Assembly (NCBI GenBank): GCA_030523425.1
Contig: JAUNIP010000010.1
Span: forward strand, 1 to 45,362
DNA: 45,362 nt
Origin: Coriobacteriia bacterium
Lineage (GTDB): Bacteria; Actinomycetota; Coriobacteriia; Coriobacteriales; Eggerthellaceae
Direction of reading: 5' to 3'
In this document: piece after piece, positions 1 to 45,362 of the stretch
How the letters are laid out: the number at the start of each line of letters is the position of its first letter
Position numbering within the stretch: the first letter of the stretch is position 1
Made by a program: the position numbers and the translations under genes
Notes under the pieces: model-generated
Seen by the model: only the letters and a program-made list of their open reading frames with translations
The model's database searches: none
What the model was told of the DNA's origin: nothing

Positions 1-20
1 TTTATTTTTTTTTTTTTTTA
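1..20. other. T-rich tract at window edge
   Basis: An almost pure run of T (one A at position 4) opens the window. It could be the tail of an intrinsic terminator whose hairpin lies outside, or part of an AT-rich spacer. Nothing more can be said without upstream sequence. Confidence 0.4.
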
Positions 21-36
21 ATGCCCCGCGCCCGCC

Positions 37-69
37 CGATTCGTTCACGATTAGCTTTTTGCTTTTGCC
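37..69 (-). repeat. Dispersed 33-bp intergenic repeat, copy R0
   Basis: On the minus strand this copy reads as two A-runs separated by GC, then GCTAATC, then the core GTGAACGAAT. It matches over its whole length the copy at 21685-21717 and closely the copy at 21562-21593, more than 21 kb away. The shared core plus the shared double A-run make chance resemblance unlikely. It lies upstream of moaA and outside any gene. Confidence 0.7.
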
Positions 70-107
70 TCCCTGCTCGAACCGTGCACAGCTGCCCTTG
101 CGTTGTG

Positions 108-138
108 TTGGGTAAAACAATTCTGCTTGGCATATAAT
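108..138 (+). promoter_or_regulatory. Probable promoter of moaAC
   Basis: A perfect -10 hexamer TATAAT lies at 133-138. The best -35 candidate is TTGGGT at 108-113, giving a 19-bp spacer. Transcription would start near 145, leaving a short leader that carries the ribosome-binding site GAAGGAGG at 153-160. Confidence 0.6.
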
Positions 139-166
139 GGTCTGACTAGCGTGAAGGAGGGCTTAC

Positions 167-1168
167 GTGAAGGATTCGCACGGCCGCACTATTGATTATA
201 TGCGCATTTCTCTGACGGACCGCTGCAATTTCCGTTGCATCTATTGCATGCCGGCGGAAGGCGTGGTGCCCCTTGGGCATCGGGACATCCTGCGCTTCGA
301 CGAGCTTGTGGACATCGTTTCGGTTGCCGCCGAAATGGGCGTCAAGCGCATTCGCCTTACCGGGGGAGAGCCGCTGGTGCGCAAGGGCGTGGTCGATTTG
401 GTTGCGGCCTTCAACGCCATCCCGGGCATCGAAGACATTTCGCTTACCACCAACGGCGTGTTGCTGCCGAAGATGGCGGCCGGGCTGAAGCAAGCGGGCC
501 TGCGGCGTGTGAACATATCGCTAGACACGCTTGACCCCGAACAGTTCACGTACGTGACGCGTGTGGGCAACCTGCAAGACACGTTAGACGGCATAGAGGC
601 CGCCCTGGAGGCGGGCTTCAACCCAGTGAAGATCAACGCGGTCACGGTGCGCAGCCTGAACCAGGATTTTTTCCAGTTCGCGAAGATGTCGTATGACCGG
701 CCGCTGCATATGCGCTTCATAGAATACATGCCGGTGGGCGAAAGCTCGGGCGGTGACGGCACGGGCTGGGGCGCCAAAGACGTTGTTCCCAGCGAAGAGG
801 TGCGTGAGCGCATCGATGCGGCGGCGCAGGCTGAAGGCATAGGTGCGCTGATGCCCGCCGAAGAAAGCCGTCCGATTGGCGGCGGCCCTGCGGAATATTA
901 TCGCTTCGAAGGCGCGCAGGGCACCGTGGGGTTCATTTCCCCGCTTTCACGGCATTTCTGCAGCTCATGCAACCGGTTGCGCCTTTCGGCGGATGGGCAT
1001 TTGATGCCGTGTCTGTTCTCGGATGAATATTTCGACATCAGGCATGCCGCCGAAACGCACGATCGCGCCCGCATTGCCCAGGTGATCAACCTGGCCATCG
1101 GTAACAAGCCCGACGAACATCACGACCGTGTGGGCACTGAACGGGGCATGTCGCAAATTGGCGGCTAA
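167..1168 (+). CDS. moaA: GTP 3',8-cyclase MoaA
   Basis: Radical SAM enzyme that starts molybdenum cofactor synthesis by converting GTP to 3',8-cyclo-GTP. The N-terminal SAM cluster motif is C20-x3-C24-x2-C27 (CNFRCIYC). The C-terminal substrate-side cluster is C265-x2-C268-x13-C282. The protein ends in the double glycine known to be needed for catalysis, so the 333-residue reading frame looks complete. The GTG start at 167 is chosen because GAAGGAGG sits 6 bp upstream. moaC follows after 16 bp, so the pair is very probably one transcript. No other cofactor genes are visible, so the rest of the pathway must lie elsewhere. Confidence 0.95.
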   Translation: MKDSHGRTIDYMRISLTDRCNFRCIYCMPAEGVVPLGHRDILRFDELVDIVSVAAEMGVKRIRLTGGEPLVRKGVVDLVAAFNAIPGIEDISLTTNGVLLPKMAAGLKQAGLRRVNISLDTLDPEQFTYVTRVGNLQDTLDGIEAALEAGFNPVKINAVTVRSLNQDFFQFAKMSYDRPLHMRFIEYMPVGESSGGDGTGWGAKDVVPSEEVRERIDAAAQAEGIGALMPAEESRPIGGGPAEYYRFEGAQGTVGFISPLSRHFCSSCNRLRLSADGHLMPCLFSDEYFDIRHAAETHDRARIAQVINLAIGNKPDEHHDRVGTERGMSQIGG

Positions 1169-1184
1169 TGGAAAGGATTACGCT

Positions 1185-1736
1185 ATGACCGAAACTATGC
1201 CGGGCGGGCTGGCCGCCGGGAATGCCGAAGTGATGGATGCCGATTCCGGCAGCCTGACGCATGTGGATGAAACGGGCGCCGTGCGCATGGTGGACGTGTC
1301 GGAAAAGGACGACACGAAGCGCCAAGCCATTGCTGAAGGCTACATCTTCATGCACCAGGACACGCTTAACATGATAGTGGACGGCACTGCCGCGAAAGGC
1401 GACGTGTTGGCGTGCGCGCGCGTGGCGGGCATCATGGGCTGCAAGCAAACCAGCAGCCTTATTCCCATGTGTCACCCGCTGAATATCACGAAGAGCAAGT
1501 GCGACCTGGAACCGGTGCTGCCGGGGCAGCGCGAAGACGGGCGCGTGGGCATCCACGCCGTTATGACCACCGGCGTCACGGGCAAAACCGGCATAGAAAT
1601 GGAAGCCCTGACAGGCGTTTCCATTGCGCTTTTGACGGTGTATGACATGTGCAAGGCGGTTGACCGCGGCATGGAAATAACCGACGTGCGCCTGCTGCGC
1701 AAAGAAGGCGGGAAGACCGGTTTATGGACCAGGTAA
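1185..1736 (+). CDS. moaC: Cyclic pyranopterin monophosphate synthase MoaC
   Basis: MoaC takes the MoaA product 3',8-cyclo-GTP to cyclic pyranopterin monophosphate, the second half of the first step of molybdenum cofactor synthesis. Family landmarks are SLIPMCHPL, the TGKTGIEMEALTGVSIAL block and the following YDMCKAVDRGM. The protein has 183 residues, slightly longer than the usual ~160 because of about 20 extra N-terminal residues. The ATG at 1185 is chosen over upstream in-frame codons because GAAAGGA at 1171-1177 precedes it and the upstream codons overlap moaA. It directly follows moaA, which fits consecutive steps of one pathway. Confidence 0.94.
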   Translation: MTETMPGGLAAGNAEVMDADSGSLTHVDETGAVRMVDVSEKDDTKRQAIAEGYIFMHQDTLNMIVDGTAAKGDVLACARVAGIMGCKQTSSLIPMCHPLNITKSKCDLEPVLPGQREDGRVGIHAVMTTGVTGKTGIEMEALTGVSIALLTVYDMCKAVDRGMEITDVRLLRKEGGKTGLWTR

Positions 1737-1764
1737 GAACGCCGCCGCATGGCAGCGCTTCTTG

Positions 1765-1773
1765 TGGTACTAT
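1765..1773 (+). promoter_or_regulatory. Candidate extended -10 promoter for yebC
   Basis: TGGTACTAT matches the extended -10 form TGnTAnnnT. No convincing -35 hexamer is seen, as expected for extended -10 promoters. It lies 38 bp before the yebC start in a 75-bp gap after moaC. Confidence 0.45.
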
Positions 1774-1811
1774 AAGCGGCTGGTATACGCACTAATCGAA
1801 AGGTTTCGTAG

Positions 1812-2606
1812 ATGTCTGGACATTCAAAGTGGGCAACCACCAAGCATAAGAAGGCCGCTGCCGACGCAAAGCGTTCCACGCTGTTCTCCAAGCTGGCCCG
1901 TCAGATTACCGTTGCTGCCAAGGTGGGCGGCGACCCCAACCCCGAAAACAACGCTTCTTTGGCTGCCGCTGTCGAGCGCGCCAAGGCTCAGTCCATGCCG
2001 AAGGACAAAATCAAGACCGCCATTGACAAGGCCTTTGGTGCCGGCAAGGACGCTTCAAGCTACGAAGAAGTGGTCTATGAGGGCTATGGCCCGTGCGGCG
2101 TGGCCGTGTATTGCGAAGCGCTGACCGACAACCGCAATCGCACCGCGGCTGACGTGCGCGCGTGCTTCACCCATGCAGGCGGCAACCTGGGCACCAGCGG
2201 GTCGGTGGCCTTCCAGTTTGAGCGCAAGGGCGAAATCATCGTCGAAAAGGTGATCAAGGGCGAAGGCAAAAAGGACCCCGACCGCGAAAACGCCGTTGAC
2301 GAAGACGAATTCATGATGGTGGTTGCCGAAGCTGGCGGCGAAGACTACGAAGACGCCGGCGACGAATGGGTGGTTTCCACCGCCGCAAGCGACCTTATGG
2401 CGGTGAAGAAGGCCTTAGAAGAGCAGGGCATCGAAGTGAAGGGTGCCGAACTCACCATGGAGCCTACCACGCCCCAGGCCGTCACGGTTGACGAAGCCCG
2501 CAAGGTCATGCGCCTGGTAGACAAGCTAGAGGAGCTGGAAGACCTGCAGGGCGTCTACCACACCATGGACCTGACCGACGAAATCATCGAAGCGCTTGAC
2601 GAATAG
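1812..2606 (+). CDS. yebC: YebC/TACO1-family protein
   Basis: YebC-type proteins were long listed as transcription regulators; more recent work ties the family to helping ribosomes through difficult (proline-rich) stretches. The diagnostic N-terminus MSGHSKWATTKHKK and the TAAD(V)R and GGNLGTSGSVAF motifs are all present. At 264 residues it is a little longer than the common ~245, because of an acidic segment around residues 140-190 rich in Asp and Glu. The ATG at 1812 follows GAAAGG at 1798-1803. It probably has its own promoter and is closed by the terminator at 2628-2662. In many bacteria yebC lies next to ruvCAB, as it nearly does here. Confidence 0.93.
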   Translation: MSGHSKWATTKHKKAAADAKRSTLFSKLARQITVAAKVGGDPNPENNASLAAAVERAKAQSMPKDKIKTAIDKAFGAGKDASSYEEVVYEGYGPCGVAVYCEALTDNRNRTAADVRACFTHAGGNLGTSGSVAFQFERKGEIIVEKVIKGEGKKDPDRENAVDEDEFMMVVAEAGGEDYEDAGDEWVVSTAASDLMAVKKALEEQGIEVKGAELTMEPTTPQAVTVDEARKVMRLVDKLEELEDLQGVYHTMDLTDEIIEALDE

Positions 2607-2627
2607 ATAGGGCTTCGGGATAGAACC

Positions 2628-2662
2628 AAAAAAGCGTCGATGCGTGCATCGGCGCTTTTTTT
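2628..2662 (+). terminator. Intrinsic terminator after yebC
   Basis: A run of A, then GCG, a CGATGC/GCATCG stem with a 2-nt loop and one mismatch, then CGC and a long T-run. The A-run pairs with the T-run, so the hairpin could work in both directions. It starts 22 bp after the yebC stop. Confidence 0.9.
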
Positions 2663-2722
2663 CTTCCTACAGAATATTGTGGATAATCCCTTACTATCTT
2701 ACGTCATATATTAGATTAAGTC

Positions 2723-2731
2723 TGCTATGCT
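2723..2731 (+). promoter_or_regulatory. Candidate extended -10 promoter for the nitroreductase gene
   Basis: TGCTATGCT fits the extended -10 pattern seen before several other genes in this window. The region just upstream is AT-rich (2695-2720), which could serve as an UP-like element. A clear -35 hexamer is not seen. Confidence 0.4.
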
Positions 2732-2775
2732 AGGGGGCGTTTAGGGAATTACAAGCTTTTAGGGAAGGAAATGCT

Positions 2776-3327
2776 ATGGAGGCAATTCTCCAGCGCGCGA
2801 GCATTCGCGAGTTCACTGCTGAACCGGTTGAGGACAAGAAGATTGAAAGCATCTTGAAGGCAGGCATGGCTGCTCCTACGGCAGGCAATCAGCGGCCTTG
2901 GGAATTTTACGTGGTCACCGCTCCTACCGCGCTCGAGCGGCTAGGCAGTGCCACCAAGTATTCAGGCCCTGCCGGCAAAGCTCCGTTGTGTATAGTCCCT
3001 TGCTTTAAAAATAAAGGCATGCGCCACGGGGACTACGTGGTTCAGGACATGTCTGCCTGCATCGAGAACATGCTGATTGAGGCCACGCATCTGGGGTTGG
3101 GGTCGCTGTGGATGGGCATTGCGCCGAAGGAAGGACGCATGGAAATCATTCGCAATATTTTGACTATTCCCGGGCATTTAAGCCCGTTTGCGCTGGTGGC
3201 CATTGGCTACGCGGCCGAAAAACCGGCTGATGAGAGGGTGTTCGAGCAGGACCGCATCCATTACGTGCGCGCCAATTATCAAACACATTGCGCTTATGCC
3301 GAACCGAACGCTTTATGGAATAGTTAG
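2776..3327 (+). CDS. Nitroreductase-family flavoprotein
   Basis: A 183-residue FMN-dependent oxidoreductase of the nitroreductase superfamily, reducing an unidentified substrate with NAD(P)H or another donor. The opening RASIREF is the family FMN-phosphate binding motif. It is followed by AAPTAGNQRPWEF, and the C-terminal half has the GLGSLWMGI motif. The ATG at 2776 has GGGAAGGA at 2762-2769. It appears to be a single-gene unit between the yebC terminator and the ruvC promoter, so context does not suggest a substrate. Cytosolic; no signal peptide or membrane segment. Sure of the superfamily, not of the reaction. Confidence 0.85.
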   Translation: MEAILQRASIREFTAEPVEDKKIESILKAGMAAPTAGNQRPWEFYVVTAPTALERLGSATKYSGPAGKAPLCIVPCFKNKGMRHGDYVVQDMSACIENMLIEATHLGLGSLWMGIAPKEGRMEIIRNILTIPGHLSPFALVAIGYAAEKPADERVFEQDRIHYVRANYQTHCAYAEPNALWNS

Positions 3328-3335
3328 AATTTAGA

Positions 3336-3364
3336 CTGGCATTTCACGGATAGTGTGCTATTAT
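3336..3364 (+). promoter_or_regulatory. Promoter of ruvCAB
   Basis: CTGGCA at 3336-3341 (4 of 6 to the -35 consensus), a 17-bp spacer, and TATTAT at 3359-3364 preceded by TG, making an extended -10. Transcription would start near 3371, inside the SOS-box-like site at 3366-3379. Confidence 0.65.
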
Positions 3365-3365
3365 T

Positions 3366-3379
3366 CGAACAAACGTTTG
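3366..3379. promoter_or_regulatory. Putative LexA (SOS) operator before ruvCAB
   Basis: CGAACAAACGTTTG fits the Gram-positive LexA/DinR box CGAACRNRYGTTYG at every specified base. It begins 2 bp downstream of the -10 hexamer and covers the predicted transcription start, a classical repressor position. ruvA and ruvB are known SOS genes in several bacteria. That LexA binds here is inference; lexA is not in the window. Confidence 0.7.
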
Positions 3380-3416
3380 AATACCCTGCGGGGAGAGCTG
3401 AAAGGGTTTCGGTTCT

Positions 3417-3911
3417 GTGGCATGCATCACCAGAACAATATTGGGAATTGACCCCGGCTTGGCCAACACCGGTTGGGGTCTGGTGAAGCAGGACGGCTAC
3501 AAGCTGTCCTGCCTTGCGTATGGCTGCGTTTCCACGAAGGCGGAAGACCCCTTAGAGCAGCGGCTGGGCAAAATCCATGCGCAGATCGACGCGGTTATTC
3601 AGCGGTTTGAGCCTACGTGCTGCGGCATTGAAACCGTGTGGTTCGGGCAAAACATCACCGCCGCTTTCGCCACGGGGCAGGCCCGGGGGGCGGCGCTGGT
3701 GGCGTGCGCGCAGCACGGGGTGCAGGTGGGCGAATACAGCCCCAAGCAAATCAAGCTGGCCGTGGTGGGCGCCGGTTCGGCGGAAAAGGACCAGGTGCAG
3801 TACATGGTGCGCCAGCTGCTGGATCTGCCGGACACGCCTAAGCCCGACCACGCGGCCGATGCCTTGGCGGCGGCCATATGCTTTGCCACCCATGCCGATG
3901 TGGCGGAATAA
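3417..3911 (+). CDS. ruvC: Holliday junction resolvase RuvC
   Basis: RuvC cuts Holliday junctions symmetrically after RuvAB branch migration, finishing recombinational repair. The first catalytic acid is D12 in ILGIDPG. The second is the Glu of CGIETVWFG, and the C-terminal DHAADALAAA carries the remaining acids of the RNase H-like fold. Its 164 residues match the family. Translation starts at GTG 3417; an ATG at 3422 is out of frame. AAAGGG at 3401-3406 is the likely ribosome-binding site. It is the first gene of ruvC-ruvA-ruvB, and the SOS-box-like site over the promoter suggests induction by DNA damage. Confidence 0.95.
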   Translation: MACITRTILGIDPGLANTGWGLVKQDGYKLSCLAYGCVSTKAEDPLEQRLGKIHAQIDAVIQRFEPTCCGIETVWFGQNITAAFATGQARGAALVACAQHGVQVGEYSPKQIKLAVVGAGSAEKDQVQYMVRQLLDLPDTPKPDHAADALAAAICFATHADVAE

Positions 3912-3931
3912 TATTTGTAAGGAGCAGTGCA

Positions 3932-4519
3932 GTGATTAGCTTTCTGACAGGACGGATTGCGGCGAAGGGCTTCGACGTTGCGTTTTTGGACGTGAACGGC
4001 GTGGGCTTCCAGGTGTTCATGAGCGCTAACAGCCTGGCGAAACTGCCAGACATTGGGCAGTATGCTACGGTCAGCACGTACTTGCAGGTGCGCGAAGACG
4101 CCTTGGTGCTGTACGGGTTTCTGTCCGAGGAAGAAAAAGCCCTGTTCGAGAAGCTGATAAGCGTCAGCGGCGTGGGGCCGAAGGTGGCCTTGGCGGCGCT
4201 GAGCAGCTATTCGCCCGCCCAGCTGATCGATGCCATCATGGCGCAGGACGTCGGCCGGGTGCAAAAGATCCCCGGCGTGGGGAAAAAGACGGCTAGCCGC
4301 ATCATCTTGGAGTTGAAAGGTTCGCTGGAACAGCCTGCCGCGGCGTCTTCGCAGGGCGCAACCGCTGTTGACGGCACGTTGCGCAGCGTGATAGATGCCC
4401 TGTTGGCCATGGGCTTCACGTCGGCCGAAGCGGATTTGGCGGTGAAGGATGCCCCGGATGGTGCATCGGAAGGCGCGTTGCTACAATATGCATTGAAGAA
4501 GTTGGGCTCGCAGGGTTAG
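3932..4519 (+). CDS. ruvA: Holliday junction DNA helicase subunit RuvA
   Basis: RuvA binds the four-way junction as a tetramer and loads the RuvB motor. The N-terminal OB-fold starts MISFLTGRI. Two helix-hairpin-helix motifs follow (ISVSGVGPKVA and IQKIPGVGKKTA-like, reading VQKIPGVGKKTA). The C-terminal domain III that contacts RuvB (residues ~145-195) includes ALLAMGF. The protein has 195 residues. The GTG at 3932 is chosen because AAGGAG at 3919-3924 sits 7 bp upstream; earlier in-frame codons overlap ruvC and lack such a site. It lies 20 bp after ruvC and 26 bp before ruvB. Confidence 0.95.
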   Translation: MISFLTGRIAAKGFDVAFLDVNGVGFQVFMSANSLAKLPDIGQYATVSTYLQVREDALVLYGFLSEEEKALFEKLISVSGVGPKVALAALSSYSPAQLIDAIMAQDVGRVQKIPGVGKKTASRIILELKGSLEQPAAASSQGATAVDGTLRSVIDALLAMGFTSAEADLAVKDAPDGASEGALLQYALKKLGSQG

Positions 4520-4545
4520 CGGCAGCAAGGAACTAAGGAACAGGC

Positions 4546-5625
4546 GTGGCATCATCGGGCATTGAAATTGAGGGCATGGTATTCGACGCGGCTGCGGGCG
4601 GCGCATCTGGCGCTGCCGCGGGGCATCCGCGGGCGCTTACCCCTGAACTCACCGAAGACGACTTGGCCCTAGACCGCAGCTTGCGGCCTAAGCTGCTGGA
4701 AGACTATTGCGGGCAAGAAAAGGTGAAAGAATCGCTGGCCATCATGATAAAGGCCGCCCAGCAACGCAAGGACGTGCCTGATCACGTGCTGTTTTCGGGC
4801 CCTCCGGGCCTGGGCAAAACAACCTTGGCAACCGTGGTGGCCAACGAATTGGGCACCAACATCCGCACCACCAGCGGCCCGGCCATTTCGCGCCAGGGAG
4901 ACTTAGCAGCCATCCTGACCAACCTTGAAGAAGGCGACGTGCTGTTCATAGACGAAATCCACCGCCTGAACAAGATGGTGGAAGAGGTGCTCTATCCCGC
5001 GCTGGAGGACTTCGCGTTAGACATTGTGGTGGGTAAGGGCCCGGCGGCGCGTTCCATTCGCTTGGAACTGCCGCGCTTCACGCTGATTGGCGCCACCACG
5101 CGTACGGGTCTGCTCACCGGCCCTTTGCGCGACCGCTTTGGCGTGGTGTTTCGCCTGCAGTATTACACGCCGGAAGAATTGGCGCGCATCGTGTTGCGAT
5201 CGGCCGCCATTCTGGACGTGGACATCACCCAAGACGGCGCCTTGGAGATTGCGCGTCGCAGCAGGGGAACGCCGCGTTTGGCAAACCGCCTGCTGAAGCG
5301 CGTGCGCGACTGGGCGCAGGTGCGCGGCAACGGCGTGATAGACGAAGACACGGCGGCGCAGGCCTTAAGCTTCTACGAAGTGGACTGCCTGGGGCTTGAT
5401 GCGGTGGACAACCGGATTCTGCAGTACTTGGTGGTGCAGTTCGCCGGCAAGCCGGTGGGCTTGTCCACGCTGTCTTCGGCACTTTCGGAAGACCCGGACA
5501 CTTTGCAGGACGTGTATGAGCCCTACTTGATGCAGCAGGGCCTGATGGTGCGCACGCCGAAGGGGCGCCAAGCCACGGCACGCGCCTATGAGCACTTGGG
5601 GATGAAGCCTCCTGAAGGGGCGTAA
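4546..5625 (+). CDS. ruvB: Holliday junction branch migration ATPase RuvB
   Basis: AAA+ motor that drives branch migration with RuvA. The Walker A motif GPPGLGKTT is at residues 85-93 and the Walker B motif LFIDEIHRL is around D136. Sensor 1 (IGATTRTG) and the arginine-finger region (GPLRDRFG) follow. The C-terminal winged helix ends in [13 protein letters not shown]. At 359 residues it carries about 25 more N-terminal residues than the usual ~335, including an Ala/Gly-rich stretch. GTG 4546 is preceded by AAGGAA at 4535-4540. An in-frame ATG at 4576 is a possible alternative start without as good a site. Confidence 0.95.
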
Positions 5626-5667
5626 CGCTTAGGCCGCACAGGCCGCAACACACGGAAAGAAGGACGC

Positions 5668-6075
5668 ATGCTTCAACGAGACTACCTGATGAGACTGTTC
5701 GCCGCGTTTTTCCAGGCCATCATCAAAAGCTTGGAAAAGCAGAAGGAAAAAGACCCCCTGCAAGCGGCCGACACGCTGGAAGAAGCCATTTCCCAAGCCA
5801 CCGAAATTGACGGCTCGGTGCTGCTTTCCTTAGCCCCTGAGTCCATGGCCTCCATCCTGCAGGTTTCCGGCACCGACCCGCGGGTCATAGAGTATGTGGC
5901 CAATTCCTTGAAGCTGGAATCCGAATACCTGCAGGAAGCGGGTGAGGGCGCCACGGCAAATCTGCGATTGCAGCAGGCCCAGGCATTGGCGGATGCCTAT
6001 GGAATCGAATTAGCCAAAACCATAGAAGATTTCTTAGAACAGGTTGACAAAGAGGTTAATCCTGACGGAGAATAA
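5668..6075 (+). CDS. Small conserved hypothetical protein (DUF6483-like)
   Basis: A 135-residue, mostly helical, acidic protein. The opening MLQRDYLMRLFAAFFQAI resembles a family of small uncharacterised proteins (I believe DUF6483) known from anaerobic Gram-positives; this assignment is from memory and moderate. No catalytic motif, signal peptide or membrane helix is visible. The central and C-terminal parts look like paired amphipathic helices of a TPR-like or protein-binding module. AGAAGGA at 5658-5664 precedes the ATG. It lies 42 bp after ruvB and may be read from the ruv promoter, but no functional link is established. Confidence 0.75.
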   Translation: MLQRDYLMRLFAAFFQAIIKSLEKQKEKDPLQAADTLEEAISQATEIDGSVLLSLAPESMASILQVSGTDPRVIEYVANSLKLESEYLQEAGEGATANLRLQQAQALADAYGIELAKTIEDFLEQVDKEVNPDGE

Positions 6076-6120
6076 TGCATGCATTTGCGTTATCTATTAT
6101 TCGACCCGAAAGAGGAAAAC

Positions 6121-6324
6121 ATGGCGCAAGGAACGGTAAAGTGGTTCAACCCCGAAAAAGGCTACGGGTTCATCTCTCAGGATAGCGGCGAAGACCTGTT
6201 TGTGCACTTCTCTGAAATCAAGATGGACGGCTTTAAGACATTGGAAGAGGGGCAGCCTGTGTCCTTCGAGGTCACCGAGGGCCAAAACGGCAAGATGCAA
6301 GCCAGCAACGTAGAAAAGCTGTAA
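6121..6324 (+). CDS. cspA: Cold-shock domain protein
   Basis: A 67-residue single OB-fold nucleic-acid-binding protein that melts RNA structure. RNP1 is KGYGFIS and RNP2 is DLFVHFS, both intact, after the typical opening AQGTVKWFN. The ATG at 6121 is chosen because AAGAGGAA at 6110-6117 precedes it and the protein then starts exactly as family members do; a longer in-frame extension to 6079 does not. TATTAT at 6095-6100 may be a -10 element. A strong terminator follows at 6343-6364, so it can be a single-gene unit. Confidence 0.93.
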
Positions 6325-6342
6325 GCTTACAACCGCCACCAC

Positions 6343-6364
6343 GGGGCCTGTGGGCCCCTTTTTT
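6343..6364 (+). terminator. Intrinsic terminator after the cold-shock gene
   Basis: Perfect 6-bp stem GGGGCC/GGCCCC with a TGTG loop, followed by six T residues. It lies 19 bp after the stop codon and separates the gene from prfA. Confidence 0.9.
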
Positions 6365-6384
6365 ATGTCCACGCCCGCGTGGCG

Positions 6385-6393
6385 TGGTATCAT
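6385..6393 (+). promoter_or_regulatory. Candidate extended -10 promoter for prfA-prmC
   Basis: TGGTATCAT fits the extended -10 pattern, 37 bp before the prfA start and just after the previous terminator. No clear -35 element is seen. Confidence 0.5.
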
Positions 6394-6429
6394 AGCTCGG
6401 TTCGACATTTCAAGAGATGGGACTGCGCT

Positions 6430-7497
6430 ATGCGCGACAAGCTTGCGAAAATAATTGAGGCGTATGAGGACCTGCAGGTGCGCATGGGCCAGCCTGACGT
6501 CGTGAATAACCAAAAGGAATACAGCCGCTTGGCCAAGGAATATGCCAACCAAGGGCCGTTGGTTGCCAAGGCGCACGAATACGTGCAGGCCCTTGACGAC
6601 ATGGATGCCGCCAAGGAAATGCTAGGCGACGCCGATATGAAGGAATTCGCCCAGGAAGAGATTGCCGAAATCGAGGCGAAGCTTCCGCAGCTGGAAGAAG
6701 ACATCAAGTTCATGCTGATCCCGGTAGACCCGGCCGACGAAAAGAACACCATCGTGGAAATCCGTTCCGCGGCCGGCGGCGACGAGGCGGCCATCTTCGC
6801 GGGGGATTTGTACAAGATGTATGAACGCTTCATAGCTTCCCAGGGCTGGAAGACCGAAACGCTGGATGTTTCGCCGTCTGAACAGGGCGGATACAAGAAG
6901 ATCCAGTTCAAGGTGAAGGGTGACCGCGTGTATTCGGTGCTGAAGTTCGAATCGGGCGTTCACCGGGTGCAACGCGTGCCGAAGACTGAATCGCAGGGGC
7001 GTATCCAGACGTCTACGGCCACCGTGGCCGTGCTGCCCGAAGCCGACGAGATTGACGTGGAAATCAACGAAAACGACCTGCGCATTGACGTGTATCGCGC
7101 CGGCGGCCCCGGCGGGCAGTGCGTGAACACCACCGACAGCGCGGTGCGCATCACGCACATCCCCAGCGGGCTGGTGGTGCAGTCGCAGGACCAAAAGTCG
7201 CAGCTGCAGAACAAGATTGCGGCCATGGCGGTGCTGCGCGCGCGCCTGTACGAAAAGATGCTGGCCGAACAGCAGGCCGCCGAAGGCGCCGAACGCTTGG
7301 CGCAGATTGGATCGGGTGACCGCGCGGAAAAGATTCGCACCTACAACGGCCCTCAGGACCGCGTGACCGACCACCGCATAGGCTACAACAGCACCTACAA
7401 CGGTGTGCTGTTGGGCGACTTGCTAGGCGAAGTGATTACCGCGCTTCAGGCCGCCGACCGCGCGCAAAAGCTGGAACGCGCGGTGGACAACAACTAA
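6430..7497 (+). CDS. prfA: Peptide chain release factor 1
   Basis: Class I release factor reading UAA and UAG. The peptidyl-tRNA hydrolysis motif GGQ is at residues 228-230 within GGPGGQCVN. The stop-codon-reading tripeptide is PKT (RVPKTESQGRI), the PxT form that marks RF1 rather than the SPF of RF2. The protein is 355 residues, normal for RF1. The ATG at 6430 gives the usual N-terminus MRDKLAKI; the ribosome-binding site (GAGATGG, 6414-6420) is weak. prmC, which methylates the GGQ glutamine, follows after 4 bp, a widespread arrangement. Confidence 0.96.
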   Translation: MRDKLAKIIEAYEDLQVRMGQPDVVNNQKEYSRLAKEYANQGPLVAKAHEYVQALDDMDAAKEMLGDADMKEFAQEEIAEIEAKLPQLEEDIKFMLIPVDPADEKNTIVEIRSAAGGDEAAIFAGDLYKMYERFIASQGWKTETLDVSPSEQGGYKKIQFKVKGDRVYSVLKFESGVHRVQRVPKTESQGRIQTSTATVAVLPEADEIDVEINENDLRIDVYRAGGPGGQCVNTTDSAVRITHIPSGLVVQSQDQKSQLQNKIAAMAVLRARLYEKMLAEQQAAEGAERLAQIGSGDRAEKIRTYNGPQDRVTDHRIGYNSTYNGVLLGDLLGEVITALQAADRAQKLERAVDNN

Positions 7498-7501
7498 TAC
7501 C

Positions 7502-8524
7502 GTGCCGGACCCCACCGAAACCTGGACTGTGAAGGCCACCCTGGATTGGGTGGAAGGTTATTTGGCCCGCAAGGGCGACGAAAATCCGCGCCTTGCTGCG
7601 CAGTGGCTGCTCTCGCATGTCACGGGCCTTTCGCGCATCCAGCTGTACACCAACTTCGAACGCCCGCTGACCATGGACGAGCGCGATGTGCTGCGCGGCT
7701 ACGTGGCGCGTCGCGGCAAGGGCGAACCGCTGCAATACATCACCGGCCAAGTGGGCTTTCGCTACATCACGGTTGCCGTGCGCCCGGGGGTGCTAATCCC
7801 GCGCCCGGAAACCGAAGTGCTGGTCAGCGAAGCGCTGGCCTTGCTGGCGCCGCCGAAGCGCCTTGTGGCGGCCGATTCGCTGCTCAACGAATACGACGGC
7901 GCAGCCCTGATGGCCGCGCAAGCGGAAACGGCGGGGGAGGCGGACGCGCGAGAAGGAAGCGCAACCCCTGCTTCTGTTTCCTCCGCGGACGCGGAAGACG
8001 CCAAGCCCCTGTTGGTGGCTGACATCGGCACCGGCAGCGGGTGCATTGCTTGCAGCTTGGCCCAGGAGCATCCTGAAGTGCGCGTGTTCGCCACCGACCT
8101 TTCGTCCGAAGCGGTGGCGCTGGCGCAAGAAAACGTGGCTGCGCTGGGCCTGCGGGACCGCGTGCAGGTGCTGCAGGGCAACCTGGGCGAAGCACTGCCG
8201 GCCGAAGCGATAGGCCATCTGCAGCTGGTGGTTTCCAACCCTCCTTACATTCCCAGCGCGGTCATGGAAACGCTTGCGCCCGAAGTGGCGGACTTCGAGC
8301 CCGCATTGGCCCTGCATGGCGGCCCCGACGGGCTAGACATCTTCCGCCCTCTGCTGGCGTGGTGCGCCGACGCCTTGGCGCCCGGCGGCTCCTTCGCGTT
8401 CGAATTGCACGAAGAGTGCTTGGACCAGGCCGCTTTTGAGGCGCGGCAGGCGGGCTTTGCAAACGTGCGCATCTGTTTGGATTTGGCGGGCAGGCCGCGC
8501 GTGCTCACGGGCACGAAAGCTTAG
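7502..8524 (+). CDS. prmC: Release factor glutamine methyltransferase PrmC
   Basis: SAM-dependent enzyme that N5-methylates the glutamine of the GGQ motif of release factors. It has an N-terminal helical domain (residues ~1-85), the SAM-binding motif ADIGTGSGCIA, and the catalytic NPPY at 246-249. At 340 residues it exceeds the usual ~280 because of a roughly 50-residue Ala/Glu/Ser-rich insertion between ~120 and 170, directly before the SAM motif. The start at GTG 7502 lacks a clear ribosome-binding site and lies 4 bp after the prfA stop, so translation may be coupled. Its stop overlaps that of the convergent gene at 8521. Confidence 0.93.
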   Translation: MPDPTETWTVKATLDWVEGYLARKGDENPRLAAQWLLSHVTGLSRIQLYTNFERPLTMDERDVLRGYVARRGKGEPLQYITGQVGFRYITVAVRPGVLIPRPETEVLVSEALALLAPPKRLVAADSLLNEYDGAALMAAQAETAGEADAREGSATPASVSSADAEDAKPLLVADIGTGSGCIACSLAQEHPEVRVFATDLSSEAVALAQENVAALGLRDRVQVLQGNLGEALPAEAIGHLQLVVSNPPYIPSAVMETLAPEVADFEPALALHGGPDGLDIFRPLLAWCADALAPGGSFAFELHEECLDQAAFEARQAGFANVRICLDLAGRPRVLTGTKA

Positions 8525-9042
8525 TCTGCAAGCGGTTCGGGCATGGCCTGGAAGCAATGGTCTAAATACAGCTTGTGCACCACGGCCACAATCACGTTGC
8601 GGCACAAAAGCGTGGCATCGCTTTCACGGTCAGGCGGCAGATGGGGGATGCCCTTCTGCGCGTACACCGCTTGCAGCACAGCTTCGAATTCATTGCAGAA
8701 GAAGTCGTAGGCCTGCGCGCTTTCGTGGTGTTGCTGCCTTAACGTGAATAGCTCGCGGATGTTGTCCATGGAAAGCACGGTCTTCGCGAAGGCTATGAAC
8801 AGCACATGCGCAATCTGGTCGGCGTCGTATTGCTTCTTCACCGGGTTGGCAACCAGGCCTTTCTTCACGTAGTTGCTCACCATGGACTCAGTCAGCGCCA
8901 TATCCGCGAAGGGGCTGGTGTATCCGTTGATGTATTTCACCACCTGGTTCAAATACAGGCCCACGGTGGGAATTTCCGCGAAGCGGGGCAGGCGATAAGC
9001 TTCGATGGTTTCAAGCACGCCGGCGTTCAGTTGCAGTTCCAC
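8521..9042 (-). CDS. DUF1836-family putative regulator
   Basis: A 173-residue protein resembling the DUF1836 (YkrK-like) family, whose members have an N-terminal MerR-like helix-turn-helix. Supporting segments are AYRLPRFAEIPTVGLYLNQV and TESMVSNYVKKGLV followed by KKQYDADQIAHVL. The C-terminal half is helical with no clear motif. Translation starts at GTG 9042, with AAGGAG 5 bp upstream on the minus strand. It is divergent from the HlyIII-like gene, so it might control itself and that gene; this is inference. Its TAA shares bases with the prmC TAG in the tetranucleotide TTAG at 8521-8524. Confidence 0.75.
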   Translation of the reverse strand: MELQLNAGVLETIEAYRLPRFAEIPTVGLYLNQVVKYINGYTSPFADMALTESMVSNYVKKGLVANPVKKQYDADQIAHVLFIAFAKTVLSMDNIRELFTLRQQHHESAQAYDFFCNEFEAVLQAVYAQKGIPHLPPDRESDATLLCRNVIVAVVHKLYLDHCFQAMPEPLAD

Positions 9043-9090
9043 AGATGCTCCTTAGTGTGTTAATACCTCATATAGGTTTTTTAAAAACTC

Positions 9091-9118
9091 TTGACAGCGT
9101 TTCAAATAATTCTAAACT
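9091..9118 (+). promoter_or_regulatory. Promoter for the HlyIII-like gene
   Basis: A perfect -35 TTGACA at 9091-9096, a 16-bp spacer and TAAACT at 9113-9118. A second possible promoter, TTGAAA at 9132-9137 and TATACC at 9156-9161 (18-bp spacer), lies just downstream. Both point to the plus strand in the 159-bp gap divergent from the DUF1836 gene. Confidence 0.65.
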
Positions 9119-9201
9119 GGTTCACAGGTTATTGAAAAACCGATGACGTGGTAACTATACCAGAATGCGCGCGAAATACCATGAGCAAGGACGGCGAACA
9201 C

Positions 9202-9921
9202 ATGAATACCGGCGAAACCACCACCGTACCCAACCACAGCATCCTCATCACGCAGGGGGAGTCTTCTTTCAAGCTGAAAGACCCCGTAAGCGCCCTGACG
9301 CATGCCATAGGCTGCATTGCCGCCGTGGCCGCCACGCCGCCGCTGGTGCTGCTGGGGGCACAACGCCTGGGCGGGGCGGTGGAAGTGGGCAGCTTGGCGG
9401 TGTTCGTGCTCAGCATGATCTTGCTCTACGCTGCTTCGGCCACCTACCACACCTTCGACATTCCCGGCCGCATAAACCGCGTGCTGAAAAAGGTTGACCA
9501 CTGCATGGTGTTCGTGCTGATAGCGGGCACGTACACGCCTGTGTGCATTCTGACGCTTGACCCCGCGGTGGGCATTCCCCTGCTGGGCGTGGTGTGGGGG
9601 ATTGCCGTGGTGGGCATGGTGTTCAAGCTGTTTTGGGTGTATTGCCCGCGCTGGGTGTCTTCGGTGCTCTACATCGGCATGGGCTGGGTGTGCGTGTTCG
9701 CGTTGCCGGCCATAATCACGGGGATGACCGGTCCCTGCTTCGCGTGGCTGTTGGTAGGTGGCGTGGCCTACACTGTGGGCGGTGTCATCTATGCGCTGAA
9801 GCTGCCGGTGCTAGAACAGGCCATTCCCGGCTTCGGCGCGCATGAGCTGTTCCACCTGTTCGTGTTAGTGGGTTCCGCCTGCCACTACGTGTGCCTGTAC
9901 AGTTTCGTGTTGGGGGCGTAA
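9202..9921 (+). CDS. Hemolysin III / PAQR-family membrane protein
   Basis: A 239-residue integral membrane protein with about seven hydrophobic helices, of the bacterial HlyIII group within the PAQR superfamily. Conserved putative metal-site motifs are visible: SATYHTF after helix 2, and HELFHLFVLVGSACH near the end. Members are suspected metal-dependent lipid hydrolases or channels; the haemolysin name reflects one early assay. The ATG at 9202 is chosen because AAGGA at 9187-9191 precedes it and it lies downstream of both predicted promoters. In-frame ATG 9181 and GTG 9148 are alternatives. Confidence 0.85.
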   Translation: MNTGETTTVPNHSILITQGESSFKLKDPVSALTHAIGCIAAVAATPPLVLLGAQRLGGAVEVGSLAVFVLSMILLYAASATYHTFDIPGRINRVLKKVDHCMVFVLIAGTYTPVCILTLDPAVGIPLLGVVWGIAVVGMVFKLFWVYCPRWVSSVLYIGMGWVCVFALPAIITGMTGPCFAWLLVGGVAYTVGGVIYALKLPVLEQAIPGFGAHELFHLFVLVGSACHYVCLYSFVLGA

Positions 9922-9953
9922 AGGAAGCCCGCTGCATTTGCCCGCCAACGCGC

Positions 9954-9959
9954 TATTAT
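9954..9959 (+). promoter_or_regulatory. Candidate -10 element for the radical SAM gene
   Basis: TATTAT in the context CGCTATTAT, the same octamer-like context seen before oadA. Transcription from it would start near 9966, which supports the downstream GTG 10004 as the translation start. Confidence 0.4.
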
Positions 9960-10003
9960 GGGTACGGAAACGTACGTGTGAAAGCGCAGTGGGAGGTGCG
10001 AAG

Positions 10004-11953
10004 GTGGTGGGAAAACCCCGAAAGCAGACGCGCGGCGGTCACGGCCGCAGTGGCGCCAACGGCCGCACCAGCGGCGGCCGCCCGAACGTGCGCCCCGCGT
10101 CCCCTCAAACCCCGGCCCACAATCCGCCTGAAGAAGCCTTCCTGCCCCTGACCCTGCAGGCCGCCCAGGCCCGCGGGTGGGACCAGGTGGATTTCGTCTA
10201 CATCAGCGGCGATGCCTACGTGGATCATCCCAGCTTCGGCGCGGCAATCATCACGCGCGTGCTGGAAGCCAACGGGTATTCGGTGGGCATTATCGCCCAG
10301 CCAGACTGGACAGACCCCCAAAGCGTCACCGTGTTCGGCCGCCCCCGCTTGGGGTTCTTCGTAAGCGCGGGCAATATGGATTCCATGGTGAACCACTGCA
10401 CCGCCGCCCGCAAGCGCCGCGGTTTGGATGCATACAGCCCCGGCGGGCAGCGCGGATTGCGCCCCGACCGGGCCACCGTGGTGTACAGCAACCTGGTGCG
10501 CAAGGTGTATGGCAAGGTGCCCATCATCTTAGGAGGCATCGAAGCCAGCCTGCGCCGCCTGGCGCACTACGACTACTGGCAAGACGGCATGCGCCGCAGC
10601 CTGCTTTTGGACGCCAATGCCAACCTGCTTAGCTACGGCATGGGCGAACAGAGTGTGGTGGCCATAGCCGACGCCTTGGCCGCCGGTATTCCCATAGAAG
10701 ACATAACCTACGTGGATGGCACGGTGTATGCCACGCGTTCGCTAGACGGCGTGTACGATGCCATCACGCTTCCCCCTTGGGAAGAAGTGCGCCAACAGGG
10801 GCGCGCGTACGCCGAAAGCTACGGCACGCAATATGCCAACGCCGACCCTTTCAGCGGCAAGCGCCTGGTGGAACCTTACGGCCCGCATCAGTTCGTGGTG
10901 CAAAACCCGCCTGCCGCTCCGCTGACCACCGAACAGTTAGACGCCGTGTACGCCTTGCCCTACACACGCACCTACCACCCCGCCTACCAGGCTGCAGGCG
11001 GTGTGCCCGCCATGCGCGAAGTGAAGTTTTCGCTGGCCAGTTGCCGAGGCTGCTTCGGCGAATGCGCCTTCTGCGCGCTCACGTTCCACCAGGGGCGCAT
11101 AGTGCAGGCGCGCAGCCATGAAAGCCTGGAAGAAGAAGCCCGGCTGCTTGCCCAGCTGCCGGATTTCAAGGGCTACCTGCACGATGTGGGCGGCCCCACG
11201 GCCAACTTTCGCAAGCCCGCCTGCGCGGCTCAGCTGAAGCGCGGCGCCTGCAAGGGCAAACGCTGTTTGGCACCCACGCCGTGCAAGAAGCTGGAAGTAG
11301 ACCACGAAGACTATCTGAGCCTTCTGCGGCGCTTGCGCAAGCTACCCGGCGTGAAGAAGGTGTTCGTGCGCAGCGGCATCCGCTTCGACTACCTGCTGTT
11401 GGACCAGCGCCACGGGGCTGAATTTCTGCGCGAGCTGTGCGAGCACCACGTAAGCGGACAGCTGAAGGTGGCCCCCGAACACGTGAGCAACGCCGTGCTG
11501 CGCGTGATGGGAAAACCGGGGCGGGAAGTGTACGATTCCTTCTGCCGCGCCTACCGGCAAACCAACGAAGCGTTAGACAAGCCGCAGTTTTTGGTGCCCT
11601 ACCTTATGAGCAGCCACCCCGGATCAACCCTTGAAGCCGCTGTTGAGCTGGCCGAATACGTGCGTGATTTGGGGTATATGCCCGAACAGGTGCAGGATTT
11701 CTACCCCACGCCTTCCACGCCTGCCACGGTGATGTATGCCACCGGCCTAGACCCACGCACGCTGCAGCCGGTGTATGTGCCCAAGGACCCGCACGAAAAG
11801 GCCCTGCAGCGCGCCCTTGTCCAGTATCGTGACCCCGCCAATCACGCCAAGGTGTGCGAAGCGCTGAAGAAGGCCGGCAGGGAAGACCTGATAGGCTACG
11901 GCAAGGAATGCCTTGTTCGTCCACCCAAGAAAGCGAAGGGGCGCAAGCGGTAA
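10004..11953 (+). CDS. YgiQ-family radical SAM protein
   Basis: A roughly 649-residue protein of the YgiQ (UPF0313) group: an N-terminal cobalamin-binding-like region followed by a radical SAM barrel. Group signatures are VYISGDAYVDHPSFG, the ILGGIEASLRRLAHYDYW stretch (a very characteristic YgiQ feature) and the cluster motif C-x3-C-x2-C in CFGECAFC. A C-terminal segment CKGKRC...PTPCKKL adds further cysteines. The reaction is not known for the family. GTG 10004 is chosen because GGGAGG at 9991-9996 lies 7 bp upstream; the upstream TTG 9938 precedes the predicted promoter. The N-terminal ~45 residues are basic and low complexity. Single-gene unit. Confidence 0.88.
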   Translation: MVGKPRKQTRGGHGRSGANGRTSGGRPNVRPASPQTPAHNPPEEAFLPLTLQAAQARGWDQVDFVYISGDAYVDHPSFGAAIITRVLEANGYSVGIIAQPDWTDPQSVTVFGRPRLGFFVSAGNMDSMVNHCTAARKRRGLDAYSPGGQRGLRPDRATVVYSNLVRKVYGKVPIILGGIEASLRRLAHYDYWQDGMRRSLLLDANANLLSYGMGEQSVVAIADALAAGIPIEDITYVDGTVYATRSLDGVYDAITLPPWEEVRQQGRAYAESYGTQYANADPFSGKRLVEPYGPHQFVVQNPPAAPLTTEQLDAVYALPYTRTYHPAYQAAGGVPAMREVKFSLASCRGCFGECAFCALTFHQGRIVQARSHESLEEEARLLAQLPDFKGYLHDVGGPTANFRKPACAAQLKRGACKGKRCLAPTPCKKLEVDHEDYLSLLRRLRKLPGVKKVFVRSGIRFDYLLLDQRHGAEFLRELCEHHVSGQLKVAPEHVSNAVLRVMGKPGREVYDSFCRAYRQTNEALDKPQFLVPYLMSSHPGSTLEAAVELAEYVRDLGYMPEQVQDFYPTPSTPATVMYATGLDPRTLQPVYVPKDPHEKALQRALVQYRDPANHAKVCEALKKAGREDLIGYGKECLVRPPKKAKGRKR

Positions 11954-12180
11954 GCGGCAGCGTTCGCGTGGGAGGGGCTCCGTCGCGGGTGAGGTGTTCC
12001 CCGTATGCCGTTTGCGTTCGGCCAGCGGTCTTTCGTGCGGGGGAAACTACCTAAAATGCACCGTTGACCCCGCATTCTTGCAAACAGATGATTATCAGGT
12101 GGTTTCAACGGGGTAAATTCCGCTATTATTGAGTAATTGTTTCATGCTGACTTTTGTCGGTTGTTCTGCGGAGGTATGTT
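11954..12180 (+). promoter_or_regulatory. Leader region of the decarboxylase operon with mutually exclusive inverted repeats
   Basis: A 227-bp non-coding stretch. CCGTTGA at 12061-12067 is complementary to TCAACGG at 12105-12111, while the overlapping ACCCCG at 12067-12072 is complementary to CGGGGT at 12109-12114, so only one pairing can form at a time. A -10-like TATTAT follows at 12124-12129. If that is the start site the repeats are upstream DNA (possible operator); if transcription starts earlier they could act as an RNA switch. GCGGAGG at 12168-12174 is the ribosome-binding site of oadA. Confidence 0.4.
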
Positions 12181-13578
12181 ATGGCCACTAGACAGGTTGG
12201 TCTTACGGAAACCGTGTTGCGCGACGCAGGCCAAAGCCTGATTGCCACCCGGTTGCCGTATGACAAGATGGAGCCTATCCTGGACAAGCTGGATAGCGCG
12301 GGGTTTTATTCCTTGGAGTGTTGGGGCGGCGCCACGTTCGACGTCTGTTTGCGCTACCTGAACGAAGACCCGTGGGAGCGCTTGCGCAAGCTGCGCGCCG
12401 GCCTGCCGAACACCAAGCTGCAAATGCTGTTGCGCGGTCAGAACATCTTGGGCTACAAGCACTACTCCGACGACGTGGTGCGTCGCTTCGTGCGCGCTTC
12501 GGTACGCAACGGCATCGACATCATCCGCATCTTCGACGCGTTAAACGACGTGGATAACCTGCGCGTGGCCATAGAGGAAACGCTTGCCGCCGGCGCTATG
12601 GCCTCCGGCACCATTTCGTATACCACCAGCCCCGTGCATACATTGGACGCTTACGTGGCCATGGTGAAGGAACTACAGGCCATGGGCGTGTCGTCCATCT
12701 GCATCAAGGACATGTCCGGCATCATGACGCCTAACAGCGCCTACGATTTGGTTTCCGCCATCAAGGACGCCGTGCCCGAACTGCCGCTGGTGGTACACAC
12801 GCATTCCACCACGGGCACGGGCTTCATGACCTACCTGAAGGCCGTGGAAGCCGGTGCCGACGTTATAGACACCGCCATTTCGCCCTTCAGCGGCGGCACC
12901 AGCCAACCCACCACCGAAACCATGGCCGTCACCCTGCGCGAACTGGGTTATGACACGGGCCTCAACGAGCACGTGCTCTACGAGATTGCCGACTACTTCA
13001 AACCCATCCGCAATGCTTATATTGACGACGGCACGCTGAATCCCATCGCGCTTACCACCGACGCGTCTTGCTTGGAGCACCAGATTCCCGGCGGCATGCT
13101 TTCCAACCTGCTTTCGCAGCTGAAGATGATGAACGCGCTGGACAAATACGACGAAGCCCTGAAGGAAACCCCGCGCGTGCGCGAAGATTTGGGCTTCCCG
13201 CCGCTGGTCACGCCCACGTCGCAAATTGTGGGCAACCAGGCCGTGAACAACGTGCTGGCCGGCGAGCGCTACAAGAACGTGTCCAACGAGGTGAAGGGTT
13301 ACTGCCGCGGCGAATACGGCAAGACGCCGGCCCCCATCAAGCCGGAGATTTTGCAGAAGGTGCTAGGCGACGAGCAGCCCATGACGCAGCGCTATGCTGA
13401 CACCCTGCCCACCGATATCTTTGAGAAGGCCGAAGCCGAGCTGGGCGATCGCGCCACGTGCGAAGAGGACGTGCTGTCCTACATTGCCTTCCCCCAGGTG
13501 GCCGAAAAGTTCTTCGCCGACCGCAAGGAAGCGCAAGAGCGCGTGGTGGCCTACAGCATTAAGAAGGTCGAAGAATAA
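12181..13578 (+). CDS. oadA: Oxaloacetate decarboxylase, carboxyltransferase (alpha) subunit without biotin domain
   Basis: A 465-residue TIM-barrel carboxyltransferase of the OadA / transcarboxylase 5S / pyruvate carboxylase type. It moves the carboxyl group of oxaloacetate to biotin on the separate carrier encoded two genes downstream. The metal ligands fit the family: D15 in LRDAGQS, K176 in IKDMSG (the carbamylated lysine of 5S), and H206 and H208 in HTHSTTG. It ends without the C-terminal biotinyl domain found in enterobacterial OadA. ATG 12181 follows GGAGG. The 5S type and the oadG/oadB neighbours argue against methylmalonyl- or glutaconyl-CoA decarboxylase, whose carboxyltransferases are unrelated. 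Confidence 0.9.
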   Translation: MATRQVGLTETVLRDAGQSLIATRLPYDKMEPILDKLDSAGFYSLECWGGATFDVCLRYLNEDPWERLRKLRAGLPNTKLQMLLRGQNILGYKHYSDDVVRRFVRASVRNGIDIIRIFDALNDVDNLRVAIEETLAAGAMASGTISYTTSPVHTLDAYVAMVKELQAMGVSSICIKDMSGIMTPNSAYDLVSAIKDAVPELPLVVHTHSTTGTGFMTYLKAVEAGADVIDTAISPFSGGTSQPTTETMAVTLRELGYDTGLNEHVLYEIADYFKPIRNAYIDDGTLNPIALTTDASCLEHQIPGGMLSNLLSQLKMMNALDKYDEALKETPRVREDLGFPPLVTPTSQIVGNQAVNNVLAGERYKNVSNEVKGYCRGEYGKTPAPIKPEILQKVLGDEQPMTQRYADTLPTDIFEKAEAELGDRATCEEDVLSYIAFPQVAEKFFADRKEAQERVVAYSIKKVEE

Positions 13579-13910
13579 TGAACATGGTAGACGCCCTGCT
13601 GTATTCGGCCATGGGCCTGTGCGTGGTTTTCTTTGCGCTTATTTTGCTGATTGCCATCATCAAGATTATGGAAGTGGTTTTGAAGGCGGCTGATAAGAAG
13701 CCCGCGGCTGCGCCGATTGCGGCTGCCGGGGAAGCTGCCGGGCAAGCCGCCCCTGCGGAAAAGAAACTGGCGCCTGGGTCTGCCGGCGATTTGAAACTGT
13801 ATGATACCGACCCCCGCGATGCTGCCATGATCATGGCCATCGTGGCCGATGAACTGGGTAAGCCCGTAAACGAGCTTCGCTTCATTTCCATCAGAGAGGT
13901 TACGAAATGA
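13578..13910 (+). CDS. oadG: Na+-pumping decarboxylase gamma subunit
   Basis: A 110-residue small membrane subunit of the biotin-dependent sodium pump. It has one N-terminal transmembrane helix (residues ~8-35), an Ala/Pro-rich hinge and a soluble tail. In the known enzyme this subunit holds the complex together and helps protonate or release CO2. Its start codon overlaps the oadA stop (TAATG), and its own stop overlaps the next start (ATGA), so translation is coupled. The tail KLYDTDPRDAAMIMAIVADEL resembles conserved OadG C-terminal segments in related anaerobes. Sequence divergence is normal for this subunit. Confidence 0.85.
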   Translation: MNMVDALLYSAMGLCVVFFALILLIAIIKIMEVVLKAADKKPAAAPIAAAGEAAGQAAPAEKKLAPGSAGDLKLYDTDPRDAAMIMAIVADELGKPVNELRFISIREVTK

Positions 13911-14299
13911 AATACGTAGTTACTTTGCGCGACCGCACCTATGAGGTTGAGGTCGAACATGGCGAGGCCATGATTTTGGACGAATACGAGGCTGCGGCCC
14001 CGGCTGCCCCGGCTGCCGCGGCACCCGCCGCTGCTGCGGCCCCGGCTGCTGCGGCACCCGCTGCTGCCGCGCCCGCCGCGGTTGCTTCCGGCACGCCGGT
14101 GGTGGCGCCCATGCCCGCTACGGTGATTTCCATCGACGTGAACGTAGGAGACGCCGTGAAGGAAGGCGACGTGGTAGCCGTGGTGGAAGCCATGAAGATG
14201 AACGTGGAAGTGAACGCACCCTGTGACGGCCAAGTGGCCCAGGTTGTTGCTTCTGTGGGCCAAACGGTCGACACCGGCGCCACCCTCCTGGTGATTTAG
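13907..14299 (+). CDS. Biotin carboxyl carrier protein of the Na+-pumping decarboxylase
   Basis: A 130-residue mobile biotin carrier that shuttles CO2 between the carboxyltransferase and the membrane beta subunit. The biotinylation motif EAMKM has its lysine at K97, 33 residues from the C-terminus, the normal distance. The biotinyl domain (~60-130) is preceded by a 30-residue linker of almost only Ala and Pro (29-58). A short beta-rich N-terminal segment ([17 protein letters not shown]) probably docks it to the complex. It overlaps oadG by 4 bp (ATGA). Comparable stand-alone carriers occur in glutaconyl-CoA and methylmalonyl-CoA decarboxylases. Confidence 0.92.
13991..14080 (+). repeat. Ala/Pro codon repeat in the biotin carrier linker
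   Basis: Ninety bases of GCN and CCN codons encode repeated A(2-5)P units. The synonymous codons vary, but near-identical blocks such as GCTGCGGCCCCGGCTGC recur, so the linker length could change by slippage or recombination. Confidence 0.7.
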
Positions 14300-14309
14300 G
14301 AGACAAGCC

Positions 14310-15506
14310 GTGGAAACCAATGCATTAGACATCTTAGGCAGCCTGTGGGCCACGTCTGGCTTCGCTACGCTGTTCGTGGACTTCCGGCAGGTGATCATGC
14401 TGCTGCTTGCCGTGGTCCTGCTGTACTTAGGGATAGGCAAGAAGTTCGAGCCGCTGCTGTTGGTGGGCATCGCATTCGGCATGCTGTTGGCCAACATCCC
14501 CGGTGGCGATATGTATCACCCCGAACTGTGGGACGCCTACATTGCCGAAGAGGCCACCATCACCGACATTTTCCACGAAGGTGGCTTGTTAGACATATTG
14601 TATATAGGCGTGAAGTCCGGCTTGTATCCGTCGCTCATATTCATTGGCGTGGGTGCCATGACCGACTTCGGCCCCTTGATTGCCAACCCCAAAAGCCTGC
14701 TGTTAGGCGCGGCGGCGCAGTTTGGCATCTTCGGTGCCTTCCTGTTGGCCGGCGCTATCGGCTTTGCTCCTAACGTGGCCGCCTCCATCGGCATCATCGG
14801 CGGTGCCGACGGCCCCACGGCCATCTGGCTGACATCCAAGCTGGCGCCGGAATACTTGGCCGCCATCGCCATTGCCGCGTATTCGTACATGGCGTTAATC
14901 CCGCTGATCCAGCCGCCCATCATGCGCCTGCTGACCACCGAAGAGGAGCGCAAGATCAAGATGGACCAGCTGCGCCCGGTGTCCAAGCGGGAAAAGATTA
15001 TCTTCCCCATTGTGGTCACCCTGTTCGTGTGCCTGCTGCTGCCTTCCGTGGCGCCGCTTCTGGGCTGCCTGATGATGGGCAACCTGCTGAAGGAATCTGG
15101 CGTGACTGACCGCCTGTCCGACACCGCGCAAAACGCGCTCATGAACATCGTGACCATCTTCTTGTCCATTTCCGTGGGCGGCACCGCGCTGTACTATCGC
15201 TTCCTGACGCTGGAAACGCTAGAGATTATTGTGCTGGGCCTGCTGGCGTTCATACTGGCCACCTGCGGTGGTTTGCTGCTGGGCAAGCTGATGTGCGTTA
15301 TCACGCACGGCAAGATCAACCCGCTCATTGGGTCGGCCGGCGTTTCGGCTGTGCCTATGGCCGCGCGCGTTTCGCAGACCGAAGGCCAAAAGGCCAACCC
15401 CAGCAACTTCTTGCTGATGCACGCCATGGGCCCCAACGTGGCCGGCGTTATTGGCAGCGCTGTGGCCGCCGGCTTCATGCTGGCCCTGTTCGGCGGCGGC
15501 GCGTAA
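14310..15506 (+). CDS. oadB: Na+-pumping decarboxylase beta subunit
   Basis: A 398-residue integral membrane protein that decarboxylates carboxybiotin and couples this to export of Na+. The family core [13 protein letters not shown] is present; its Asp corresponds to the Na+-binding aspartate described in Klebsiella Oad[18 protein letters not shown] and the ending [18 protein letters not shown] are equally typical. About nine to eleven hydrophobic segments. GTG 14310 is preceded by TAGGAG at 14297-14302. It is the last pump gene; a CsoR-like fragment follows directly in the same frame after the TAA. The gene looks complete at its 3' end. Confidence 0.93.
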
Positions 15507-15644
15507 GGGCTGCTGGATGTGCGCAAGGTTAGCGAGGCGGTGCTGCGCAACCATATGGAAACGTGCGTGGTGGAGCAGGTCCGCCAAGGCAACAATGACG
15601 TTGTCGACGAAGTGCTCACGTTGATGCAGCTCTTCCAGCGTTAG
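15507..15644 (+). pseudogene. CsoR-family copper repressor remnant (C-terminal half)
   Basis: Right after the oadB stop, and in the same frame, an open stretch of 45 codons ends in TAG at 15642-15644. From GTG 15519 it reads VRKVSEAVLRNHMETCVV and continues to a C-terminal LTLMQLFQR. This matches the second half of CsoR/DUF156 repressors, including the H-x3-C pair (NHMETC) that supplies two of the copper ligands. The DNA-binding first helix and the first copper cysteine are missing. Its place directly before copA-copZ, where csoR commonly sits, supports a decayed csoR. A weak AGGG precedes GTG 15519, so a 41-residue peptide could still be made. Most likely a truncated gene. Confidence 0.75.
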
Positions 15645-15653
15645 GGGCGCGCT

Positions 15654-17954
15654 GTGGCCACGCAAACCTTCGATGTAACGGGCATGACCTGCGCTGCGTG
15701 TTCCGCCCGCGTGGAAAAAGCCACCAGCGGGGTGGAAGGCGTGGAGCGGGTGGCCGTGAACCTGCTGAAGAACAGCATGGAAGTCACCTATAGCGGGGAC
15801 GCCGCTGTGCTAGATGCCATCAGCGCGGCCGTGGATGCCGCCGGCTATGGTGCCGTGCCGCGCGTTGCCGGCGGGACTGCCGCGCCTGCGCTTGCGCCCG
15901 CCGCACGCCCGGAAAATGCCGCAGCCCAGGAAGCCAAGCAGGTGAAGCTGCGCCTGATTGTCAGCTTCATCTTCGCTATCCCGCTGTTTTACGTGGACAT
16001 GGGGCATATGTATGGTTGGCCGCTGCCGCAGTTCCTGTTGGGCCATGCCAACGTGATGACGCTGGGACTCACGCAGTTTTTGCTGGTCATCCCCATCATT
16101 TTCGTGAACTTCAAATTCTTCCGCAACGGGTTCAAAAGCTTGGCGCACGGCACGCCAACCATGGACACGCTGGTGGCCTTGGGCGCTGCGGCTTCCACGC
16201 TGTGGAGCATCGCGGCGCTGTACCGCGTAGGTATAGCGTTAGGCGCGGGGGACCTACAAGGCGCGCACGCTGCTGCCATGGACCTGTATTTCGAAAGCGC
16301 CGGCATGATCCTAACGCTGATCACGCTGGGCAAGTACTTCGAAGCGCGCGCGAAAGGTCGCACCACCGACGCCCTGACCGCGCTGGTGAACCTGGCACCG
16401 AAGACCGCCGTGCGCATGGAAGACGACGGCAGCGAAACCGAAATCCCCGCTGAGCAGGTGCAACCTGGCGACATCTTGGTGGTGCGTGCCGGTGCTAGCA
16501 TCCCCGTGGACGGCGTGGTGGTGGAAGGCGCAGGCAGCGTGGACGAATCGGCGCTGACCGGCGAAAGCATCCCGGTGGACAAGGCGGCAGGCAGCGAAGT
16601 GACCGGCGCTACGGTAAGCACCGCCGGCTACCTGAAGATGCGCGCCGTGCGCGTGGGCGAAGACACCGCCTTGGCGCGCATCATCAAGTTGGTCGATGAC
16701 GCCACCAGCTCAAAAGCGCCCATCCAGCGCATAGCCGACCGCATCAGCGGCGTGTTCGTGCCGGCGGTCATTGCCATTGCCGTGGCGGTGTTCGCGGTGT
16801 GGCTGCTGACGGGCGGCGGATGGAGCGCCGCGGTGGTGCATGGCATCAGCGTGCTGGTCATCAGCTGCCCGTGCGCGCTGGGGCTGGCCACGCCTACTGC
16901 CATCATGGTGGGCATGGGGCGCGGCTCCAAGCAGGGCATTCTCATCAAGAGCGCCGAAATTTTGGAAACCGCGCACGATGTGAAAACCGTGGTGTTGGAC
17001 AAAACCGGCACCATCACCAAAGGCGCGCCCGAAGTGACCGACGTGTTGGTGGCCCAAGGCATAGACCGCGAAGATCTGTACATGTTAGCCCGCGGCTTGG
17101 AGCGTAAAAGCGAACACCCCTTGGCGCGCGCCGTGTGCGCGTATTTGGAAGCCCAAGGCGCCGACGTGCTGCCTGCGAAGGACTTCGCGCAAGTGCCCGG
17201 CGGGGGAGTGCGCGCCACCGTGGAAGGCGCCCCGGCCTTCGCGGGCAACGTGCAGCTAATGCAGCAGCAGGGGATTGACGTGGGCGAATACGCCGCCGAA
17301 GCCGACGCCTTCGCCGCGCAAGGCAAGACGGTGCTGTTCTTTGCGTGGGACGGCATGCTGCTGGGCCTGATAGCGCTGGCCGACGCCGTGAAGCCCACCA
17401 GCGCGCAAGCCGTGGCGGAATTGCGGGCCATGGGCATCCGCACGGTCATGCTGACCGGCGACAACCCGCAAACCGCCCAGGCCATCCAAGCCCAGGTGGG
17501 TGTGGACGAAGTGGTGGCTGGCGTGTTGCCCGAAGGCAAGGAAACCCAGGTGCGCGCGCTGCAGGCGAAGGGCAAGGTGGCCATGGTGGGCGACGGCGTG
17601 AACGACGCACCGGCCTTGGCGCGGGCCGACGTGGGCATAGCCATAGGTGCCGGCACCGACGTGGCCATAGAAAGCGCCGACGTGGTGTTGGTGCGATCCG
17701 ATGTGATGGACGTGCCTGCCGGCATCCAGCTTTCCCGTGCCACGCTGCGTAACATCAAACAGAACTTGTTCTGGGCCTTGTTCTACAATGCTATCTGCAT
17801 TCCGGTGGCGGCGGGCGCGTTGGCGCCCTGGGGCATCACGCTCACGCCGGATTTCGCTGCGTTGGCCATGAGCTTAAGCAGCATCTGCGTGGTAAGCAAC
17901 GCGCTGCGCCTGCGCGGCTGGAAGCCGAAGTGGGCCGCAGAGCGCCAAGGATAG
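15654..17954 (+). CDS. copA: Copper-exporting P1B-type ATPase CopA
   Basis: A 766-residue Cu(I) efflux ATPase. One N-terminal heavy-metal-associated domain binds copper through C13 and C16 (GMTCAAC). The membrane copper site is C405-P-C407, the phosphorylated aspartate D449 (DKTGT), the SEHPLA histidine motif and GDGVNDAPALA in the hinge. Eight transmembrane helices are expected. GTG 15654 follows AGGGG at 15643-15647, which overlaps the stop of the CsoR remnant. copZ follows after 8 bp. With the repressor truncated, control of this gene in copper stress is uncertain; it may be read through from the oad operon. Confidence 0.95.
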   Translation: MATQTFDVTGMTCAACSARVEKATSGVEGVERVAVNLLKNSMEVTYSGDAAVLDAISAAVDAAGYGAVPRVAGGTAAPALAPAARPENAAAQEAKQVKLRLIVSFIFAIPLFYVDMGHMYGWPLPQFLLGHANVMTLGLTQFLLVIPIIFVNFKFFRNGFKSLAHGTPTMDTLVALGAAASTLWSIAALYRVGIALGAGDLQGAHAAAMDLYFESAGMILTLITLGKYFEARAKGRTTDALTALVNLAPKTAVRMEDDGSETEIPAEQVQPGDILVVRAGASIPVDGVVVEGAGSVDESALTGESIPVDKAAGSEVTGATVSTAGYLKMRAVRVGEDTALARIIKLVDDATSSKAPIQRIADRISGVFVPAVIAIAVAVFAVWLLTGGGWSAAVVHGISVLVISCPCALGLATPTAIMVGMGRGSKQGILIKSAEILETAHDVKTVVLDKTGTITKGAPEVTDVLVAQGIDREDLYMLARGLERKSEHPLARAVCAYLEAQGADVLPAKDFAQVPGGGVRATVEGAPAFAGNVQLMQQQGIDVGEYAAEADAFAAQGKTVLFFAWDGMLLGLIALADAVKPTSAQAVAELRAMGIRTVMLTGDNPQTAQAIQAQVGVDEVVAGVLPEGKETQVRALQAKGKVAMVGDGVNDAPALARADVGIAIGAGTDVAIESADVVLVRSDVMDVPAGIQLSRATLRNIKQNLFWALFYNAICIPVAAGALAPWGITLTPDFAALAMSLSSICVVSNALRLRGWKPKWAAERQG

Positions 17955-17962
17955 GAGACCTG

Positions 17963-18187
17963 ATGAGTTTGTTTAGTGCGAAAGAAACGGTGGAGCTGAG
18001 CGTGAAAGGCATGCACTGCGAAAAGTGCGTGGCGCGCGTGAAGGACGCGCTTGAGGCCGCCGACGGCGTGACTGCCGCCACCGTCAGCCTGGCCGAAGAA
18101 TCCGCCGCGGTGGAAGGCCGCGGGCTGAATGCCGAAGCCCTGGTGGCCGCCGTAATAGAAGCTGGTTTCGAGGCCTCCCTGGCGTAA
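17963..18187 (+). CDS. copZ: Copper chaperone CopZ
   Basis: A 74-residue single heavy-metal-associated domain that would carry Cu(I) to CopA. The metal motif is GMHCEKC; it has the usual beta-alpha-beta pattern and ends near residue 74. Compared with CopA's own N-terminal domain (MTCAAC) the site has Glu and Lys between the cysteines, as is common for free chaperones. ATG 17963 follows AGGAG at 17953-17957. It closes the copA operon and is convergent with the Nudix gene 10 bp away. Confidence 0.93.
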   Translation: MSLFSAKETVELSVKGMHCEKCVARVKDALEAADGVTAATVSLAEESAAVEGRGLNAEALVAAVIEAGFEASLA

Positions 18188-18197
18188 ACGCGCAACG

Positions 18198-18674
18198 CTA
18201 AACGCCTTCCGCCCGCACCAACGTATCGCCAACGTAGGTCAGCGTCATACGGATATCGGTGCGGCCGGCGGCCAGCGCGCGCAGGAAATGGCGGTCGCCT
18301 TCCCAGGCGGGAAGGTTCTCCACCTGCGCTATGTCCACCCACTGGAAGGTGCCTTCTGCGCATTCCGGCACGGGGAAGCCTTCTGCCGGCGTGCCGTCGG
18401 CCCAGGTGAACGCGGTGGCGGTGTACAGGTACATGTCCTCGTTTTCCCAGGTGTCGCTTTCGAAGCGCACCAAGCCGCGCAGTTGGAATTCCGTCAGCCG
18501 AAAGCCAGTTTCTTCGCGCACTTCGCGCAGCAGGCATTCGTCCGGGGTTTCACCGGGCAAGAATTTGCCGCCCACGCCCACGTATTTTCCTTGGTTGACG
18601 TCGTGTTTCTTCTTGTTGCGAAACAGCAGCAAATACTTGTTAGCGCGCTGTATGTAGCACAATGTGGTGTTCAT
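18198..18674 (-). CDS. Nudix hydrolase (MutT/8-oxo-dGTPase-like)
   Basis: A 158-residue Nudix pyrophosphohydrolase. The Nudix box is intact: GKFLPGETPDECLLREVREETGF gives G-x5-E-x7-REVREETG (split here for reference to its key residues). The opening TTLCYIQR and the KKKHDVNQGKYVGVGGK stretch resemble the 8-oxo-dGTP diphosphatase branch, but substrate cannot be fixed from sequence. The start at 18674 is chosen because AGGAG lies 5 bp upstream on the minus strand; an upstream ATG at 18698 has no such site. Divergent from the MATE gene with a 61-bp gap. Confidence 0.85.
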   Translation of the reverse strand: MNTTLCYIQRANKYLLLFRNKKKHDVNQGKYVGVGGKFLPGETPDECLLREVREETGFRLTEFQLRGLVRFESDTWENEDMYLYTATAFTWADGTPAEGFPVPECAEGTFQWVDIAQVENLPAWEGDRHFLRALAAGRTDIRMTLTYVGDTLVRAEGV

Positions 18675-18735
18675 GCGGGCTCCTGTCTGCTGTATCATTC
18701 CTTGGTACGTCCCATTGTGCTACAAAAAGGTGCTT

Positions 18736-20097
18736 ATGGCCAAAAAACAAGTGGATATGTCTGCGCATTTCACCAGCTGGGCGCTGCTGCGCTACGCGCT
18801 GCCTTCCATAGCCATGTGCATTTTCACGTCTCTGTACGGCATTGTGGACGGCCTGTTCGTGTCGAATTTCGCGGGCGCCACGGCCTTCGCGGCGGTGAAT
18901 TTCATCATGCCGGTCATCATGGTGCTAAGCACGGTGGGCTTCATGTTGGGTGCCGGCGGCAGCGCCGTCGTTTCCATGATGCGCGGCAAGGGTGAACACG
19001 ATCAGGCGAATCGTACCTTTTCCCTGCTGGTGTATGTCACCTTCGGGGTGGGCGTGGTTCTGGCTGTGCTGGGCTTTGCGCTGTGTCCTTGGATTTCCGA
19101 AGCCATGGGCGCAAGTGGCCAGATGCTGGAAGACGCTTCGGTGTACGGGCGCATCATCTTCCTTTCGCTGCCGGGCTATGTGCTGCAGACGGCCTTCCAG
19201 ATACTCATGACCACGGCCGGCAAGCCGAAGCTGGGGCTGGGAATAACCGTGGCTTCGGGATTGGCGAACATCGTGCTTGACTTCGTGCTGGTGGCGGCGC
19301 TGAACATGGGATATGTGGGTGCTGCGCTTGCCACCAACGCCAGCGAATGGCTGGGCGGGCTGGCGCCGGTGGTGTACTTCGCGTGCAAAAATTCCAGCTT
19401 CTTCCGGCTGGGGCGCACACGCTTGGACCTGAAGCTGTTGGGGAAAATCTGCGTCAACGGGTCGTCGGAGATGATGGCGGTGGTGGCGGTCAGCGTGGTC
19501 AGCATCGTGTACAACATCCAGCTGCTGGCGCTGACCGGCGAAACAGGCGTGGCCGCCTACGGCGTCATCATGTTCGTGTACTACATATTCTCGGCCGTGT
19601 TCGAAGGCTACAGCATGGCGGCCAGTCCGCTGGTCAGCTTCCAGCACGGGGCGCGGCAGCCGGCCGAGGTGCGCAGTCTGCTGGTGAAAAGCCTGCGCAT
19701 TGTGGGCATTGCCAGCGCGGGCGTGTTCTTGGTGTGCCAGCTTTTGGCCTTTCCGCTGTCCTATGCCTTCTGCAGCTACGACGCGCAGCTGTGTGCCTAT
19801 ACCGAACATGCCTTCCGCATCTTCTACCTGTGCTTCCTGTTTGCGGGCTTCAACATATTCGGCAGCGCGTTTTTCACGGCGCTGGGCAACGGGCTGGTTT
19901 CGGCGGGCATTTCGTTTGTACGCACTATCGTTTTAGAGACTGCGGCCGTGCTGCTGCTGCCGTTGCTGTTTGGCACGGAAAGCCTGTGGTTTGCCTGCGC
20001 CATTGCCGAAGTTCTGGCATTTGGCATTGTGGTGGCGTGCCTGTTGTTCTTCGGGCCGGTGTACGGCTATCGCATGCCGCGGGAAAAGCGCGCGTAG
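18736..20097 (+). CDS. MATE-family efflux transporter
   Basis: A 453-residue, 12-helix cation-coupled multidrug/toxin exporter of the MATE (MOP) superfamily. Typical features are the short polar N-terminus followed by LLRYALPSIAMCIFTSLYGIVDGLFV, and in the second half VNGSSEMMAVVAVSVV plus the AYGVIMFVYYIF segment. The two halves each hold six hydrophobic helices. The ATG at 18736 has AAAAAGG at 18724-18730; the upstream extension overlaps the divergent Nudix gene. Substrate unknown. A strong GC hairpin follows the stop at 20119-20147. Confidence 0.88.
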   Translation: MAKKQVDMSAHFTSWALLRYALPSIAMCIFTSLYGIVDGLFVSNFAGATAFAAVNFIMPVIMVLSTVGFMLGAGGSAVVSMMRGKGEHDQANRTFSLLVYVTFGVGVVLAVLGFALCPWISEAMGASGQMLEDASVYGRIIFLSLPGYVLQTAFQILMTTAGKPKLGLGITVASGLANIVLDFVLVAALNMGYVGAALATNASEWLGGLAPVVYFACKNSSFFRLGRTRLDLKLLGKICVNGSSEMMAVVAVSVVSIVYNIQLLALTGETGVAAYGVIMFVYYIFSAVFEGYSMAASPLVSFQHGARQPAEVRSLLVKSLRIVGIASAGVFLVCQLLAFPLSYAFCSYDAQLCAYTEHAFRIFYLCFLFAGFNIFGSAFFTALGNGLVSAGISFVRTIVLETAAVLLLPLLFGTESLWFACAIAEVLAFGIVVACLLFFGPVYGYRMPREKRA

Positions 20098-20118
20098 GCT
20101 TGCGACGCGCGTGCGGGC

Positions 20119-20147
20119 CCCAGCGCGCCCGCGGGGCGCGTGCTGGG
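20119..20147 (+). terminator. GC-rich hairpin without T-run after the MATE gene
   Basis: CCCAGC-GCGCCC pairs with GGGCGC-GCTGGG, with a 3-nt loop and a GT bulge. No T-tract follows. Hairpins of this U-less kind have been proposed as terminators in high-GC actinobacteria; function here is inferred from position just after the stop. Confidence 0.5.
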
Positions 20148-20230
20148 CGCAGGCGGCGCGTGCGGGGCATGTGTTCTACCTGCGGGTTCGCCGTTCGAGT
20201 AAACACACTTTGTTATATCTTTTTTCATTT

Positions 20231-20259
20231 TTGTAATAAGCACATGAAATGCGTATACT
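20231..20259 (+). promoter_or_regulatory. Promoter of the DAHP synthase gene
   Basis: TTGTAA at 20231-20236, an exact 17-bp spacer and TATACT at 20254-20259, within an AT-rich stretch in an otherwise GC-rich gap. The leader would start near 20266 and run about 75 nt, including a perfect GGCCGC/GCGGCC hairpin at 20286-20300 with a 3-nt loop. No aromatic-residue-rich leader peptide was found, so attenuation is not supported. Confidence 0.75.
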
Positions 20260-20341
20260 GGCTACCCGATGCACAAAACGCTGCTGGCCGCTCCGCGGCC
20301 CCGTCGGCGCGAACAAGAGAGAACGAAAGAAGAGCCAAGCT

Positions 20342-21373
20342 ATGAATATGATTTTCGAGCGCAAGCTGCCCATCCCCATGGAGGTCAAGGAAAAATACCC
20401 CCTGACAGCCGCCATGGAAGAGCGCGTGCAGGCGCGCCGCCTGGAAGTTGCCAAGGTGTTCACCGGCGAGGACGACCGCCTGATTTTGATTATTGGCCCC
20501 TGTTCGGCCGACAACGAAGACAGCGTGATGGATTACGTGATGCGCCTGGTGCCCGTGCAGGAAAAGGTGCAGGACAAAATCATCATCATCCCGCGCATCT
20601 ACACCAACAAGCCCCGCACCACCGGCAAAGGCTACAAGGGCCTGGTGCACCAGCCCGACCCCAACGGCCGACCGGACGCCTTCAGCGGCGTGCTGGCCAC
20701 GCGCGAACTGCACATGCGCGCCCTGGCCGAAGCGGGATTTCCCTGCGCCGACGAAATGCTGTACCCGGAAAACTACAAGTACCTGGATGACGTGCTGGGA
20801 TACGTGGCCGTGGGCGCGCGCAGCGTGGAAAACCAGCAGCACCGCTTGGTGGCCAGCGGCATAGAAGTGCCCGTGGGCATGAAAAACCCCACGTCGGGCG
20901 ACCTTTCCGTGATGATGAACAGCATCGTGGCCGCGCAAAGCCAACACGACTTCATCTACCGCGGATGGGCGGCACAGTCGCAGGGCAACCCCTTAGCGCA
21001 CGCCATCATGCGCGGCTTCACCGACGAAAGCGGCGCCACGTACCCCAACTATCACTATGAAAACCTGACGCACCTGCTGAAGCGCTACGAAGAGCACCCC
21101 GAATTGGCCAACCCCGCAGTCATCATCGACTGCAACCACGCCAATTCCCACAAAAACCCCTTCGAGCAGCCGCGCATCATGAAAGAGGTGCTGAACTACT
21201 GCGCCTACAACCCCGAAATCAAACGCCTGATTAAGGGCTTCATGGTGGAAAGCTACATCGAAGACGGCAATCAGCCCGTTGACGGCGGCATCTACGGCAA
21301 ATCCATCACCGACGCCTGCCTGGGCTGGGAAAAAACCGAGCGCCTAATCTACGACATAGCCGAAATGCTATAG
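20342..21373 (+). CDS. aroF: 3-deoxy-7-phosphoheptulonate (DAHP) synthase
   Basis: First enzyme of aromatic amino acid synthesis, condensing phosphoenolpyruvate and erythrose 4-phosphate. A 343-residue protein of the AroF/G/H type (class I alpha). Landmarks are IIGPCSADNED, RIYTNKPRTT with GYKGL, GARSVENQQHR, KNPTSGDL and the metal-site DCNHANS. The N-terminal extension needed for feedback inhibition in this type is present in short form (residues 1-45), so sensitivity to aromatic amino acids is plausible but the effector is not predictable. ATG 20342 follows AAAGAAGAG at 20326-20334. No other aro gene is adjacent. Confidence 0.92.
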   Translation: MNMIFERKLPIPMEVKEKYPLTAAMEERVQARRLEVAKVFTGEDDRLILIIGPCSADNEDSVMDYVMRLVPVQEKVQDKIIIIPRIYTNKPRTTGKGYKGLVHQPDPNGRPDAFSGVLATRELHMRALAEAGFPCADEMLYPENYKYLDDVLGYVAVGARSVENQQHRLVASGIEVPVGMKNPTSGDLSVMMNSIVAAQSQHDFIYRGWAAQSQGNPLAHAIMRGFTDESGATYPNYHYENLTHLLKRYEEHPELANPAVIIDCNHANSHKNPFEQPRIMKEVLNYCAYNPEIKRLIKGFMVESYIEDGNQPVDGGIYGKSITDACLGWEKTERLIYDIAEML

Positions 21374-21464
21374 GAAGCCTGCCGGCTGTCCGAAAGCTGT
21401 AGCGCGCCCGTTAGGTGAAGTCCTAGCCCGGCTCGTTTGCGCGTTCCTGGAGGGGCCCCGCAGC

Positions 21465-21486
21465 AAAAAGCCAGCTATGAACGAAC
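21465..21486 (+). repeat. Intergenic repeat copy R1
   Basis: Reads AAAAAGCCAGC then TATGAACGAAC. It shares AAAAAGCCAG with the R5 copy and GAACGAAC plus the following AAACGC with the R4 copy. Confidence 0.7.
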
Positions 21487-21526
21487 AAACGCGCGGGCGG
21501 GCCGCCGGGCCCCGCGAGCGTGACGC

Positions 21527-21551
21527 AAAAAGGACGGTCGTGAACGAATGG
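21527..21551 (+). repeat. Intergenic repeat copy R2
   Basis: Reads AAAAAGGACGG then TCGTGAACGAATGG. It is closest to R4 in its AAAAAGGACGG half and to R3 in the GTGAACGAATGG half. Confidence 0.75.
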
Positions 21552-21561
21552 CCGCCTGACG

Positions 21562-21593
21562 AAAAAGCAAAAATGCCGATTGTGAACGAATGG
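21562..21593 (+). repeat. Intergenic repeat copy R3
   Basis: Reads AAAAAGCAAAAATGCC then GATTGTGAACGAATGG. Like R0 and R5 it has the double A-run ahead of the GTGAACGAAT core. Confidence 0.75.
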
Positions 21594-21630
21594 GCCTGGC
21601 GCGCTGCCCCCGCAAGGGCCCCCGCAGGGC

Positions 21631-21657
21631 GTTTGTTCGTGCACAGCCGTCCTTTTT
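21631..21657 (-). repeat. Intergenic repeat copy R4 (inverted)
   Basis: On the minus strand it reads AAAAAGGACGG, then CTGTGCACGAACAAAC. It is the first copy in the reverse orientation and could pair with R1 or R2 to form a long imperfect hairpin. Confidence 0.7.
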
Positions 21658-21684
21658 ACGCCCCGCGCCCCAATCCTCGGGAGG

Positions 21685-21717
21685 CGATTCGTTCACGACT
21701 GGCTTTTTACTTTTTCG
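21685..21717 (-). repeat. Intergenic repeat copy R5 (inverted)
   Basis: On the minus strand it starts CGAAAAAGTAAAAAGCC and ends AGTCGTGAACGAATCG. It is the copy most like R0 at 37-69. Confidence 0.75.
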
Positions 21718-21726
21718 CCCCTGCCC

Positions 21727-21750
21727 CATTCGTTCACAGCCGATATTTTG
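21727..21750 (-). repeat. Intergenic repeat copy R6 (inverted)
   Basis: On the minus strand it reads CAAAATATCGG then CTGTGAACGAATG. The A-run is degenerate, the GTGAACGAAT core intact. Confidence 0.7.
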
Positions 21751-21848
21751 CGGCCAGCGCGCCGGCTGAGAGACCTGGGTGACTCATGTGCCTGCCCTCT
21801 TTTGACTCATCCGCCATCCCCCGCGGGGAGGACTCCCAAAAACCACTC

Positions 21849-21877
21849 GTGTCAACGGTCCCAGTTTTCGCTATGCT
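21849..21877 (+). promoter_or_regulatory. Candidate promoter of metY
   Basis: GTGTCA at 21849-21854 (4 of 6 to consensus), a 17-bp spacer and TATGCT at 21872-21877 in the context CGCTATGCT, similar to the element before the nitroreductase gene. It is 36 bp before the metY start. Confidence 0.45.
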
Positions 21878-21913
21878 TGTAAGCACGCAATTGTGAACCA
21901 GGAAGGAACCAAC

Positions 21914-23209
21914 ATGACCACGCTTGATACCCTTTGCATCCAAGGCGGCTACGATCCCAAGCAGGGGGAGCCGCGGCAGGTGCCCATCGTTCAGTCCACC
22001 ACGTTTCGCTACGAATCGGCCGACGCCATGGGGGCGCTGTTCGACCTGGAAGCGTCCGGCTACTTCTATTCGCGCCTGCAAAACCCCACGTGCGACACGG
22101 TGGCGGCCAAGATTGCGGCGCTTGAGGGCGGCAGCGCGGCCATGCTCACGGGGTCGGGCCAGGCGGCCAACTTTTTCGCGCTGTTCAACATCTGCGGTTG
22201 CGGGGACCACATCGTGGCGTCGTCGGCCATCTATGGCGGCACATTCAACCTGATCAGCGTCACCATGGCGAAGATGGGCATCGAAACCACGTTTGTGAGC
22301 CCTACGGCCACGCGGGCCGAACTTGACGCCGCTTTTCGCCCCAACACCAAGGCGGTGTTCGGCGAAACCATCTGCAACCCGTCGTTGCAGGTGCTCGACA
22401 TCGAACTGTTTGCGCAGGCCGCGCACGACCACGGCGTGCCTTTCATCATTGACAACACGTTTCCCACGCCCATCAACTGCCGGCCCATCGAATGGGGCGC
22501 CGACATTGTCACCCACAGCACCACCAAGTACATGGATGGTCATTCCGCGGCGGTCGGCGGGGCCATTGTGGACGCGGGGCGCTTCGACTGGATGGCCCAC
22601 GCAGACAAGTTCCCGGGCCTGACTACGCCCGATGACAGCTACCACGGCGTGGTGTACGCGCAACGTTTTGGCCGGGAAGGCGCGTTCATCACGAAGGCCA
22701 CGGCCCAGTTGATGCGCGACTTGGGTTCCATCCAAAGCCCGCAAAGCGCTTACCTGCTCAACCTTGGCCTGGAAAGCCTGGCGGTGCGCATGGCGCGCCA
22801 CTGCGAAACGGGCCTGGCCGTGGCGCAGCACCTGCAGCAGCATCCGGCCGTGACGGCGGTGGCCTACCCAGGGCTGGAAGCCGACCCCTTCCACGCGCTG
22901 GCGCAAAAATACCTGCCGAAGGGCAGCTGCGGCGTGGTCAGCTTCCAGATTGCGGGCGGCCGGGCGGCGGCCTGTGCGTTCATGGAGGCCCTGGAAGTGG
23001 GCATCATCGCCACGCACGTGGCCGACGCGCGCACGTGCTGCTTGGTGCCGGCGGCCACCACGCACCGGCAGATGACCGATCCTCAGCTGGAAGCCGCGGG
23101 CATTCCCGCGGGCCTGGTGCGCCTAAGCTGCGGCCTGGAAGCGGCGGAAGACCTGATTGCTGCTATCGACCGCGCGCTGCAGGTTGCTATCGAAAAAACT
23201 GATAACTAG
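21914..23209 (+). CDS. metY: O-acetylhomoserine sulfhydrylase-type PLP enzyme
   Basis: A 431-residue Cys/Met-metabolism PLP enzyme. It most likely makes homocysteine from O-acetylhomoserine and sulfide. The PLP lysine is K205 in HSTTKYMDGHS. SSAIYGGTFNL and NPSLQVLDI, with the PIEWGADIVTHS segment, are typical of the MetY rather than the MetB branch, and the length also fits MetY. ATG 21914 follows GGAAGGA at 21901-21907; an in-frame upstream codon at 21893 lacks a site. No S-box or other methionine riboswitch is seen in its leader. Related gamma-lyase activity cannot be excluded from sequence. Confidence 0.88.
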   Translation: MTTLDTLCIQGGYDPKQGEPRQVPIVQSTTFRYESADAMGALFDLEASGYFYSRLQNPTCDTVAAKIAALEGGSAAMLTGSGQAANFFALFNICGCGDHIVASSAIYGGTFNLISVTMAKMGIETTFVSPTATRAELDAAFRPNTKAVFGETICNPSLQVLDIELFAQAAHDHGVPFIIDNTFPTPINCRPIEWGADIVTHSTTKYMDGHSAAVGGAIVDAGRFDWMAHADKFPGLTTPDDSYHGVVYAQRFGREGAFITKATAQLMRDLGSIQSPQSAYLLNLGLESLAVRMARHCETGLAVAQHLQQHPAVTAVAYPGLEADPFHALAQKYLPKGSCGVVSFQIAGGRAAACAFMEALEVGIIATHVADARTCCLVPAATTHRQMTDPQLEAAGIPAGLVRLSCGLEAAEDLIAAIDRALQVAIEKTDN

Positions 23210-23256
23210 CGCGAAGAAAGCCATAAGGCAAAACTCCCTTGTAATGGGGCATACTA

Positions 23257-23282
23257 GGCAACCAGCAAGCAAAGCTGTTGCC
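23257..23282 (+). promoter_or_regulatory. Hairpin in the leader of the aryl-CoA ligase gene
   Basis: GGCAACCAGC pairs with GCTGTTGCC (one bulged C), loop AAGCAAA. It lies between a TACT-containing -10-like region and the GGGAGG ribosome-binding site at 23292-23297. It has no T-run. Role unknown. Confidence 0.4.
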
Positions 23283-23308
23283 TGCGGACCAAGGGAGGAT
23301 ACAAACCG

Positions 23309-24655
23309 ATGGCAAAGAAACACATACCCTACGACCAAAAGTACTACGACCCGGAAATCGAGTGCGCTTCCCGCGAAGAGCTGGAAGCCCTGCAGTTGGA
23401 AAACCTGAAGGAGGAACTGGTCTTCGCCTACGAAAACGCGCCGTACTACAAGCGCACATGGGACGAAGCCGGCGTTGACCCCTACAGCGTGACCAGCCTG
23501 AAGGACCTGGAGAAGTTCCCCTTCATCGCCAAGCAGACCGAACGCGACACCCAAGGCGTGGGCAGCTTCTTCGGCGAGCTGTGCGCCGTGCCCGAAGACG
23601 ACGTGGTGTACATGGCAACCAGTTCCGGCTCTACCGGCGTGCCCACCATGAGCCCGTTCAACCAGAAGGACTTCGACGACTTCATGGACGCCGAAAGCCG
23701 CCTGTTCTGGCAGGCCGGCATGCGCCCGAACGACCGCTACCTGCACGGCATGAATTTCGCCCTGTACGTGGGCGGCCCCTGCGTCATCGGCGCGCAGAAC
23801 TTAGGCGCGCTGGGCATCTGGGTGGGCGCGGTGCCTTCCGATCGCCTGCTGTGGGCCATGAAGCACTACCAACCCACGTTCTTCTGGTCGTCGCCATCGT
23901 ATGCGTGGCTTTTGGGGCAAAAGGCCATCGAAAAGGGGTATGACCCCAAGGTTGACTTCGCCAGCCTGAAGACCATCATCATTTCCGGCGAACCCGGTGG
24001 CTCCATCGAAACCACGCGTAAGGCCATCGAAGACATCTGGGATGCCAGCGTGTACGACTTCTTCGGCCTGTCCGACATCTACGGCGCGTGCGCGGCCATG
24101 TGCGAACACAAGGACGGCCTGCACCTGATAGAGGACCAGATTCTGGTGGAAGTCATCAACCCCGAAACCGGCGAGGTGCTGCCCGAAGGCGAAACCGGCG
24201 AAATTGTGTACACCACGCTGAAGAAGCACGCGCGCCCCATGATCCGCTTCCGTTCGGGCGACATCGGCCGCATCAACAAGCAGAAATGCGAATGCGGGCG
24301 CACCACCACGCGCATCTACATCCAGGGCCGCCGCGACGAGATGTTCATCGTCAGCGCCGTGAATGTGTTCCCGTCCGACATCGAATACGTGGTGCGCAAC
24401 GATTCCGGGCTTTCCGGCGAATACCGCATCCGCGTGTACGACCAGAACTACACCACGAAATACGAAGTGTCCGTTGAGCGCGTATTCGGCAGCGACGAGC
24501 CCTTCGACGAAGTGGCGCGGCGCGTGGAAAACGAGCTGAAGACCCACTGCGGCGTGCGCCCGGCCAAGGTGTTAGTGTTCGAAAACGGCAAGCTGGGTGT
24601 AGAATCCGAACATAAGGCGTCCCGTTTCATCGACGAGCGAAAGAAGGCTGAGTAA
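23309..24655 (+). CDS. Phenylacetate-CoA ligase-family (PaaK-like) AMP-forming enzyme
   Basis: A 448-residue ANL-superfamily ligase making an acyl-CoA from an aryl or related acid, ATP and CoA. The ATP-binding P-loop-like motif is SSGSTGVPT (residues ~108-116), the A5-like region is YDFFGLSDIYG, and the hinge/A8 region is FRSGDIG with GRRDEMFIVSAVNVFPSDIE, all as in PaaK. Such genes often accompany 2-oxoacid:ferredoxin oxidoreductases in anaerobes; here the Por genes are 750 bp downstream past a terminator. That supports an arylacetate/arylpyruvate role but not a single transcript. GGGAGG precedes the ATG. The next gene starts 1 bp after the TAA. Confidence 0.87.
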   Translation: MAKKHIPYDQKYYDPEIECASREELEALQLENLKEELVFAYENAPYYKRTWDEAGVDPYSVTSLKDLEKFPFIAKQTERDTQGVGSFFGELCAVPEDDVVYMATSSGSTGVPTMSPFNQKDFDDFMDAESRLFWQAGMRPNDRYLHGMNFALYVGGPCVIGAQNLGALGIWVGAVPSDRLLWAMKHYQPTFFWSSPSYAWLLGQKAIEKGYDPKVDFASLKTIIISGEPGGSIETTRKAIEDIWDASVYDFFGLSDIYGACAAMCEHKDGLHLIEDQILVEVINPETGEVLPEGETGEIVYTTLKKHARPMIRFRSGDIGRINKQKCECGRTTTRIYIQGRRDEMFIVSAVNVFPSDIEYVVRNDSGLSGEYRIRVYDQNYTTKYEVSVERVFGSDEPFDEVARRVENELKTHCGVRPAKVLVFENGKLGVESEHKASRFIDERKKAE

Positions 24656-24656
24656 C

Positions 24657-25307
24657 ATGGCACGCACCTTTGCAGTTTCCGGCCAGCACTACCTGTTTGA
24701 CGTGCAGGCCTTTGCCCACACCGTTTTGGCGGAAGGCGGCAGCGAATACGCCTACGCGCTGCGCGACCGCACCACGGCCCAGGTGATCGACGACGTGGCC
24801 ACCGGCGCTTCTGAGCTAGGTGTGCTGCTGCAGACGTCCGACACGGCGGCCGAACTTGACGCGGCCCTGGAAGCCCGCGGCCTGGAATTCACCGCGGTGG
24901 TGGAAAGTTCCCCCATGGTGGCGCTTTCGGCCAGCCACCCGCTTTCCAACGCGAAAAGCCTGCACTTAGACCAGCTGGCTGATTGGCCTTATCTGTACTT
25001 CGACCAGGGCGAAGATGCCCCGGCGGCCTTCGCCGAAGAAGCGCTTTCGCATATTCCCCGCGGCAAGACCATCGCTTGCACCGACCGCGCCAGCCTGTCT
25101 GAGCTGATCACGGCCCTGAACGGCTATACGGTGACCAGCGGCATTCTGGTGGGCATCACCGACGGCGGCTCGCTTGCCACCGTGCCCCTGGAAACCGACG
25201 AGCGCTTGACCTTGGGGTATGTGCTACCGAAGGGTGCGCAGCTAAGTGACCTGGGCCAACGTTTTGTGGCCTACCTGGAAAAGAGCCTGAAGCTGTACGC
25301 ACGGTAA
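24657..25307 (+). CDS. Orphan LysR-type ligand-binding domain protein
   Basis: A 216-residue soluble protein resembling the effector-binding domain of LysR regulators without the DNA-binding helix-turn-helix. Supporting features are the SPMVALSASHPLSN stretch (the HPL segment is a hallmark of LysR effector domains), a following DWPYLYFDQG, and a closing FVAYLEKSL helix. The start at 24657, one base after the ligase stop, is well supported and leaves no room for a helix-turn-helix. Its coupling to the PaaK-like gene suggests it senses or carries the acid or its CoA ester; this is inference. A strong terminator follows. Confidence 0.7.
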   Translation: MARTFAVSGQHYLFDVQAFAHTVLAEGGSEYAYALRDRTTAQVIDDVATGASELGVLLQTSDTAAELDAALEARGLEFTAVVESSPMVALSASHPLSNAKSLHLDQLADWPYLYFDQGEDAPAAFAEEALSHIPRGKTIACTDRASLSELITALNGYTVTSGILVGITDGGSLATVPLETDERLTLGYVLPKGAQLSDLGQRFVAYLEKSLKLYAR

Positions 25308-25333
25308 ATCTGGGCACTTTGACTGCACCAGTG

Positions 25334-25364
25334 CGCCCGCCGCAACCTGAGCGGCGGGCGTTTT
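25334..25364 (+). terminator. Intrinsic terminator between the ligase unit and the Por genes
   Basis: A perfect 10-bp stem CGCCCGCCGC/GCGGCGGGCG with a 7-nt loop, then TTTT. A -10-like TACAAT at 25369-25374 lies immediately downstream and may start the Por transcript. Confidence 0.88.
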
Positions 25365-25409
25365 CGCATACAATAGGCACGCAACAAAATCTTGATCGCA
25401 GGGGGATTC

Positions 25410-26423
25410 ATGATCGAAGTGTTATGGCATGGGCGCGGCGGGCAGGGCGCGTTCACGGCGGCGCGGCTGCTAGGCGCGGCTGCGGCCTTGGCACCGGGAA
25501 CGCACGCGCTGGCTTTTCCGTCCTTCGGGCCCGAACGGCGTGGGGCGCCCATGCGGGCGTTCACAAAGCTTTCGGATGCGCCGGTGGGGGACCGCAGCGC
25601 CATCAACCAGGCGGATTTCGTGGTGTATTTGGACCAGACGCTGTTTGCGCAAGGCTGGGAACGCGAATTGAAGCCCGGCGGCCGCGCATTGGTGAACACC
25701 ACCCACAGCTTCGATGACCCGCGCATTCTTTCGCTGGACGCCAGCGGTCTTTCGCTGGAAGTGCTAGGGCGGGACATTCCCAACACCGTGTTTTTGGGCG
25801 CGCTTGCTGTGCTGTGCGAAGGCCTGCAGCCTGACCAGGCGAAAGAGGCGGTGCGCCAGTACATGGCACCGAAGCTGCATGACGCCAACCTGCGCATCAT
25901 CGATCGCGTGGTGGCGCAGCTGGTGCAAGGCGAAGCTGCCGCGCCGGCAACGGGTGCAGCTCCTGCCGAAGTGGGGAAGGCTTCCAACTGCGAAGCAGGC
26001 ACCCCCGCAGCAGGCTTAGAAGCCCTCGACCAGCCCCAACCGCCCGCCAACCGCCGCATTCCCACCCTGCGCACGCCTCCGGCCGACCACGCCGTATACG
26101 CGCGCAACACCTGCTGGGATGCGGGCCACCTGGTCACGAAGAACGCCGGCTGGCGCACCCAGTGCCCCGTGATTGACCCCGCCGCCTGCACCGGTTGCCT
26201 GAAATGCTATATGGACTGCCCCGACGGCACCATCTACAAGGTGAAAGCTGCAACAAGCGTCACCCCAACCGGAGGCGGCGAAGCCGCCGGAGTGGAGAAA
26301 TCTACTCCCAATGCCGGCACCCCTATCGCCATCGACTACGACTTCTGCAAGGGCTGCGGCATGTGCGTGCGTGCGTGCCGCTTTGGCGCCCTGAGCATGA
26401 TTCCGGAAGGAGGTCAGGCCTAA
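25410..26423 (+). CDS. 2-oxoacid:ferredoxin oxidoreductase, fused gamma and delta (ferredoxin) subunits
   Basis: A 337-residue fusion. Residues ~1-180 form the gamma subunit (EVLWHGRGGQGAFTAA opening; FPSFGPERRGAP). Residues ~235-337 form the delta subunit with two [4Fe-4S] clusters, CTGCLKCYMDCP and CKGCGMCVRACRFGA. A ~50-residue Ala/Pro-rich linker joins them, and a second low-complexity insert (~275-302) separates the two cluster motifs. It serves with PorA and PorB in CoA-dependent oxidative decarboxylation of 2-oxoacids or the reverse. ATG 25410 follows GGGGGA at 25401; TTG 25392 is the other possible start. porA begins 1 bp after its stop. Confidence 0.9.
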   Translation: MIEVLWHGRGGQGAFTAARLLGAAAALAPGTHALAFPSFGPERRGAPMRAFTKLSDAPVGDRSAINQADFVVYLDQTLFAQGWERELKPGGRALVNTTHSFDDPRILSLDASGLSLEVLGRDIPNTVFLGALAVLCEGLQPDQAKEAVRQYMAPKLHDANLRIIDRVVAQLVQGEAAAPATGAAPAEVGKASNCEAGTPAAGLEALDQPQPPANRRIPTLRTPPADHAVYARNTCWDAGHLVTKNAGWRTQCPVIDPAACTGCLKCYMDCPDGTIYKVKAATSVTPTGGGEAAGVEKSTPNAGTPIAIDYDFCKGCGMCVRACRFGALSMIPEGGQA

Positions 26424-26424
26424 C

Positions 26425-27597
26425 ATGTTGCGGTTCCTTTCGGGCGACGAAGCCTTGGCCGAAGGCGTGCGCCTGGCAAAACCCCAGGTGATAAGCGCCT
26501 ATCCTATTACCCCGCAAACCGTGGTGGTGGAGCGCCTAAGCGAAATGGTGGAAGCGGGCACGCTGGATGCGGAATACTTGCACGTGGAATCGGAACATTC
26601 CGCCCTTAGCGCGGCCATGGGCGCCAGCGCCACGGGCGTGCGCACCTTCACGGCTACCAGCAGCCAAGGCCTGCTGTACATGGCCGAAGTGCTCACGTAC
26701 GCCGCCGGCGGGCGCTTTCCCATCGTGATGATGAACGCCAACCGCTCCACCGCGCTGCCATGGAACATATACGGCGACCAGCGTGACAGCTTGGCGCTGT
26801 TAGACCACGGCTGGATCCAGGCGTACGTGGAAAACGCCCAAGAAGCGCTGGATATGGCGCTGATGGCCTATGCCATAGCCGAAAACCCCCAGGTGAGCAC
26901 GCCGTTCATGGTGAACCTGGACGGCTTCGCCCTCACGCACACCTACGAAAGCGTAGACATTCCCACGCCCGAACAGGCCGATGAGTTCCTGCCGCCGTTC
27001 GAAACCGCCAACAAGTTCGACTTCGCGCACCCGGTGAACATGGGCTACACCGCGGGGCCGGAGCACAACACGTACTACAAGTACTGGGCGCACCAGGACA
27101 TGCTGGATGCCGCAAGCGTAATCACGCAGGTGGAGGCGCGGTTTGCCCAGGTGATGGGCCGCACGTACCCCGGCATGGTGGAAGCCTACCGCTGCGAAGA
27201 CGCCACGCGTGTTGTGGTCACGCTGGGGTCGGCTGCGGGCCTGGTGCGCAGCGTGGTGGACGCGCTGCGCGCGCAAGGCGAAGCGATAGGCCTGCTGAAG
27301 CTGCGCTATATGCGTCCTTTCCCGGGTGCACAGATTGCCGCTGCGTTGGCGGGCGTGCATGCCGTGGCCGTGCTGGAAAAAGACATCTCCTTCGGCGCGG
27401 AAGGAACCGTTGCCACCAATGTGAATTCCGCCTTGCACCAAGCGGGCGTGCGCGTTCCCACCTACAACTTCGTGGGCGGCCTAGGCGGGGCCGACATTAG
27501 CCCTGACCAGGTAAAAGACATGTTCGCCGCGCTGGAAAACCCGGCGGGGCTGCCCCTGGTCACCTTCTTAGGCGTGCCAGAAGAAGGGAGGTGCTAA
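26425..27597 (+). CDS. porA: 2-oxoacid:ferredoxin oxidoreductase alpha subunit
   Basis: A 390-residue alpha subunit with the pyrimidine-binding thiamine-diphosphate domain. SAYPITPQT is the family signature near the N-terminus, followed by VESEHSALSAAMGAS and the FTATSSQGLLYMAEVL segment. The C-terminal half has the transketolase-like LKLRYMRPFPG region. AAGGAGGT just upstream is the best ribosome-binding site in the window and lies inside the end of the previous gene. The substrate, pyruvate, branched or aryl 2-oxoacid, is not certain; the nearby PaaK-like ligase hints at aryl or branched acids. The gene symbol follows the pyruvate type by convention. Confidence 0.88.
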   Translation: MLRFLSGDEALAEGVRLAKPQVISAYPITPQTVVVERLSEMVEAGTLDAEYLHVESEHSALSAAMGASATGVRTFTATSSQGLLYMAEVLTYAAGGRFPIVMMNANRSTALPWNIYGDQRDSLALLDHGWIQAYVENAQEALDMALMAYAIAENPQVSTPFMVNLDGFALTHTYESVDIPTPEQADEFLPPFETANKFDFAHPVNMGYTAGPEHNTYYKYWAHQDMLDAASVITQVEARFAQVMGRTYPGMVEAYRCEDATRVVVTLGSAAGLVRSVVDALRAQGEAIGLLKLRYMRPFPGAQIAAALAGVHAVAVLEKDISFGAEGTVATNVNSALHQAGVRVPTYNFVGGLGGADISPDQVKDMFAALENPAGLPLVTFLGVPEEGRC

Positions 27598-27598
27598 C

Positions 27599-28495
27599 AT
27601 GGCCATCACCGCGAAAACCATCTCCGACAATGAACTGTTTTTCGGCCATAAGGCCTGCGCAGGCTGCGGCGGCAGCTTGGCGGTGCGCCATGCGCTGAAG
27701 GTGTTCGGCGAAAACACCGTGTGTGCTCTGCCGGCCGGCTGTATGAGCGCGGTGGGCTTTGTGTTCCCGCAGCTGTGCTTCGCCAACAACGCTATGATTA
27801 CGCCGTTTGCCGCCACGGCTTCTGTGCTTTCGGGCATCCGCGCGGGGCTGAAGGTGCAAGGCCTTGACCCTGCGGAATACCCCGTGGTGGGCTTCGCCGG
27901 CGACGGCGGCACGGCCGACATCGGCATCCAGGCGCTCAGCGGTGCCATCGACCGCAACGACGACATCATTTACGTGTGCTACGACAACGAAGCCTACATG
28001 AACACCGGCGTGCAGAAAAGCAGCCTGACGCCCTTCGGCGCGAAGACCACCACCACGCCAAGCGGCAAAAACGTGCATGGCTGCCTGACGCAGAAGAAGA
28101 ACATGTTCGAAATAGTGGCCGCCCATGGCATAAGTTACGCCGCCACGGCCAGCGTGGGTTACCTGCCGGACTTCCTGAAGAAGCTGGAAAAGGCCGCCAA
28201 TGTGCGCGGCACGCGCTACCTGCACGTGCTTGCCCCATGCCCCACGGGCTGGGGATACCCGGTTGATGAAACGGCCGACATTGCCAAGGAAGTGGTGGAT
28301 TGCGGCCTGTGGTATCTGGCCGAATACGAAAACGGTCAGTTCAGGCTGACGCGCAACCCCGCCGAATTCACCAGCGTGGAACACTACTTGCGCCGTCAGG
28401 CGCGCTTCCGCGGGGTGGACGAAGCGGACGTGGCCGCCATTGTGGCAGGCCGCGACGCCAAGTGGGAACGCATGCGTGCGGAGTGGGGCAACTAA
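27599..28495 (+). CDS. porB: 2-oxoacid:ferredoxin oxidoreductase beta subunit
   Basis: A 298-residue beta subunit carrying the thiamine-diphosphate pyrophosphate site and a [4Fe-4S] cluster. The TPP motif is FAGDGGTADIG from about residue 101. Cluster cysteines include the N-terminal C-x2-C in KACAGCGG and the cysteine in LAPCPTGWG. It starts one base after the porA stop, with GGGAGG upstream, so gamma-delta, alpha and beta form one tightly packed operon. Its C-terminal ~50 residues (after RNPAEFTSVEHYL) are charged and fit the pyruvate/2-ketoisovalerate beta family. Cytosolic. Confidence 0.9.
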   Translation: MAITAKTISDNELFFGHKACAGCGGSLAVRHALKVFGENTVCALPAGCMSAVGFVFPQLCFANNAMITPFAATASVLSGIRAGLKVQGLDPAEYPVVGFAGDGGTADIGIQALSGAIDRNDDIIYVCYDNEAYMNTGVQKSSLTPFGAKTTTTPSGKNVHGCLTQKKNMFEIVAAHGISYAATASVGYLPDFLKKLEKAANVRGTRYLHVLAPCPTGWGYPVDETADIAKEVVDCGLWYLAEYENGQFRLTRNPAEFTSVEHYLRRQARFRGVDEADVAAIVAGRDAKWERMRAEWGN

Positions 28496-28498
28496 GCC

Positions 28499-29344
28499 GT
28501 GGATGCCGAACTGACTTCCAACCTGCAGGCCAAGCTGGAAACCCTGCGTGCGAATCTGCGCGCACTAGGTGCGGTGGCCGTCAGCTTTTCGGGCGGGGTG
28601 GATTCCACCTTGCTGCTGGCCCTTGCGCACGAACAGTTGCCGGGGCGCGTGCTTGCCGTCACGGAAACCAACGCGCTGTACCCGGCGCGCGAAACCGCCG
28701 AAGCCCAGGCGTTCTGCGAACAGCACGGCATCCCGCAGGTGCTGATAGACCACAACCCCGAACAGGTGGAAGGCTTCAGCGAAAACCCGCGCAACCGCTG
28801 TTACTTGTGCAAGGTGGACCTGTTCGCCCGCGTGCAGGAAGCGGCTGATGCGCACGCGCATACTCAAGGCTGGATGGCGGCAGGGGAACACCTTGCCTGC
28901 GCGGAAGGCTCCAACGTGTCCGACCAGGCGGACTTCCGTCCCGGCGCGCAGGCTGTGAAGGAACGGGGCGTCTTAAGCCCGCTTGAAGCGGCGGGGCTTA
29001 CCAAACAAGACATCCGCGCCATCAGCAAGCGCTTGGGGCTTCCCACCTGGGACAAGCCTTCGTTTGCCTGCCTGGCAACGCGGTTTGCGTACGGGCAGAC
29101 CATCACGCGCGAACTGCTGCAGCGCGTAGATGCCGCCGAGCAGCTGCTGATAGACGCAGGCTTTGCGCAGGTGCGCGTGCGCGTGCACGACCAAGGCGCC
29201 GTGGCGCGTGTGGAAGTGGCGCCGCAGCGCACGGCCGAAGCGCTTGCCTTCTTGGGCGAAGGCGGCAGCGAAGCGCTGCATGCGTTGGGGTTCAAGCACG
29301 TGTGCCTGGACGCCGATGGCTACCGCACCGGCTCCATGAACTAA
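28499..29344 (+). CDS. larE: LarE-type ATP-dependent sacrificial sulfur transferase
   Basis: A 281-residue PP-loop enzyme (SGGVDST from S31) of the LarE family. LarE adenylates pyridinium biscarboxylic acid mononucleotide and donates sulfur to it during synthesis of the nickel-pincer cofactor of lactate racemase-like enzymes. C191 in FACLATRF aligns with the sulfur-donating cysteine of Lactobacillus LarE. NRCYLCK supplies two further cysteines. It begins 3 bp after porB at a GTG with no good ribosome-binding site, so translation may be coupled. larA, larB and larC are not in the window. Confidence 0.85.
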   Translation: MDAELTSNLQAKLETLRANLRALGAVAVSFSGGVDSTLLLALAHEQLPGRVLAVTETNALYPARETAEAQAFCEQHGIPQVLIDHNPEQVEGFSENPRNRCYLCKVDLFARVQEAADAHAHTQGWMAAGEHLACAEGSNVSDQADFRPGAQAVKERGVLSPLEAAGLTKQDIRAISKRLGLPTWDKPSFACLATRFAYGQTITRELLQRVDAAEQLLIDAGFAQVRVRVHDQGAVARVEVAPQRTAEALAFLGEGGSEALHALGFKHVCLDADGYRTGSMN

Positions 29345-29390
29345 CAAAACCCGATTCAGGATTACCCTGTTTGCTTCCCTTTACAAAAAC

Positions 29391-29417
29391 TTGATATTGG
29401 ATTGATATACTTAATCC
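29391..29417. promoter_or_regulatory. Candidate promoter/operator of the two-component system
   Basis: TTGATAT occurs twice (29391-29397 and 29402-29409 as TTGATATA), 11 bp apart, overlapping a -10-like TATACT at 29406-29411. GGATT at 29399-29403 and AATCC at 29413-29417 form a dyad around it. The response regulator is of the OmpR class, which binds such ~11-bp direct repeats, so autoregulation is plausible. Confidence 0.5.
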
Positions 29418-29449
29418 AAATGTGCCCAATCACGAAGGACATTACGCCC

Positions 29450-30154
29450 ATGATATATTACGTTGAAGACGACACAAACATTCGCGACCTGGCCTTGTAT
29501 GCGTTGGAGCAGTCGGGGCTGGAAGCGCAGGGCTTCGCGGAAGCCGAATCGTTTTTCGCCGCCGTCCACCAACGCGTTCCCAATCTGGTGCTGCTAGACA
29601 TCATGCTTCCGGGCATGGACGGCATGGACGTGCTGCGCAAGCTGCGCAACTGCCCTGAAACCAGCGCCATCCCCGTGATGATGCTGACGGCGAAGGGCAC
29701 AGAATACGACAAGGTGAAAGGCCTTGATTCCGGCGCCGATGACTACCTGGTGAAGCCTTTCGGCATGATGGAGCTGGTCAGCCGTTGCCGCGCGCTGCTG
29801 CGCCGCTCTTCGTCCTTGCATTCCGAAGAGCCCGACCGGCAGTTGGTGGGCGGGCCTATCACGCTTTCGGAAGCCACACGCAAGGCCACGGCGGGTGACG
29901 CCGAATTGGCCCTGACCGCTAAGGAATTCGACCTGCTGAGAACCCTGATGGAAAATGGCACCATCGTCATGTCGCGCGAACGCCTGTTAGAGAAGGTGTG
30001 GGACATGGACTTCCTGGGCGAAACGCGCACGGTAGACGTGCACGTGCAGACGCTGCGCCGCAAGCTGTGCGACGCGCTGCCCGGTTCCGAGCGCCTTATC
30101 CGCACCGTGCGCGGTGTGGGGTACACCTTCGACGGCAAGTCGTGGGAAGACTAG
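29450..30154 (+). CDS. OmpR/PhoB-family response regulator
   Basis: A 234-residue two-domain regulator. The receiver domain has the acid pocket E6-D7-D8, phospho-acceptor D50 (LLDIMLPGMDG), T80 and K102 (LVKPF). The C-terminal winged helix has LTAKEFDLL and the RTVDVHVQTLRRK recognition region, ending in RTVRGVGYTF. ATG 29450 has GAAGGA at 29434-29439; an upstream in-frame start at 29402 overlaps the promoter. The partner kinase starts 3 bp downstream. The signal is unknown; sequence resembles the phosphate (PhoBR) branch but no pst genes are nearby. Confidence 0.92.
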   Translation: MIYYVEDDTNIRDLALYALEQSGLEAQGFAEAESFFAAVHQRVPNLVLLDIMLPGMDGMDVLRKLRNCPETSAIPVMMLTAKGTEYDKVKGLDSGADDYLVKPFGMMELVSRCRALLRRSSSLHSEEPDRQLVGGPITLSEATRKATAGDAELALTAKEFDLLRTLMENGTIVMSRERLLEKVWDMDFLGETRTVDVHVQTLRRKLCDALPGSERLIRTVRGVGYTFDGKSWED

Positions 30155-30157
30155 CGC

Positions 30158-31570
30158 ATGGCGCAATCGGGCGCTAAAGGCATCAGGCTTTCCCGCCGGA
30201 TCTTCTTAGGTGTCGCCGGTGTGACCGCTGCGGTGTTGCTGGTCGTTGCCGTGGTGGTGGCCCAGGTTTCTTTTAACACGTACGAGTCTTCAGCCAGCCA
30301 GGAACTGCTGGTTGAGGCTTCCCAGGCGGCCGACTTGCTGGATTCGCTTTCTGCCGATCAGCGCGTCAAGGTGGCATCGGTGCAGTTTTCCGACTTGCAC
30401 GTTACGCTTATCAGCCAAGACGGCACCGTTATCTTTGATTCCCTTTCCGACAGTGCCACTATGGAAAATCATGCGGACCGTCCGGAAATCGTTGCAGCGC
30501 GCCAAAGCGGTGAAGCGGTTTCGGCACGTCGGTCCGAAACGCTGAAGACCGATGTTTTGTATGCTGCCGTCAAGCTGAGCGATGGCAGTTTCGTCCGTTT
30601 GGGGCAAACCCGTTATTCGCTTGTTTCCGTGGCGCAAAACATGGCGTTGCCGCTGTTGGCTTTGTTGGCGCTGACCATGGCATGTTTGATGGCAATCAGC
30701 CGTTATTTGGCGAATCGCCTGTTGGCACCCATCGACAACATAGACATAGAGCATCCGCTTGACAGCGAAGTGTATGTGGAAATGCGCCCGCTGCTGCAGC
30801 GCATAGACGACCAGCAAAAGCTGCTGAAGGCCCAAAACGCCGAACTTGAAACGGCCGCCAACATGCGGCGCGACTTTTCCAGCAACGTGAGCCACGAAAT
30901 GAAAACGCCTTTGCAGGTTATCAGCGGGTATGCCGAACTCATGAAGAACGGCCTGGTTCCCGAAGCCGACCAGGTGCGTTTCAGCGGGCTTATCTATGAC
31001 GAGGCGCAGAATATGCGCGAGCTGATCAACGACGTGCTGACGCTTTCCCGCCTGGACGAATCCGACCCGTCGGAGCAAGACATGCCGGTGGATTTGGTGG
31101 CCGTGGCGGCGGATGTGCGCAAGAGGCTTAGGGTCATTGCGGAAGAGCGCCAATGCATGGTGGAGATAGGGCCGATGGATGCTTGCTGGGTTTTGGGTGA
31201 CCAAGTGCAGCTTGAGCAGGTGATTTACAACCTGACCAACAACGCGCTGCGGTATTCACCCGTTGGCTCCACGGTGCAGATTTCCTTCTACCAGAATTAC
31301 GGCGGCACCCTTGTGCGGGTAATCGATCACGGCACCGGCGTTCCCGAAGAAGAGCGGGAAAAGGTGTTTGAGCGCTTCTACCGCGTGGACAAAAGCCGCA
31401 ACAAGGAAACCGGTGGCACGGGGCTGGGCCTGGCCATCGCCAAGCACGTTGTTTCATCCCACAATGGCAGCATCACCATTCGCGAAACCATAGGCGGCGG
31501 CGCCACCTTCGTAGTAAAGTTCCCGTCCGAGCGCACCCTGCTAGACGGCCCTGCCCCCACAACCGTCTAG
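30158..31570 (+). CDS. Membrane sensor histidine kinase (PhoR-like)
   Basis: A 470-residue kinase: transmembrane helix ~17-38, an extracytoplasmic sensor of ~130 residues, a second helix ~165-187, then a short linker and the catalytic core. The phosphorylated histidine is H246 in NVSHEMKTPL. N box (NLTNNALRYSP), G1 (DHGTGVP) and G2 (GGTGLGLAIAK) are intact. The extracytoplasmic part contains LHVTLISQDGTVIFDS, a PAS/Cache-like pattern, without a nameable ligand. It forms one unit with the preceding regulator. Confidence 0.92.
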   Translation: MAQSGAKGIRLSRRIFLGVAGVTAAVLLVVAVVVAQVSFNTYESSASQELLVEASQAADLLDSLSADQRVKVASVQFSDLHVTLISQDGTVIFDSLSDSATMENHADRPEIVAARQSGEAVSARRSETLKTDVLYAAVKLSDGSFVRLGQTRYSLVSVAQNMALPLLALLALTMACLMAISRYLANRLLAPIDNIDIEHPLDSEVYVEMRPLLQRIDDQQKLLKAQNAELETAANMRRDFSSNVSHEMKTPLQVISGYAELMKNGLVPEADQVRFSGLIYDEAQNMRELINDVLTLSRLDESDPSEQDMPVDLVAVAADVRKRLRVIAEERQCMVEIGPMDACWVLGDQVQLEQVIYNLTNNALRYSPVGSTVQISFYQNYGGTLVRVIDHGTGVPEEEREKVFERFYRVDKSRNKETGGTGLGLAIAKHVVSSHNGSITIRETIGGGATFVVKFPSERTLLDGPAPTTV

Positions 31571-31578
31571 CGTGTCGG

Positions 31579-32100
31579 TTACTTGTCTCCCTTTTCGGCT
31601 TGCAGGGCGGTTTGGATGCGGTTGAAGTGCAAGAAGATGCCTTCTTCGTGCAGGCGGCAGATGTCTTCCCAGGTGGCAAGCTTGCAGTCTATGGCTTCGG
31701 ATTCCTGCAAAGTGACGTCTTGTTCGCCGAACGCCAGGCGGGCGTGGTAGATGTCCACTATGTAGTTGTCGCCGCGGGCCAGGTCTACGTTTTTGTAGCT
31801 GTGGATTGGCTGCAGGTCTAAGCCGCTGGCATCAAGGCCCACCTCTTCGGCAATTTCGCGCTGTACGCCTTGGGCCGATGTTTCGCCTGCGGAAACGCAG
31901 CCGCCGGTGGTTTCCCACCAGCCGGCCGCCCAATGCTTGTCCAAGGAACGCTGGGTGATCAGGAACTTGCCTTCCTGGTTTTCGATGATGGCCAATACGT
32001 ACAGCATGAACTGGCCTTCCTGCATGAACGCGCCTTCGCGCGGCACCGTAATCCCTAGGGGCTGCTTGTTCTCGTCGTAAATGTCAATCAGTTCGTCCAT
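31579..32100 (-). CDS. Nudix hydrolase (isopentenyl-diphosphate isomerase-like branch)
   Basis: A 173-residue Nudix protein. The box runs GGCVSAGETSAQGV then QREIAEEVGL, all key Glu residues present. The opening MDELIDIYDENKQPLG and HWAAGWWETTGG segments belong to the YfcD/Idi-like group often seen in Gram-positives, whose substrate is generally unknown. It is distinct from the MutT-like protein at 18198. It is convergent with the histidine kinase gene (8 bp between stops) and divergent from feoA. Confidence 0.86.
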   Translation of the reverse strand: MDELIDIYDENKQPLGITVPREGAFMQEGQFMLYVLAIIENQEGKFLITQRSLDKHWAAGWWETTGGCVSAGETSAQGVQREIAEEVGLDASGLDLQPIHSYKNVDLARGDNYIVDIYHARLAFGEQDVTLQESEAIDCKLATWEDICRLHEEGIFLHFNRIQTALQAEKGDK

Positions 32101-32226
32101 GGCTCAGCTCTCTTCTTCGCGCTCTTTTTCGTGCGGAAGCTATTCTATACCCGTGTGACAGCTACCGTAGCCCTTTTTGTCGCGCTTTTCGCCGTTCGCA
32201 ACATCTTTTCAAAAAAAGTGACCCTT

Positions 32227-32264
32227 GGGAAACTTTTTGTGTTAGTCTAGGGAAACATTGTTAG
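32227..32264. promoter_or_regulatory. Putative iron-responsive control region before feoAB
   Basis: GGGAAAC occurs at 32227-32233 and 32250-32256, and GTTAG at 32241-32245 and 32260-32264. TTAGTCTAG at 32242-32250 resembles the core of the DtxR/IdeR operator (TTAGSCTAA), the flanks less so. It lies 41-78 bp before feoA in the 204-bp divergent gap. Binding by an iron regulator is inference. Confidence 0.4.
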
Positions 32265-32304
32265 AGAAGTGCAACTATGCACAGAAAGTGAAGGTTACGA
32301 AAGC

Positions 32305-32523
32305 ATGAAGTTGTCGGACATGAAGGCGGGCGAAAAGGCAGTGGTCGCCAAGCTTCGCGGCGACGGGGCCGTGCGCCGTCGCATTATGGATATGGGCCTG
32401 ACCAAGGGCGTGGAAGTTGCCCTGGTGAAGGTGGCCCCGTTGGGGGACCCCCTGCAGATCACGCTGCGGGGATACGACCTGACCCTGCGCAAGGAAGATG
32501 CCGAGCGCATCGAAGTGGCGTAA
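32305..32523 (+). CDS. feoA: Ferrous iron transport protein A
   Basis: A 72-residue SH3-like protein that assists FeoB in Fe(II) uptake. It has MKLSDMKAGEKAVV at the start, RRRIMDMGLTKG in the middle and a DPLQITLRGYDLTLRKEDA end, all typical. ATG 32305 has GAAGG at 32290-32294; an in-frame extension to 32269 does not resemble the family. feoB starts 15 bp later with AAAGGAGG between the genes. Cytosolic. Confidence 0.93.
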   Translation: MKLSDMKAGEKAVVAKLRGDGAVRRRIMDMGLTKGVEVALVKVAPLGDPLQITLRGYDLTLRKEDAERIEVA

Positions 32524-32538
32524 AGGAGGAGATAGCAC

Positions 32539-35019
32539 ATGACTTGGACTATCGCATTGGCCGGCAATCCCAACTCCGGCAAGACCACGCTGTTCAACCA
32601 GTTCACCGGCAATCACCAGTTTGTGGGTAATTGGCCGGGCGTCACGGTGGAGAAAAAGGAAGGCACCTTGCGGGGCAACAAGGAAGTCCGCATGGTGGAC
32701 CTGCCGGGCATTTACTCCCTTTCTCCCTACACGAAAGAGGAAGTGGTTGCCCGCCAGTTCTTGGCTTCCGGCCCCGATGCCATCATCAACGTGGTTGACG
32801 CCACCAACTTGGAGCGCAACCTGTACCTGACCGAGCAGCTGATGGAGTTCGGCGTGCCGGTGGTTATTGCGTTAAACCAGATGGACGTGGTGAACAAGCG
32901 CGGCTACACCGTGAAGTCCGACCAGCTGAGCGCACAGATGGGCGTGCCCGTGGTGGAGGTTTCGGCCTTGCGCGGCACGGGTGTGAAGGAATGCGCCGAA
33001 GCCGCCGTGAAGGCCGCCCAGGCCAAGCAGATTCCCGTGCCGGTGAAGTATTCGCCGCGTTTGGAAACCTACTTGCAGCAGGTGGAAGACCAGCTGCCGG
33101 CCGACACGCCGCAGGCCCTGCGCCGCTACTATTCCGTGAAGCTGTTAGAACGCGATGAAGCCGCCGCTGCGCAGCTTTCTTCGGTACCTGACGTTGAGGG
33201 CGTCCTGGTCAAGGCCGAAGCGGAATTCGGCGACAACACCGAAGGTATCATCGCCAACGACCGCTATCAGAACATCACTTCCTTTATTGGCAACGTGTAC
33301 CAGAAAGCCGCTGCCGCGGCCACTGTGTCCGAAAAAATTGACAAGGTGCTGACCAACCGCATTCTGGCGCTGCCCATCTTCATAGTCATCATCGGCCTGG
33401 TGTATTGGATTTCCGTGAGCACCGTGGGCACCCTTGCCACCGATTGGGCCAACGACGGCGTGTTCGGCGACGGCTGGTTCTTAGGCCCTGGCCAAGAACA
33501 GCTTGACGAAGCCGCTGGCGAATATGACACCGCCCAGGCCTTCGTGGACGAATACCTGGCAGCGGCCGAAGAGCTTGGCGTTGCGGGCGCGGCCGACATA
33601 ATGGAAGCGCGTGAAGCCGGGGAAGATGTTGACGACGCTGCCATGGACAGCTTCGTGACCGCTGCCGCCGCCGCCGGCGTGGAAGCCACTTACACGCCCG
33701 TTGACGAAGAAACCGGCGAAGTGATGGCCGACGAAGCCATCACCGGCGACGCGGCCCTGTTCGAAGAATACTTGGCCGTGGAAGAACCCGATCCCGCTGC
33801 GTTCGGCATTTGGGTGCCCGGCATCCCTGTGCTTATCGAAAACGGCCTGACGGCCATCGAATGCGCCGATTGGCTGCAAGCCCTGGTGCTTGACGGCATC
33901 GTTGCCGGCGTGGGCGCCGTGCTAGGCTTCGTGCCGCAGATTATGATTCTGTTCTTCCTGTTGGCCATTTTGGAAGGCTGCGGCTACATGGCACGCGTGG
34001 CGTTCATCCTAGACCGCATCTTCCGCCGCTTCGGCCTTTCCGGCAAGACGTTCATCCCCATGCTCATCGGCACGGGCTGCGGCGTTCCGGGCATCATGGC
34101 GTCGCGCACCATCGAAAGCGAATCTTCGCGCCGCCTGACTGTCATGACCACCACGTTCATGCCCTGCTCGGCCAAGCTGCCCATCATCGCGCTGTTCGCG
34201 GGCGCCATCTTCGCCGGCAGCGGGCTTATTGCCACGCTGGCGTACTTCGTGGGCATTGCGTCCATCATCGTAAGCGGCATCATGTTGAAAAAAACCCGGC
34301 CCTTCTACGGTGACACCACGCCGTTCGTGATGGAGCTGCCTGAATACCGCCTGCCGCGCTTTGTGGACCTGCTGCGCAGCATGTGGCAGCGCGCGTGGGC
34401 GTTCATCAAGAAGGCCGGCACCATCATCTTGCTGTCCTGCATTTTGGTGTGGTTCCTTTCCAGCTTCGGCTTCGTGGACGGTGCGTTCACCATGCTGACC
34501 GAAGACCAGATGGATATGTCCATCCTGGCTGCCTTCGGTTCCGCCATCTGCATCATCTTCGCACCCTTGGGCTGGGGCGACTGGCAAGCGGCTGCTTCCA
34601 CCGTCACGGGCCTTATCGCCAAGGAAAACCTGGTGGGCACCTTCGGCATCCTGTACGGTGGCGGCGAAGGCCTGTGGGCCAACCTGGCGGCCATGTACAC
34701 CCTGCCGGCCGCTGCATCGCTGATGTTCTTCAACCTGCTGTGCGCGCCCTGCTTTGCGGCCATGGGCGCCATCCGCAGGGAAATGGCCAGCGGCAAGTGG
34801 TTCTGGGCGGCCGTGGGTTATGAGTGTGGCTACGCCTACGCCTTCGCCCTGTGCGTGTACCAGATTGGTTCTGCCATTACGGGTGACGTGAACCCGGTTG
34901 GCCTGGTAGTGGCCATCGCCATCATCGCGTTCGTGCTGTTCATGCTGTTCAGGCCCGACCCGTCCAAGAAGAAACGCGGCACGCGCGTGACTTCCGTGGC
35001 AGCTGCGGACGCCGCGTAA
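32539..35019 (+). CDS. feoB: Ferrous iron transporter FeoB with acidic extracytoplasmic insert
   Basis: An 826-residue Fe(II) importer. The G domain has G1 GNPNSGKTT (9-17), G3 DLPGIY and G4 NQMD, followed by the helical GDI region. The membrane part starts near residue 274 and contains the two Gate motifs with conserved cysteines (GTGCGVPGIMASRT; CAPCFAAMGAIRRE). Odd feature: residues ~316-416, between the first helix and the next, form a ~100-residue loop rich in Asp, Glu and Ala, much longer than in E. coli FeoB, which should face outside. Such a loop might collect Fe(II). feoA precedes it and a Cys-rich small protein follows. Confidence 0.94.
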   Translation: MTWTIALAGNPNSGKTTLFNQFTGNHQFVGNWPGVTVEKKEGTLRGNKEVRMVDLPGIYSLSPYTKEEVVARQFLASGPDAIINVVDATNLERNLYLTEQLMEFGVPVVIALNQMDVVNKRGYTVKSDQLSAQMGVPVVEVSALRGTGVKECAEAAVKAAQAKQIPVPVKYSPRLETYLQQVEDQLPADTPQALRRYYSVKLLERDEAAAAQLSSVPDVEGVLVKAEAEFGDNTEGIIANDRYQNITSFIGNVYQKAAAAATVSEKIDKVLTNRILALPIFIVIIGLVYWISVSTVGTLATDWANDGVFGDGWFLGPGQEQLDEAAGEYDTAQAFVDEYLAAAEELGVAGAADIMEAREAGEDVDDAAMDSFVTAAAAAGVEATYTPVDEETGEVMADEAITGDAALFEEYLAVEEPDPAAFGIWVPGIPVLIENGLTAIECADWLQALVLDGIVAGVGAVLGFVPQIMILFFLLAILEGCGYMARVAFILDRIFRRFGLSGKTFIPMLIGTGCGVPGIMASRTIESESSRRLTVMTTTFMPCSAKLPIIALFAGAIFAGSGLIATLAYFVGIASIIVSGIMLKKTRPFYGDTTPFVMELPEYRLPRFVDLLRSMWQRAWAFIKKAGTIILLSCILVWFLSSFGFVDGAFTMLTEDQMDMSILAAFGSAICIIFAPLGWGDWQAAASTVTGLIAKENLVGTFGILYGGGEGLWANLAAMYTLPAAASLMFFNLLCAPCFAAMGAIRREMASGKWFWAAVGYECGYAYAFALCVYQIGSAITGDVNPVGLVVAIAIIAFVLFMLFRPDPSKKKRGTRVTSVAAADAA

Positions 35020-35029
35020 GGAGCTTGCC

Positions 35030-35254
35030 ATGACCGTGGGTACGATTGTTGTTCTGCTGGTGGTGGCCGGCGTGGTGGCCCTGGCGCTGCGCAGCGTGCT
35101 GAAAGGCGAAAGCTGCGGCTGCGAAAGCGGCAAGGGCTGCGAAGGCTGCGGCACCAAGGTGTACGACATCAACGACTTCCCGGACAGCGCCGGCTGTTCG
35201 CCCGCCGCCTGCGCAGGCTGCGCCTCCGGCGGCACCTGCCCGCACTGCAAGTAA
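35030..35254 (+). CDS. FeoB-associated Cys-rich membrane protein
   Basis: A 74-residue protein with one N-terminal transmembrane helix (residues ~3-22) and a tail carrying nine cysteines in C-x-C and C-x2-C patterns, ending CPHCK. Small Cys-rich proteins of this build regularly follow feoB in Firmicutes and relatives and are thought to take over the FeoC role or bind metal; function is unproven. ATG 35030 has AAGGAG at 35018-35023, overlapping the feoB stop. A terminator follows at 35279-35302. Confidence 0.88.
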   Translation: MTVGTIVVLLVVAGVVALALRSVLKGESCGCESGKGCEGCGTKVYDINDFPDSAGCSPAACAGCASGGTCPHCK

Positions 35255-35278
35255 AACACGCGCAACTACGCTTGCAAG

Positions 35279-35302
35279 AGAGGCCCTTCGGGGCCTCTTT
35301 TG
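35279..35302 (+). terminator. Intrinsic terminator of the feo operon
   Basis: A perfect 8-bp stem AGAGGCCC/GGGCCTCT with the stable TTCG tetraloop, then a short T-run. It lies between the convergent feo operon and the MFS-fusion gene and may serve mainly the plus strand. Confidence 0.9.
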
Positions 35303-35334
35303 CTGTGCAAGCGAGTACGAATCTGTTCCAAGCC

Positions 35335-38300
35335 TTATGCTTCTTCCGCTTCCGGCAGGCTTTTCGCCAGGTTAGAGCGGCGGGTTAGCAGGTAGAACAG
35401 CAGGCTGGCGGCCAACAGCAGCGCGCCTAGGGCCACGCATCCGGCGAAGGCGCCGAAGGTCAGAAATACGCCCAACAAGGCCGCTCGCGTGGCGGTGGCG
35501 GCGTTTTCAGCGGTAAGGATGAGCGGCAGCACCTGTTCGTCGGAAAAGCCGCGGCGGCGGGTTTCGCGGGGCCAAATAAGGTGCAGGGCGGGGTAGCACA
35601 CCTCGGCCGCAATGCCTATGAGCACCAGCACCACCAGGCTCCACACAAAGGTGTGGTTCGCCAAGAAGCCCACCAGTAGCAGGCCGGCGAACGCCAGGCA
35701 GATGCTTATGACGCCCCACATGTTCACGCGTTGCAAGGCCCGCGCCACGCTTCCGCTCACGCTGTATTGGAACACGTGCGCCAACACCACCAGCGTGGTG
35801 ATGGACGCCGTGGCCGCCCCGCCACCGGTGGCGAACAGCGGGAACAGGTAGTGCGCATAGCCGCCTATGGCCGCTAAGGGCAGCACGCCGCACAGGAAGA
35901 ACACCAGCAGGGCGGGCGTAAGCAGCAGCCTCAGGTTCACGCGGGCGGAATGGACCAGTTCCTTGTGCAGGGGGCCGTCGAACGTGACGGCTTCCTCGGT
36001 TTCGGTGAAGTGCGTGCTCTTCGGTAGGTAGCGCAACACGGTCAGCAAGGCCAACGACAACACCACGCCCAGCAAGAACGCCGCACCGAAGCCAACATAT
36101 TGCGCCACGAAGCCAGCCAAAATGACCGGCAGGGTGCTGGCGGCCAATTCCGCGTGCTTTAAATCTTCCAGGCGCTCGTGGCGCTCGGATTGGGTGGTCG
36201 AGCGAACCACCAGGGCGTTAGCCGAGCTCAGCAACATCGACCTTAGCAGGCCGTTCACCACTTCCAGCACGCAGAACGCCACAAAGGTGCCGCTCCAGGC
36301 CGCCCCGGCAACGGCTGCCATCAGTGCGGCTTCCACCACGGCGGTAGCGCCCACTATGCGGCGGATGGAAAACCGCTTCGCCAGCAGGCGGAACGTTAGG
36401 GCGCCAGGCACCAAGCCAATGCCGTAGCACAGCACGGGCAAGCCGGTCAGTTCATTTACGCCTGCAAACGAACTGGCGGCCAACACGCTGCCAGATGCCA
36501 GCACCAGCACCACCGAATCGAATTCCATCAGGGAAAACACGCCTATGGCGTAAGTGCGCACCATGTTTGTTTCCGGGCGCTGTTCGCCGCGTGCCTGTGC
36601 CGCCAAGAACTGTTTGCGGTTGCGCAGGAAATGTCTTAGCTCAACCACCACCAAATACGTTATGCAGCCTATGGCCAAAAGCGTCAGGATCAGGCGCACG
36701 CCGTTGTTGGCCAGCGCCATGTCCATGGCGCTGGTGTAGCCGGCAAGCACCAAAATGCCCACCGGGTTGCCCTGGGAAGAAAACACCGGCACCGCGCTGC
36801 ACTGGAAGCGCCCCTGCTCGTTTTCGGTGGAGTAGGAATACACGTTGGGGGGATTGTCGGAAAGCATGGTTTTCACCTGGTCAGCGGGGAATTCCTGCTG
36901 GGGACAGCCCACTTGGTCGGAAGAGCGGTATGTGGCCGCCACATAGGTGTTGCCGTTTTCGTCCGCCGAAAACAGGGTGTAGCCCAATGCCGCGCCGCTG
37001 CTGGTGGAGCTTTCGCACAGGGCGTCAAGGTAGGCTTTCGCGGTATCAAGATGCTGCTTGCTTTCCGCGAAGCCTTCCGCCGACAAGGCGCTGCCGACGT
37101 GGGCCGCTTCCAGATCGGGCCCGAAGGTGGTAGGCGACGTGCGCGACATGAACTCCGCTATGCTTTCCACGCGCTGGTCCAAGGCGTCGCGCTGGTAGGT
37201 GCCAATCTGGGTCAGGAAGAACACCGCGCACGCCACCAGTACGCACATGCTCACCAGGGCGGTGATGTTGCGCCGCACGGCTGCTAAGGCGCGGTGCGTC
37301 TTGCGGTTGCGGATGGCCACCACCACGCCCACCACGGCCAGCGCCAACAAGCACAGAAGCGACGTCCATTTCGCCAGCACGGAAGCCGCGAAATGCAGGC
37401 TGTAGGGCACGGTGGTTATGGTGGTCAGGTGCGCGTGCGAAGCGCTCAGGCTGTCTTGGGACAGCAGGTCGTTCAGGCTGCTGATTTCGCCGCTGTAGGG
37501 GATCAGCTTGTTTTCGGGCTGGGTGGCGTCGAACAGCACCGCTGCTTCGCTGCCCCGTTCGCACCACACGATGTTGTTCCCGTTCACGCTCAGATACGTT
37601 GCAGGGTTGTTGGCGCCTAAGTCTATGCGCAGGGCCTGGGCGTGCTGGTCGTCCACGTACAAGATGCTATTTCGCAGCTGGTCGGCGAACACCATGCCGT
37701 TTTCGCCTACCAGCGCCGCCAAGGAAATAAGCGAATCGGTGGAGTCTTCGAATAGCAATTCGGTGACATTGTCGGATGCCAGATACACGGCGCCGGTGAT
37801 GGTGCTTACCACGGCGTAGCTGCTTTCGTCATTGTAGGCAGCGAAGTAGGGCAGGTCGGTGAAGGTGGTCTTCCATAGGTCGGACGTGGTGCCGTCCGGC
37901 GCAACATGCCGGGCCGTCATGCTGTCATACTGGTGCACCAGCAGGTTCACGCCGTCTTCGGCCACGTTGATGGCAATCATAGATTCGGTGCAGGTACGGT
38001 CGTCCTTTTCGTGGTGCAGGGTGTATAAGGTGCTTTTGTAGTTTCCGCGTGCGTCGTAGAGCAGCAGCTTCTCGTTTTCTATGTAGTTGGTGCCTTCGTA
38101 GTAGGTAAGGCCGGCAAGGTAATAGTCTTCGCCGCTTACTGCCACGTCGAACACATGGGACACTTGCTGGTTTGACCAGGGCGAACCCAACACCAGGTAG
38201 TTCAAAAGCTGGCGGTTGGCATCCAAGAACAGCACGCGTTGTTCCTGCGAGTCAACAATGGCCATGCGGCCGTCTTCGCTTGTTGCCACGGCTGCGGGGT

Positions 38301-38493
38301 TGGAAAGCGTGGTTGAAAGCGGGAAAGGCGCAGGCAGCGGCTTGCCCACAATGAACGCCAGCCCCACCAGCGAAGCGCACAACAGCAGCACCACTGCCAC
38401 ATGCAGCGGGCGCCATCCTCGCACGGGGCGCAGCACACTTATCAGCTGCTCCGGCGTGCTTTCGGTTGCGTTGTTGCTTGGCGTTTCGGTCAC
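35335..38493 (-). CDS. Large sensor-MFS fusion membrane protein
   Basis: A 1052-residue protein of unusual build, unrecognised as a named family. From the N-terminus: cytosolic tail, helix ~31-50, an extracytoplasmic region of ~320 residues with repeated beta-strand patterns (for example DGRMAIVDSQ, GEDYYLAGL, KLLLYDARGN) suggesting a beta-propeller; helices ~373-395 and ~410-430; a second outside domain of ~160 residues resembling a Cache sensor (AALGYTLFSADENGNTYVA); helix ~598-618; then a 12-helix MFS-type domain (~643-1040). GTG 38493 is chosen because GAAAGGG lies 6 bp upstream; a longer frame would run through a hairpin. Transport and sensing may be joined in one chain; substrate unknown. 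Confidence 0.8.
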   Translation of the reverse strand: MTETPSNNATESTPEQLISVLRPVRGWRPLHVAVVLLLCASLVGLAFIVGKPLPAPFPLSTTLSNPAAVATSEDGRMAIVDSQEQRVLFLDANRQLLNYLVLGSPWSNQQVSHVFDVAVSGEDYYLAGLTYYEGTNYIENEKLLLYDARGNYKSTLYTLHHEKDDRTCTESMIAINVAEDGVNLLVHQYDSMTARHVAPDGTTSDLWKTTFTDLPYFAAYNDESSYAVVSTITGAVYLASDNVTELLFEDSTDSLISLAALVGENGMVFADQLRNSILYVDDQHAQALRIDLGANNPATYLSVNGNNIVWCERGSEAAVLFDATQPENKLIPYSGEISSLNDLLSQDSLSASHAHLTTITTVPYSLHFAASVLAKWTSLLCLLALAVVGVVVAIRNRKTHRALAAVRRNITALVSMCVLVACAVFFLTQIGTYQRDALDQRVESIAEFMSRTSPTTFGPDLEAAHVGSALSAEGFAESKQHLDTAKAYLDALCESSTSSGAALGYTLFSADENGNTYVAATYRSSDQVGCPQQEFPADQVKTMLSDNPPNVYSYSTENEQGRFQCSAVPVFSSQGNPVGILVLAGYTSAMDMALANNGVRLILTLLAIGCITYLVVVELRHFLRNRKQFLAAQARGEQRPETNMVRTYAIGVFSLMEFDSVVLVLASGSVLAASSFAGVNELTGLPVLCYGIGLVPGALTFRLLAKRFSIRRIVGATAVVEAALMAAVAGAAWSGTFVAFCVLEVVNGLLRSMLLSSANALVVRSTTQSERHERLEDLKHAELAASTLPVILAGFVAQYVGFGAAFLLGVVLSLALLTVLRYLPKSTHFTETEEAVTFDGPLHKELVHSARVNLRLLLTPALLVFFLCGVLPLAAIGGYAHYLFPLFATGGGAATASITTLVVLAHVFQYSVSGSVARALQRVNMWGVISICLAFAGLLLVGFLANHTFVWSLVVLVLIGIAAEVCYPALHLIWPRETRRRGFSDEQVLPLILTAENAATATRAALLGVFLTFGAFAGCVALGALLLAASLLFYLLTRRSNLAKSLPEAEEA

Positions 38494-38526
38494 AGAATGC
38501 CCTTTCGTAACCAACAAAGTATAGAA

Positions 38527-38557
38527 CACCCCCGCCCTTTTAGCACGGGCGGGGGTG
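38527..38557 (-). terminator. Hairpin after nhaC
   Basis: A perfect 11-bp stem CACCCCCGCCC/GGGCGGGGGTG with a 9-nt loop, 25 bp after the nhaC stop and 34 bp before the next minus-strand start. The tract after it on the minus strand (TTCTATACTTTG) is T-rich but not a pure run; it also contains TATACT, a possible -10 for the downstream gene. Confidence 0.6.
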
Positions 38558-38581
38558 CAGGAAAGCTTCTCAGGCTCAGGC

Positions 38582-40270
38582 TTACTGACTGACCACCGGG
38601 GCCTTGCCTTCGGCACGCAGGCGCTCCAGGTTGGCCACTGCCAAGGCGTGGGCTTCTTCGGGGGCAGCTGCGGGCTTCTTCATCTTCGTTTTGCCCAGCA
38701 GGTTGGTGTAGGCGCCGTCGGCCCAGAAGATGTTGCGCTTCAGAAGCACGGTGATGGCAGCGAAGATGGGGCTGAGCACATTCACGAATGCGAACGGGAA
38801 GTACGCGAAGGGGCTAAGGCCTAGCACGCTCATCTGATAGGCGCCGCATGCCGTCCACGGGAACAGCGGCGACCACATGGTGCCGGCGTCTTCCAGCGTG
38901 CGCGAAAGCATGTTGCGGCCCAGGCCCTGTTCGTCGTACTTGTCAACGTAAAGCGGGGCGGGAATGCCTATGCCCAGGTATTGGTCGCACATCACGGCGT
39001 CGCACGCCAAGCTGGTGCCCAACGTGGCGCACACCAGGCTGCCGGGCTTGTTCAGGCGCTCTTTCAACGAACCGAAGATGCGCTGTACCGCGCCGCACCT
39101 CTCCAGCGCGCCGCCGAAGGACACGGCCAAAATGATAAGGCTGATGGTCCACATCTGGTTTTCCAGGCCGCCCTTGGAAAGCGCCGCGTCAACCAGTTCA
39201 TTGCCGGTTTCAATGCCGGGGCCGTAATGCAGAATGGCGAAGATGTCCGCTAGTGCCATGCTTCCGTCGGAGCCTAGCATGTTGGTTTGGAACACCACGC
39301 AGAAGATGATGCCTACCAGCACCGAAACCGTAATACCGATAAGCCCGGGCACGCGCATCGCGCACACCACAATCACCACCACAATGGGCAGCAGCAGCAC
39401 CGGGTTGATCCAGAAGGTTTCGGCTATGGCTTCCTGGATGCCGGTTGCCACGCTGGGGTCATACCCGGCACCCGTAACGCCCACGCCCAAAATGGTGTAG
39501 ATGACCAGCGCAATCACGAACACAGGGCCCGTGGTGGAAGCCATGGCCCGCACGTGGTCGAACAGGTCGGTTTCGGCCACGGCGGCCGCTAAGTTGGTGG
39601 TGTCGGAAAGCGGCGAAAACTTGTCGCCCACGTAAGCGCCGGAAATGATCATGCCGGCAGTCAGCGCAGGGTTGATGCCCAAGCCCGTGCCGATGGTCAT
39701 AAACGCCACGCCCACCGTGGCCGTAGCGGTCCACGAAGACCCGCATGCCATGCCCACCAGCGCGCACAAAATGCAGCCTACCGGCAAGAACGTTTGAGGT
39801 GAAAGCAAATCCAGGCCGTAATAGATAAGCGCCGGGATGGTGCCGCTTATCATGAAGCTGGAAATCAGGAAGCCCACCATGAACAGAATCAGGATGGCCT
39901 CAAGTGAGGTGGTAATGCGTTCGATGATGCCCTTCATCATGTCGGAGAACTTGCGCCCATACGCAATGCCCACTATGCAGGAAACCACAATGCTGCAGGC
40001 CAAGGGCAGGTGCGCAGCATCGTAGATTTCGGCATCGTGAATGAAGCCGAACACGTACACCATCAAAGCCACCATAATCACGATGGGCAGAAGCGCTGCC
40101 CACAGCGGGGGCAGCCGCGGGCCTTCCGCGGTGGCCGTGGGTTGTTCGGGGCTTGGGGCCGCAGCAGACTCCGGCGCGTTGGCGGGCGCTGCCTGCGCGG
40201 CGGCGTCCGCAGCGCGGGCGGCTTCAGTTTCGTCTAGGGGCAACGTGCTTTCTTGCGGTTCGTCTGACAT
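38582..40270 (-). CDS. nhaC: Na+/H+ antiporter NhaC
   Basis: A 562-residue member of the NhaC family exchanging Na+ for H+. About 12 hydrophobic helices; typical segments are MACGSSWTATATVGVAF, SGAYVGDKFSPLSDTTNLAA and the ending ACGAYQMSVLGLSPFAYFPFA. The N-terminal ~55 residues are an Ala/Pro/Glu-rich cytosolic extension. AAGGAA precedes the ATG. It follows the flavin-binding-protein gene by 36 bp on the same strand. In a cell with a sodium-pumping decarboxylase it would link the Na+ and H+ gradients. Confidence 0.9.
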   Translation of the reverse strand: MSDEPQESTLPLDETEAARAADAAAQAAPANAPESAAAPSPEQPTATAEGPRLPPLWAALLPIVIMVALMVYVFGFIHDAEIYDAAHLPLACSIVVSCIVGIAYGRKFSDMMKGIIERITTSLEAILILFMVGFLISSFMISGTIPALIYYGLDLLSPQTFLPVGCILCALVGMACGSSWTATATVGVAFMTIGTGLGINPALTAGMIISGAYVGDKFSPLSDTTNLAAAVAETDLFDHVRAMASTTGPVFVIALVIYTILGVGVTGAGYDPSVATGIQEAIAETFWINPVLLLPIVVVIVVCAMRVPGLIGITVSVLVGIIFCVVFQTNMLGSDGSMALADIFAILHYGPGIETGNELVDAALSKGGLENQMWTISLIILAVSFGGALERCGAVQRIFGSLKERLNKPGSLVCATLGTSLACDAVMCDQYLGIGIPAPLYVDKYDEQGLGRNMLSRTLEDAGTMWSPLFPWTACGAYQMSVLGLSPFAYFPFAFVNVLSPIFAAITVLLKRNIFWADGAYTNLLGKTKMKKPAAAPEEAHALAVANLERLRAEGKAPVVSQ

Positions 40271-40306
40271 GGGGATTCCTTATATAGGGGCGGGTACAAA
40301 GCGCTG

Positions 40307-40717
40307 CTATGCAATCTGTTCGCCGGCGGTGGGGCCGGGGGCGGAAGAAAACACCTGCTCAACCTTCACAAAGCATCCGCCTTTGGTGCGAATGGGCATG
40401 CCCAGCTTTTCGAAAGCGGCATTCACCCAGGCCTTCTGGGCTTCAAATTCTTCGCCTTCGTTCACGTAACGGGCGGTTCCGTACAACTCGAAGGCTGCGT
40501 GGTCCTTCCAGAACACCACCGACACCTTCGGGTTTTCCTGCACGTTGGCCAAGGTCTTTTTGAAGAATTGGTCGGACAGATACACGGTTTCGTCGTCGAT
40601 GACGGCTTTCATGCCCACGATGCAGCAGTTGGGCTGCCCGTCGGGGCGGGCGGTGGCAAATACCACGTTAGGAACGTCGGTGAACAGTTGCTTTACTTCT
40701 TCAGGCATAACGGCCAT
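40307..40717 (-). CDS. Pyridoxamine 5'-phosphate oxidase-family FMN-binding protein
   Basis: A 136-residue split-barrel flavoprotein of the PNPOx-like superfamily. VVFATARPDGQPNCC and the TVYLSDQFFKKTLANVQENPKVSVVFW stretch (key FMN-site residues around KKT and NP) are typical. The superfamily covers many reductases and oxidases using FMN or F420; true pyridoxamine oxidase is longer, so a general redox role is more likely. GAGAGGGG precedes the ATG at 40717. It probably shares a transcript with nhaC. A TGGTACTCT extended -10-like element lies upstream on the minus strand at about 40766-40774. Confidence 0.82.
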   Translation of the reverse strand: MAVMPEEVKQLFTDVPNVVFATARPDGQPNCCIVGMKAVIDDETVYLSDQFFKKTLANVQENPKVSVVFWKDHAAFELYGTARYVNEGEEFEAQKAWVNAAFEKLGMPIRTKGGCFVKVEQVFSSAPGPTAGEQIA

Positions 40718-40812
40718 GGGGGTGCCCCTCTCTCGCTGCAGTTCGTTAAAGCGACTTACGCGTTACAGAGTACCACGCGCGCATGGCCGCTGGGCGGCAG
40801 GTTATCACTTTT

Positions 40813-41793
40813 TCAGTATTGCGGCACCAGCACCTGCAGCGCGCCGGGGATGCATGCTATGTCGAAGTCGGTGCCTTCCATTCGTTCGCCGTCTGCTTGG
40901 ATGGGCGGCTGGGCTTCGAAGTGCAGGTGCAGCTTGCGGGCGCGCAAAAACTCTATGGGCTTGCAGCCGGTGTGGTGGCCGCCTTTCGCCATCAGGAAGA
41001 TGCGCACGGCGTTAGGCCTGGCTATGGGCGCATGCGCGATGCAGATGTCTAGCAGGCCGTCGTCTAGGCGCGCATCGGGGCAAATGTGGAAGCCGCCGCC
41101 GTAGCGGGTACCAATTTGCACGGCCACCAGGTGCAGGTTAGCCGTTAGGGTGCCGGCGGGGTCTAAGTCTTCCACGGCGCGGGCGGTGCCCTTTTCGTAG
41201 CGCACGCGCGTGCCGTCTTGTGCCTGCAGCTGGAAGGCGTAGGGGTCCATGTGGTGCAGCAGCTGTTCGCGGGCGGAATCCAGGTACAGGCGGGTGCCGG
41301 AATGCCCCGACTTCTGGCGCAGCTCCACCGTGCCCAAGGCTATGGCGGCATCCAGCCCGAAGGACAGCGTTTCCAGGTAGTATGTGCCGTTGACACACCC
41401 CACGTCTAACGGGCGGGCTTTAGCGGCCAGCAGGACATCCACGGCATCACCCACCTTGGTGGGAAGCTTCAGCGCGCCTGCGTAGTCGTTGCCGCAGCCG
41501 GCGGGCACCAACCCGAAGGTGGGTCGCTGCTGCGCGGGCAGCTCCATCAGGCCGTTGCACACTTCGTGGGCCAAGCCGTCACCGCCAACTGCCACGATGG
41601 TGCCTGCTTGAAAGGCAGCCGCCTGTTTGGCCAGCTCAAGGGCGTGGTTGGGCGCCTGGGTCATCATCAGGTCTACGTGTTCGGGCCCTACGGCTGCACT
41701 CAGGCGCTTGTACACCTGCGCAGCTATGGCCGCCCCCTTGCCGTTTTGGGAAGCCGGATTGGCGATGATGCTTATGTGGCGGGAAGTGTCCAT
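40813..41793 (-). CDS. Diacylglycerol kinase / YegS-like lipid kinase
   Basis: A 326-residue member of the DAGK catalytic family that phosphorylates diacylglycerol or a related lipid. The nucleotide site VAVGGDGLAHEVCNG, the LVPAGCGNDYAGAL motif and the C-terminal ARLDDGLLDI are intact. The ATG at 41793 gives the typical start HISIIANPASQNGKG; upstream in-frame sequence is not family-like and would run through the divergent GIY-YIG gene. No ribosome-binding site precedes it and a TATACT -10-like hexamer ends 6 bp upstream, so the mRNA may be leaderless. Confidence 0.88.
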   Translation of the reverse strand: MDTSRHISIIANPASQNGKGAAIAAQVYKRLSAAVGPEHVDLMMTQAPNHALELAKQAAAFQAGTIVAVGGDGLAHEVCNGLMELPAQQRPTFGLVPAGCGNDYAGALKLPTKVGDAVDVLLAAKARPLDVGCVNGTYYLETLSFGLDAAIALGTVELRQKSGHSGTRLYLDSAREQLLHHMDPYAFQLQAQDGTRVRYEKGTARAVEDLDPAGTLTANLHLVAVQIGTRYGGGFHICPDARLDDGLLDICIAHAPIARPNAVRIFLMAKGGHHTGCKPIEFLRARKLHLHFEAQPPIQADGERMEGTDFDIACIPGALQVLVPQY

Positions 41794-41820
41794 AGGCACA
41801 GTATATGTCACAATGGCCGC
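41794..41820. promoter_or_regulatory. 27-bp divergent promoter region, possibly leaderless
   Basis: The whole gap between two divergent start codons is 27 bp. On the minus strand TATACT (41800-41805) ends 6 bp before the lipid kinase ATG. On the plus strand TATATG (41802-41807) lies 13 bp before the GIY-YIG ATG. The two -10-like elements overlap and neither gene has a ribosome-binding site. Confidence 0.45.
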
Positions 41821-42129
41821 ATGGAACAGTTCGAACATTATCTGTATGTGGTTGAGTGCGCCGACGGGTCGCTGTATACCGGCTATGCCATCAACGTGGA
41901 AAAGCGCGTGGCCGCGCACAACGCGGGGAAAGGCGCCAAGTACACGAAGGCGCGCCTGCCGGTAGCGCTTTTGGCACAGGCGGGCTTTTCCACGAAGCAC
42001 CAGGCCATGAGCGCGGAATACCGCTTCAAGCAGCTGTCGCGCAACGAAAAGGATGCCCTGTTGGCCCAAGCGGCGCGCCGTCCCTTCGCCCAGGTGCTGC
42101 TGGAAGCCTTCCCGGAGTTGGGGGAGTAA
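41821..42129 (+). CDS. GIY-YIG domain protein (UPF0213/YhbQ-like)
   Basis: A 102-residue single GIY-YIG nuclease-fold domain. The two diagnostic motifs are YLYVVEC and SLYTGYA, followed by R32-like and the conserved GKGAKYTKARLPV stretch and SAEYRFKQLSRNEK. YhbQ-type proteins are linked to DNA repair or nicking, not clearly defined. ATG 41821 has no ribosome-binding site and lies 27 bp from the divergent lipid kinase start. It is convergent with degV (6 bp between stops). Confidence 0.88.
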   Translation: MEQFEHYLYVVECADGSLYTGYAINVEKRVAAHNAGKGAKYTKARLPVALLAQAGFSTKHQAMSAEYRFKQLSRNEKDALLAQAARRPFAQVLLEAFPELGE

Positions 42130-42135
42130 GGCCCC

Positions 42136-43077
42136 TTATATGCAGGCCAGCAGGTTGTCCGCAAAGCCCAGGTGCCCGTCCTTGCGTCCGTCCAGTTCGC
42201 GGTCGGCTGCCAAGAAGAACAAGGCTATGGTGTCGGGGCCCACATGGGCGCCTGTGCAGTAGTCGTAGCTGGTGTTGATGAATTCCCGCACGCTCACGCG
42301 TTCCCGAATCTTGTCCATCACGTACAGCGAATCTTCGTAGGCGTCTGCGTGCGCTATGCCGATAATTTGCTTGGCGGGCTCCACGATGTTGTCGCACACC
42401 AAGTCCACCAGCGCGTTCAGCGATTTCTTGCGCCCCTTGGTCAACTTGAACTGCACGATGACGCCATCCTTGTTGCCCTTCAGCAGCGGCTTTATGTTCA
42501 GCGCGTTGCCCACCTTGGCGGTAACGTTGCTCACGCGCCCCGTGGCGGCTAAGTACTTCAGGCTGCCCACCGTGAACACGCCGTTCATGCCGTGGGCGGC
42601 TTCCTGTAAAAGCACGGCGGCCTCTTCGCAGGTGGCGCCCTTCTTGCGCAGCTCATAGGCATAGATGGCCAAAATGCCTTGCGCCAGCGAAGCGTTCAGG
42701 GAATCCACCACGCGGATGGTGCGCCCCTTGTAGACGCGTGACAGTTCTTCCACCGCCAGCCGAGCGCTGTTGTAGGTGCCGCTGATGCCATTGCTCAGGC
42801 AAAAGTACAGCACGTCTTCACCGGCATTAAGGGCGGGCACGAAGGCATCGTAGAAGCTTTGGATGCTCAAAAGCGACGTCTGGATTTTGGCCCCGGCACG
42901 CATGGCGTCGTAGTATTCCTTGCCCGCCGCGCGTTCTTCTTCAGGGGTCAGGTTGGGGTCAAAACACGTGGTTAGCTTGCCGTTCACGTAGTTTTCAAAC
43001 GATATGACGTGAATGTCGAACTTCTTTACCAGGACCGCGGGAATGTTGGCGGCCGAATCCACAAATATCTGGTACAT
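42136..43077 (-). CDS. DegV-family fatty-acid-binding protein
   Basis: A 313-residue DegV protein. The family binds fatty acids and, in some firmicutes, works as the FakB part of fatty acid kinase. The opening YQIFVDSAANIP, the ligand-site region CLSNGISGTYNSARLA, and KYLAATGRVSN with the following NIKPLL are typical. The protein looks complete at both ends. Ribosome-binding site GAAAGTG is weak. No fakA (DAK-type kinase) is in the window. Its neighbourhood to a lipid kinase gene is compatible with a membrane-lipid role but they are separated by the GIY-YIG gene. Confidence 0.9.
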   Translation of the reverse strand: MYQIFVDSAANIPAVLVKKFDIHVISFENYVNGKLTTCFDPNLTPEEERAAGKEYYDAMRAGAKIQTSLLSIQSFYDAFVPALNAGEDVLYFCLSNGISGTYNSARLAVEELSRVYKGRTIRVVDSLNASLAQGILAIYAYELRKKGATCEEAAVLLQEAAHGMNGVFTVGSLKYLAATGRVSNVTAKVGNALNIKPLLKGNKDGVIVQFKLTKGRKKSLNALVDLVCDNIVEPAKQIIGIAHADAYEDSLYVMDKIRERVSVREFINTSYDYCTGAHVGPDTIALFFLAADRELDGRKDGHLGFADNLLACI

Positions 43078-43250
43078 GTATGCACTTTCTGCGTTGCTGC
43101 CCTTGTGGGCGCGGTCTGAATGCGGCAGCGTTGCAGGCCCTCTTCTCTCCCAATCACAAGGCCTTCAAGCTGGGAAGTGATTATACCTGTTTGGACCTTA
43201 TTTCGGCCGCCGGATTTGTGAGGATTTTGCGAAGCGGGGCCGTGCGCGCA

Positions 43251-43259
43251 TGATACACT
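43251..43259 (+). promoter_or_regulatory. Candidate extended -10 promoter of the ZTP-riboswitch operon
   Basis: TGATACACT fits TGnTAnnnT. Transcription would start near 43266, about 15 nt before the riboswitch core, preceded by a small hairpin (GCGGC at 43263-43267 with GCCGC at 43278-43282). The remaining part of the 354-bp gap, 43078-43250, shows no gene. Confidence 0.5.
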
Positions 43260-43280
43260 GGTGCGGCACTGAAATGCGCC

Positions 43281-43348
43281 GCTACTGACGGATAATCGTG
43301 GAGCACCACGGGGAAGCGGCACATCATATAACGCCGACCGTCTGGGCA
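43281..43348 (+). promoter_or_regulatory. ZTP (pfl-type) riboswitch
   Basis: The sequence fits the pfl/ZTP aptamer: P1 GACGG (43287-43291) with CCGTC (43338-43342), P2 CGTGG (43297-43301) with CCACG (43306-43310), the invariant CACGGGGAAGCG-like stretch at 43307-43317, P3 CGGC/GCCG (43317-43320, 43333-43336) and the conserved 3' CCGTCTGGGCA. ZTP and ZMP signal a shortage of 10-formyl-tetrahydrofolate. The downstream genes use exactly that cofactor and pathway (AICAR transformylase and IMP cyclohydrolase). Binding should switch on expression through the terminator that overlaps its 3' edge. Confidence 0.9.
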
Positions 43349-43380
43349 AGCCAATCGCAAGGTTTGGTTTGCCTTTTTTT
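43345..43380 (+). terminator. Riboswitch expression-platform terminator
   Basis: GGCAAGCCAA (43345-43354) pairs with TTGGTTTGCC (43364-43373), ten pairs with one G-U, followed by a seven-T run. Its 5' arm overlaps the GGCA of the aptamer's 3' conserved strand (CTGGGCA), so aptamer folding and terminator formation exclude each other. Confidence 0.92.
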
Positions 43381-43430
43381 GTTTACCGGCGGGTGCGGAT
43401 GAAAAGAAGCGAACGCGAAAGGACGTGCGT

Positions 43431-44060
43431 ATGCAGCAACTGACAGACATCTTGCGGAACAACCCTTATCCGGGCCGCGGCATTGTGGTGGGGCACAACC
43501 GCGTGTACTACTTCATCATGGGCCGCAGCGCCAACAGCCGCAACCGCATCTTCAGCCTGACCGACGACGGCATCCGCACCGAAGCCTTCGACCCGTCCAA
43601 GCTGGAAGATCCCAGCCTGATAATCTATCACCCGGTACGCCGCGTGGACGGCGCTTTGATTGTGACCAACGGCGACCAGACCGACACCATACGGGATAGG
43701 GGCTGGCGCGAAGGCTGCATGGCCCGCGAATACGAGCCCGACGCCCCCAATTTCACGCCCCGCATTTCCGCCTACATCCGCGACGACGGCACCTTCGAGA
43801 TTTCCATCCTGAAGCACAACAGTGGCACCTGCCAGCGCAACTTCTTCGCCTACGAAGGCGTGGAAGAAGGCGCGGGTTACTTCATTAGCACCTACCAGAC
43901 CGACGGCAACCCGCTGCCCACCTTCGCGGGCGAGCCCATCAAGGTGTCCATGCCGGAAGCGGCGGACGTATGGGCCGCGCTGAATGCCGAAAACAAGGTT
44001 TCGCTGTATGCCAACGTGGCGGGCGAAGTGACGCTGTTCAACAAGAACCTGGGCGAATAG
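43431..44060 (+). CDS. purO: IMP cyclohydrolase (PurO-like)
   Basis: A 209-residue stand-alone IMP cyclohydrolase of the PurO-like family, closing the ring of FAICAR to IMP, the last step of purine synthesis. It shares the NPYPGRGIVVG opening and the YYFIMGRSANSRNR and YHPVRR motifs with archaeal/bacterial PurO-type proteins and is unrelated to the N-terminal domain of PurH. ATG 43431 has GAAAGG at 43417-43422; the GTG at 43425 is less likely. The gene for AICAR transformylase follows after 12 bp, so the two genes replace bifunctional PurH. Controlled by the upstream ZTP riboswitch. Confidence 0.88.
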   Translation: MQQLTDILRNNPYPGRGIVVGHNRVYYFIMGRSANSRNRIFSLTDDGIRTEAFDPSKLEDPSLIIYHPVRRVDGALIVTNGDQTDTIRDRGWREGCMAREYEPDAPNFTPRISAYIRDDGTFEISILKHNSGTCQRNFFAYEGVEEGAGYFISTYQTDGNPLPTFAGEPIKVSMPEAADVWAALNAENKVSLYANVAGEVTLFNKNLGE

Positions 44061-44072
44061 GAAGGACCACCC

Positions 44073-45251
44073 ATGCAGGAATTCGAACTGAAATACGGCT
44101 GCAACCCCAACCAGAAGCCGGCCAAAATCTACATGAAGGACGGCTCTGACCTGCCGGTGCAGGTGCTGAACGGCCGCCCGGGCTTCATCAATTTCTTAGA
44201 CGCCTTGAATTCGTGGCAGCTGGTGCGGGAACTGAAGGAAGCCACAGGTATGCCTGCCGCCGCCAGCTTCAAGCACGTTTCGCCGGCCGGCGCCGCCGTG
44301 GGTCTGCCGCTGTCTGACGTTGACAAGCAGATTTACTTCGTGGAGCCCGACCAAGAGCTTAGCCCCATAGCCTGCGCCTACATCCGTGCCCGCGGTGCCG
44401 ACCGCCTGTGCTCCTACGGCGACTGGGCGGCGCTTTCCGACGAATGCGACGCCGCCACGGCTGCGTATCTGAAGGCGGAAGTGTCCGACGGCATCATTGC
44501 GCCCGGCTACACCGAAGAGGCCTTGGCCATCCTGAAGACCAAGAAGAAGGGCAACTACAACGTGGTGCAGATTGACCCCGCGTACGTGCCCGCCGCCCAG
44601 GAAACCAAAGACGTGTTCGGCGTCACGTTCGAACAGGGCCACAATTTCTTCGAGATCAACGAAGACCTGCTGACCAACGTGGTCACCGAAAACAAAAGCA
44701 TTACCGGTCAGGCCCAGATTGACCTGATTGTTTCACTGATCACGCTGAAGTACACCCAGTCGAATTCCGTGTGCTACGTGAAGAATGGCCAAACCATTGG
44801 CGTGGGCGCTGGCCAGCAAAGCCGCATCCACTGCACGCGCTTGGCCGGCGACAAGGCCGACAAGTGGTATCTGCGCCAGCACCCGAAGGTGCTAGGCCTG
44901 CCGTTCAAGGAAGACGTGCACCGCCCCGACCGCGACAACGCTATAGACGTGTACACCTCTGACGAATACGACGATGTGCTGCGCGACGGCGAATGGCAGC
45001 GCGTGTTCACCGAACAGCCCGAAGCGCTGACCCGCGAAGAACGTCTGGCCTGGATTGCCACCCAAAAGGGCGTTTCCGTGGGGTCGGATGCGTTTTTCCC
45101 CTTCGGCGACAACGTGGAGCGCGCCCGCAAGAGCGGCGTAGACTACATAGCCGAACCTGGCGGCTCCATCCGCGACGACAATGTGATAGAAACCGCCAAC
45201 AAGTACAGCATAGCCATGTGCTTCACCGGCATGAGGTTATTCCATCACTAA
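44073..45251 (+). CDS. purH: AICAR transformylase (PurH C-terminal-domain-only enzyme)
   Basis: A 392-residue protein equivalent to the AICAR formyltransferase domain of PurH without the N-terminal IMP cyclohydrolase (MGS-like) domain. It transfers a formyl group from 10-formyl-tetrahydrofolate to AICAR. The catalytic Lys-His pair lies in SFKHVSPAGAAVG, and VGAGQQSRIHCTRL with the SDAFFPFGDNVERA stretch are invariant family blocks. GGAAGG at 44061-44066 precedes the ATG. Paired with the purO-like gene it completes IMP synthesis; the ZTP riboswitch responds to the shortage of its folate substrate. A perfect inverted repeat follows the stop. Confidence 0.93.
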   Translation: MQEFELKYGCNPNQKPAKIYMKDGSDLPVQVLNGRPGFINFLDALNSWQLVRELKEATGMPAAASFKHVSPAGAAVGLPLSDVDKQIYFVEPDQELSPIACAYIRARGADRLCSYGDWAALSDECDAATAAYLKAEVSDGIIAPGYTEEALAILKTKKKGNYNVVQIDPAYVPAAQETKDVFGVTFEQGHNFFEINEDLLTNVVTENKSITGQAQIDLIVSLITLKYTQSNSVCYVKNGQTIGVGAGQQSRIHCTRLAGDKADKWYLRQHPKVLGLPFKEDVHRPDRDNAIDVYTSDEYDDVLRDGEWQRVFTEQPEALTREERLAWIATQKGVSVGSDAFFPFGDNVERARKSGVDYIAEPGGSIRDDNVIETANKYSIAMCFTGMRLFHH

Positions 45252-45254
45252 TCC

Positions 45255-45282
45255 GTTGCGCCGTTCTGCCGAACGGCGCAAC
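45255..45282. terminator. Perfect 12-bp inverted repeat after the purine operon
   Basis: GTTGCGCCGTTC/GAACGGCGCAAC with a TGCC loop, starting 3 bp after the stop codon. There is no T-run, so it may be a U-less terminator or an RNA-stabilising 3' hairpin. The last 80 bp (45283-45362) are GC-rich with no feature seen. Confidence 0.6.
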
Positions 45283-45362
45283 AGCGCGTGCGCTGCGCGG
45301 CCCTGTGGCACCCAGCCTTGCCCCTTGTTTTCGGGCTCACGTGCCGAAGCACGCTACGCCCG

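Follow-up and report, generated by a model that had tools for sequence, protein, structure and literature searches.

The gap between the genes for an aroF-type DAHP synthase and an O-acetylhomoserine sulfhydrylase in the window (the whole stretch of DNA analysed, 45,362 nt of a Coriobacteriia genome) holds a discrete six-site element that is dispersed through the genome in 23 copies, and in which both the sites and the spacing between them are constrained. We read it tentatively, as close to an even call, as a nucleoprotein site with an architectural role, mobile in origin, whose copies are now kept in place; the main alternative is a selfish mobile element. The original prediction had described six repeat copies, three direct and three inverted, in a gene-free stretch. 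All six are present at the mapped positions (Table 1) and no credible gene lies in the gap; thus, the observation is confirmed and was in fact understated, and the interpretation given to it is partly supported.

Architecture of the element and its genomic copies

The genome contains 69 occurrences of the exact core GTGAACGAAT, compared to a single one of the reversed control, and the consensus search of the genome retrieved 23 full copies of the element (about 295 bp each) plus fragments at contig ends, so that the genome-wide search suggested in the original prediction found copies well beyond the window. Within the window, 11 cores with at most one mismatch were counted against 1.7 expected, a number reached in no shuffle. 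Besides the full element, the window contains a partial further copy, truncated by the contig start; several contigs terminate within elements, which indicates that the assembly breaks at them. A poly-T run at the contig start (positions 1-20 of the window) adjoins the partial copy.

Table 1. Position of the element, its sites and a partial second copy in the window
Feature	Position	Strand	First T of the core	Remarks
Whole element, R1 to R6	21461..21758	+		One of the genome's 23 full copies; homology stops abruptly near both limits
Site R1, A-tract + ATGAACGAACAAACG	21461..21491	+	21478	Outer site, R4-like tail
Site R2	21524..21554	+	21541	63 bp past R1
Site R3	21566..21596	+	21583	42 bp past R2
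Site R4 (GTGCACGAACAAACG), inverted	21630..21660	-	21643	60 bp past R3; at the dyad of R2-R3/R5-R6
Site R5	21682..21712	-	21695	52 bp past R4
Site R6	21723..21753	-	21736	41 bp past R5
Partial further element copy, R5/R6-type half	23..99	-		Truncated by the contig start; 40.5 bits, E 9e-12

The site unit consists of an A-tract of at least four A, followed by 9 nt and then by TGAACGAA. Over the 134 scored sites the consensus is nngnAAAAnGCngGctgTGAACGAAt, with AAAA at positions -13 to -10 in 127 and the exact TGAACGAA in 102 of them. Furthermore, each of the six positions has its own sub-consensus: R1 and R4 continue with CAAACG (...CGAACAAACG), and R3 and R5 carry GCTAGTTA/TCG-type boxes. Essentially no sites are found outside the arrays in this genome, and nearly all the cores are grouped in one geometry, namely R1(+) 63 R2(+) 41/42 R3(+) 60 R4(-) 51/52 R5(-) 41/42 R6(-).

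The element is found in either orientation on the contigs, and the order and relative orientation of its sites are constant across the 23 copies. With the exception of R1, the inter-site spacing is constant to within 1 bp, and that from R3 to R4 is 60 in all 23 copies, which refutes the irregular spacing originally proposed. R1 is degraded or lost in a few copies (C4, C31_15540 and C87), and the C83 copy runs past its contig. The long imperfect palindrome envisaged at first holds insofar as an imperfect inverted symmetry exists, in the pairs R2/R6 and R3/R5; however, this symmetry is offset, being centred on R4, and leaves R1 as an additional outer site that resembles R4. The distinction drawn from CRISPR stands, since half of the copies of the repeat are inverted and the linkers are common to the element copies, in place of regular direct repeats with unique spacers.

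Constraint on spacing and helical phase

The linkers have a mean pairwise identity of 47-64%, yet their lengths are kept. In particular, an R3-R4 linker of 39 nt is found in all 23 copies, with a JC distance averaging 0.69 over the pairs, and 18 of 19 copies have an R1-R2 linker of 42 nt, with a corresponding distance of 0.91. If 0.05 indels are assumed per substitution, the linker tree length predicts 14 indels in the R3-R4 linker, where none was observed (P 7e-7); for the shorter linkers, this test of length constancy is less decisive.

The spacings between sites on the same strand correspond to integral helical turns. Moreover, the A-tracts of the six sites, taken at their mean centres, all fall in a common helical phase (R 0.986 at 10.36 bp/turn; P 6e-4 when the period is free to vary), and this single phase across the inversion is a property of the six-site element in the source genome, not of the related two-site elements found elsewhere.

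Spread and divergence of the copies

The sharp stop of homology at both ends and the unrelated flanks indicate that the copies spread as a unit. Two pairs look recent, with 97% identity over 310 bp and 93% over 287 bp, respectively. In the latter pair (C12/C19) the R1-R2 linker is far more diverged than the R2-R6 portion, a pattern which suggests gene conversion among resident copies. The tree of the copies is star-like, terminal branches accounting for 79% of the linker tree length, and gene conversion between copies could be an alternative source of this shape. Along the terminal branches, the change per position is 0.027 in the sites and 0.249 in the linkers, that is, the sites evolve about nine times more slowly. 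Similar rates would be predicted if the copies were dead after insertion, unless unsampled active copies supply most of the branches.

The pairs R2-R3 and R5-R6 form inverted halves, with R1 outside them. The orientation of the element matches the local GC skew in 17 copies against 6 (gene-direction-corrected t about 2.6-2.9), an association that is suggestive only.

Folding of the element and neighboring genes

A folded RNA was among the earlier suggestions. On either strand, the fold of the window's element is about 3 SD more stable than those of its shuffles (z -3.05 and -3.11), and its inverted sites are trailed by T-runs, as might suit a structured RNA, a tandem bidirectional terminator or an attenuator transcribed from the gap. 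The proposed folding check gave a positive value, but a stability of this size is expected of any inverted repeat. In the element copies, no pairing-specific covariation above controls was detected in either linkers or sites. The linker arms are not complementary, with no advantage in pairing for arms of one element over arms of different elements (P 0.28), and the excess of pairing between opposite-strand sites is modest (Z about 3-4) and comparable to that of some same-strand controls. Furthermore, neither an intrinsic terminator nor a pattern of a sigma-70 promoter was found, Rfam returned no match for the element (its sole match in the window is a ZMP/ZTP riboswitch elsewhere), and the elements occur in convergent and divergent gaps too. 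These results disfavor the folded RNA, which we consider very unlikely.

Of the three explanations put forward originally, a protein-binding array fits best. The genes adjoining the elements encode, among others, DAHP synthase, O-acetylhomoserine sulfhydrylase, DnaK, a HisZ/HisG fusion, PurF-like and adenylosuccinate lyase-like proteins, GalT, PFK, GH2 and GH3; several neighbors are biosynthetic, as would suit an operator array controlling them. However, no functional theme or common pathway was found among the genes flanking the elements, which may be co-directional, convergent (as for several copies) or divergent, and all six sites are retained in each case regardless of gene orientation; control of adjacent genes is thus hardly credible at all.

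Comparison with REP elements and RAYT genes

REPINs, or REP doublets with RAYT, are likewise dispersed and extragenic; their conserved ends are inverted and lie at a fixed spacing, their spacers are diverse, and their variants are genome-specific and of old residence (PMC3116915, PMC3733652). They differ in that they comprise two palindromic REPs, carry a tag and occur in hundreds of copies, whereas here we found 23 copies of six asymmetric sites, with no linked RAYT and no pairing-specific covariation above controls. The GTAG/CGTC tag is absent from the consensus of the 134 sites, which therefore does not conform to a tagged palindromic REP of 20-40 bp; similarly, the spacing is fixed as in a REPIN, but the units are six, three per orientation, rather than two inverted ones. 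The REP/REPIN-like character first suggested thus applies loosely, to a dispersed extragenic inverted-repeat element, and does not extend to the defining features of REPs that were tested.

Three Y1/RAYT-type transposase genes are present in the genome, one of them about 3 kb from an element, and together with the orientation bias and with the resemblance to REPINs in conserved ends, constant spacing and varied spacers (PMC3116915), they would favor a REPIN-like element moved by a RAYT tyrosine transposase via a single-stranded hairpin. However, none of the three genes is flanked by the element: no copies were found at the flanks of the C6 Y1 gene, the C50 RAYT-type gene is flanked by its own 33-bp perfect inverted repeats (L143:1990-2022, 2873-2905), and the C61 gene has a different repeat nearby. 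Moreover, the complete genomes G066 and G052, where related elements are present, were without a Y1 match at E 1e-6; the sisters G067, G069, G128 and G129, by contrast, possess Y1 genes and lack the elements entirely or nearly so. It follows that the occurrence of the element does not track that of RAYT, which is unsupported as the cognate factor. Considering also the missing tag and the indifferent pairing of the linker arms, we regard RAYT-mediated movement as improbable.

Two observations concern the repeats of these genes. At 21780-21808 of the window lies a REP-like hairpin, GACTCATGTGCCTGCCCTCTTTTGACTC, similar to the 33-bp inverted repeats around the RAYT-type gene of G000:C50. In the C87 element (left of R2, L109), the position of R1 is occupied by TTAGAACCGTCCCCATCGTACCAC, matching a hairpin repeat beside the C61 RAYT gene (L144:807-880).

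Related elements in other genomes

The exact six-site architecture was not detected in the 137 other genomes of the family (on gene content, probably Eggerthellaceae), where a model of the half-element scored at most 20.5 bits, compared to 64-78 bits in most matches of its own genome. The element was not found in viral contigs or in phage and plasmid collections, and the literature search returned no description of such an element in this bacterial group, nor of its design. In 84,980 species genomes, 17 single matches to the exact pattern were scattered over phyla and were judged to be due to chance.

Differently built elements with an A-tract + GTGAACGA unit were nevertheless identified in at least three other genera. 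In G127 (g45), three loci carry elements of four AAAA...GCCATCGTGAACGATT sites spaced by 22, 41 and 29, and G066 and G068 (g27) and G052 (g22) have inverted pairs of the TGCTAAAAAAT.ACGTTTGTGAACGA type, 102 or 81 bp apart; these two distances differ by exactly 21 bp, that is, two helical turns. A 152-position model recognized about 9 copies in G066 and 15 in G068, several in G052 and G085, and one each in G067 and G089. The 14 aligned g27 copies span 152 columns without any gap. At two orthologous loci, G066 and G068 both retain the element, whose arms differ at few positions and whose interior differs at many. The related elements may share either their ancestry or only a putative binding protein with the six-site element.

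The same gene, for an NrfD-like membrane protein, has a related-class element downstream of it in two genera (L181 in G068 and L190 in G052). A common insertion at these loci is unsupported: the flanking gene aligns and the gap does not.

Nature of the element

In the reading that we tentatively favor, the element would act as double-stranded DNA, one dedicated sequence-specific protein would bind its sites along a single face of the helix, and the bound protein may loop or wrap the approximately 27 turns to form a nucleoprotein complex. The element would formerly have spread as a discrete non-autonomous unit, and the resident copies would have been retained, most likely for an architectural role in the chromosome (folding, domain boundary or topology) and not for single-gene regulation. 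This proposal draws on the fixed geometry, the conserved linker lengths, the shared phase, the star-like tree, the slow evolution of the sites, the mixed orientations of the flanking genes and their lack of a theme, as well as on the g27 orthologous loci, which keep their arms while the interiors diverge, and on the near confinement of the sites to arrays. Plasmid centromeres and gyrase-binding BIMEs are phased protein-binding arrays. They have a multi-site, helically phased double-stranded DNA design in common with our element, which differs from them in its 23 dispersed copies; a replaced centromere was rejected, since canonical parS sites are present separately in the genome. We also consider, albeit as a doubtful extension, a chromosome-organizing system across the family, in which a dedicated protein would recognize the A-tract + GTGAACGA unit and form phased complexes on several sites each, at dispersed intergenic stations numbering from a few to a few dozen; site number and geometry would be specific to each genus.

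To an architectural site retained in place we oppose a purely selfish, non-autonomous MITE-like element, whose six sites would be the synaptic sites bound by a transposase, as in multi-site transposon ends, and would have no role after insertion; this is a real possibility, although we lean against it. It would explain why the unit is discrete and its flanks unrelated, why near-identical copies (the pairs at 97% and 93%) sit at unrelated loci, and why the distribution is patchy and lineage-specific and the orientation agrees with the local GC skew; in addition, relatives in other genera, 129 or 152 bp long, bear TIRs and resemble MITEs. However, no rve-type DDE transposase, the type searched for, was matched in the genome assembly (92 contigs) and no transposase flanks the elements, 3-9 bp flanking direct repeats at consistent boundaries are not in excess as target-site duplications would require, and no terminal bases are conserved among the aligned copies. 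Old copies, with 25% terminal linker divergence, retain their sites, and the contrast between the C12/C19 linkers suggests gene conversion between residents. The ends of Tn7-like transposons contain multiple TnsB sites, several of about 22 bp, direct at one side and inverted at the other. Our element shares this arrangement of direct and inverted sites but has no cargo, and a transposase of the Tn7/Mu type was discarded because the genome has no rve gene. Bacterial MITEs (reviewed in PMC10969869) are similarly discrete, non-autonomous units whose halves are inverted and which occupy unrelated intergenic loci; different from them, the present element showed neither target-site duplication, conserved termini nor a cognate transposase, and its internal six-site phased design is under constraint.

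If the element is a retained docking station, it points to a DNA-binding protein that shapes chromosomes in a family whose nucleoid organization has been little studied; if it is selfish, it represents a family of mobile elements with an unusual, strictly phased six-site architecture and no recognized transposase. Either reading predicts one protein, six sites and sensitivity to half-turn insertions.

Other features of the window and of the elements' surroundings

A second short dispersed repeat, CATCCGCCATCCCCCGCGGGGAG, occupies 21808-21830 of the window and is also found near elements on C14, C16, C27, C49 and C62. At about 17577-17624 of G000:C12 (L105:1073-1123) there is an intrinsic-terminator-like palindrome, AAAAAAGCCGGCTGTGCGCGAACAAACGCACAGCCGGCTTTTT, whose arms are similar to site R1/R4. 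The ZMP/ZTP riboswitch aptamer of the window maps to 43271-43354 on the plus strand (61.2 bits).

Follow-up and report, generated by a model that had tools for sequence, protein, structure and literature searches.

How does a bacterium use a protein that joins, in a single chain, two domains outside the membrane to a transporter core within it? The question is raised by a gene in the window, the whole stretch of 45,362 nucleotides analysed here (contig JAUNIP010000010.1 of the Coriobacteriia bacterium assembly GCA_030523425.1). We suggest that the product of this gene may be a secondary transporter whose fused sensors place it under the control of extracytoplasmic ligands, a reading to which we give a probability of about 0.45 and in which transport activity, ligand and gating are all putative. 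The original prediction, of a transporter gated by or signalling from a sensed ligand, is plausible but unproven.

The fusion gene and its neighbourhood

The fusion gene is preceded by GAAAGGG, six bases upstream of its GTG start codon at 38493. A further GTG at 38616 would extend the product to 1093 aa, and we regard 38493 as the likelier start because the longer frame would overlap the end of the upstream nhaC gene. The expected single-frame fusion of outside domains to a major facilitator superfamily (MFS) domain was borne out, with one unbroken open frame running through the locus. Its features, and those directly upstream, are the following.

35335..38493 (-): whole fusion gene, 1052 aa, GTG start, stop codon at 35335-35337
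35383..36576 (-): 12-helix MFS core (residues 640-1037), D659 in helix 1; Pfam, AlphaFold2, fold matches and conservation
36634..36732 (-): predicted TM4 (residues 588-620), running into the MFS core and carrying E618; AlphaFold2 and conservation
36733..37203 (-): Cache-like extracytoplasmic domain (residues 431-587); model secondary structure, with Pfam sCache_3 / dCache_1 matches in relatives only
37204..37398 (-): predicted TM2/TM3 helix pair (residues 366-395 and 400-430); AlphaFold2 and hydropathy
37408..38316 (-): predicted extracytoplasmic beta-propeller (residues 60-362); models and fold matches to six-bladed NHL-type propellers
38350..38412 (-): predicted TM1, the N-terminal anchor (residues 28-48); AlphaFold2 helix and hydropathy, probably N-in from the preceding positive residues
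38526..38558 (-): 12-bp GC-rich hairpin between the nhaC stop and the fusion start
38582..40270 (-): NhaC-type Na+/H+ antiporter gene, the upstream neighbour in the window only

The fusion gene of the window follows nhaC at a distance of 92 bp, with the hairpin in between. The hairpin scores z -3.11 against shuffled sequences, none of 200 shuffles folding as well, and is terminator- or attenuator-like with a weak T run; it is absent from the terminator-scan output for the window. Whether relatives keep the same place next to nhaC had been posed as a check, and they do not: NhaC adjoins the fusion in 0 of 48 other loci, which include at least six duplicates and some short flanks (L069, L070, L071, L073, L074 and L086 were taken as repeats of L025, L020, L033, L026, L018 and L037, respectively, so that the loci of this neighbourhood survey are not all distinct). 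A functional link to NhaC as a conserved feature was thus ruled out, and nhaC offers no guide to the function of the fusion because the adjacency is not kept and a strong hairpin separates the two genes.

Further along the window, a diacylglycerol-kinase-type frame at 40813-42069 (-) has a long open 5′ part that is overlapped by a GIY-YIG open reading frame at 41566-42129 (+); the kinase probably starts further in than its longest frame would place it.

Predicted architecture

The whole protein was modelled with AlphaFold2 from a 24-row alignment (A2), in which three rows are partial and one is without the N-terminus: the frame of L027 breaks before it, and L034, L023 and L024 are cut by contig ends. 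Among the other relatives, L014 was read from the preceding stop and the start of L101 is an arbitrary codon. The model reached a mean pLDDT of 78 and a pTM of 0.73, measures under which the placement of domains relative to one another carries no score, and a separate model of residues 1-640 from 19 rows (pLDDT 73.8, pTM 0.72) gave matching elements. From the N-terminus the model has a helix at 28-48, strands at 60-364, helices at 366-395 and 400-456, a helix/strand domain to residue 586, a helix at 588-635 and then the 12 MFS helices within residues 640-1037, which makes a total of 4 + 12 predicted transmembrane helices. The order first proposed from the letters of the DNA (beta-rich outside region, helix pair, Cache-like domain, 12-helix MFS domain) is the order seen in this model, and folded domains are predicted outside the MFS core in the form of both the propeller, which accounts for the long extracytoplasmic beta-rich region at about residues 60-362, and the Cache-like domain. 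Basic residues cluster at 24-29, 395-409 and 619-640; by the positive-inside rule the N-terminus would be inside, the propeller outside, the helical hairpin inside, the Cache-like domain outside and the N-terminus of the MFS core inside.

Residues 59-362 are predicted to adopt a propeller fold closest to six-bladed NHL-type propellers, with matches to the Brat NHL domain (Z 18.8, rmsd 3.7, 243 residues aligned), the Pizza6 design (Z 18.7) and the PknD sensor (1rwi, Z 17.0). No NHL repeat model of Pfam matched the window protein at E up to 10, and NHL was not among the 25 Pfam families listed for A2. The cytoplasmic part of PknD is a Ser/Thr kinase. An NHL-type propeller placed outside the cell is common to the extracellular sensor of PknD from M. 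tuberculosis, to other NHL propellers and to the model of the window protein; unlike PknD, the window protein combines its propeller, which lacks a detectable NHL Pfam repeat, with a Cache-like domain and a transporter.

The predicted order of elements that follows (H400-456, H472-498, E503, E516, H537, E552, E561, E577, H588-635) appears to fit the Cache pattern of a long N-terminal helix and then an alpha/beta core, outside the membrane and between two transmembrane helices. Of the proposed Cache-like outside domain, the folded domain at about 431-587 stood and is accompanied by Cache models in relatives, whereas no Cache model of Pfam matched the window protein itself at E up to 10. We therefore use the term Cache-like, an assignment that rests on relatives: sCache_3_2 at 4.6e-6 in L101 (27.2 bits, just below the cut-off of 28.4), at 4.6e-4 in L084 (20.7 bits) and at 0.0016 in one A2 member, and dCache_1 at 0.027 in L002. 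Cache structures were absent from the fold matches listed because propeller and MFS structures had taken the places. Cache domains form an established class of sensors, for which the main text of a survey gives chemoreceptors, kinases, c-di-GMP enzymes, phosphatases, cyclases, transcription factors and ion channels as outputs and uses the words 'MFS' and 'transporter' 0 times (PMC4822843). The window protein resembles Cache-domain receptors (chemoreceptors, histidine kinases, SpoIIE phosphatases) in the predicted presence of a single membrane-anchored Cache-like domain outside, between two transmembrane helices, and differs from them in its output, an MFS core.

The MFS core

The window protein belongs to the major facilitator superfamily. 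Pfam MFS_1 matches residues 671-982 at 55.5 bits (cut-off 33.4), the sole Pfam match over its cut-off, and the predicted fold has 12 helices; NCBIfam gave nothing over cut-off. MFS_1 is found in all 24 A2 rows at E up to 1, and falls below its cut-off in two relatives (L080 and L082). Residues 629-1046 matched URAT1 (Z 33.7), SotB (33.4), VMAT2 (32.7) and NorA (32.7), the best 50 matches listed running from Z 33.7 to 29.7; because the top matches are close to tied, with SotB, NorA and VMAT2 (the DHA1 comparison) nearly level with URAT1 and OCT1, we assign no MFS subfamily. The fusion has the 12-helix core and Pfam MFS_1 in common with SotB, NorA, VMAT2 and URAT1, at Z 32-34 over about 342-378 residues, and none of the listed chains of this fold aligned outside the MFS core.

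Motif A, in the loop between MFS helices 2 and 3, includes an Asp that is missing from the fusion family: A2 reads GxLGSRVxIRKL, and the stretch in the window protein is TFRLLAKRFSIRRIV. We treat motif A as typical and not as defining, since it is degenerate in many MFS members. The missing Asp counts against the transporter reading.

Conservation is uneven along the chain. Over the 21 full-length rows the mean all-pairs identity is 43.0 and 41.9% in the two MFS halves, 38.6% in TM4, 28.8% in the Cache-like domain and 27.3% in the propeller, a distribution that would suit a transport engine that stays constant while its ligand sensors vary. Nine residues are invariant in all 24 rows (D659 in helix 1, E618 in TM4, P686, G697, Y879, P885, W951, W974 and G1023), and the invariance of D659, E618, Y879, P885, W951 and G1023 within the membrane argues for a working core. 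Position 744 is Lys in 21 of 24 rows and Glu in the window protein, and D659 is absent from the divergent subfamily 2 described below, so coupling may differ between members. At 1e-10, the 395 genomes of the order yielded no stand-alone MFS protein close to the fusion core, with the one exception of a CBS-domain MFS protein (G019).

Family, authenticity and distribution

A frameshift or assembly artefact had been named as a possible refutation, and it was ruled out by a full-length paralogue in the same genome (L002, 27% identity) and by relatives with the same layout in three phyla; the fusion is not limited to one assembly. By hydropathy, 25 of 28 near-full-length proteins, the window protein included, keep a strict layout of one transmembrane segment, a loop of 254-325 residues, two transmembrane segments, a loop of 132-182 residues and 10-13 hydrophobic segments, and each of the three exceptions (L015, L035 and L101) has one or more extra hydrophobic segments. 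The domain order is thus kept, and the earlier statement that no named family has it agrees with Pfam and NCBIfam, which return only MFS_1 or weak MFS models for the window protein and its relatives. Together these proteins look like a real, unnamed family in gut bacteria.

A search with the single protein matched 5 of 60 relatives, counting its own genome and one ordinary MFS protein (G006). A scan of one genome per species, which used one peptide pattern and so missed more distant members, gave 24 loci, of which 21 are Coriobacteriia-type or actinobacterial (Atopobiaceae and Eggerthellaceae among them), two are from Erysipelotrichaceae and one is from Sphaerochaetaceae; where the scanned records name a host, it is sheep, roe deer or horse. 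Searching with A2 at 1e-10 gave matches in 38 of 395 genomes of the order, spread over 12 of 123 genera and with sixteen positives in one genus (g317), although these 38 include G019, which is not a member, and several fragments. In a phylum-wide sample only the window's own genome was positive (1 of 396). The distribution of the family is patchy, with a concentration in gut lineages to judge from record titles. There was no match among 72,556 plasmid records.

A tree of 29 rows, drawn from a fast-evolving family, pairs the window protein with its paralogue L002 (support 87/79) and places L017 (Spirochaetota) with L030/L031 (Bacillota; 100/99), the latter flagged as a possible long-branch join. 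In 17 genomes the sensor block was found on no other output beyond the fusion family: among the 33 rows of that search one is a 191-aa frame with a stop (G509:C2) and the others are fusion-family genes or pieces, and the printed SpoIIE proteins of 800-1000 aa have, by eye, multi-TM or Cache-like N-termini and no propeller block.

G014 has a third fusion copy (L007 / L012, G014:C13), broken into two frames of 200 and 822 aa and so probably decaying or frameshifted.

A divergent subfamily beside SpoIIE phosphatase genes

A second group of fusions, subfamily 2, comprises L084 and L101 from the window's own order, together with L107/L111 and L108/L112, of which L111 and L112 came from an order-level search around an Erysipelotrichaceae genome. 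Its members are 45-60% identical to L084 and stand apart in the tree (100/100); L084 and L101 are about 16% identical to the window protein, with the domain order unchanged. They lie in a cluster of gene A, fusion and SpoIIE phosphatase. The phosphatase gene is the next on the strand, overlapping or abutting the fusion, in all three loci long enough to tell (L084, L111 and L112), and its product of 549-552 aa matches SpoIIE at 3e-45 (L084) and 1.9e-32 (the L107 piece). Gene A, of 376-408 aa, precedes the fusion in 4 of 4 loci (L084, L101, L111 and L112), and its L084 copy has no Pfam or NCBIfam match. Its copies just upstream of the fusion are as follows.

L084:10862-12016: gene A
L111:1082-2305: gene A
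L112:6548-7675: gene A

This cluster is the firmest functional context that we found, and it belongs to subfamily 2. A search for the subfamily matched 1 of 392 genomes of the window's own order, where the copy-holding G704 was not matched, and a Bacillota-wide search (0 of 392) is uninformative since its sample lists no known positive. Main-family fusions are directly followed by SpoIIE in G057 (L109) alone, 151 bp downstream, and in L021 a SpoIIE gene lies 2.3 kb away. SpoIIE matches occur in 21 of 21 family-positive genomes, the only genomes counted, at 2 to 17 each, and the window's own genome has three.

In genus g317 there are up to 17 SpoIIE-domain matches per genome, many of them in frames of 700-1000 aa and several with multi-TM N-termini.

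Alternative readings

The main rival to a sensor-controlled transporter is a receptor comparable to UhpC, in which the MFS core would relay a signal or sense a solute, and a SpoIIE-type (PP2C) phosphatase acting in trans by partner-switching would be the output. UhpC is an MFS-type sensor of glucose 6-phosphate and the receptor for the kinase UhpB, without a fused propeller or Cache domain. The fusion is like UhpC in being an MFS protein, one used in signalling in the case of UhpC; unlike UhpC with its kinase partner, the only signalling neighbour of the fusion is SpoIIE. An MFS sensor encoded beside its signalling partner, as in UhpBC, is what subfamily 2 offers, with SpoIIE directly after the fusion in 3/3 loci drawn from Actinomycetota and from the order of an Erysipelotrichaceae member, and with gene A before the fusion in 4/4; the L109 neighbour and the three SpoIIE matches in the window's own genome lean the same way, and the occurrence of SpoIIE beside subfamily 2 and one main-family member points to signalling over transport. 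However, the fusion in the window has no SpoIIE, STAS or kinase gene beside it, a single one of the main-family loci surveyed is directly followed by SpoIIE, the fusion is without a cytoplasmic output domain, and the SpoIIE numbers come from family-positive genomes only. We consider such a receptor possible, and less probable than the transporter.

A role in bacteriocin or RiPP peptide traffic (sensing, immunity or help with export) beside NHLP-type C39-peptidase exporters seems to us improbable, although several loci suggest it. NHLP exporter genes lie within 5 kb of the fusion in L015, L016, L021 and L035, in two genera and in opposite gene order (TIGR03796 is over cut-off in L021 and TIGR03797 in L016), and in L030 and L031, from Erysipelotrichaceae, genes for double-glycine-leader peptides lie directly downstream of the fusion (L030:5881-6204, L030:6260-6601 and L031:9996-10328). 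Genomes with a C39 exporter number 27 of 28 among the family-positive and 9 of 45 among the family-negative ones (by genus, 7/8 vs 9/42), sets that were hand-picked from 38 order positives and 55 negatives with relatedness and habitat uncontrolled. Yet the sole positive genome of the 28 without a C39 exporter is the window's own; the exporters are multicopy in the positives (1-8), so some adjacency is expected, and sixteen positives belong to a single genus, most of the positives being gut MAGs, so that phylogeny and habitat confound the comparison. Least probable of all, and by our estimate quite unlikely, is a passive role for the extra domains, as scaffolds or wall anchors of an ordinary exporter with no part in sensing. 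Their fast divergence (27-29% identity) and the Cache region's want of a Pfam match in the window protein would agree with this, but members from three phyla, and a subfamily at 16% identity, have retained the two domains, and Cache is a known sensor class (PMC4822843).

In the double-glycine peptides of L030 and L031 the cargo part is similar to the plug of TonB receptors from Bacteroidetes (Pfam Plug 3.7e-9 in L031; TIGR04056, SusC/RagA, 1.1e-15 in L030), and plug mimicry is possible; a literature search on plug-like double-glycine peptides returned nothing relevant.

Proposed mechanism and significance

In the sensor-controlled transporter that we favour, an extracytoplasmic ligand would bind the Cache-like domain, and the propeller would perhaps capture a ligand, peptide or wall component. 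TM3 and TM4, which enter and leave the Cache-like domain, could relay the change, TM4 continuing towards the first MFS helix, upon which the MFS core would open, close or change its rate. The cargo may be a small organic solute, its movement coupled to H+ perhaps with the participation of D659. The closest bacterial fold matches (SotB and NorA) are exporters, which makes export likelier than import, although URAT1 scores equally.

We put forward more tentatively a wider picture, of a receptor-transporter family whose Cache-like and propeller domains would act directly on the MFS core of the same chain. One branch would in addition feed an adjacent SpoIIE phosphatase, so that sensing, transport and partner-switching would be combined in a three-gene unit that may have moved between phyla of the herbivore gut. 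The modules are each of a known kind. In the literature searched, to which subscription papers and preprints did not belong, no relevant combination of Cache, propeller or SpoIIE with MFS was found, and both the combination and the subfamily 2 cluster appear undescribed within it.

If the favoured reading is right, the fusion would place a secondary transporter under the control of an extracellular sensor domain within a single chain, and the steering of the MFS cycle by an outside ligand would become testable in one purified protein. A transporter would be added to the known outputs of Cache domains, proteins that family models recognise just as MFS would gain a function, and the subfamily 2 cluster would represent a possible missing input for SpoIIE phosphatases.
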